32,858 bases of DNA. It comes from a bacterium. GTDB lineage: Bacteria > Patescibacteriota > Minisyncoccia > UBA6257 > JAGOQP01. Location of the stretch: assembly GCA_021780615.1 (NCBI GenBank), contig JAJXYJ010000019.1, forward strand, positions 1 to 32,858. Direction: 5' to 3'. The first letter of the stretch is position 1, and the number at the start of each line of letters is the position of its first letter. The notes beneath the pieces are model-generated. The model saw nothing but the letters and a program-made list of their open reading frames with translations, made no database searches and was not told where the DNA came from. Both the position numbers and the translations under genes were made by a program. Below, piece by piece: positions 1-32,858 of this stretch.

Positions 1-2970
1 TGCCGTTAAGGTAAGTGTCGTAGACAGCGTTCCCAGATCGCTTGCCGGCGATGCCGAAAGCATACAGGTCAAAAGATTTGGAAGCGGAGTTTGATTAATT
101 ATCACCGTTGCCTGATTAGACACAACCGTGTTTCCTCCGCCGGTGCCCGTGACCGTAAATGGATATGAACCATTGGCGGCATTGGAAGATGCGGACACGG
201 TATACGCAATGCTTGTTTGCGAAGCCGGTATAACCGCGCTTGTTCCAAATGATCCGCTCAAACCAGTTCCCGAAAGATTCGATGAAACATTGACTGCGCC
301 GTTATATCCCCCACTGCGATTCACCGTGACGGTATATGCCGTCGTGCCGGGTACATTCGTTATAGTGTTTTGCGATGGAGTGACGGAAAGTGTGAATGAA
401 GTAGGAGTAGATGGTGTAATAACCACATTCACTGTCGCTGTTTGAGATAACGCTGATCCATTTGCAGCAGTTCCTACGGCAGTGACCACGAATGGATACG
501 TGCCTGGAACCGCGGTACCAAGAATAGAAAATGTCAGTCTTCGCACCGGAACAGGAGCGCCTATGGATGAAAGATTGGTGATAATGCTGTAATTAGACGC
601 AGACGCAGGAGACGAAGCGGGAGAAAATGAAATGCTGTTTGCATTCACACCGATTAAGTTACCCGCGGAAATGATTGATGATGAGCTCGTTGTTACTCCT
701 TGGGGAACAGTAATTGTTGCCGGTACTGGAGTAAGATTGAAAGATGATGCTTGTGTTGCAAGTGTTGTGGCAGTCACTACATTTGAGGTTGCAATTTTAA
801 CCCCAGCAGCATTGTATGCTTCCGCAAAGTAGTAGAACGTGGAGCTTGCAGGAAGACCAGTGTCAGTAAACGAAGATCCCGGCGTTGAAGTAGTGGCAGT
901 TCTCCACAAAGGATAGGAGTTTCCTTTGGGATAGGTGTTGCTCGCATTCCAGGTATTACGATATACGGCATATGTCGTTGCACCGGTAGTCGTAAGCCCA
1001 TCAATTCGTATAGCTGAAGATGATTGCGTAGTGGCTGATATAGTTAGCGTTGGTGCAGGTGGTGCGATAACGATACTTACCGTTGCCGTTTTAGTTACCG
1101 TTGAACCATTACCGCACGTACCAACAGCGGTCGCCGTAAAGGCATAGGTGCTCGGAGAAGCATTTCTGGTGACCGAAAAGTTTAGATTTTTTGATTGCGT
1201 TGTTGGCGATGCGCTACTCACTGCAGTCAGGTACGGATAGATGCTGTAGTTAGATGCATATGATGGAGAAAATGAAAATGCTATCGGATTATTACCCGTA
1301 TCAATACCTACTATATTCGTTGCGGAGATAAGTGACGTTACTATCTCGCTCGTTCCCTGAGGAACCGTCAGTGTCGTGGGGGATGCGCTGAAATTAAACG
1401 AACACGGAGCAGGCGATGCAATAGTCACATTCACATCAGTTGTAGCTGGTATGGACTTATTCGTTACTGTCCCCACACCCGTTGCACTCGGTGTTACTTT
1501 TATCCCCGTATTTGTTCCCGGTGTTGCATTTGATGCCGCCGTCACTTTCAGTATGTGCGTATTAGGATCAACTTTTGCAGATGTTATCATCGCCTGATTT
1601 GTACCACTCACCGCCGCCTGCTGAGCATACACCACATTAGTTACATTCTGTTGCGTGGTGGTAGAAATGAGAGTGGTTACCGATGCACCGGGAGCCACAG
1701 AGAGTGTGGGGGATGCCGCGGTGATGGCAAGAGTTTCGGGTTGTGATGCCTGACAAGTGACCGTCACTGGCACACTCACCGATGATCCTTGATATGAGAA
1801 TGTGATGTTTTCAGATTGATTGCTTCCCGTGCATGAGCTGGTGCTGAATATGTATGTCGGCGGAACGGATGAAGGAGTTGATTGGGTAATTTTTACAGAA
1901 TCTCCGGATCGATAAGCCAATATCCCTGGAGAGTACGGCTGTCCCAAAGTCAGAAGCGTTAAACTCACCTCAGTTCCCGGACACGTGCCACTGCTTGTAG
2001 GTTGTTGCGTACAAAACGTCCAATTGCCTCCCGCCTGAGAAGGAATATTTGAAAGAACATGAGAACTATCCATACTGCCTTGAAGCGTTGCCTGATACGA
2101 AACATTTCCCGCCTGTACTGCGGCGGATACACCCGGCAGCTGCATGGTGTTAAAAAGACCGTAACGAGGATCGGACACAATGACAGAGTTTCCACTGTAT
2201 ACGCCATTGTTATATCCCGAAGGAAAACTTAAAAACAATGCCGCCATGTTGTTGGTTGTTTGTCCCGTCGTCAAATTTCTATAGTAATAATATCCATATG
2301 GATTAACCACAGTGGCATTGCCCAACTGAGTCACTTGAGGAGGTTGCTGTTGGACGCCCTGTGCATGCACGTAGGTTCCCGGTGTCGGTGTCACAGAAAC
2401 ATTAGGATCGCCGACAATATTAGTGCTGCCATTAAGTAAAGCGACAGCAAATGTATTGCCCCCAGAAACAGTCACTGATGCGGGGTTGGTGCTAAGAGTA
2501 GCTATCCGATTGGTTACCCTAATGGTAAAAGAAAGAATCCCCGATACTGATTGACTGACAGTAGGAGGAAGACCATTGGTAAAAGGTCCGGCGTTATATT
2601 CAACATACATGGTGTATGTTCCAAGCTGCATACTTGCCGGTACATTGAGCGTAAAGCTATTGGGATAATTAAAGCTATAATTACTGACGCTCATGCCACT
2701 GGGAGGTGTTGGCTGACTGCTGATCCACGCATAACAACCATTTTGATTACTGTATGTAGTACACTGTATCGATATAGGGGCGAGTTGATATAAGTGGTTA
2801 TTGTCCGGACGGACAAGGCTGACAACAGCTGTGCCACCTTGTGTAACCGTTACATCATTGATGTGCAGGGGGCCGCTTAAGACACCAGTTGCCTGCACAT
2901 GATGTGCCACAACAGCAAAAGAACCGACCGCAAAAATTGCTAAAGCAAAAAGAAAAACTTTTTTAATCAT
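1..2970 (-). CDS. Large secreted Ig-like/fibronectin type III repeat protein (3' end beyond window)
   Basis: An uninterrupted minus-strand frame of 990 codons starts at ATG 2970 and runs off the left edge, so the C-terminus is missing. I checked every in-frame triplet and saw no stop. Residues 1-27 are a signal peptide (two Lys, hydrophobic stretch, end near HHVQA). The rest is rich in Ser, Thr, Val, Ala and Gly, as in beta-sandwich surface proteins. A module of about 115 residues starting near residue 523 (FNFSASPTTLTVPQG) returns near residue 739 (FNLTPVPATITVPQG). A fibronectin type III-like domain (about 638-732) lies between them, and a related Ig-like module follows at about 857-957. 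The product is probably exported and may act in adhesion or as a surface layer. No catalytic motif was seen. The family is unnamed; the domain calls rest on pattern only. Confidence 0.85.
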   Translation of the reverse strand, partial: MIKKVFLFALAIFAVGSFAVVAHHVQATGVLSGPLHINDVTVTQGGTAVVSLVRPDNNHLYQLAPISIQCTTYSNQNGCYAWISSQPTPPSGMSVSNYSFNYPNSFTLNVPASMQLGTYTMYVEYNAGPFTNGLPPTVSQSVSGILSFTIRVTNRIATLSTNPASVTVSGGNTFAVALLNGSTNIVGDPNVSVTPTPGTYVHAQGVQQQPPQVTQLGNATVVNPYGYYYYRNLTTGQTTNNMAALFLSFPSGYNNGVYSGNSVIVSDPRYGLFNTMQLPGVSAAVQAGNVSYQATLQGSMDSSHVLSNIPSQAGGNWTFCTQQPTSSGTCPGTEVSLTLLTLGQPYSPGILAYRSGDSVKITQSTPSSVPPTYIFSTSSCTGSNQSENITFSYQGSSVSVPVTVTCQASQPETLAITAASPTLSVAPGASVTTLISTTTQQNVTNVVYAQQAAVSGTNQAMITSAKVDPNTHILKVTAASNATPGTNTGIKVTPSATGVGTVTNKSIPATTDVNVTIASPAPCSFNFSASPTTLTVPQGTSEIVTSLISATNIVGIDTGNNPIAFSFSPSYASNYSIYPYLTAVSSASPTTQSKNLNFSVTRNASPSTYAFTATAVGTCGNGSTVTKTATVSIVIAPPAPTLTISATTQSSSAIRIDGLTTTGATTYAVYRNTWNASNTYPKGNSYPLWRTATTSTPGSSFTDTGLPASSTFYYFAEAYNAAGVKIATSNVVTATTLATQASSFNLTPVPATITVPQGVTTSSSSIISAGNLIGVNANSISFSPASSPASASNYSIITNLSSIGAPVPVRRLTFSILGTAVPGTYPFVVTAVGTAANGSALSQTATVNVVITPSTPTSFTLSVTPSQNTITNVPGTTAYTVTVNRSGGYNGAVNVSSNLSGTGLSGSFGTSAVIPASQTSIAYTVSASSNAANGSYPFTVTGTGGGNTVVSNQATVIINQTPLPNLLTCMLSASPASDLGTLSTTLTLTA

Positions 2971-2993
2971 AATACTTAGTTTTATATGCATAT

Positions 2994-3038
2994 AGTATAC
3001 ACCATAGTGTTTTGTGAAGGAAATACAGCTGTGCATAA
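2994..3038 (-). promoter_or_regulatory. Promoter of the adhesin gene with upstream DnaA-box-like site
   Basis: The minus strand has a perfect TATACT -10 at 2994-2999, preceded by ATGGTG as in the promoter at 4454. No good -35 is seen. TTATGCACA, a DnaA-box match, lies at 3030-3038, 30 bp upstream of the -10. The start codon is about 24 bp downstream of the -10, with no Shine-Dalgarno sequence. Confidence 0.5.
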
Positions 3039-3055
3039 CGGATAATGGGTAATAC

Positions 3056-3180
3056 AATTTCGAATTTCGATTTACGAATTTCGAATGGAAGAGATTAAAA
3101 GATAGTAATTAGGGAGAGAATTTCGAATTTTGAATGAAAGAAGGGGAATTAGTAATTAGTAAGCGGTAATTAGTAAAGTG
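3056..3180. repeat. Heptad-periodic AT-rich repeat (three blocks)
   Basis: Block 1 (3056-3083) reads AATTTCG, AATTTCG, ATTTACG, AATTTCG in register. Block 2 (3119-3132) reads AATTTCG, AATTTTG. Block 3 (3147-3174) reads AATTAGT, AATTAGT, AAGCGGT, AATTAGT. All three keep an exact 7-bp period although the unit sequence differs. Confidence 0.8.
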
Positions 3181-3202
3181 AAGGATTTATCATTGACGAA
3201 GT

Positions 3203-3300
3203 GCAGATGCTTCGTGGAACCTGCACTGAGCAGAAGCGAATGTGCTCAGCATGACGAAGAAAGAATGTCATCCTGATCCGCCTTGGGCGGAGAAGGATCT
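3203..3300. repeat. Two head-to-head dispersed-repeat-like units
   Basis: Unit 2 (3267-3300, plus) begins GTCATCCTGATCCGCC and ends GAAGGATCT, with CCGCC/GGCGG hairpin arms. Unit 1 (about 3254 back to 3203, minus) begins GTCATGCTGAGCA and runs into GAAGCATCTGC. It contains CTGAGCA/TGCTCAG and GTGCAG/CTGCAC arms. The frame GTCATnCTGA...GAnGnATCT resembles short dispersed repeats common in many bacterial genomes. Confidence 0.55.
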
Positions 3301-3320
3301 AAACTTCGTTACATTAAAAT

Positions 3321-3368
3321 AAAAAAAAACAAAAAGGCCCTGGTGTACGGTAGGAACACGCAGGGCAC
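3321..3368 (-). terminator. Rho-independent terminator of the T9SS-tail gene
   Basis: On the minus strand GCCCTG (3361-3366) pairs with CAGGGC (3337-3342). A long T tract follows (3335 down to 3321). It begins a few bases after the stop codon at 3372. Confidence 0.8.
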
Positions 3369-3371
3369 TTT

Positions 3372-4322
3372 TCATTTCAAAAGAACCATTTTTTTGACAA
3401 TCCGCTGGGAGCCGGATGTCAAAATATAAAAGTATGTTCCTGACGCAAGGTGAGAAGCGTCAAAGACCACCGTGTGACGGCCTGCAGATTGGTAACCGTC
3501 GACAAGAATGCTTACTTCTTGCCCAAGGGTATTAAAAACGGAGAGTTTAACGTCGCCTGCTTTGGCAACGTCATAGTCAATCCGCGTGGACGGATTGAAG
3601 GGATTGGGGTAGTTCTGGTAGAGATGGAAATTAGCAGGAACAACCGGCATAGGAGGAACGATATCCGCAATGGAATCATCTCCAAAGGTATCCTGATAGA
3701 TCACCTGCCCGTTTTTATAGCATTCGAAATTGTCTACACGGACAACAATCCCGCTATACAAGGAATCCCGAAAGTAGACATCTATGAGAAACCCATACTT
3801 TCCCCATTTTGTTATGGGTCCTGGAGGGTTCGCGAGATATCCCGTCGGGATAGAAAAGTGAACCCATTTTCCATTCAAATATCCGAGAGCAGGAGCAGTT
3901 GACCACCCTGACCCTGAGATGGTGAGATAGGAAAAAGAGGTATCCAAATCCCCATCGACATGGATCAATCTCATATCAACAGAAATGCTGTCGGGAGTGT
4001 TAATGCTGTCCCGCAATGTTTTCAGCCAAATATTCCACAGTTCATAGCGATACGAACCATGATATACGACGGTATCTCCTCCCAAAACAAGAATGCGAGG
4101 ATTTCCATAGAGATGAAAATCCTGAGCCTTGGAGGACTGGAACCCGGAATCAACGACGGATGAGTAAGTTGCCGCCGAATCAATGGCGGGATACCATCCC
4201 CAGATTTTAAATCCGTTCACCGTATCCCACATGGAGGGGTGCGGCGTATTTCCTAAGTTTTGCGCCTGTGCGGCACATAACATAGAAAATAAAATCGCAA
4301 AAAGAATAACAAACTTTTTCAT
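3372..4322 (-). CDS. Secreted protein with a C-terminal T9SS type A sorting domain
   Basis: The product has 316 aa. Residues 1-20 form a clear signal peptide (MKKF..., cleavage near CAAQAQ). Residues about 21-225 are a beta-rich domain with many aromatics and the phrase VRVDNFECYKNGQ, which suggests a jelly-roll or carbohydrate-binding fold; this is inference. The last ~85 residues (about 232-316) are a textbook type IX sorting tail: YQNYPNPFNPST, then DVKLSVFNTLGQEV, SGTYFYIL and a final KKMVLLK. Such tails direct export across the outer membrane and attachment to the surface in Bacteroidota, Ignavibacteria and relatives. CPR bacteria are not known to have that machinery, so horizontal transfer or a reused domain is likely. 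The gene has a strong Shine-Dalgarno sequence (AAGGAGGG, about 4 nt before ATG), its own promoter and its own terminator: a one-gene unit. Confidence 0.9.
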   Translation of the reverse strand: MKKFVILFAILFSMLCAAQAQNLGNTPHPSMWDTVNGFKIWGWYPAIDSAATYSSVVDSGFQSSKAQDFHLYGNPRILVLGGDTVVYHGSYRYELWNIWLKTLRDSINTPDSISVDMRLIHVDGDLDTSFSYLTISGSGWSTAPALGYLNGKWVHFSIPTGYLANPPGPITKWGKYGFLIDVYFRDSLYSGIVVRVDNFECYKNGQVIYQDTFGDDSIADIVPPMPVVPANFHLYQNYPNPFNPSTRIDYDVAKAGDVKLSVFNTLGQEVSILVDGYQSAGRHTVVFDASHLASGTYFYILTSGSQRIVKKMVLLK

Positions 4323-4453
4323 TGTTCCCTCCTTAGGGAATATTTCCGCCTTGAAGCGGAAGGGTTTTAAAATGCTCTAAAAAAACTGGAATCAGCACGT
4401 ATCCGCTCATCGGAACATACTTTTTATTCAGTTTTCAAAGGTTAGCTGGTTAT

Positions 4454-4496
4454 ACTATACACCATTTTCACGATTTTTGCAAGTACCTGTGGATAA
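4454..4496 (-). promoter_or_regulatory. Strong promoter of the T9SS-tail gene with upstream TTATCCACA
   Basis: Minus strand: TTGCAA (4477-4482), a 17-bp spacer, TATAGT (4454-4459). A perfect DnaA-box sequence TTATCCACA (4488-4496) sits 5 bp upstream of the -35. The leader is about 125 nt and ends in a good Shine-Dalgarno sequence. Confidence 0.75.
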
Positions 4497-4533
4497 GTCA
4501 AAAAGGCACGCAAAAAGCGGCTTTTAAACCGCT

Positions 4534-4562
4534 TTGATGTATAAAAATAAAAGGTGTATACT
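4534..4562 (+). promoter_or_regulatory. Promoter of the 118-aa hypothetical gene (leaderless)
   Basis: TTGATG (4534-4539), a 17-bp spacer, TATACT (4557-4562). The ATG follows after only 8 bp, so the transcript should begin at or within a few nucleotides of the start codon. An inverted repeat AAAGCGG/CCGCTTT lies just upstream (about 4515-4535). Confidence 0.8.
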
Positions 4563-4570
4563 TCATTCAT

Positions 4571-4927
4571 ATGAATAAAGATCTATTCATTCACCATCTT
4601 GAAAAACAAGCCCCACATCTTCATAGAAAGATAGGAGAAGGACTGTATGCCGATGCCCTTCAGTTATTGGAAATACAACCATCGCAAGAGAAAACAAGAT
4701 ACCTGAACACAATCGTATTACAAGGCATTGCCATGCTGGAGCGCGGAGAAAAAGAAAGCGCATCAAGTCTATTTCTTCTTTTAAGCGAGCTACCAGACAT
4801 ACCCGACATACAAAAAAACTTTTGTCTTGATGCCATGCTTGTGGCGGAGGATGATTTTGAAGGATCGTTCTCATCAATGCAAGAGCTTACGACATATTTT
4901 AATGAACATATAAAAGCCCGAGAATGA
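4571..4927 (+). CDS. Hypothetical small helical protein, 118 aa
   Basis: A plus-strand gene in a mostly minus-strand window. The product is soluble, with no signal peptide or membrane segment. It reads as a series of amphipathic helices with TPR-like spacing (a repeated alanine/leucine pattern such as GLYADALQLL and GIAMLERGEKESASSLFLLL), so a small helical-repeat adaptor is possible; this is inference. The start at 4571 is supported by a consensus promoter 8 bp upstream and by the absence of a Shine-Dalgarno site. It is transcribed divergently from the T9SS-tail gene. Its last codons form one arm of the terminator shared with the convergent small gene at 4945. I do not recognise the family. 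Confidence 0.75.
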   Translation: MNKDLFIHHLEKQAPHLHRKIGEGLYADALQLLEIQPSQEKTRYLNTIVLQGIAMLERGEKESASSLFLLLSELPDIPDIQKNFCLDAMLVAEDDFEGSFSSMQELTTYFNEHIKARE

Positions 4928-4937
4928 ATCGGGCTTT
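4913..4937. terminator. Shared terminator between convergent small genes
   Basis: AAAGCCCG (4913-4920) pairs with CGGGCTTT (4930-4937). It overlaps the end of the 118-aa gene. On the minus strand TTTTATAT follows, so it mainly serves the 67-aa gene at 4945-5148. Confidence 0.7.
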
Positions 4938-4944
4938 AAGATAT

Positions 4945-5148
4945 CTATTTCTGATCCTTTCCCGGAGTAGACCCTCCGCTTTGAACGTTGCCATCCTTAT
5001 CGTAGTTTATCCATGTATGCTGATGATCTTCTTTGCTGCTATCGTTTGTACGAAGACTTTCATATTTTGAAGACCCGTCATCATATTGGGTTGTTTTCTC
5101 CGTCATAGACTCTCCTCCACCAACGTCAAACCAATCTTTCCATCCCAT
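4945..5148 (-). CDS. Hypothetical small hydrophilic protein, 67 aa
   Basis: I chose ATG 5148 because AGGAGGTGA, a near-perfect Shine-Dalgarno site, lies 8 nt before it; an in-frame GTG at 5157 is too close to that site. The protein starts MGWKDWFDVGGGES. It continues with a polar, Asp/Ser/Gly-rich stretch (YDDGSSKYES, INYDKDGNVQSGG), with no signal peptide, membrane span or cysteine. It looks largely unstructured. It has its own promoter (5203-5230) and a terminator shared with the convergent gene on its left. The family is unknown to me. The strong ribosome site suggests high expression. Confidence 0.7.
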   Translation of the reverse strand: MGWKDWFDVGGGESMTEKTTQYDDGSSKYESLRTNDSSKEDHQHTWINYDKDGNVQSGGSTPGKDQK

Positions 5149-5202
5149 TCTTCTCACCTCCTCTCAGGAAAATTGTTTTAGATTTTGTGTACTATGATGT
5201 TT

Positions 5203-5244
5203 ATTATGAACCGTTTTTCAAAATGTGCAACCCCCTGTGGATAA
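5203..5244 (-). promoter_or_regulatory. Promoter of the 67-aa gene with upstream TTATCCACA
   Basis: Minus strand: TTGCAC (5225-5230), a 16-bp spacer, CATAAT (5203-5208). TTATCCACA (5236-5244) lies 5 bp upstream of the -35, exactly the same spacing as at 4477-4496. Confidence 0.6.
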
Positions 5245-5307
5245 CTCAAAAAGAGGCTTGTGGGAAGCCAAGAATGAGACTTTCTGAACCAAAAATAAAA
5301 GAGTGCA

Positions 5308-5430
5308 TATAAACGAATCGACACACAGCCAGTGAGCAGGAATAGAGACACTTACAAAAAATGCCTATATCAGAAGCTCTCATACAGACACTCACAAAAG
5401 GTCTAAGCGGGTAATAATGCCCGCTTTTTT
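5308..5430 (+). ncRNA. Possible short plus-strand transcript (or 17-codon ORF)
   Basis: A plus-directed terminator (5405-5430) has no annotated plus-strand gene before it. The likely transcript starts after TATAAA (5308-5313, weak -35) and is about 110 nt. It contains ATG 5361 to TAA 5414 (MPISEALIQTLTKGLSG), whose stop lies in the terminator stem. It also carries a direct repeat AGACACTyACAAAA (about 5346 and 5386). Whether it is an RNA or a micropeptide gene cannot be told. Confidence 0.35.
5405..5430 (+). terminator. Rho-independent terminator, plus strand
   Basis: AAGCGGG (5405-5411) pairs with CCCGCTT (5420-5426), followed by TTTTTTATTT. On the minus strand no T tract follows, so it points rightward and does not serve the M16 gene. 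Confidence 0.75.
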
Positions 5431-5460
5431 ATTTCTTAAAAATATACTAAAACCATTCAA

Positions 5461-6699
5461 TCAATCCTCAAACGGGTTTTCTTTCCCAAATGCCGTGACA
5501 AACATATCGTCCTTTGAGAGATACTTATTTTTTATAGCAACAAATTCATCATAGGAGAAAGAATCAATGACGTGAAACATATCTTCGGGCGTTACCATGC
5601 TTCCTGCAAGCTTTTTATATATCCATAACATACCCACCTCATAATAAGGGTCGTTTAACAGCCGTGCAAATACATTTTTAAATTGCTCTTTAAGTTCGTT
5701 AAAAATATTTTTCACATACAGCTCATCACACGAAGAAATGAGTTCCGGCAACAATGCGAGCACCTTCTTTGGTTCGGTGGTTCCGGCAACAATGCGCATC
5801 AGCGTCACATCTTGATACGGGGTAGCACTAGCGCTCACGGCATATATGAGCCCGCCCTTATGGCGTAATTCCTGTTTAAGGAACGGCGCTTTGCCATACG
5901 TTAATATATTTGCAATAAAACTCAACAATAATGCCTCCCTGACGCCTGCGCGGGGATACAAAAAACTAAAAAATAATTTTGTTTGCACGCGAGGTAACGC
6001 CACGAATGTATGGCCATTTTTTTGTTCAGGAACCGGTTGCATTTCCTCTTCATGCAACTCGCTATTCCACCGCATAAAATATTTTTGAGCCAAAGAAATA
6101 GCTTCCGCGTGAGATATATTTCCCACAAGAACGAGAGTACTCCGCTGAGGAATAATATATTTTTTATAATACGCGCGCAGGCGTTCAACGGTTGCGTGAG
6201 CAATACTTTCTTCGTTTCCCATGGGATTATGGGAAAGCGGATGATCACCGAACACGAAAGCATCTGATTCAGCAAGCATACGGCCGTTGTCATCGTCATA
6301 AAAACGATGAAGTTCTTCAAGAATGATTTTCTTTTCGGTTTCAAGCATCTGCGGATCAAGAAGCGGTGCTACCGCCATATCCGACATGATTTCAAAAAGA
6401 TTTTCAAAACGGTTGCGGACAACCTGCACATGCAGGCGCAGGCTTTCAGAGCTTGTGGTTGCGTTGGAATATGCCCCCGCACGATCAATGACATCCCCCA
6501 GTTGTTGCGGCGATGGCAGTTTTTGTGTTGCTTTAACAAGCATATGCTCCAGTATATGCGCGTATCCCCGCTCATCTGACTGCTCATAACGAGAGCCCGC
6601 TTTTATACACAAAGATGCTGTGACAATATCAGCATTTTTGTCCTCAGCTGTAATAATAGACAGCCCATTTGCAAGTTTTGATTCTTGATATAGCTTCAT
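5461..6699 (-). CDS. M16 family zinc metalloprotease
   Basis: The product has 412 aa from ATG 6699; the upstream in-frame TTG is not needed and conflicts with the -10 box. The inverted zinc motif HxxEH is present as H48-I-L-E51-H52 inside GYAHILEHML. The third zinc ligand is expected at E128 in EKKIILEEL, 76-77 residues later as in the family. The C-terminal half is the second, inactive M16 domain with GGLIYAVSA. The length fits single-domain-pair, MPP-beta/YmxG-like peptidases. No signal peptide is seen, so it probably acts in the cytoplasm or near the membrane on peptides or misfolded proteins. A TATAAT box (6713-6718) is 13 bp before the start. It has no obvious operon partner. Confidence 0.9.
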   Translation of the reverse strand: MKLYQESKLANGLSIITAEDKNADIVTASLCIKAGSRYEQSDERGYAHILEHMLVKATQKLPSPQQLGDVIDRAGAYSNATTSSESLRLHVQVVRNRFENLFEIMSDMAVAPLLDPQMLETEKKIILEELHRFYDDDNGRMLAESDAFVFGDHPLSHNPMGNEESIAHATVERLRAYYKKYIIPQRSTLVLVGNISHAEAISLAQKYFMRWNSELHEEEMQPVPEQKNGHTFVALPRVQTKLFFSFLYPRAGVREALLLSFIANILTYGKAPFLKQELRHKGGLIYAVSASATPYQDVTLMRIVAGTTEPKKVLALLPELISSCDELYVKNIFNELKEQFKNVFARLLNDPYYEVGMLWIYKKLAGSMVTPEDMFHVIDSFSYDEFVAIKNKYLSKDDMFVTAFGKENPFED

Positions 6700-6712
6700 T
6701 ACAGTTACAATT

Positions 6713-6718
6713 ATTATA
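6713..6718 (-). promoter_or_regulatory. -10 box of the M16 protease gene
   Basis: A perfect TATAAT on the minus strand, 13 bp before ATG 6699. No good -35 was seen. It overlaps the stop codon of the ASCH-like remnant. Confidence 0.5.
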
Positions 6719-6809
6719 TCTGATACCAACGTGACTTGATTGATTTTTGTCCGGATAAAATCTTAGGAATGAGCCCCCACGATTTTTTCATGATGGCAAG
6801 GTGGTGCAT
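6714..6809 (-). pseudogene. Truncated ASCH/PUA-like gene remnant, 31 codons
   Basis: ATG 6809 opens a 31-codon frame reading MHHLAIMKKSWGLIPKIL, SGQKSIKSRWYQI, then TAA. From memory this matches the N-terminus of ASCH-domain (PUA-like RNA-binding) proteins common in CPR genomes, where KILSGEKTIESRWY continues into more than 100 further residues. Here the frame stops right after SRWY, so only a 5' stub survives. It lies between the DUF559 cassette (11 bp upstream) and the M16 promoter, which may have replaced the missing part. The family call is from recall, not a search. Confidence 0.5.
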
Positions 6810-6820
6810 GGGAGATAGAT

Positions 6821-7270
6821 TTCCCTCCTCCCCTTAGGATAAGGGGAGGGTGGGAGGGGTTATGTTTTTTTGGTTGCAATATAAAGCATTATACTCTTAC
6901 ACACGCCATCCATATTACTTAAAACATCATTATTCCAAAAACGAAGCACGGAGATGTTGTGCTGCCTCAAAAAAGCAGTGCGCATTATGTCATGAGTATT
7001 ATCTATATGCTGGCTGCCATCAATTTCTATTGCCAATCTCAGCGCGGGACAATAGAAATCAAGAATATAACTGCCAACACTATACTGTCTTAAAAATTTA
7101 AATCCACTCAACTTCTTTCCCCGTATAATATTCCAGATTTTGCGCTCGGCGTCTGTTTGTGAAACCCGCAGGGACCTGCGCCTCAATTTGATCGTTTTGT
7201 CATTATACAAGTAAGGCATAGCCACATATAATAACCCACCCTACCCCTCCCTTATTATAAGGGAGGGAAC
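6821..7270. mobile_element. Candidate DUF559 cassette bounded by inverted GC-rich repeats
   Basis: The left end (6821-6863) and the right end (7231-7270) are imperfect inverted copies: both read TTCCCTCC...inward palindrome...GGGTGGG...GGTTAT toward the gene. Each end is itself a palindrome: CCTCCCCTT/AAGGGGAGG at 6827-6849 and CCTCCCTTA/TAAGGGAGG at about 7247-7268. The stop codon of the endonuclease gene is part of the left repeat, and its likely -10 box is next to the right repeat. No clear target-site duplication was seen. Confidence 0.55.
6860..7219 (-). CDS. DUF559 domain endonuclease-like protein
   Basis: The product has 119 aa from ATG 7219 (an in-frame GTG at 7225 is an alternative). 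It starts with a basic helix, then the family signature: TDAERKIWNIIRGKKLSGFKF, RQYSVGSYILDFYCP, LAIEIDGSQH and ISVLRFWNNDVL. The D...ExD arrangement (DFYCP, EIDG) is the PD-(D/E)xK nuclease core shared with Vsr-type endonucleases. Its role is unknown. Related genes are scattered in many genomes, often near GC-rich repeats, which suggests mobility or repeat-linked DNA processing. A possible TATTAT -10 (7228-7233) is 8 bp upstream, implying a leaderless mRNA. The stop codon TAA lies inside the left inverted repeat. Confidence 0.85.
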   Translation of the reverse strand: MPYLYNDKTIKLRRRSLRVSQTDAERKIWNIIRGKKLSGFKFLRQYSVGSYILDFYCPALRLAIEIDGSQHIDNTHDIMRTAFLRQHNISVLRFWNNDVLSNMDGVCKSIMLYIATKKT

Positions 7271-7387
7271 ATATACACCTCCATTAAAGATAATGTTTAT
7301 ATTCTCGCTTATTGTATGAGGGAAAAAATAATTATTTATTTCAGAGATTCGCCCCGTGGCACTTTTTATATTTTTTACCTGACCCAT
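7241..7387 (-). CDS. Doubtful 48-codon ORF running into the DUF559 repeat
   Basis: The minus frame from ATG 7387 reads MGQVKNIKSATGRISEI and ends with IIREG and TAG inside the right inverted repeat of the DUF559 cassette. AAGGAGG directly abuts the ATG, too close for a normal Shine-Dalgarno site. Either this is a gene whose tail was replaced when the cassette arrived, or it is not coding. I do not recognise the sequence. Confidence 0.25.
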   Translation of the reverse strand: MGQVKNIKSATGRISEINNYFFPHTISENINIIFNGGVYVPSLIIREG

Positions 7388-7414
7388 CCTCCTTCGCTTA
7401 AGCTTTGGAGGATG
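7385..7414. repeat. Palindrome downstream of secA
   Basis: CATCCTCC (7385-7392) and GGAGGATG (7407-7414) are perfect arms around a smaller palindrome GCTTAAGC. It lies 17 bp after the secA stop. No T tract follows, so it may be an mRNA 3'-end hairpin or a REP-like repeat and not a classic terminator. Confidence 0.6.
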
Positions 7415-7431
7415 CCGCCCTTAACCTATCT

Positions 7432-10104
7432 TTATGCATTCTTGCCATGACAATGCTTGTACTTAACCGGCGTGCCATCCGGCTTTTTTGCTCCACACCA
7501 ACACGGATCATTTCTACCCACGTCTTTATATGCAGGATCAACCGCACCCGAAGCAGAACCTCCCGACACCTGTGCAACCACCTGTTGCTGAGCGGCAAGT
7601 TGCGCTTCACTTAACACAAATACATTAGATACTACCCACTGTTGTGCATCATCCAAGAGCGTTTTAAACATATCATAACTTTCGCGCTTGTATTCTACCA
7701 ATGGATCACGTTGACCGTATGCCCGCATACGCACCGCTTCTAAAAGCGCCTCCAAATTTTCCAAATGACTTGTCCAAAACATATCCAATGAAGCAATGAT
7801 ACGTATCCCTGTTTGTGAATCGCTACTGGCTTGAGCAATGGCTTTACGGAGCACATCGGGAAGCGTACCTTCCTCAAGAGCCGTCACATCATCCGCAGAA
7901 AAATCACCATCATGTTTAATGAGTCGTATGCGCGAAAATTCTTGCGCATATCGTGCACCCAAACTTGGTAATGCAGGAGCATCCGCTCCCGCTGTTTCGT
8001 GCGCATGCTCTTCTTGTGTGTGAGCAGCCGAAAGACGCTGTGCATATTGCAACACCATTTCTTCAAGAACATCAACGGTTTTCCCCTGTTCAATCATTTC
8101 CAATATATGTTGCCGTCGTCGATACATTGCTTTCCGTTGACGGTTAAGCACATCATCGTAATCCAGTAAATGTTTACGAGCATCAAAGTTAAGTCCTTCG
8201 ACTTTCTTTTGTGCTTCATCAATAACCTTTTCTACTAATCGTGATTGAATGGGCACCTCATCAGGCAAGTTGAGCGTGGTCATCAACGATTTAACTCGAT
8301 CACCGCCGAATACACGCATCAAATCATCCTCCAATGAAAGGAAAAATTGTGTTTGTCCTGGGTCTCCCTGGCGACCGGCACGGCCACGCAATTGATTGTC
8401 CACGCGCCGAGAATCGTTGCGCTGTGTACCAATGACAAATAATCCACCAGTGGCACGCACTTGTTCACCTTCCAAAGTATCAGGCGGATTACCACCTAAA
8501 ATAATATCCACTCCCCGCCCTGCCATGTTGGTAGCAAGCGTCACGCGCCCCGGGCGCCCTGCCTGCGCGATAATTTCTCCTTCACGTTCATGATTTTTTG
8601 CATTAAGCACTTCATGCATCATACCCTCGTTATTAAATCGCGCGGAAAGTAGTTCGTTTTCATCAATGGACGTCGTGCCGATGAGTACCGGCTGATTGCG
8701 GTGCATACAATCCCGCACCTGTGCCACCAGAGCGGCATATTTTGCATCTTTATTTTTATAAACCAAATCAGGCAAATCTTTTCTTACGCGCGGCTTATCG
8801 GTGGGAATAGTCACTACATTCAATCCATACACCTTATTAAATTCTTCAGATGATGTCTGCGCCGTTCCCGTCATACCACTCACCCGCTCATAGAGCCTAA
8901 AATAATTTTGGATGGTAATCTGTGCAAATGTTTTTGATTCCTGCTGTACCGAAACACCTTCTTTGGCTTCGATGGCTTGATGCAACCCTCCTGAATACCG
9001 TCGGCCATACATCAATCGGCCAGTAAACTCATCAACGATAACAATCTCACCATTTTTAACCACATACTGTTTGTCACGGAAAAAAAGCCCATACGCCTTC
9101 AGCGACTCTTCCAGATAGTGCGCTAAGCGCACATGCTGAGGATCATAGAGATTTTCAATGGAAAGAATTTGTTCAACTTTGGTAATGCCAGGTTCTGTAA
9201 TTCTGACAAACTTTGCTTTTTCATCAACCTCATAATCTTCATCTTTTATCAAACGACTCACCACTGAGGAAAATAATTTATAGTATTGAGCGGCTTCGAC
9301 ATCAGGAGCGGAAATAATGAGCGGCGTGCGCGCTTCATCAATAAGAATACTATCCACTTCATCGATGATGGCGTACGCATGTCCGCGCTGAACTTGTTGC
9401 GCAGTCGCATATGCCAAATTATCACGCAGATAATCAAAACCAAATTCATTATTGGTACCATACACAATATCGGCTTGATACGCTTCGCGGCGAGAAATGG
9501 GTCTTAGAAATTCACGTTTTACCAAAAATCCTCCTTTTTCATCGCGCTCTTTATCAAGCGTCATTGATCCTTGTTCTAAGACTGGTGATTGCGCATCAAT
9601 AACATCACGAGTGTGTGCGGGATCGTATGCATACGCCGCATCATGTATGATGCACGCGGTTGATAATCCCAAAAAATGATAGATCTGCCCCATCCATACC
9701 GCATCACGTTGAGCCAAATAATCATTAACCGTAATAACGTGCACTCCCTTGCCCGTTAATGCATGGGTATATGCGGGAGCGGTTGCGGCGAGCGTTTTTC
9801 CCTCACCGGTGCTCATTTCAACAATTGACCCTTCAAATAGAGCGAGTCCTCCTGCAAGCTGTACATCAAAATGTCGCTGTCCCAATGTACGCCGTGCCGC
9901 TTCACGAACCAACGCAAAGGCCTCGGCGCGCACTTCTGCTACGGGCGCTAATCCGCTTTCGACGCGACTTCGTAACTCAAGACTCCGTGCACGAAGATCG
10001 GCATCGGACAAATCACGAAGTGTTGATTCGTATTCGTTGATCCGCTCAATAATGGGACCGAACGCTTTTAAGGGGGATGGTGAAAAAAGAAATTTTAAAA
10101 ACAT
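7432..10104 (-). CDS. secA: Protein translocase ATPase SecA
   Basis: The product has 890 aa, full length. SecA is the motor that pushes preproteins through the SecYEG channel using ATP. Walker A is STGEGKT at residues 98-104. The DEAD-box-like Walker B is in EVDSILIDEARTPLIIS (about residues 247-263). Further landmarks are TGRLMYGRRYSGGLHQAIEAKE and MTGTA (about 416-420). The second helicase domain includes ATNMAGRGVDI and QLRGRAGRQGD. The C-terminus ends in a zinc-binding SEC-C motif, GRNDPCWCGAK...YKHCHGK, in the extended form seen in CPR SecA. A TATGAT -10 box lies 5 bp before the ATG, so the mRNA is probably leaderless. hpf lies just upstream in the same direction. Many signal-peptide proteins in this window would be its clients. 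Confidence 0.98.
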   Translation of the reverse strand: MFLKFLFSPSPLKAFGPIIERINEYESTLRDLSDADLRARSLELRSRVESGLAPVAEVRAEAFALVREAARRTLGQRHFDVQLAGGLALFEGSIVEMSTGEGKTLAATAPAYTHALTGKGVHVITVNDYLAQRDAVWMGQIYHFLGLSTACIIHDAAYAYDPAHTRDVIDAQSPVLEQGSMTLDKERDEKGGFLVKREFLRPISRREAYQADIVYGTNNEFGFDYLRDNLAYATAQQVQRGHAYAIIDEVDSILIDEARTPLIISAPDVEAAQYYKLFSSVVSRLIKDEDYEVDEKAKFVRITEPGITKVEQILSIENLYDPQHVRLAHYLEESLKAYGLFFRDKQYVVKNGEIVIVDEFTGRLMYGRRYSGGLHQAIEAKEGVSVQQESKTFAQITIQNYFRLYERVSGMTGTAQTSSEEFNKVYGLNVVTIPTDKPRVRKDLPDLVYKNKDAKYAALVAQVRDCMHRNQPVLIGTTSIDENELLSARFNNEGMMHEVLNAKNHEREGEIIAQAGRPGRVTLATNMAGRGVDIILGGNPPDTLEGEQVRATGGLFVIGTQRNDSRRVDNQLRGRAGRQGDPGQTQFFLSLEDDLMRVFGGDRVKSLMTTLNLPDEVPIQSRLVEKVIDEAQKKVEGLNFDARKHLLDYDDVLNRQRKAMYRRRQHILEMIEQGKTVDVLEEMVLQYAQRLSAAHTQEEHAHETAGADAPALPSLGARYAQEFSRIRLIKHDGDFSADDVTALEEGTLPDVLRKAIAQASSDSQTGIRIIASLDMFWTSHLENLEALLEAVRMRAYGQRDPLVEYKRESYDMFKTLLDDAQQWVVSNVFVLSEAQLAAQQQVVAQVSGGSASGAVDPAYKDVGRNDPCWCGAKKPDGTPVKYKHCHGKNA

Positions 10105-10109
10105 AAAAA

Positions 10110-10115
10110 ATCATA
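10110..10115 (-). promoter_or_regulatory. -10 box of secA (leaderless)
   Basis: TATGAT preceded by GATG on the minus strand, 5 bp before ATG 10104. There is no clear -35 and no Shine-Dalgarno site. Confidence 0.45.
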
Positions 10116-10225
10116 CATCAAAATTATCTGTTGCATCGTTTAAAAATAGACACTTTTATAGACGCTTCATTTCAAAAAAACTATATTTACCGGCAATAAC
10201 GCACCGGGCACACACAATATCATCA

Positions 10226-10576
10226 TTACTTTCGCCCTGCAACCCGTGGTGTTTTTTGCTTATCTTCAAGCATGTGCTTGTATTCTTCAACGGCCACTTT
10301 CAAGCGTTGGTGTGCGGCATCAATACCCGCACGCACATCGCTATCAGTATGTTCTATGCGAATCATTTTTTTAGGAAGAGATAATGTGAACTCCACATAA
10401 TACACATCTCCTTTGCGATGATGACGCGTTACACGGGCAATCTCCACTTCCAAAAGCACTTCTCCGTCATGCTCAAAGCGCTTCAAGAAGCGATCCAGTG
10501 ATGCGAGGCGCTTTATGGTGTATTCCTTGAGAGCATCAGTAAGCAATAATTTTGATCCTTGTAATGAAATACGCAT
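10226..10576 (-). CDS. hpf: Ribosome hibernation promoting factor / RaiA family
   Basis: The product has 116 aa, the short HPF/YfiA type without the long-form dimerisation tail. The fold is seen as MRISLQGSKLLLTDALKEYTIKRLASLDRFL (strand, helix), then VEIARVTRHHRKGDVYYVEFTLSLP (strands), and DVRAGIDAAHQRLKVAVEEYK (second helix). The family binds the decoding centre of idle ribosomes during slow growth. The C-terminus is basic (KTPRVAGRK). It lies between the lysine-rich protein gene and secA, with a spacer of about 120 bp before secA, so co-transcription with secA is possible but not shown. No Shine-Dalgarno site precedes ATG 10576. Confidence 0.9.
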   Translation of the reverse strand: MRISLQGSKLLLTDALKEYTIKRLASLDRFLKRFEHDGEVLLEVEIARVTRHHRKGDVYYVEFTLSLPKKMIRIEHTDSDVRAGIDAAHQRLKVAVEEYKHMLEDKQKTPRVAGRK

Positions 10577-10680
10577 AGTAATAAAACAATGATATTATGC
10601 AGAATACATACGACTCTATACACAAGTGTACCACAGTCCTTGAGCCATTTCCAACGTACGCATAAGCAAGATGCGGACAT

Positions 10681-10710
10681 AAAAAATCAGCCCCGAAGGG
10701 CTGATTTTTT
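10681..10710. terminator. Strong bidirectional terminator after the lysine-rich gene
   Basis: A 13-bp perfect stem AAAAAATCAGCCC / GGGCTGATTTTTT with loop CGAA (10694-10697). T-rich on both strands. Confidence 0.85.
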
Positions 10711-10716
10711 AGAAGC

Positions 10717-10824
10717 TTATTTCTTTTTTGAAGCTTTCTTTTTTCCGGCTTTCTTTACGGTCTTTTTTGCTGCTTTCTTTACCACTTTCTTTTTTGCCGG
10801 CTTCTTTGCTTTTTTTGCTGCCAT
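10717..10824 (-). CDS. Lysine-rich histone H1-like DNA-binding protein, 35 aa
   Basis: ATG 10824 to TAA 10717 encodes 35 residues, 19 of them lysine, in repeated KKA, KKP and KKT units (MAAKKAKKPAKKKVVKK...). This is the composition of bacterial H1-like and polylysine nucleoid proteins (HctA/AlgP-like tails). It probably binds DNA or RNA non-specifically. It has a long leader (about 110 nt) with two copies of TACGTGAG (10851-10858 and 10905-10912, as CTCACGTA on plus) and a promoter with an upstream TTATCCACA. A strong terminator follows within 10 bp. The opposite strand is open and would encode a Phe/Ala-rich peptide, which is a shadow. Confidence 0.8.
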   Translation of the reverse strand: MAAKKAKKPAKKKVVKKAAKKTVKKAGKKKASKKK

Positions 10825-10941
10825 AGATGTTTGCTTATACAATCATACATCTCACGTATGACGCACAAGAAATATTAGTGACCAACATGCATACTTGACG
10901 ACGACTCACGTACGATGTTGTGGCTATGAATACCTATACAT

Positions 10942-10987
10942 AGTATAAACTATTTTTGAAAAATAAAAATAAAAAATCTGTGGATAA
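10942..10987 (-). promoter_or_regulatory. Distal promoter of the lysine-rich gene with upstream TTATCCACA
   Basis: TATACT (10942-10947) on the minus strand, with TTATCCACA (10979-10987) 31 bp upstream and an AT-rich spacer. There is no good -35. A second possible -10 (TATGAT) lies nearer the gene, around 10842. Confidence 0.45.
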
Positions 10988-11333
10988 CTTTTTATTTTTT
11001 TTATTTTAAAATTTTTATTTTTAAAATTTTTTTATTTTTTAAAAAATCGTATAAAAAAATAATGATACGCGCACATTAAAAAATAAATGAGCAGACAACC
11101 ACTGCATACGACAATCATTCATACAATAATCACTCCAAAATAAAAACACTCATAACAAATGGAGGTATCTTAATGCATAGAGTGTGATACACACAGCATA
11201 CAACGTTCCATAACATACTTTCTTGTACGCACATAAAAAGTTTTTATTGAATTTCATAAAACGTATGTATTCCACAAGAACATACAATAATCTCTACACA
11301 TCTCTATACCTCTAAAATCATACATACAACCTA

Positions 11334-11381
11334 AACCTGTTCCCCTTTCCGTCCCGATCGGGACGGAAAGGGGAACAGGTT
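11334..11381. repeat. Perfect 48-bp palindrome
   Basis: 24-bp arms with no loop, centred on 11357/11358. The left arm begins AACCTGTTCCCC and the centre is CCCGATCGGG. I compared all 24 pairs and found no mismatch. It is GC-rich within an AT-rich region. No T tract follows on either side. Confidence 0.9.
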
Positions 11382-11434
11382 ATCAAGAAGTACATACATA
11401 ACCATCACCTATGTATGAATGAAATATTTTAAAT

Positions 11435-11546
11435 AAAATATAAAAACATCCCGCCTCAATAAAGAAACGAGATGTTTGAATGCCGCAATAGGCGGCGAGG
11501 GTGACCTCCTTTTTTGTTGTTGAGTGAGTACGCGCATCGCCACCCG
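11435..11546 (-). ncRNA. Possible structured small transcript (or 42-codon ORF)
   Basis: A TATACT -10 box (11552-11557, no good -35) precedes about 110 nt that contain hairpins GAGG/CCTC and GCCGC/GCGGC. They end in ACATCTCG/CGGGATGT (11468-11475 with 11446-11453, one G-U pair) and a T-rich run. The 5' GGGTG and GGCGA can pair alternatively with CACCC and TCGCC. An ORF from about 11538 (MRVLTQQQKRRSPSPP..., 42 codons) overlaps the whole unit, so a small protein cannot be excluded. Confidence 0.35.
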
Positions 11547-11654
11547 CAATAAGTATAGCACAATATATATATGAAGGTACATGGGAAATAAGAAGTATTA
11601 AGGAATAAAGAGCGAGAAAGAAAAGCCCAAATAGCAAGCACCAAAAAACAAATA

Positions 11655-11741
11655 ATCCGCCAGACGCCGGATCAAATACTAATAACCAATAGCCAAAACG
11701 AATTTGTTTTGAATTTGGTATTTTGAATTTATTTGGGATTT
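11655..11741. repeat. GC palindrome plus heptad-periodic repeat
   Basis: ATCCG...CGGAT (11655-11672) is followed by 7-bp periodic units at 11679-11741: CTAATAA, CCAATAG, CCAAAAC, GAATTTG, TTTTGAA, TTTGGTA, TTTTGAA, TTTATTT, GGGATTT. Confidence 0.6.
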
Positions 11742-11789
11742 TAGCTTCTCCCTTAATACATACTCCTTGTCCCATTATCATCCCCCTCT

Positions 11790-11871
11790 ATAAAAACTCC
11801 ACCCCCCATTGCTGGGGGGTGGAGAAAAAAGGACAAAGTCTCCCTTAATAAATGGAAACTTTGCACTCAAC
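11790..11871 (-). ncRNA. Candidate small RNA, about 82 nt
   Basis: An independent transcription unit with no coding potential. A strong promoter lies at 11879-11906. Transcription would begin near G11871. The 5' part folds into a 10-bp stem, CAAAGTTTCC with GGGAGACTTTG (one G-U pair), around an A/U-rich loop. A short U-rich linker follows, then a perfect 12-bp terminator stem, CTCCACCCCCCA/TGGGGGGTGGAG, with loop GCAA (11797-11824) and TTTTTA. No match to 6S, SRP, tmRNA or RNase P RNA signatures was recognised. A regulatory sRNA is the simplest reading. Confidence 0.65.
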
Positions 11872-11878
11872 AAGGTTC

Positions 11879-11906
11879 ATTATACTCCTTTTTTTGAAAA
11901 AGTCAA
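11879..11906 (-). promoter_or_regulatory. Strong promoter of the small RNA
   Basis: TTGACT (11901-11906), a 16-bp spacer, TATAAT (11879-11884): the best sigma-70-type promoter in the gene-free stretch. It starts about 80 bp past the gtrA stop. Confidence 0.8.
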
Positions 11907-11922
11907 GAGGGCACAAGCAATC

Positions 11923-11990
11923 AGTAATCGGTAACTAGTAACTGGAAACTTTTTACTGATTACTGATTACCAATTACTAGTTACTATTTA
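11923..11990. repeat. Heptad-periodic inverted repeat at the gtrA stop
   Basis: The left arm is AGTAATC, GGTAACT, AGTAACT, GGAAACT (11923-11950). The right arm is CTGATTA, CTGATTA, CCAATTA, CTAGTTA, CTATTTA (11956-11990). The arms are largely reverse complements. The last unit contains the gtrA stop codon. Confidence 0.8.
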
Positions 11991-12632
11991 TAACGTTATC
12001 TGGGCCGCATTTGGCTCTTCTTTTGATCCCTTGAATACAAAAAGTTTGTATCCAATAAAATTCCATACCATGGAAAACACCACTGCGGCGATAGAACCAA
12101 TAGTTGCCCATGCTTGTGGTAAAACATGGAGAAAGTTAGGAACAACATTAACCAAAAGGGATGCGGCACCAACGTTAATAAGAAATCCTCCCGCACTGAC
12201 GATAACAAATCCCGTCACCATCTTTCCTACTCGACGCGAGTGCGCATCAAACGTCCATAAATGATTCCACACATAACTATTCACCAGAGCAACAAAAAAC
12301 CCTATTGCCTTAAAGAAAGCAAACCACCATCCCACCGCAATACCCGTTACCAACATCAACAGATTAATAATACCCAAATCCACAAGCGTATTAGAGATAC
12401 CTACCGCAGAAAACTTTATGACTTGAAACACCACTGGTGTTTTAAAAAAGAGTTTACGGGAAAGAGTAAGTGCCGCCCACGACACAAGAAACCCGCCAAC
12501 GCCGGCACCAATAACAATGTGCAGTGATCCAAATAAACTTCCTAAGGTAAGAGAAAGAAATATGCCAATGCACGCCGAAACTACTATTGATGCAATAGCA
12601 TCCCTTCGCGTCTGAGCATGAAAGAGAAACAT
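11988..12632 (-). CDS. GtrA-like polytopic membrane protein
   Basis: I chose ATG 12632 (214 aa) because a TATACT box lies 11 bp before it; the frame is open further upstream but overlaps the neighbouring gene with unlikely sequence. Residues about 12-55 hold two hydrophobic segments not typical of GtrA. The GtrA domain follows (about 68-200), with FSAVGISNTLVDLGIINLL, FKAIGFFVALVNSYVWNHLWTF and VWNFIGYKLFVF, giving four more spans. GtrA proteins are thought to help move lipid-linked sugars across the membrane for glycosylation of the surface. It is last in the group after tpiA, SIMPL and the 94-aa gene, but with its own promoter. Confidence 0.85.
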   Translation of the reverse strand: MFLFHAQTRRDAIASIVVSACIGIFLSLTLGSLFGSLHIVIGAGVGGFLVSWAALTLSRKLFFKTPVVFQVIKFSAVGISNTLVDLGIINLLMLVTGIAVGWWFAFFKAIGFFVALVNSYVWNHLWTFDAHSRRVGKMVTGFVIVSAGGFLINVGAASLLVNVVPNFLHVLPQAWATIGSIAAVVFSMVWNFIGYKLFVFKGSKEEPNAAQITL

Positions 12633-12643
12633 AGGATGGGTAT

Positions 12644-12649
12644 AGTATA
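12644..12649 (-). promoter_or_regulatory. -10 box of gtrA-like gene (leaderless)
   Basis: TATACT on the minus strand, 11 bp before ATG 12632, just inside the spacer after the preceding gene's stop at 12658. There is no good -35. Confidence 0.5.
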
Positions 12650-12657
12650 GCCTATAC

Positions 12658-12942
12658 TTATGGTACAAGCGGTGCCGAAGATGAAGAAAATACGGATTCG
12701 CTCTGCTGTTGAGATGTCGTTGTTGGTGGTGTAAGGGAAAGAGGAACAGTAACACCCTGACTTGATGTTGAACTTGTTGTCACAAACGGTATGGGTGTAT
12801 CAGTCGCCACCGGCGTCGTATCTACTGCCACTTGCTGTTGAGGAACAATAAACATAAGGTCAGAAAGACCAACAATAGTCACGATACCCACGAGGCCAAC
12901 GCCAATTGACATCCATTTCTTTTTTTTATTTGAGATAGTCAT
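12658..12942 (-). CDS. Hypothetical single-pass membrane protein, 94 aa
   Basis: A short basic N-terminus (MTISNKKKKW) is followed by one membrane span (about residues 11-33, MSIGVGLVGIVTIVGLSDLM). After that comes a Thr/Ser/Pro/Gln-rich tail (VATDTPIPFVTTSSTSS, PPTTTSQQQSES), probably disordered and outside the membrane. It lies 23 bp after the SIMPL gene in the same direction, so it is likely in that operon. No Shine-Dalgarno site was seen. The family is not recognised; the tail resembles linker or cell-wall-spanning segments of surface proteins. Confidence 0.65.
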   Translation of the reverse strand: MTISNKKKKWMSIGVGLVGIVTIVGLSDLMFIVPQQQVAVDTTPVATDTPIPFVTTSSTSSQGVTVPLSLTPPTTTSQQQSESVFSSSSAPLVP

Positions 12943-12965
12943 AGAAGTGCGTACGCTAAAAAGAA

Positions 12966-13736
12966 TTAACGAATCTCGTACACCATATTAACCGTCACGG
13001 TCACCTGCTGGCTTCCCGGCTCAATAGTCGGCGCACTGCTGGGAGCGGCGGCAACCAATCCTCCAGGACCAAATGTTTTTGCTGTTTGCATATATGGTTG
13101 TGGCTGATTGTATTCATTGATGGATACCACATTCCCCAAAGAAAATCCTGCGGCACGCGCTATTGCCTGCGCCTTTTCCTGCGTCTTGGTGATTGCATCG
13201 GCACGCGCCGTGTCCTGAGCTTTTGTTGGATCATCCAGAGAGAACGTAACGCCATCAATGCGATTAATGCCCATCGTGCTTAAGGTGTCAACAAAAGAAG
13301 ATATTTTTGAAAAATCACGCACCTTTACCTCAACGGTTTGCGTCAAACTATAACTAGCAATACTGGGAACAAATGAATTCAGGGAACTGCTCCACGTCTG
13401 CTGGGTGTATACCGGCGTTAAAGTGTAGTCCGTGGTGGTAATATCGGCAGAATCAACACCTTGATCTTTTAAGTAGGCGATTGTCTTATTAATAAGATCA
13501 TTGCTATCACTGGCTATCTGTTTGGTATCCTTTCCTTCCTTGACGACTGAGTATGAAATCGTTGCTACATCGGGAACTGCGGTTGTTTTACCAGTTGCCT
13601 CAACTGACATTGTCCGACGAGGATACGCGGCACTCCCGCTCAATGCTCCCCAAAAAACAACGTAAATAAGCAAAACGCTTGCAATAAATAAGAATAACGA
13701 CCCTGCTTGAAATAATACTTTTTTATCTTTTTCCAT
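12966..13736 (-). CDS. SIMPL (DUF541) domain protein
   Basis: The product has 256 aa. One N-terminal membrane anchor (about residues 9-31) is followed by a SIMPL/DUF541 domain. It starts MSVEATGKTTAVPDVATISYSV, then the helical stretch NKTIAYLKDQGVDSADITTTDYTLTPVY, then KAQAIARAAGFSLGNVVSI, and ends QQVTVTVNMVYEI. Family members (E. coli YggE, Brucella BP26) are periplasmic or surface oligomers tied to stress tolerance; the exact function is unsettled. The start overlaps the end of tpiA by 14 bp, which indicates translational coupling. It is followed by the 94-aa membrane protein. Confidence 0.9.
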   Translation of the reverse strand: MEKDKKVLFQAGSLFLFIASVLLIYVVFWGALSGSAAYPRRTMSVEATGKTTAVPDVATISYSVVKEGKDTKQIASDSNDLINKTIAYLKDQGVDSADITTTDYTLTPVYTQQTWSSSLNSFVPSIASYSLTQTVEVKVRDFSKISSFVDTLSTMGINRIDGVTFSLDDPTKAQDTARADAITKTQEKAQAIARAAGFSLGNVVSINEYNQPQPYMQTAKTFGPGGLVAAAPSSAPTIEPGSQQVTVTVNMVYEIR

Positions 13737-14499
13737 ATATTTTTTTAATAATAATAGTCATATCCTGCGCGCGCAGGCTTGCGGATCCAATAAGAAATCC
13801 ATTAATAGTATCCCTGTAGTATAGGAAATCATCTATATTTTTGCAATGGACGCTCCCGCCATAGAGTACGCGCGGAACACTGCTAAAATGGTGGGCACAA
13901 AACACATGAATACCTTCAATAACGTGCGCCGCATATGACGGATCAACCTCTTTGGACCCTCCAATCGCCCAGACCGGTTCGTAGGCAATACTAAAATGCG
14001 CACGCTTATCAAAACCGGCAACATCACGGACTAATTGTTGTTCAATAAACGCTAACGCTTTGGCGGGCGTTGTTTTTTTTGTTTCCCCCACACACAACAA
14101 CGGCGTCATACCGTGAGCATGAATGAGAGCAACTTTTTCATTAATTGTTTTGTCTGTTTCTCCAATAATATAGCGCCGTTCGGAATGACCAACGATGACA
14201 CGTGACACTCCCATGTCGGCAAGCATCCCATACGAAACCTCCCCCGTCAGGGCGCGTTGTTCATGTGCTGTACTATTTTGAGCCGCCAGCGCTACCGCAC
14301 GCTGCCCCTTTAACAACGCATGAAGCGGAGCAACGTATGGAAATGGCGGAGCAAGCAGTACCGATGCCGGAGGCGCATATCGCGCCGCACGGATAATTTT
14401 TGAAGCAAGCGCTCGCGCCTCTCGCAATGATTGCGGATTCATCTTCCAATTGCACACCAATAAAGGTGTTTGTAAGGATGTTGCTTTACGCTGTGCCAT
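13723..14499 (-). CDS. tpiA: Triosephosphate isomerase
   Basis: The product has 258 aa, full length. It interconverts dihydroxyacetone phosphate and glyceraldehyde-3-phosphate in glycolysis. Active-site residues are all visible: N17 and K19 in CNWKMN, the catalytic His in VGHSERR (about residue 104), and the catalytic Glu in AYEPVWAIGG (about residue 173). The phosphate-binding loop YGGSVHCKN comes near residue 217. The TATACT box 8 bp before ATG indicates a leaderless mRNA. It leads the operon tpiA-SIMPL-94 aa. It lies apart from other glycolytic genes. Confidence 0.97.
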   Translation of the reverse strand: MAQRKATSLQTPLLVCNWKMNPQSLREARALASKIIRAARYAPPASVLLAPPFPYVAPLHALLKGQRAVALAAQNSTAHEQRALTGEVSYGMLADMGVSRVIVGHSERRYIIGETDKTINEKVALIHAHGMTPLLCVGETKKTTPAKALAFIEQQLVRDVAGFDKRAHFSIAYEPVWAIGGSKEVDPSYAAHVIEGIHVFCAHHFSSVPRVLYGGSVHCKNIDDFLYYRDTINGFLIGSASLRAQDMTIIIKKIYGKR

Positions 14500-14507
14500 A
14501 GAGGGTT

Positions 14508-14513
14508 AGTATA
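14508..14513 (-). promoter_or_regulatory. -10 box of tpiA (leaderless)
   Basis: TATACT preceded by TGT (extended -10 type) on the minus strand, 8 bp before ATG 14499. A TTGATT lies upstream with a long 19-bp spacer. Confidence 0.6.
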
Positions 14514-14535
14514 ACACAAAATAAGAAAAAATAAT

Positions 14536-14630
14536 CAATTTTCAATTTTCAGTTTTCAATAAATTTTGAAATGAATCAATTGAATAATGTATTGAAATCC
14601 GCCAGCTGGTGGAGGTCATTGATCATTAAA
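14536..14630. repeat. Heptad-periodic repeat with central GC palindrome, overlapping dedA 3' end
   Basis: CAATTTT, CAATTTT, CAGTTTT, CAATAAA (14536-14563) are followed by a near-palindrome TCCGCCAGCTGGTGGA (14598-14613). A right arm with GGTCATT, GATCATT, AAAAATT comes next. The right arm encodes the last residues (IFNDQ) and the stop of dedA. Confidence 0.7.
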
Positions 14631-15245
14631 AATTTTGCGTCTTCGCAAATGCTTCCACACCCACCACGCAATGCCAGCAACTATAGCAACACCTATCACG
14701 ACATCAAATTTTTTAATGTATGGCTCCAATACCTGCCATCGATCCCCCAACATCCAGCCGGCATATGTTAACCCCACTACCCATATAAATGAACCGGCAA
14801 TAGTCATCAGAGAAAATTTTTTCTTGTCCATTTTGCCAATCCCGGCAGGAAGGGATATGAAGGTACGGATAACGGGCAACATACGAGAAAAAAAGACCGA
14901 TGCATCACCATAACGTTGGAACCAGCGCGAAGCGCGTGTAAGCGTTTCATCGGAAAAAAGATTTGATAAGATGCGGTACTGCTTCCGATGAGCGACAAGC
15001 CAGTCAGCAATCGCATATGAAATAACTGATCCTAACCAGCTCCCAATCGTTCCGGCAAAAACAACTCCCCAAAAAGAAAAAACGCCTTGCGCCGCAAGAA
15101 ATCCTGAAAAAGGCATGACCACTTCGGAAGGAATCGGTATGTTGCAACTATCAATAAGCATAAGCACCACAATACCGACATAGCCAATATGTTGTATAAA
15201 GGACATAATCCAGACAATGAGTAATCCAAGTAAAGAAGAAAACAT
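14616..15245 (-). CDS. DedA family membrane protein
   Basis: The product has 209 aa. The DedA/SNARE-associated (VTT) domain is seen as ESCN-type region DSCNIPIPSEVVMPFSGFLA (re-entrant loop with Glu), GTIGSWLGSVISYAIADWL, then FFSRMLPVIRTFISLPAGIGKM and the last spans. Conserved R and P residues of the FxxR(x)xPxxRxxxxxxAG motif are present. The family flips lipids such as undecaprenyl phosphate or phosphatidylethanolamine and supports membrane homeostasis. The C-terminal residues RRRKIFNDQ fall into a heptad repeat, which seems to have supplied the present stop codon. It is separated from galT by another heptad repeat. Confidence 0.9.
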   Translation of the reverse strand: MFSSLLGLLIVWIMSFIQHIGYVGIVVLMLIDSCNIPIPSEVVMPFSGFLAAQGVFSFWGVVFAGTIGSWLGSVISYAIADWLVAHRKQYRILSNLFSDETLTRASRWFQRYGDASVFFSRMLPVIRTFISLPAGIGKMDKKKFSLMTIAGSFIWVVGLTYAGWMLGDRWQVLEPYIKKFDVVIGVAIVAGIAWWVWKHLRRRKIFNDQ

Positions 15246-15281
15246 AAAGGTAGTTGAAAGTTATAAAGTTAAAAGCGTAAG

Positions 15282-15360
15282 AATTTAAAATTTTAAAATT
15301 AATCATCCACCGACTGACGGAGAAAATTCAATAATCATTAGTCATTAAAAATTGAAAATT
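15282..15360. repeat. Heptad-type repeat with central GC palindrome after galT
   Basis: A left AT-rich arm is followed by TCCACCGACTGACGGA (15306-15321, same frame as the 14598 palindrome). A right arm carries CATTAGT and CATTAAA (15336-15349). It ends 15 bp after the galT stop. Confidence 0.6.
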
Positions 15361-15374
15361 CACATTGACGCATC

Positions 15375-16445
15375 TTAACTCTTATGCGCCTTCAGTGCCG
15401 CTATCGCATCTTGGGGAAGAATCGGATTTTCTTGAATGCCCGTACCCAATTCAAAACCAGCATCAACGCCAATGCGAGTAAAACGGGGAACAATTCGAAT
15501 GTACCAATGGTAAGAGCGTTGTTGTGTGCTCCGCAAACCATGAAACGGTGCCGTGTGTACATACCAATTATAATCAGTCATACCATGCTCCTCTAAGGTG
15601 TGGAGGGCATCATGAAGTGCGCGGACAACACCATGCATAACATCAGGCGATGCAGTCTCAAACGACGCACTATGTACACGAGGAATCACCATTAATTCAA
15701 ATGGTTCACGAGAAGTGTAGGAAGCGGAAACAATTGCATGCGCATCACGATACAGTGTTCGTGCGGCCGCATGGTGTGCAGTCTGTTCATGGCACAAAAA
15801 ACACGCATGATGCTTCGTATAAAAAGAAGCGGCGTGCAATAGTTCATGACGAATGTGCCGCGGTACTACCGGAAGAGAAATCATCTGTAGGTGCGAATGA
15901 GCAATACTTGCTCCCGCCAAAGGCCCCTGATTTTGAAATAAAGCGCTGTAGTATATGCGCGTATCACGCATAACATCATGCACCCGCTGCTGAATTGCTT
16001 CAAATACTTCACCTACGCGTTCCTCCGAATATGACCCTAACGTTTTTTTATGATCACGCATAATGAGAAGATCATGGTACCCATAACCGGGAAGATCGTC
16101 TGCACCGGCGACATACGAGTACCCCGCCGCCTCCAACGGTTCAAGAGCGGGAAATTTATTTTCCAATACCTGCACACGCCACTGACTCAGTGGTTGGTTG
16201 GCAGGAAGCCAAAAGTGAGGAGCTTTATTACCCGCCGCCTGTGGGTCATCAAAAGGACACGTGGTCGCAGAAACTTTTTGTGGCGGCACCGTTACAAAAT
16301 CATACGACTTTGCCGGATCAAATCGCTTAGGAACAAAAAGAACCCATTCACCCGAAAGCACATCGTACCGCAAACGCGATGCGCTATGCAGATGACGAGC
16401 GGAAATATTATTGGGATGTGGTTGTTGCCGGTGTGGTTGTTGCAT
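15375..16445 (-). CDS. galT: Galactose-1-phosphate uridylyltransferase-like HIT protein
   Basis: The product has 356 aa from ATG 16445. The HIT-superfamily active site appears as SIAHSHLQMISLP (HxH, nucleophile His expected in this motif). Zinc-site-like cysteines are in TTCPFDDP and ACFLCHEQ. LRYDVLSGEWVLFVPKR at residue ~25 is the usual family start, so the first ~22 residues (MQQPHRQQPHPNN...) may be extra. They overlap the end of mrdA by 38 bp. The enzyme transfers UMP between UDP-glucose and galactose-1-phosphate; in CPR the real sugar substrate is uncertain. It is last in the proS-mreBCD-mrdA operon, so it may feed envelope sugar building. Confidence 0.85.
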   Translation of the reverse strand: MQQPHRQQPHPNNISARHLHSASRLRYDVLSGEWVLFVPKRFDPAKSYDFVTVPPQKVSATTCPFDDPQAAGNKAPHFWLPANQPLSQWRVQVLENKFPALEPLEAAGYSYVAGADDLPGYGYHDLLIMRDHKKTLGSYSEERVGEVFEAIQQRVHDVMRDTRIYYSALFQNQGPLAGASIAHSHLQMISLPVVPRHIRHELLHAASFYTKHHACFLCHEQTAHHAAARTLYRDAHAIVSASYTSREPFELMVIPRVHSASFETASPDVMHGVVRALHDALHTLEEHGMTDYNWYVHTAPFHGLRSTQQRSYHWYIRIVPRFTRIGVDAGFELGTGIQENPILPQDAIAALKAHKS

Positions 16446-18330
16446 ATAGGGAAGTACTTGTTGCCTGAGAAGTCACATTGACTCTGTGATCATAATACCA
16501 TTGCATTACTTCTTGCGCTACTGGGACCGCGTTAAGACTTCCTTGCACCGAATCTTCAATGAGCACCACAATAGCGATGGTAGGATTGGGAACCGGCGCA
16601 TATGCCACCACAAAAGCGTTTTCTTTTGTATTATTTTGAATTTGCGCGCTTCCTGTTTTAGCGGCAATAACCATAGGCACCACACGCATGGGGTAGGCAG
16701 TACCATAATCTTTGGTAACTGTATCAAGCATCCCCTGCTGAACTACCGCAAGGTGAGCAGGATCCTTCATGGTAATTGGCGTCAGCGTTGGAGAGTGCAC
16801 CACTGTCGCATCAGTCGCATCAGTTCCGATACGGGAAGCGATAAAGGGCGTGGGGAGCTTACCGCCATTCGCAATTGCGGAAATGTAACGAATAAGTTCA
16901 AGAGGAGTAATAACTAAATCACCCTGACCGATAGATACGTTATAGGTATCTCCAATGCGCCATATTTGGCCGGTACGATCTTCTTTTTCTTGCGGTGTCG
17001 GAAGGCTTCCTGCATTTTCACCCGGAAGATCAATGCCGGTCTCTTTATTAAGATCGAATTTTTCCCAATACGCATGGAGCATATTAATCCCCAATCCTTT
17101 TTGTGTTCCAAAGCCACCTCCCACTTCATAGAAATAAACATCACTCGATCGAGCAAGGGCAGAATACATATTGACCCATCCCTGAGGCCTCCAATCCAAA
17201 AACCGCGTTGGATGCGCCGGATCATATGGATTAGGAAGGTCCAAATATCCGGGAGAATAGATTGAAGCGAGCGGATCAATGATATTTTCCTCGAGTGCCC
17301 CAAAAGCAACTAATGGTTTAATGGTTGATCCAGGACTATAGAGCCCGGCAATTGCACGGTTAAACATCGGACGAGTCGGATCGGTAAATAATGACGATGT
17401 TAAATTATTACCATCAAAAGACGGCATACTGATAAGAGAAAGAATTTCTCCTGTTTGCGGATTAATGGCAATACCCGCTCCCGAAGTCCGGTTTAACTGC
17501 CCTAAGCGCGTCACCAATGCCGTATAAAATTCTTGCTGTAAAGCGGCATCAATTGTCGTATAAATATTATCACCAGCAACAGGCTGATGAAGCGTTTTTT
17601 CATCAATAACATTGCCGTGGGCATCGCGAAAACTTATCTGCTCCCCATTAACCCCCCGCAACTGAGTGTCATATTGTTTTTCAAGTCCCACCTTGCCAAT
17701 TTCATCATTGAGACGCAACGATGGATTACTGGTTAAATCCGATTGGTTCACCAATCCGATGTATCCTAAAATATGAGAAAATGCCGGTCCATCAAGATAG
17801 TTGCGCGCAAAACCATTTTCAATAACCACCGCGGGATCATTGAGTTTTTTTAATGCGATAATGCCACTTAACGGCACCGCACGCGCAATCGGATAGTATG
17901 CTTGTTGCTCTAAGTCGGTGGCCAACACCTTCTGTTTTATATCAGCAACATTAAAAGGAACAATTGCCGCAATCGTTGCCAGCTCACTATCCAAGTGACT
18001 CTTATCTTTAAGAATTTGTGAGAGGTTTAAGTTCACATCAAAGCTCGGCTCATTGGAAACTAACGGCACTCCATAGCGATCATAGATAATGCCCCGCGGA
18101 GCCTGCAAAATTGTTTCCTGTCCCGCATTGGCCAGCGCGCGAGATTGATAAAAATCTTGCTTAAGATAGGCAAGCTGAAACACCTTTAAAAAAACCAACA
18201 GTACCAAAGCGGCGGCAACCCATGCAAAAATACGAAAACCGCCTCCTGTAATGGGACGCTCAATAATATCGAGCCCTTCGGACAAATCATCCAAAACGGC
18301 ATCTTCTAAGAAAATCTCTTTTTTAGCCAT
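16408..18330 (-). CDS. mrdA: Penicillin-binding protein 2 (peptidoglycan transpeptidase)
   Basis: The product has 640 aa. A membrane anchor lies at about residues 31-53. The dimerisation domain begins LQAPRGIIYDRYGVPLVSNEPSF. The transpeptidase domain has all three motifs: SxxK as STIK near residue 334 (GLYSPGSTIKPL), SxD as SSD near 396 (ARSSDVYFYEVG), and KTG near 558 (AAKTGSAQI). It cross-links peptidoglycan during cell elongation with MreBCD and a RodA partner not in this window. The start overlaps mreD by 25 bp. The C-terminal ~30 residues are Thr/Ser-rich and unstructured. Operon position and length agree with PBP2 and not with the division protein FtsI. Confidence 0.95.
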   Translation of the reverse strand: MAKKEIFLEDAVLDDLSEGLDIIERPITGGGFRIFAWVAAALVLLVFLKVFQLAYLKQDFYQSRALANAGQETILQAPRGIIYDRYGVPLVSNEPSFDVNLNLSQILKDKSHLDSELATIAAIVPFNVADIKQKVLATDLEQQAYYPIARAVPLSGIIALKKLNDPAVVIENGFARNYLDGPAFSHILGYIGLVNQSDLTSNPSLRLNDEIGKVGLEKQYDTQLRGVNGEQISFRDAHGNVIDEKTLHQPVAGDNIYTTIDAALQQEFYTALVTRLGQLNRTSGAGIAINPQTGEILSLISMPSFDGNNLTSSLFTDPTRPMFNRAIAGLYSPGSTIKPLVAFGALEENIIDPLASIYSPGYLDLPNPYDPAHPTRFLDWRPQGWVNMYSALARSSDVYFYEVGGGFGTQKGLGINMLHAYWEKFDLNKETGIDLPGENAGSLPTPQEKEDRTGQIWRIGDTYNVSIGQGDLVITPLELIRYISAIANGGKLPTPFIASRIGTDATDATVVHSPTLTPITMKDPAHLAVVQQGMLDTVTKDYGTAYPMRVVPMVIAAKTGSAQIQNNTKENAFVVAYAPVPNPTIAIVVLIEDSVQGSLNAVPVAQEVMQWYYDHRVNVTSQATSTSLYATTTPATTTSQ

Positions 18331-18773
18331 AAACCGAAGGCAAAGAGGATCATGCCAACGGCAGTATTATAGAGAAATTCCATCAAAAATGGAAACGCCA
18401 CAAATGTATGGGCAAAAGAAAACACCAACCAGAAAAGAGCGGTTCCCACGAGAATAGCACCTATAAAAAGAATCGGCGCCGGACGAAGAACGAATGATCG
18501 TATGATAAAAAAGACAACGACACCCATGATGCCAATAAAAAGCAGTTCATAACTGGGAGATGGTGCGTACTTCGCCCATAATAATTCCGCCAGCAACCAC
18601 ATCATAAACACATACGCATCATCAATAAAAAATGCCAGTGCAAGCGCGCCGACCAACAACACATCAGGACGAATCACCAACGGCATATTCGCAAGAAAAG
18701 AAAGCGCCATGATTCCTGCCAAAAGCCACGCGCCCCGAAGTATCTCCTGCCGTAATGGTGATGAGTGTGTCAT
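18306..18773 (-). CDS. mreD: Rod shape-determining protein MreD-like
   Basis: I chose ATG 18773 (155 aa), 4 nt after the mreC stop, with AGGA at the stop codon acting as ribosome site; an earlier in-frame ATG lies inside mreC. The protein is almost all membrane: about five spans (LLAGIMALSFLANM, VLLVGALALAFFI, LLFIGIMGVVVFFII, ILFIGAILVGTALFWLVF, LYNTAVGMILFAFGLWL). MreD sequences are very variable, so the call relies on size, topology and position between mreC and mrdA. It would link MreC to the elongation machinery. Confidence 0.85.
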   Translation of the reverse strand: MTHSSPLRQEILRGAWLLAGIMALSFLANMPLVIRPDVLLVGALALAFFIDDAYVFMMWLLAELLWAKYAPSPSYELLFIGIMGVVVFFIIRSFVLRPAPILFIGAILVGTALFWLVFSFAHTFVAFPFLMEFLYNTAVGMILFAFGLWLKKRFS

Positions 18774-18777
18774 GTTC

Positions 18778-19461
18778 CTAGGGGTGGACTTCCACGTTAC
18801 GCACATCATTCATGCTGTAAGAAAATTGTATAGATGTCTGAAGAAATGCTCCTAATGTATCAGGAGTGATATCACGCACCGTGCCAATGGTAACCCCATA
18901 CATAAAATCTTTTGATGCGTTTACAATGAGATCCCCAGGAGCAATGGGCTTTGTTTTATCAATAAGAGTAACCAACGGACTCACTCCTCCTTTTAAAAGT
19001 CCATCGACTTGTTGGGCGCCAATACGCACCGGAAGAGAAAATGCCGGATCAAAAACAGTCATCACTTCACTCTCGTGAGGAGTCACTCGTGTCACCTGAC
19101 CAATGAGAACTCGAGAAGGAATAAAAACACCCTCACCAGTCATAACACCGTCAAGACTTCCCTTATCAAGAAAAATCCTATTTTTGGTATTGAACGGATA
19201 GGCCGAAAAAACCTGCGCGGAAATCTCCCCTGTTGAAGAAGCAATGGCAATATGTTGCTGGAGCGCAAAGAGTTCGTTTTTTAACCCATCGTTCTCCTGA
19301 TGCAACGTGGTATTTTCTTCGACGATACTGGAAAGAGAAAAAATGTGAGACAATGATGAAAAAATTTCAAGAGGTTTTGCAATGAAAAACCCCGTCCCAA
19401 TCAGTATCACAAGGATACCGGAAATACTCATAAGAATCACACGCTGATACTGCTGGTGCAT
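18778..19461 (-). CDS. mreC: Rod shape-determining protein MreC
   Basis: The product has 227 aa. A single N-terminal membrane span (about 8-28, VILMSISGILVILIGTGFFI) is followed by a coiled coil (VEENTTLHQENDGLKNELFALQQHI). The MreC beta-domain comes next: VFSAYPFNTKNRIFLDKGSLDGVMTGEGV, RVLIGQVTRVTPHESEVMTVFDPAFSLPVRI, DLIVNASKDFMYGVTIGTV. It is an extracytoplasmic scaffold that joins MreB to penicillin-binding proteins. The start is 2 nt after the mreB stop, so translation is coupled. Confidence 0.93.
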   Translation of the reverse strand: MHQQYQRVILMSISGILVILIGTGFFIAKPLEIFSSLSHIFSLSSIVEENTTLHQENDGLKNELFALQQHIAIASSTGEISAQVFSAYPFNTKNRIFLDKGSLDGVMTGEGVFIPSRVLIGQVTRVTPHESEVMTVFDPAFSLPVRIGAQQVDGLLKGGVSPLVTLIDKTKPIAPGDLIVNASKDFMYGVTIGTVRDITPDTLGAFLQTSIQFSYSMNDVRNVEVHP

Positions 19462-19463
19462 AG

Positions 19464-20504
19464 TTATTCAAGAATAATAGGCTTGAGAGCAAGCGCAAAG
19501 ACGTCCATATATGCATCGATATTTTCGGCGGCAATACCGGTACCCCGCACCACACAGGTGAGCGGATCATCGACAAGAATCGTTTTGACTGAAAGTTCTT
19601 TTTCAATAAATTCTCCAAGCCCTCGCAATAAACTACCTCCTCCTGAAAGGTAAATGCCCCGCTTGAGAATATCTCCCGAAAGTTCCGGGGGTGTTTTTTC
19701 TATAATATCTTTTATAGATTCAACCATGTGCTTAAGCAATGGCAACAACGTTCCGCGTACTTGCGTGTCTTTAATGAGTACTTCACGAGGAAGTCCTAAC
19801 GACAAATCCCGTCCTGAGACGGCTAAATCAAGTCGCTCAGCCAATGGTAACGCGGAACCAATTTCTATCTTAATGCGTTCCGCGGTCGGTTCACCGATGG
19901 CGATTTTAAATTCGTCCCGCACAAAACGCATAATTTCATCGTTCAACTTATCACCGGCAACTTTAAGACTTCGGGATACCACCACACCCCCCATAGAAAT
20001 GACGGCAATCTCCGTGGTCCCTCCGCCAATATCAACAATCATGTTTGCGGTCGGCTCCCCAATCGGCAATCCGGCACCCAACACTGCGGCAATGGGTTCT
20101 TCCAAAAGATATACGCTTGATGCCCCCGATGAAATAACCGCATCCTCTACCGACTTGCGTTCAACTTCAGTCAAATTAGTGGGAACGGCAACCACCGCAC
20201 GCACATATCGAAACAACGAATCACGCTTTATCTTTTTTATGTAGTTTTTAAGAATTTCCTGTGTCATAAGGAAATCAGAAATAACGCCGTTGACTAACGG
20301 ACGAATAACCTCAATATGCGCCGGTGTACGGCCCATCATACGCTTTGCCTCGTTACCAATCGCCAATACCTGACTCGTTTTGGTATTTAACGCGATGACC
20401 GTCGGCTCATTGACCACAATTCCCTCTCCTTTGACATACATCAGCGTATTTGCTGTTCCCAAATCAACACCAATATCAGTCTTTAACCCATTCAATATAC
20501 CCAT
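19464..20504 (-). CDS. mreB: Rod shape-determining protein MreB (operon copy)
   Basis: The product has 346 aa, of the actin superfamily. Phosphate 1 motif DLGTANT begins at residue 14. VVAVPTNLTEVERKSVEDA, the phosphate 2 motif VDIGGGTTEIAVISMGG and the adenosine motif LSGGGSLLRGL are all present. It forms membrane-bound filaments that guide cell-wall synthesis. It sits 11 bp after proS and directly before mreC, mreD and mrdA. The first residues (MGILNGLKTDIG) can act as a membrane helix. A second mreB gene is at 25878. Confidence 0.97.
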   Translation of the reverse strand: MGILNGLKTDIGVDLGTANTLMYVKGEGIVVNEPTVIALNTKTSQVLAIGNEAKRMMGRTPAHIEVIRPLVNGVISDFLMTQEILKNYIKKIKRDSLFRYVRAVVAVPTNLTEVERKSVEDAVISSGASSVYLLEEPIAAVLGAGLPIGEPTANMIVDIGGGTTEIAVISMGGVVVSRSLKVAGDKLNDEIMRFVRDEFKIAIGEPTAERIKIEIGSALPLAERLDLAVSGRDLSLGLPREVLIKDTQVRGTLLPLLKHMVESIKDIIEKTPPELSGDILKRGIYLSGGGSLLRGLGEFIEKELSVKTILVDDPLTCVVRGTGIAAENIDAYMDVFALALKPIILE

Positions 20505-20515
20505 ATAAATAAAGA

Positions 20516-21766
20516 TTATGCCTTAAAATACTGCGTTATGAACGAAAAATCAACCTGTGAAGCATCGGGCTTTGCCCGTTCTTTAAATTCCACACGTTCT
20601 CCCGTTTTTGCACTGACCACGAGCCGCACAGGAATACCGATAAGATCGCTCTCGGCAAATTTTTCTCCAGCAGAAATTCCTTCACGATCATCATAGAGCA
20701 CCTCAATACCTTCGGCCCGCAGGCGGTCATACACCCCCTGCGCCTTGGCTAAAATATCTTTTTTTTGAGCTTCGTCCGCCGGGACGATGGCAAGCAGGTG
20801 TGCTTGAAATGGAGCAACGCTCGCGGGCCATAGCAAACCCTTTTCATCATGAAAAAGTTCGGCAATAATACCCATGAGCCGAGAAATACCAATACCGTAG
20901 CACCCCATAATAACCGCATGCGATGTGCCGGCATGATCGGTGTACTGAAGTTTAAAAGGATCAGAATATTTTGTCTTCAGTTGAAAAATATTTCCCACTT
21001 CGCTGGCGGCAACGACCGTCAACGGTTTCCCGCACGTGGGACACGCATCGCCATCCTGCGCTTCATTAATTTCTCTGTTTTGCGCGAATTGGCACACGGC
21101 ACAATACACGATACGATCTTCGCCGCTGGCAACCTGTACTTGAAATTCATGGGAGAACTTAGAAAATGTCCCTCCTGATGCCTCAACTAAGAGCGCGTCA
21201 AGTCCGAGGCGTTTGAATATTGTTGTATATGCGACAATGGCTCGTTGGTAATACATTTCCAAATCAGCTTCGTCAGTATGAAATGAGTACAGATCTTTCA
21301 TTAAAAATTCTCTGCCACGCAGAAGCCCCGATTTTGCACGCGCTTCATCGCGAAACTTTGTTTGTATCTGATACAGCGCCATGGGAAGATCTTTATAGGA
21401 AAAAATCGCCCGCTGTGCCACGGGCACCACAATTTCTTCGTGAGTCGGTCCCAGGGCATACTCTTTTTTATCACGCGCAATAACCTTAAAAAGCACATCC
21501 AACGAATCCCACCGGCCCGTCTGCTGCCAATTTTCACGAGGATGCAGGACCGGCATTAAGACCTCTTGCGCACCCAATGCATTCATTTCATCACGAACAA
21601 TACACTCGATATGGTGAAGCACCCGGAGCCCCAAAGGAAGAAAGGTATACACCCCTGCCATAAGTTTATCAATAAAACCGGCGCGGATAAGAATCTGCGC
21701 ATTGTAGGCCTCTTCATCTTTTGGAGCTTCTTTGCGAATAAAATGAGATAAGTGTGATTGAAGCAT
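20516..21766 (-). CDS. proS: Prolyl-tRNA synthetase, compact form
   Basis: The product has 416 aa, a class II synthetase. The catalytic core has motif 1 (GVYTFLPLGLRVLHHIECIVRDEM), motif 2 (QIQTKFRDEARAKSGLLRGREFLMKD) and motif 3 (IMGCYGIGISRLMGII). Two CxxC pairs (CAVC, CPTC) lie between motifs 2 and 3 (about residues 222-242), possibly binding zinc. The C-terminal anticodon-binding domain is FQAHLLAIVPADEAQKK... The large editing insertion of the E. coli type is absent, so mischarged Ala-tRNA would need another enzyme. It heads the shape operon. A TATTTT box lies 6 bp before the ATG, preceded by a heptad repeat. Confidence 0.96.
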   Translation of the reverse strand: MLQSHLSHFIRKEAPKDEEAYNAQILIRAGFIDKLMAGVYTFLPLGLRVLHHIECIVRDEMNALGAQEVLMPVLHPRENWQQTGRWDSLDVLFKVIARDKKEYALGPTHEEIVVPVAQRAIFSYKDLPMALYQIQTKFRDEARAKSGLLRGREFLMKDLYSFHTDEADLEMYYQRAIVAYTTIFKRLGLDALLVEASGGTFSKFSHEFQVQVASGEDRIVYCAVCQFAQNREINEAQDGDACPTCGKPLTVVAASEVGNIFQLKTKYSDPFKLQYTDHAGTSHAVIMGCYGIGISRLMGIIAELFHDEKGLLWPASVAPFQAHLLAIVPADEAQKKDILAKAQGVYDRLRAEGIEVLYDDREGISAGEKFAESDLIGIPVRLVVSAKTGERVEFKERAKPDASQVDFSFITQYFKA

Positions 21767-21784
21767 AGGGATAAAATAATTTTA

Positions 21785-21880
21785 CAATTTTCAATTTCCA
21801 ATTTTCAGTAAATTTTCAATTGATTAATTTTAAAATTTAAAAATTCAATGATCATTGGAAATTGGTCATTGATAATTGCT
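21785..21880. repeat. Heptad-periodic inverted repeat between rseP and proS
   Basis: The left arm is CAATTTT, CAATTTC, CAATTTT, CAGTAAA (21785-21812). The centre is AT-only and self-complementary. The right arm is CATTGGA, AATTGGT, CATTGAT, AATTGCT (21853-21880). The arms pair imperfectly. It ends 4 bp before the rseP stop at 21884. Confidence 0.8.
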
Positions 21881-21883
21881 GAG

Positions 21884-22927
21884 TCATAGCAAATGCATCA
21901 CGTCCCGAACAGTGATAAACAATAATAGACCAATAACCAAGAGGAATCCAATGCCATTGACGACATACTGTACTTTGGCGGCAATCGGCTTGCGACGAAT
22001 CTTTTCAGCAATCACAAACACCATGCGCCCCCCATCCAGCGCTGGAAAAGGAAATACATTCAATGCCGCCAAATTAATAGAAATGAGTGCCGCCAAATTG
22101 AGCACGTATACAACTCCCATTGATGATGCCTGTGCGGTTGCCTGATAAATTCCCACCGGGCCCGATAAATAAGAAAGCACACTAGGGCCGCCAAAAAGAC
22201 TGGCAATGAGCTTGAAAAGCAACATAAAGATCAGCGAAAAAATCTGAGCCGCCGAAACAAGACCATCCCCGAATGCGGCAAAGAACGGTTCTTGCGGCGC
22301 CCCACCGCCAGCAATACCAATACCCAACGCACCTTCCCCTTGTGGCGGATGCACGCGCGGCACAACCGACAAAGCAACAGATGCGCCATGGCGAATCACC
22401 TGAAAAGAAAACTGCGACCCCGCATGCGCATTCACTGCCGCAATAAAATCATCAGGATTAGAAAACCCGACAATAACATCACCCTGTTGCATTCCCGCAC
22501 TCAGTGCCGGAGAATCAGCGGCAATGTCGGTGACTACCACAGTCGGCCGAGCGCCAATAATAAAGACAAGCGTTAACAAGAGCCATCCGACCAAAAAATT
22601 CATCACCACCCCTGCCACAAGCACGATAATTTTTTGCCATGCCGGATGGGATGCAAAAAACCGCTCGCGGGGAATCGCCTTTTGGTCTTCGGTCAGTTCT
22701 TCATCAATGCCATTTTCCCCCGGAATCTTTACATATCCCCCTAAAGGAATCGCGTTAATACTCACTAGTGTCTCACCTCTCTTCTTTGACCACAGGCGGG
22801 GCGGAAATCCAATACCGAATTCTTCCACATACATCCCAAATTTTTTTGCGGTAAAAAAATGCCCCCACTCATGGGCGATAATCAATGCGGCAAGTATGAC
22901 GATGAAAATAATAATATCGAGAAACAT
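21884..22927 (-). CDS. rseP: Site-2 intramembrane zinc protease RseP
   Basis: The product has 347 aa. The zinc motif HEWGH is at residues 19-23 in the first membrane span. The PDZ domain is at about 125-200 (DIAADSPALSAGMQQGDVIVGFSNPDDF). The second metal motif is FPFPALDGGRMVF near residue 300, and the last spans follow. The family cuts anti-sigma factors and signal-peptide remnants inside the membrane. It lies between frr and proS, as in many bacteria where the cluster also carries uppS, cdsA and dxr, which are absent here. AT-rich repeats separate it from both neighbours, so it may be its own transcription unit. Confidence 0.95.
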   Translation of the reverse strand: MFLDIIIFIVILAALIIAHEWGHFFTAKKFGMYVEEFGIGFPPRLWSKKRGETLVSINAIPLGGYVKIPGENGIDEELTEDQKAIPRERFFASHPAWQKIIVLVAGVVMNFLVGWLLLTLVFIIGARPTVVVTDIAADSPALSAGMQQGDVIVGFSNPDDFIAAVNAHAGSQFSFQVIRHGASVALSVVPRVHPPQGEGALGIGIAGGGAPQEPFFAAFGDGLVSAAQIFSLIFMLLFKLIASLFGGPSVLSYLSGPVGIYQATAQASSMGVVYVLNLAALISINLAALNVFPFPALDGGRMVFVIAEKIRRKPIAAKVQYVVNGIGFLLVIGLLLFITVRDVMHLL

Positions 22928-22953
22928 GGTAAAATGGGTGGTAAGGGATATGT

Positions 22954-23095
22954 AGTAAGTAGTAAGTAGTAAGTAGTAGGAAGTAGGAAGTAGGAGAAAA
23001 CTAATTTTTGAATTTTTAATTTTGTAATTTTATAAATAAATCTTAATGTTTAAAACATTAAAAATTTAAAAATTATAAAATTTAAATATTATCTC
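22954..23095. repeat. Perfect heptamer array and AT-rich repeat between frr and rseP
   Basis: Six head-to-tail heptamers without interruption: AGTAAGT three times (22954-22974), then AGTAGGA three times (22975-22995). An AT-only stretch of about 95 bp with self-complementary parts (GTTTAAAAC-like) runs up to the frr stop at 23098. Confidence 0.85.
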
Positions 23096-23097
23096 AT

Positions 23098-23646
23098 CTA
23101 CTCATTTATCTCTGCGGTCTTTTTTTCTACCAAGACATCAACATCCTTATTAAATACATCCATAACCTGCTGCATCTTTTTTTCAAGTTCAAAGGTATCG
23201 TCCTTGGTTAACTTCCCTTCTTTTTCTTGCGCGGTTATTTCTTTTTTAATTTCATCACGCGCCGCTCGCGATTTTATACGTGCATCCTCCGCCTTCGTGC
23301 GAACAATTTTAATAAACTCATCGCGCCGCTCCTGTGTGAGTGATGGCAAATTAACATGAATGACAGTACCCTCTTGAGCGGCCATGCTATTAAGGCGGGC
23401 GCTGACAGCCGCAGTAACAGCTCCCACTGCGGCACCATCCCACACTGAAATCTGTATCTCACGGGGAGGAATAATGCTAATCGATCCCAACTGTTTAAGG
23501 GGCATTTTTTGGCCGTAGTATTCAACCGAAATATCTTCAACTAACGCACTTGTCGGACGCGAACCACGAATAGAGGCAACATCATCCTTAAAAAACTTCA
23601 GAATATCAGCGATTTTTTTCTCTAATGTATGTATAAAGGTGTCCAT
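23098..23646 (-). CDS. frr: Ribosome recycling factor
   Basis: The product has 182 aa, the normal length. The three-helix bundle begins MDTFIHTLEKKIADILKFFKDDVASIRGSRPTSALVEDI. Domain II has VEYYGQKMPLKQLGSISIIPPREIQI. The C-terminal helices hold LPSLTQERRDEFIKIVRTKAEDARIKSRAARDE, the most conserved family region. With EF-G (fusA, this window) it splits post-termination ribosomes. A TATACT box is 6 bp before ATG, so the mRNA should be leaderless. Confidence 0.97.
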   Translation of the reverse strand: MDTFIHTLEKKIADILKFFKDDVASIRGSRPTSALVEDISVEYYGQKMPLKQLGSISIIPPREIQISVWDGAAVGAVTAAVSARLNSMAAQEGTVIHVNLPSLTQERRDEFIKIVRTKAEDARIKSRAARDEIKKEITAQEKEGKLTKDDTFELEKKMQQVMDVFNKDVDVLVEKKTAEINE

Positions 23647-23652
23647 GGCGAT

Positions 23653-23681
23653 AGTATACGATAGGAGTATCGCAAACGCAA
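23653..23681 (-). promoter_or_regulatory. Promoter of frr (leaderless)
   Basis: TTGCGT (23676-23681), a 17-bp spacer, TATACT (23653-23658), 6 bp before ATG 23646. A small inverted repeat CGATA/TATCG flanks the spacer. Confidence 0.6.
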
Positions 23682-23703
23682 ACAGCTCCTTGTAAGGAGC
23701 TGT
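23682..23703. terminator. Hairpin after the beta-propeller gene
   Basis: ACAGCTCCTT (23682-23691) pairs perfectly with AAGGAGCTGT (23694-23703). The T tract after it is weak (TTTGCGTTTG), so it is an uncertain terminator located in front of the frr promoter. Confidence 0.45.
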
Positions 23704-23734
23704 GTGCAGAAAAACAAAACAAATTAAGAATATA

Positions 23735-24805
23735 TTAATAGGTAAGGAGCACTAACCCATCACCTTCAAAAAAGAATCTGGTTGGTGTAAAAGATGTGGC
23801 AGTATCTTGAGTCTTCCAGCTCGTTCCCCCATCCGTACTCATAAACAATCGTCCATCAGAAAAGACATATACGGTTGTACCATGTACCTCAAACGCATTG
23901 ATGGTACTGGAAAGTAGTGGGATATGTTTTAACACGACAAATGTTTTTCCCGCATCATCGCTACGCCAAATGCCTTCGCTTGTCTGCACATAAAGTACTC
24001 CATTGGTATCAAACGCCATATGAATCACCGACGCCGATGAAGCAAAGAGCCCACCTCCCGGAACAATCACTTGGCTAAACGGTCCCGCCAACGACTCACC
24101 GGTAATCAAAACGCCCGACTTTAAAAGAATATACCACTCATTATTATGACTCACCATGCGCGCCACCGGTGACTTGAAAACATACACCACTTCACTGGTA
24201 TGCATCTTCCACGAATACTGGATCACTTGTCCATTGGAAAGCCCCACATAAAGATACGATGCGGTAGGGACCATGTCGTATGCGGCTTCGTGTTTAAAAT
24301 TAAGCAGGGGCGTCAGGGTAAAAAAATTATCCGTCGTTTGATACATAACCCCTTCACCATTTTGAAAAACAGATATCAAATAAGTAGTGCTTCCCGTCTG
24401 TACAATACGCAAAACACTGGCATCAGATGTTATTTCATTATTTGAAGACGTAAACTGGTGCCATGTTAGTCCGCTATCAAAACTCAAAACCATACCATGA
24501 TCAGTGGCAAGATAGAGTGTACGCGGTTGTGTTGTTGTTTGAGTTGCCACATCAAACACGTGCAAGGGTGTATTGCTCTGTATCGTTGCACTGTGCACAT
24601 TGGCAAATGTGTCGTATGAAATAAGAAAGGTGCCATTCTCTGCGGGAGCGCCGGTAAATGCCGATGCGGCCGATGCCAACAATGTTCCACCCGATCCTGA
24701 GGGTAACAGCCCTGCGATTCCCGTGGGATTCAAAAGAGAAATACCCCAAAAGACGCCGATGAAGGCGATGATAATAAGAAGCGAAAAAGTCAGTGTATCG
24801 TCCAT
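23735..24805 (-). CDS. Membrane-anchored Asp-box (BNR/Ycf48-like) beta-propeller protein
   Basis: The product has 356 aa. One N-terminal membrane span (about 7-29) leads to an extracytoplasmic beta-propeller. At least three Asp-box motifs of the S-x-D-x-G-x-T-[WF] type are visible: SFDSGLTWHQF (near residue 108), RSDDAGKTFVV (near 288) and MSTDGGTSWKT (near 331). Blades such as LYLATDHGMVL and LYVGLSNGQVIQY repeat at about 45 residues. Such propellers bind glycans or act as assembly factors; no sialidase active-site set was seen, so an enzyme is unlikely. It overlaps the start-side gene (delta') by 16 bp, so the two are co-transcribed. Confidence 0.8.
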   Translation of the reverse strand: MDDTLTFSLLIIIAFIGVFWGISLLNPTGIAGLLPSGSGGTLLASAASAFTGAPAENGTFLISYDTFANVHSATIQSNTPLHVFDVATQTTTQPRTLYLATDHGMVLSFDSGLTWHQFTSSNNEITSDASVLRIVQTGSTTYLISVFQNGEGVMYQTTDNFFTLTPLLNFKHEAAYDMVPTASYLYVGLSNGQVIQYSWKMHTSEVVYVFKSPVARMVSHNNEWYILLKSGVLITGESLAGPFSQVIVPGGGLFASSASVIHMAFDTNGVLYVQTSEGIWRSDDAGKTFVVLKHIPLLSSTINAFEVHGTTVYVFSDGRLFMSTDGGTSWKTQDTATSFTPTRFFFEGDGLVLLTY

Positions 24806-25668
24806 ATGATATGTTTAAGGTGAATACGTTTACTTAACGTAAATAATTGATCTTGTGCCATAAGGCGAACCACTGCGTGGAGTGCGGCGGCATGACGAAC
24901 AACATCACGATGCAACACTAAAAGCAATTGTTCAAAAAAGGCAGTCCAGTGAGCGGGACTTTGACTGACAAAGTCATACACCGCATCACTGATGGCGCGG
25001 CGCTCGATGGAAGTTTTTCCCACCGCACCGGCACGTAACGCAAGTTGTTGCGCGTGGGCGACAAGTGATAACGTATCACTCGCAGACGCCACTACACGAC
25101 CTATCCTGCCATAAGCATCCTTGATCGAAGTAACGTCCTTTATTATATCATATTTACTACAAAAGTCAAGCATCTCCTTATCACTCAAGGGAGGGACATA
25201 TACCTTCACAAAACGTGAGGCTACAGGCGGCAAAAAGACACTCGCATCATAAGCGGTGGCTATAATAAGACTATGCGCAGGGGGCTCTTCAAGAATCTTA
25301 AGGAGGGCATTTTGAGCCTGATCAGTAAGCCAATGTGCATCACGAATAATCACACTCCGATATGGAGAGAGCGCCGGCGTCTCATAGAGAAAGTGCTCAA
25401 TATCACGAACCGCATCAATACCCACACTTTCAGTAGGCGCGCCATCCCCCACCTCACGTACCATGGCAGAAAAATCGATAACATGCGTTTCTTGCAATGG
25501 TCGAGTAGGCACATCAAATACTCCTGTTTCAAGATAAGTGGCAAGCGCGTGTGCAAAGTGAAACTTTCCCGTCTGTGGCTGTCCATAGAAAAGATATGCA
25601 TGCGAAAGTGCCCGCGCATCAGCGAGTCGTTGAAATGTCTTTTGCAAATGATCAAATCCGTAGAGCAC
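24790..25668 (-). CDS. holB: DNA polymerase III subunit delta' (HolB-like)
   Basis: The product has 292 aa from GTG 25668, of the clamp-loader AAA+ family. LSHAYLFYGQPQTGKFHFAHALA carries a Walker A-like loop whose last Ser/Thr is replaced by Phe, consistent with delta' subunits that do not hydrolyse ATP. SVIIRDAHWLTDQAQNALLKILEEPP is the Walker B/sensor region conserved across clamp loaders. IIATAYDASVFLPPVASRF is sensor 1. It takes part in loading the beta clamp. It overlaps the beta-propeller gene. Upstream is a heptad repeat spacer without a clear promoter. Confidence 0.85.
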   Translation of the reverse strand: MLYGFDHLQKTFQRLADARALSHAYLFYGQPQTGKFHFAHALATYLETGVFDVPTRPLQETHVIDFSAMVREVGDGAPTESVGIDAVRDIEHFLYETPALSPYRSVIIRDAHWLTDQAQNALLKILEEPPAHSLIIATAYDASVFLPPVASRFVKVYVPPLSDKEMLDFCSKYDIIKDVTSIKDAYGRIGRVVASASDTLSLVAHAQQLALRAGAVGKTSIERRAISDAVYDFVSQSPAHWTAFFEQLLLVLHRDVVRHAAALHAVVRLMAQDQLFTLSKRIHLKHIIWTIH

Positions 25669-25761
25669 AATACGTAAAGAGTGGTGCTTAAATATTTTTT
25701 GTATAATTTAGAGAACAAGGCTTATCCCAAAGATACCATACAAAAATCTGCATTCTTTACG

Positions 25762-25855
25762 TAATTTACAATGTACAATTTTCAATTTACAATTAATTTC
25801 TTAATTAAATAATTTTAAAATTAATTGATCATTGGTTATTGATCATTGAAAATTT
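25762..25855. repeat. Heptad-periodic inverted repeat between the second mreB and holB
   Basis: The left arm is TAATTTA, CAATGTA, CAATTTT, CAATTTA, CAATTAA (25762-25796). The centre is AT-only. The right arm is GATCATT, GGTTATT, GATCATT, GAAAATT (25827-25854). It ends about 23 bp after the mreB-2 stop. Confidence 0.8.
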
Positions 25856-25877
25856 TCTTCTTTATACAACCTTTTCT

Positions 25878-26891
25878 CTATTTCTTATTGAGCAACGTTC
25901 TCTTGTACACGTCCAAGTGATTAAGAATGAGTCCCGTACCCTTCGCAACACACAAAAGCGGATCTTCGGCAACATAGGCATTCACGCCCAGCGCCTTTTT
26001 AAAGAAAATAGGCAGGTTTTCTATTTGCGCACCGCCACCAGAAATAATCATTCCCTTTTCCATAATATCGGCGACTAACTCCGGAGGTGTTTCGTTAAAT
26101 ACCTGTTGAATATTTTTTGCAATGTCCACCAGGTGCGGATGAAGCGCTTCGGCAATTTCATTAGAGGTCAGCACCAAATCACGCGGCAATCCCGAGGTAA
26201 TGTCTCGGCCTCGAACCTGATATTCTTTTTTTGATCGGCTGGAGACCGCGGAGCTAATGGCAATTTTCACATTTTCGGCTGTCTGATCGCCGATATACAG
26301 AGAGTATTTTTTCTTAATGTATTCCGATATAGCCTGATCAAACTTATTACCAGCAATACGCAACGATGCCCAGGATACAATCCCTCCCAGCGACACCACC
26401 GCAACCTCAGATGTACCACCACCAATATTAACAATCATATTGCCCGAATGAGAATTGATGGGGATACCAGCACCCAAGGCGGCTAAAATAGGCTCTTTGA
26501 CAATGTGCGCTTCACGAGCACCGGCTTCAATTGCCGCATTAATCACCGCCCGCCGTTCTGTTTGCGTAATTCCCGCCGGCACCGAAATAACCACATCGGG
26601 TTTCATAAACGCATTAAATGACCCAACCGCACGAGAAATAAAGTACTTTAACAATGCTTTAGTAATATAGTAGTCCGCAATAACGCCGTCTTTGAGGGGT
26701 TTATAGGCAATAATATCAGAAGGAGTTTTACCAATCATATCCTTCGCCTCACGGCCCACTGCCAATACATTATTATCTGGCACACTCAAAGCAACAATGG
26801 TCGGTTCATTGATAATAAAGCCCTTGCCAGGCACAAATACAACGGTATTTGCCGTTCCCAAATCAATACCAATTTTTTTCGTAAACATCAT
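25878..26891 (-). CDS. mreB: Second MreB-family protein
   Basis: The product has 337 aa, actin fold. IDLGTANTVVFVPGKGFIINEP (phosphate 1), VVISVPAGITQTERRAVINA, VNIGGGTSEVAVVSLGG (phosphate 2) and ISGGGAQIENLPIFFKKALG (adenosine loop) are all intact. It differs widely from the operon copy at 19464, so this is an old paralogue and not a recent duplication. It has its own strong promoter and terminator-like repeat and no mreC or mreD partner. It may form a second filament system, or be an Mbl/MreBH-like specialised form. Start: ATG 26891 or the next codon, 26888. Confidence 0.93.
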   Translation of the reverse strand: MMFTKKIGIDLGTANTVVFVPGKGFIINEPTIVALSVPDNNVLAVGREAKDMIGKTPSDIIAYKPLKDGVIADYYITKALLKYFISRAVGSFNAFMKPDVVISVPAGITQTERRAVINAAIEAGAREAHIVKEPILAALGAGIPINSHSGNMIVNIGGGTSEVAVVSLGGIVSWASLRIAGNKFDQAISEYIKKKYSLYIGDQTAENVKIAISSAVSSRSKKEYQVRGRDITSGLPRDLVLTSNEIAEALHPHLVDIAKNIQQVFNETPPELVADIMEKGMIISGGGAQIENLPIFFKKALGVNAYVAEDPLLCVAKGTGLILNHLDVYKRTLLNKK

Positions 26892-26911
26892 ATATCAAAA
26901 ATATCTCCCCT

Positions 26912-26940
26912 ATCATAGAGGGAATACACTCCAAAGTCAA
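26912..26940 (-). promoter_or_regulatory. Promoter of the second mreB
   Basis: TTGACT (26935-26940), a 17-bp spacer, TATGAT (26912-26917). The leader is about 14 nt and holds AGGGGAG, a partial Shine-Dalgarno site. Confidence 0.75.
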
Positions 26941-26961
26941 AAGCACATACACGCCCATAAC

Positions 26962-26990
26962 AAAGGGGCTCTATTGAGCCCCTTTTTATA
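26962..26990. terminator. Bidirectional terminator
   Basis: AAAGGGGCTC (26962-26971) pairs with GAGCCCCTTT (26976-26985), loop TATT. It follows the stop of the 167-aa gene at once. Confidence 0.8.
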
Positions 26991-27494
26991 TCACACTAAA
27001 ACAAATTTCTCCATAAGTCTCACTTTACGCATCCTCCTGATGCGCTCATGAGCCTTTTCCTTCCAAAAAAATTTTTCCTCTAGGCGTCCTAGGCGGACAT
27101 CTTCTTTATGTGCCGGTTCTTTTGTAAAAGAATGCATCTCCGGCATTTTGACGATCTTAGAATCGTCAACAGTAACATTGGGAAGATTTTTATGTTGTTG
27201 TATAACAGAAACATCCTCTTCATCATCAGAGTCAGAATCAGAGTCAGAAGAAGAAATCATTTCATCAAACTGATCATACACCATCTCTTTCAATGCAAAT
27301 GGATCGGATCCATTTACATCAAAAAAATTGAATGACGGGATAACAACAACTTCCTCAAGATTAATGTGTCTTTCCTTGTTCTTTTTTCTACGAAAGACGA
27401 GCTCGTCGTCTTCAAGAGCATAGAGAATTTCAGCATCAGCCGAATCGGGATTAAATGATTCAGCAACAAGTAATTGACCCTTAGAAGTACACAT
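26991..27494 (-). CDS. Hypothetical acidic protein, 167 aa
   Basis: No signal peptide or membrane span. The N-terminal half (about 1-75) looks folded, with YALEDDELVFRRKKNKERHINLEEVVVIPSF. A strongly acidic run follows near residue 80 (SSSDSDSDSDDEED), and a basic C-terminus (KEKAHERIRRMRKVRLMEK). Such charge blocks are seen in proteins that bind basic or nucleic-acid partners. GGAGGTG lies a few bases before ATG 27494 and a consensus promoter 60 bp upstream, so it has one of the longer leaders here. It ends in a strong terminator and is a one-gene unit. It is divergent from the PEGA gene. The family is not recognised. Confidence 0.75.
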   Translation of the reverse strand: MCTSKGQLLVAESFNPDSADAEILYALEDDELVFRRKKNKERHINLEEVVVIPSFNFFDVNGSDPFALKEMVYDQFDEMISSSDSDSDSDDEEDVSVIQQHKNLPNVTVDDSKIVKMPEMHSFTKEPAHKEDVRLGRLEEKFFWKEKAHERIRRMRKVRLMEKFVLV

Positions 27495-27554
27495 AACACC
27501 TCCAAAAAAATTTATTTTAAAGAATTATATAAATTAAATATAGAGCTGTGTATG

Positions 27555-27583
27555 AGTATACATAGTATGTATCATACAGTCAA
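27555..27583 (-). promoter_or_regulatory. Promoter of the acidic protein with overlapping palindrome
   Basis: TTGACT (27578-27583), a 17-bp spacer, TATACT (27555-27560). A palindrome ATACATA-G-TATGTAT (27558-27572) covers the spacer and part of the -10, a good place for a repressor. Confidence 0.75.
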
Positions 27584-27614
27584 CAGACAAGTGTCGCATA
27601 CCACATATGTACAA

Positions 27615-27643
27615 TTGAAAAATAGCCAGAAAACAAGTACACT
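27615..27643 (+). promoter_or_regulatory. Promoter of the PEGA-domain gene (leaderless)
   Basis: TTGAAA (27615-27620), a 17-bp spacer, TACACT (27638-27643). ATG follows after 11 bp. Confidence 0.7.
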
Positions 27644-27654
27644 ATAGGGACTGT

Positions 27655-29016
27655 ATGACTATACACTTCCGTAGAAAGCTGTTGGCTTTTTTTATTGCGC
27701 TCTTCTTTATGTTAGGCATAAGTGCGCTCTATTACTCTCAAGGATATCGTATTGATTTTTCGACCTGGACCATTAAAAAAACGGGAGCGGTGTATATCGA
27801 AGGATATCAACGGCCCGTGGATATCTATCTTAATAGCACCCACTATAACGATCAGTCCGGTTTTTTAAAAAATGGCACACTCATCTCCAGTATTTTACCC
27901 AAAAAATATCAACTCACCGTCACTAAAAACGGATTTTATACGTATGAAAAAAATATTCAGGTAGAACCCTCACAAGTTGTCCGCCTCTTTCACGCACTGT
28001 TGGTACCCACCACCATCGCCACTACTACCATCACGACAGGCGTGCAGGGAAATACCATCACCGAAGTTGCCGGGGACGGATCATTTATCACCAAATCTTT
28101 GGGAACGCCCACACACTATACCGCCTACTCATTTCCCCTCCCAACTGCTTCATCAACAGCAACCGATATCACCGCAAGCTCATCAACATTTACGAAACAA
28201 AAATTCAGCGCCGTGGCGTTTTACCCACAACACCAAAATCTTTTTATCGGAACATCAAATACGGGCCTCTTTCGTATTGATCCAGTACAAAAAAAAATAA
28301 CCGAGATTTATAGCGGAGAAGTTGATTTTTATACGACCCAAGGAGATACCCTCTATATCATTGCCCCTATCGCGCCGATAGCCACCAGTACCGCAACATC
28401 AACGCCGACACAAAAGAAACAGCAAACAAAAAAACAAGCACCACCAAATCCAGCAGGCATCATCATTGCCTCGGTATCAGATCCAACTCAGGCAACATCA
28501 ACCGAACGCTATCCGGCGACCTTTTATGGGACCAACACCGCTAATTTTGAAGTACGGGGACAATATCAGGCACTCCTCCTTAAAAGTGGTGAGTTGTTTC
28601 TTTATGATACCACGCAAGCAACAACCACACAGTTGTCTTCACATGCAAAATATTTTTCATTCTCTCCCGATGGCAGAAAATTCCTTTGGCAAGATACAAC
28701 CGGCGAAGTCTTTGTGTATATGCTGGATAATGACTTAGAAGCATTAAATGCTCGCCAAGGAGATATCATTTCCCTTCACCTCATTGATACGGCAAACATA
28801 CAACACCTCTGGTGGTACACTGACTCATACCATCTCCTCTTGGCTTACCCCAACACCGTAACATTAGCAGAAGTAAGTACCATCGATCCTAACAATGCTT
28901 TCCCCGTTGCTTCGGGCAGTTATCAAGACATTGCCTACGTACAGCAAAAAAATACCCTTTTGCTCCTGGGAAACGATGGCACCCTTACAACAATTAATCT
29001 CGACTTTTCCCCATAA
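27655..29016 (+). CDS. PEGA-domain membrane protein with C-terminal propeller-like region
   Basis: The product has 453 aa. One membrane span (about 8-28) is followed by a PEGA domain (about 40-112), with GAVYIEGYQRPVDIYLNSTHY and LPKKYQLTVTKNGFYTYEKNI, which is typical of surface-exposed beta proteins. A Thr/Ala/Ser-rich stretch comes next. WD40/TolB-like segments then appear (YPQHQNLFIGTSNTGLFRID, YFSFSPDGRKFLWQD, IAYVQQKNTLLLLGNDG). A low-complexity linker near residues 243-262 (ATSTATSTPTQKKQQTKKQ) interrupts the propeller. It is probably anchored outside the membrane; the function is unknown, though similar proteins are common in CPR. It is one of only two clear plus-strand genes. Confidence 0.8.
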   Translation: MTIHFRRKLLAFFIALFFMLGISALYYSQGYRIDFSTWTIKKTGAVYIEGYQRPVDIYLNSTHYNDQSGFLKNGTLISSILPKKYQLTVTKNGFYTYEKNIQVEPSQVVRLFHALLVPTTIATTTITTGVQGNTITEVAGDGSFITKSLGTPTHYTAYSFPLPTASSTATDITASSSTFTKQKFSAVAFYPQHQNLFIGTSNTGLFRIDPVQKKITEIYSGEVDFYTTQGDTLYIIAPIAPIATSTATSTPTQKKQQTKKQAPPNPAGIIIASVSDPTQATSTERYPATFYGTNTANFEVRGQYQALLLKSGELFLYDTTQATTTQLSSHAKYFSFSPDGRKFLWQDTTGEVFVYMLDNDLEALNARQGDIISLHLIDTANIQHLWWYTDSYHLLLAYPNTVTLAEVSTIDPNNAFPVASGSYQDIAYVQQKNTLLLLGNDGTLTTINLDFSP

Positions 29017-29095
29017 AAACACCGCGCTTATTGGCGGTTATGATAGTGTTTTTAAAACGCGCTTCGGCGGCCCCTCAAGGACCGCCGAATTATTA
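29015..29095 (+). terminator. Double hairpin terminator after the PEGA gene
   Basis: AAAAACAC (29015-29022) pairs with GTGTTTTT (29046-29053) and starts at the stop codon. A second stem TTCGGCGG/CCGCCGAA (29063-29070 and 29082-29089) is followed by TTATTATA. Confidence 0.6.
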
Positions 29096-29133
29096 TACAT
29101 ACACACTCCTACAAAAAATTATACCTTCACGTT

Positions 29134-29568
29134 CTACAATGCCGAAGGAGACTTGGGATGAGCAAATCGCCGTTGTATAAACAACACCCACGCAACAGCC
29201 AATCCACCACCAATAACATCCATTAAAAGGTCCTTCATATTATCAGCGACGCTCGCCTGCAATGATAATGAAAAAAATGTATCCAGTCCAAACTCAAAAA
29301 ATTCCCAAAAGATACCAATGAGTGCGGCAAATCCAATGCCCAAAATAAATATTTTTACCCGTTCGGCATGATGGTCGTAAGATTCATGAGAAAAGAATCC
29401 CGAAAACAGATATAAAAAGACAAGACCAACCCATATGCCACCAATGATGTGCATAGGAACATCAAACCACACCGCGCTGTCAAACCAGCCAAAAAGAAGT
29501 GCCAGTCCATACACGATGGCAAAAAATACAAAGAAATATATGACAACGGAAAGTGAGGTATGACGCAT
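29134..29568 (-). CDS. Small four-span membrane protein (VanZ/DUF2238-like)
   Basis: The product has 144 aa. Four hydrophobic segments: VVIYFFVFFAIVYGLALLFGW, MHIIGGIWVGLVFLYLFSGF, VKIFILGIGFAALIGIFWEFFEF and LLMDVIGGGLAVAWVLF. Polar residues are conserved in a pattern typical of VanZ/YjdF-type proteins: WFDVPMHIIGG, FWEFFEF and DNMKDLLMDVIGGG. The function is unknown; some relatives affect surface glycopeptides. The start is 9 nt after the rpsI stop, so it is co-transcribed with the ribosomal genes, which is common in CPR. The family call is by pattern. Confidence 0.65.
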   Translation of the reverse strand: MRHTSLSVVIYFFVFFAIVYGLALLFGWFDSAVWFDVPMHIIGGIWVGLVFLYLFSGFFSHESYDHHAERVKIFILGIGFAALIGIFWEFFEFGLDTFFSLSLQASVADNMKDLLMDVIGGGLAVAWVLFIQRRFAHPKSPSAL

Positions 29569-29577
29569 AGGAGAACC

Positions 29578-30030
29578 CTAACGCTTTGACCACTGCGGCG
29601 CACGACGAGCTTTTTTAAGGCCGTATTTCTTGCGTTCAACCATACGAGGATCGCGGGTCAAATAGCCAAACTTTTTGAGCTTCTTGCGTAACGTTTCATC
29701 AATAAGGACTAGCGCACGGGCAATACCATGGCGCACTGCGCCTGCTTGTGATGCCACGCCACCGCCTTGTACATGAACTGAAACACTATAATGAGTTAAA
29801 AGATCAGCCTTCGCAAACGGACTCATAATCAACCGCTGATGATTCTGCAGAGGAAAATAAACCTCAAGAGCTTTATCGTTCACCGTTACCAATTTCTTTG
29901 CCGCTTGATCAAGAGCATCTCCTGTCTGCGGTGCAGCTGCGACTAAACGAACCCGCGCGCTCGATGTTTTACGGCGACCGACGGCTTCAGTATAGATTGC
30001 TGTTGTTTTTTTCTGTTTTGTCGTTTCCAT
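29578..30030 (-). CDS. rpsI: Ribosomal protein S9 (uS9)
   Basis: The product has 150 aa from ATG 30030, 4 nt after the rplM stop; an in-frame TTG at 30048 is inside rplM. AVGRRKTSSARVRL and VQGGGVASQAGAVRHGIARAL are core motifs. It ends KYGLKKARRAPQWSKR, where the last Lys-Arg reaches the P-site tRNA. It is slightly longer than the usual 130 aa because of an N-terminal extension (METTKQKKTTAIY) and an insert (AAAPQTGDALDQAAK). Confidence 0.97.
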   Translation of the reverse strand: METTKQKKTTAIYTEAVGRRKTSSARVRLVAAAPQTGDALDQAAKKLVTVNDKALEVYFPLQNHQRLIMSPFAKADLLTHYSVSVHVQGGGVASQAGAVRHGIARALVLIDETLRKKLKKFGYLTRDPRMVERKKYGLKKARRAPQWSKR

Positions 30031-30034
30031 ACGT

Positions 30035-30379
30035 TTATTCAAATACAATACGCTTCATGCGCCGTATCTGTAATTTATTTTTGGGAAGCATGCGCATTAC
30101 CGCATGGGTTAAAATGTATGCCTTGCCATGTTTGGCAACCACATCTTTATACGGCTGCACTTTCAAATGCCCAATCTGCGTGGTGTGCGAATAGTACACT
30201 TTCTGATCTTCTTTCATGCCACTCATAGAAATATCGTTGATGTTTTTGACAATCACACGATCATCGCCTTCCAAACGGGGGTCATACGAGGGGCTCTTTT
30301 TGCCCTGCAAAATAACCGCAATATCGCTGGCGACACGGCCGACACGCTTATTAGTACAATCAATGATATGGTCTTTCAT
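30035..30379 (-). CDS. rplM: Ribosomal protein L13 (uL13), short form
   Basis: The product has 114 aa; most L13 have about 142. The N-terminal part before HIIDCTNKRVGRVASDIAVILQGK lacks the usual leader with WYVID, and the C-terminus stops at RRMKRIVFE soon after AVMRMLPKNKL. VIVKNINDISMSGMKEDQKVYYSHT is conserved. It is an early-assembly protein of the large subunit. A promoter lies in the end of fusA (30389-30417), so it may be transcribed with or without fusA. It is coupled to rpsI. Confidence 0.96.
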   Translation of the reverse strand: MKDHIIDCTNKRVGRVASDIAVILQGKKSPSYDPRLEGDDRVIVKNINDISMSGMKEDQKVYYSHTTQIGHLKVQPYKDVVAKHGKAYILTHAVMRMLPKNKLQIRRMKRIVFE

Positions 30380-30388
30380 ACGGGTGTT

Positions 30389-30417
30389 ATACTACACTAA
30401 TTATTTCTTCCCTTCAA
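30389..30417 (-). promoter_or_regulatory. Internal promoter of rplM-rpsI (leaderless)
   Basis: TTGAAG (30412-30417), a 17-bp spacer, TAGTAT (30389-30394), 9 bp before ATG 30379. The -35 lies within the last codons of fusA. Confidence 0.6.
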
Positions 30418-32545
30418 CAATTTGCAATTCAATGTTTTTGGGGACTTCTTCATAATGGTTAAATTCCATGGTAAACGATCCTCTGCCCTGCGTCATGGAG
30501 CGCAGTTTCGTGGCATATCCAAACATCTCGGACAACGGCACCATCGCGTCAATGACCTTCATCGTACTGCGATCAGAAAGTTCTTCAATGCGACCGCGCT
30601 TTGAACTCACATCACCAGTCACATCTCCCAGATATTCTTGCGGTGCAATCACCTGCACTTTCATAATCGGCTCAAGCAGTACGGGACCGGATGCTCGTGC
30701 GCCGTCCTGGAGTGCCATAGATGCCGCAATTTTGAACGCCGCTTCGGATGAGTCAACCTCATGGTATGATCCATCGTAGAGGATCACCTCAAGATCAGTC
30801 AATAGATACCCGGCAATAACTCCTTTTGTTAAAGCTTCCTTGATACCCTTTTCAACAGCAGAAATAAACTCCTGCGGAATGACCCCTCCTTTGATTTGGT
30901 TTACAAACACAAATCCCTTACCGCGCTCAAGTGATTTTAAGCGAATACGCACATGACCATATTGTCCGCGGCCTCCCGATTGACGAATGTATTTTCCTTC
31001 AGCCTCTCCTTCTTTGGTAATGGTTTCTTTGTAGGATACTTGCGGACGACCAACGTTGGCCTCCACGTTAAACTCACGCTTCATGCGGTCAACCAAAATT
31101 TCCAAATGTAATTCTCCCATACCCCAGATAATCGTTTCTCCCGTATCAGCATTTCCCGTGACACGGAATGTCGGATCTTCATCAGCCAATCTCTTGAGCG
31201 CAAGACCAAGCTTTTCTTGGTCATTTTTTGTTTTTGGTTCAATGCGCAAGCTAATAACCGGTTCAGGGAAAGTGATTTTTTCAAGAATAATCGGCTGTGC
31301 CGGATCACACAACGTATCACCTGTCGTAGTGTTCTTTAAACCCACAATAGCACCCAAATCACCAGCAAACATTTCATCAACATCTTCCCGATGATTAGCA
31401 TGCATTCGCACAATGCGACCAATACGCTCCTGTATATCCTTTGTCGCATTCAGCACATAACTTCCTTTTTTGATAACACCGCTGTACACACGAAAATACG
31501 TCAAGTTTCCGACAAATGGATCGGTAGCAACTTTAAACGCCATTGCCGTCAGCGGTTCTGCATCGTCAGGCTGACGAATAATATCAACTCCCGTTGCCGG
31601 ATCGGTTCCCTTAATCGGTTTTGAATCAGTGATATCCAAAGGAGAAGGAAGATAATCAATGACGCCATCCAACATCAATTGCACTCCTTTATTTTTTAAC
31701 GCTGAACCACAAAACACCGGCACCAACGCATTGGCAATGGTCGCCGCACGTAACACAGCACGAAGTTCCTCAAGAGAAGGTTCGGTGCCTCCCAAATACT
31801 TTTCCATAAGCACTTCATCTTGTTCAACAATTCTTTCAATTAAGTGCGCCCGCTGTGCTGCTACATCAGCTACCATATCAGCAGGAATAGCAATCGGATT
31901 AAGCGTCTCCCCATGTTCGCCGGCAAACGCAAAAGCCTGCTGTGTTAAGAGATCAACAACACCAGAAAAATGTTCTTCGGCGCCAATCGGCAATTGCACA
32001 GGAATCGCGTTGGGCGTTAAGCGTTCAATAATAGAATCAAATGATTTTTGAAAATTGGCACCCATGCGATCCATTTTATTAATAAAACAGATGCGTGGAA
32101 CCGCATACTTGTCCGCTTGGTGCCACACGGTTTCGGATTGCGGCTCAACACCGGCAACGCCGTCAAATACCGTCACACCGCCATCAAGCACGCGCAAACT
32201 CCGTTCTACTTCAACGGTAAAATCCACGTGTCCGGGAGTATCAATAATGTTGATGCGATGCTCAAATTGTTCACGGGCTTTGATTTTTTCCTCATCACTT
32301 GATGCGCGCATAATCTCGCGAATCGGCGTCCAAAGACAGGTGGTCGCCGCTGAAGTAATGGTGATGCCACGTTCCCGCTCCTGCTCCATCCAGTCCATAA
32401 TGGCGGCACCTTCGTGCACTTCGCCAATTTTATGAGAAATACCGGTATAGAAAAGAATACGTTCTGAGACGGTTGTTTTACCAGCGTCAATGTGAGCAAT
32501 GATGCCGATATTTCTATATTTCTTAAGAGGATAATTGCGGGCCAT
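30401..32545 (-). CDS. fusA: Translation elongation factor G
   Basis: The product has 714 aa, full length. GTPase motifs: AHIDAGKT (17-24), the switch region [20 protein letters not shown] and NKMDRMG. Domains II to V follow, with [36 protein letters not shown] (domain III/IV border) and the tip of domain IV in [11 protein letters not shown]. The C-terminus has [30 protein letters not shown] and the last domain. It moves tRNAs and mRNA through the ribosome and works with RRF. It follows rpsG, the classical str operon order; tuf is not present here. Spacing to rpsG is 48 bp without a clear promoter. Confidence 0.98.
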
Positions 32546-32593
32546 GGAAAAAATGAATAATCAGTAATGTAATAATCGCGATACAGTCAGATA

Positions 32594-32858
32594 TTAGCGA
32601 GAGAAATGAGCAAATGCCCGGTTTGCCTCTGCCATCTTGTGCACATTCTGTTTCTTGCGGATAGCAGCGCCATCATTGTTATATGCGGCAATCAATTCAG
32701 CCGCAAGACGCTTTGCCATCGGTTTTCCTTTTGAGGACTGCGCGGCTTCAATCATCCACTTGCAGCCCAAGAAAAATTTCCGTTCGGGGCGTACTTCGCG
32801 AGGAACTTGATAATTTGCTCCACCCACGCGCTTAGAAACCACTTCAAACACAGGTAGA
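32594..32858 (-). CDS. rpsG: Ribosomal protein S7 (uS7), 5' end beyond window
   Basis: Only the C-terminal 87 residues are in the window (LPVFEVVSKRVGGANYQVPREVRPERK... to FAHFSR). VGGANYQVPREV is the family signature, followed by KRLAAELIAAYNNDGAAIRKKQNVHKMAEANRAFAHF. S7 starts assembly of the small-subunit head. Its N-terminal ~70 residues lie to the right of the window. It is the first gene of the visible str-type block. Confidence 0.95.
   Translation of the reverse strand, partial: LPVFEVVSKRVGGANYQVPREVRPERKFFLGCKWMIEAAQSSKGKPMAKRLAAELIAAYNNDGAAIRKKQNVHKMAEANRAFAHFSR

Follow-up and report, generated by a model that had tools for sequence, protein, structure and literature searches.

A DUF559 endonuclease gene between hairpin-plus-mirror-tail repeats, a likely copy of a two-part nuclease and repeat system related to E. 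coli ycjD and BoxC/TM repeats

The cassette, its ends and its enzyme

The window, a stretch of 32,858 nucleotides from a Patescibacteriota genome (contig JAJXYJ010000019.1), carries a gene for a DUF559 (PD-(D/E)XK, Vsr/YcjD-like) endonuclease at 6860–7225 on the minus strand, flanked by genes for an M16 peptidase (5461–6729, minus strand) and SecA (7432–10104, minus strand). Its 121-aa product matches the Pfam profile PF04480 (E=6.7e-33), and translation begins at a GTG codon, with an ATG two codons further on. A sequence-only reading of this locus had described a nuclease gene between inverted, GC-rich palindromic repeats, and the description holds: the gene is bracketed by a 38-nt inverted pair (6826–6863 and 7231–7268) that is 76% complementary, with a perfect local palindrome within each member.

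Each end consists of a pyrimidine/purine hairpin, a short linker and a G-rich tail that mirrors the purine arm: both tails are that arm read backwards, often with T in place of A. At the 3′ end of the cassette (6826–6863, plus strand), the perfectly palindromic hairpin CCTCCCCTTA-gga-TAAGGGGAGG (6827–6849) is joined through the linker GTG (6850–6852, read from the sequence) to the tail GGAGGGGTTA (6853–6862), with a mirror match of 8/8. This tail points into the gene and supplies its stop codon, TAA being the complement of 6860–6862, as had been proposed. At the 5′ end (7231–7268, minus strand), the hairpin CCCTCCCTTA-taa-TAAGGGAGGG (7245–7267), likewise a perfect palindrome, is followed by the linker GTA (7242–7244) and the tail GGGTGGGTTA (7232–7241), which also points into the gene. 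Both ends therefore display the class II triplex layout of a hairpin plus a mirror tail of its purine arm, each with a score of 16, and folding of both as single-stranded DNA gave z = -2.9 to -4.5 against shuffles.

An Rfam search of the cassette ends returned no RNA family, and neither end holds a terminator-like site. The suggested -10 box beside the right end survives as a TATAAT string in the right hairpin loop (minus strand, about 7259–7254), but a promoter scan gave no minus-strand sigma-70 match there. Read directly, the window ends show neither a GTAG nor a CGTC tag beyond the hairpin's 5′ foot; at one end only, the linker GTA and the first G of the tail spell GTAG, in the linker/tail junction.

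Across the 611,675-base genome, the pattern CCTCCCN{2,20}GGGAGG occurs only at the two cassette ends, with no occurrence of the reversed control pattern. A looser pattern recovered one more copy, a gene-less solo repeat on contig C16 with the same architecture as the cassette ends, a CCCTCTCTTA arm and a GGGTGAGTTA tail. The system in this genome comprises one DUF559 gene, two ends and one solo repeat. A second DUF559-like domain of the genome lies inside a 1086-aa ORF (G000:C1:20975-21223).

The M16–SecA neighbourhood is not conserved in the relatives compared, whose SecA proteins are about 60–70% identical, and no syntenic relative for the window's own site, hence no empty site there, was found among the relatives searched. 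This divergence and the lack of shared synteny leave no occupied/empty comparison to be made at the window locus. Next to the cassette, the truncated ASCH-like gene of the sequence-only reading may correspond to about 30 residues, MKKSWGLIPKILSGQKSIKSRWYQ, that can be read at 6720–6812 (minus strand) and look like the beginning of an ASCH domain; a Pfam search of them gave no hit. Elsewhere in the window, a C-terminal sorting domain of type IX secretion (PF18962, E=2e-10) is found in a 316-aa protein (3372–4322, minus strand); such a domain would not be expected in a genome of 0.6 Mb, and its presence may be due to transfer or a binning artefact.

The DUF559 protein belongs to the DUF559/YcjD family by its PF04480 profile and its conserved PD-(D/E)XK residues. 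D56, E67, D69, G70, H73, D79 and R82 are invariant among the homologues, which is consistent with a predicted working PD-(D/E)XK site. An AlphaFold2 model (pLDDT 90) matches best the fold of 3hrl, a putative endonuclease-like (DUF559-like) protein also recovered in a sequence search with the family profile (E=2e-36). Next, at a distant 21% identity, comes the catalytic domain of the homing endonuclease I-Bth0305I (PDB 3r3p), a nuclease of related fold that is encoded within a mobile element but serves a mobile intron rather than hairpin repeats. Vsr is a weaker fold match than either. PADLOC hits to DpdF and mREase_II reflect local similarity to the nuclease fold and give no evidence of defence; enterotoxin B subunits, returned by a PDB sequence search at E about 1e-3, are spurious, being weak and short local matches.

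Pairing of DUF559 genes and repeats across phyla

Homologues were fetched by protein similarity alone, and the resulting 80 are those closest to the window protein, so that more distant DUF559 proteins may differ. They come from Patescibacteria, Desulfuromonadales and other Deltaproteobacteria, Nitrospirae, Chloroflexi, alpha-, beta- and gammaproteobacteria and Bacteroidetes. An inward mirror-tailed hairpin lies within 200 bp on at least one side of 94% of the 80 DUF559 genes, as against 7% of 209 control ORFs taken from the same loci, and on both sides of 45% as against 1%; for the upstream side, the figures are 86% and 3–7%. An independent, simpler inverted-repeat score at DUF559 genes gave p=9e-16, and the pairing was also seen by eye at further DUF559 paralogues of the window's phylum. 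Several genomes hold different DUF559 paralogues with different repeat types.

Within the repeats, arm and tail change together. With the tail chosen by a rule blind to the arm, mirror covariation over 64 distinct arm/tail pairs reached z=7.8 (T opposite A counted), beating all 2000 permutations. Furthermore, the more identical two proteins are, the more alike their repeats (Mantel rho 0.39; the highest value among permutations was 0.16).

The association extends to repeats in trans. A generic hairpin pattern, which covers only part of the repeat types, occurred 438 times in 145 genomes of the window's phylum, compared with 25 occurrences of its reversed control. At least three repeats were present in 20 of the 25 genomes with a full-length DUF559 gene versus 9 of the 120 without (Fisher p=2e-13, kinship ignored). 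Within one genus (g53), copies numbered 13 and 51 in two DUF559-positive genomes and 0 in a negative one. The generic pattern was absent from 2 of the 25 DUF559 genomes, and two genomes of the phylum, G107 (34 repeats) and G079 (17 repeats), had no DUF559 match; in DUF559-negative genomes, repeats could stem from loss of the gene, from incomplete genomes or from a different mobiliser. Outside the phylum sample, the CCCCTCTT-type repeat was found in 15 of 17 DUF559 genomes, in up to 31 copies, and another repeat type in 14 of 15 proteobacterial DUF559 genomes, in up to 147 copies, both with a control of 0. In the richest proteobacterial genome (G214), many repeats stand in pairs 83–98 bp apart. 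The loop of the gene-adjacent copy often recurs in solo copies, by hand count GAGAC in 12 of 15 in the Geobacter-like genome G043 and AGA in 15 of 26 in G052. Gene-less copies, which the sequence-only reading had proposed to look for, thus exist elsewhere and track the presence of DUF559.

BoxC repeats, ycjD and occupied or empty sites

BoxC/PIT/TM repeats have been known in E. coli since the 1990s, and to our knowledge neither a mobiliser nor a function is known for them in any of the hundreds of genomes that carry them. They constitute an intrastrand triplex motif, found in E. coli and more than 260 genomes, whose E. coli version folds, as a single strand, into a stable triplex in vitro; its authors reported no mobility gene nearby and described the repeats as unstable sites in E. 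coli (PMC4666352). The repeats at DUF559 genes share with this motif (TM-ECO) the order of pyrimidine arm, loop, purine arm, short linker and mirrored purine tail, the occurrence in inverted pairs and the polymorphism between strains. They differ in being tied to DUF559/YcjD rather than described without a mobility gene, and the window arm and tail sequences are of a different type.

The DUF559 gene of E. coli is ycjD. In K-12, a TM copy, one of 23 (Table 1 of PMC4666352), lies at 1,351,204–1,351,239 between fabI and ycjD, while the 3′ end of ycjD has another copy, which is partial. Most of the ycjD locus is present in 3,333 of 5,426 E. coli genomes. Among 60 evenly spaced genomes, the median number of TM places was 16 in the 37 with ycjD and 3 in the 23 without (p=2e-10), a comparison that is confounded by phylogroup and hence supportive. 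We found no paper in the open-access literature that joins DUF559 or ycjD to BoxC/PIT/TM repeats. At the 3′ region of K-12 ycjD (L123:1821-1965), the TM copy stands between two direct copies of a 39-nt stretch of the ycjD 3′ end; in strain 2017-01-4CC, about 106 bp are missing there, one copy of the direct repeat is left and ycjD is annotated as incomplete.

Empty sites, whose existence the sequence-only reading had left to be checked, were found in E. coli and Sphingomonas. The repeat pairs of hrpB–mrcB and fepB–entC are missing from the orthologous intergenic regions of other E. coli strains, where the flanks on the two sides differ, being diverged or altered. In Sphingomonas (the genus of locus L069), 5 of the 25 loci compared carry a TM-DUF559 cassette of 470–540 bp between a thioesterase gene and lpdA; at most of the others the gap is short (-8 to 102 bp), and unrelated sequence is found at a few. 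No exact insertion boundary or target-site duplication was identified at these E. coli or Sphingomonas loci, which may record gain or loss, in either direction. With solo copies and occupied and empty sites in hand, the ends are not a peculiarity of one locus that lacks empty counterparts.

Weighing the explanations

The pairing of gene and repeat across many phyla, E. coli included, leads us to conclude that the DUF559 nuclease probably spreads or maintains the repeats. Given their linkage, trans association and covariation, the repeats are likely to be the DNA to which the protein is matched. That the nuclease itself drives their spread is a weaker claim, somewhat favoured by analogy and by the presence/absence polymorphism. 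Taken together, the cassette is likely one copy of a widespread two-part system composed of a DUF559 endonuclease and cognate hairpin-plus-mirror-tail repeats of the BoxC/TM type. Counting against it are the repeat-rich genomes without DUF559, the two DUF559 genomes in which the pattern was absent, and a varying layout: most E. coli pairs, like the ends of the gene, have inward tails, whereas the solo units of G043 (L191–L202) have outward tails and a short spacer.

Among the alternatives, DUF559 could act as a caretaker, resolving structures formed by the repeats, or mismatches in them, in the manner of a Vsr-like repair nuclease, while another agent spreads the repeats, which would then persist only where DUF559 is present. 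DUF559 is indeed related to Vsr in sequence (PMC1189080), more weakly in fold, and the Caulobacter DUF559-domain protein VsrA is linked to DNA damage and has a proposed mismatch-repair role alongside a cytosine methylase (PMC12907096), a proposal that also counts against the two-part reading. The reported instability of the E. coli repeats fits the caretaker role as well. We nevertheless regard it as unlikely, since it leaves unexplained both the frequent bracketing of the DUF559 gene by repeats and the loop common to solo and gene-adjacent copies, and no other nuclease or transposase was noticed between the repeats, in the course of an inspection that was not a systematic screen.

Far less probable is a role of the repeats as ordinary terminators of transcription, or as hairpins that regulate the gene, with no part in mobility. 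Hairpins are common at gene ends and one tail supplies the stop codon in the window, but the terminator-free window ends, the excess of inward repeats upstream of DUF559 genes, the repeats found elsewhere in DUF559 genomes and their trans association and empty sites all speak against such a role, as does earlier work on PIT/BoxC, which found neither promoter nor terminator activity (summarised in PMC4666352). It is similarly hard to credit that the repeats are REPs mobilised by a transposase of the RAYT/Y1 (HUH) type, with DUF559 as a passenger. Inverted pairs of palindromes do resemble REP/REPIN layouts, and Y1 genes occur in 16 of the 25 DUF559 genomes of the phylum; they also occur, however, in 50 of the 120 genomes without DUF559, where repeats are rare, and the window ends lack the GTAG or CGTC tag at the hairpin foot. 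Above all, Y1/RAYT does not explain the repeats because Y1_Tnp is absent from the window genome and from 9 of the 25 DUF559 genomes among the 145, which have repeats all the same.

The sequence-only reading had likened the locus to REP/RAYT modules with DUF559 as the nuclease, a comparison now strongly supported by similar ends across phyla and by solo copies in trans; most informative, however, are two features absent from that reading, the tail that forms a mirror repeat and the connection with BoxC/TM repeats. Like a REPtron (RAYT/TnpA-REP with REP/REPIN; PMC2817692, PMC3116915, PMC8266576), the system has a small nuclease gene with inverted palindromic repeats on either side, non-coding copies in trans that are often arranged as inverted pairs (one solo copy in the window genome, many in related systems), and protein–repeat co-evolution. 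Unlike in a REPtron, the nuclease is PD-(D/E)XK (DUF559, PF04480) and not HUH/Y1 (PF01797), a G-rich mirror tail replaces the GTAG tag, and some genomes hold several DUF559 paralogues. The DUF559 pairing thus works like a REPtron yet is not a member, because its nuclease belongs to another family. In our best reading, the DUF559 system is a REP/RAYT-like partnership assembled from unrelated components, namely a PD-(D/E)XK nuclease with triplex-type repeats. More tentatively, this may be a second, non-homologous class of REPtron, in which a restriction-fold DUF559 nuclease recognises intrastrand-triplex DNA and disseminates BoxC/TM repeats, with YcjD as its model member.

In such a partnership, a single-stranded repeat would fold into a hairpin with a third strand, and the DUF559 nuclease would recognise the folded form and cut at or beside it; repair of the break could then copy the repeat unit, lose it or insert it elsewhere. 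The gene would act in trans on many short non-coding copies while usually staying put itself, as is thought for RAYT/TnpA-REP acting on REPs.

BoxC/TM repeats are among the most widespread bacterial repeat types, and the DUF559–BoxC link offers a concrete candidate gene in a model organism together with a testable substrate. If the reading is true, systems of hairpin repeats with a dedicated nuclease would have arisen at least twice, from unrelated enzymes, and a cellular role would be at hand both for DUF559, a domain of "unknown function", and for intrastrand triplex DNA.
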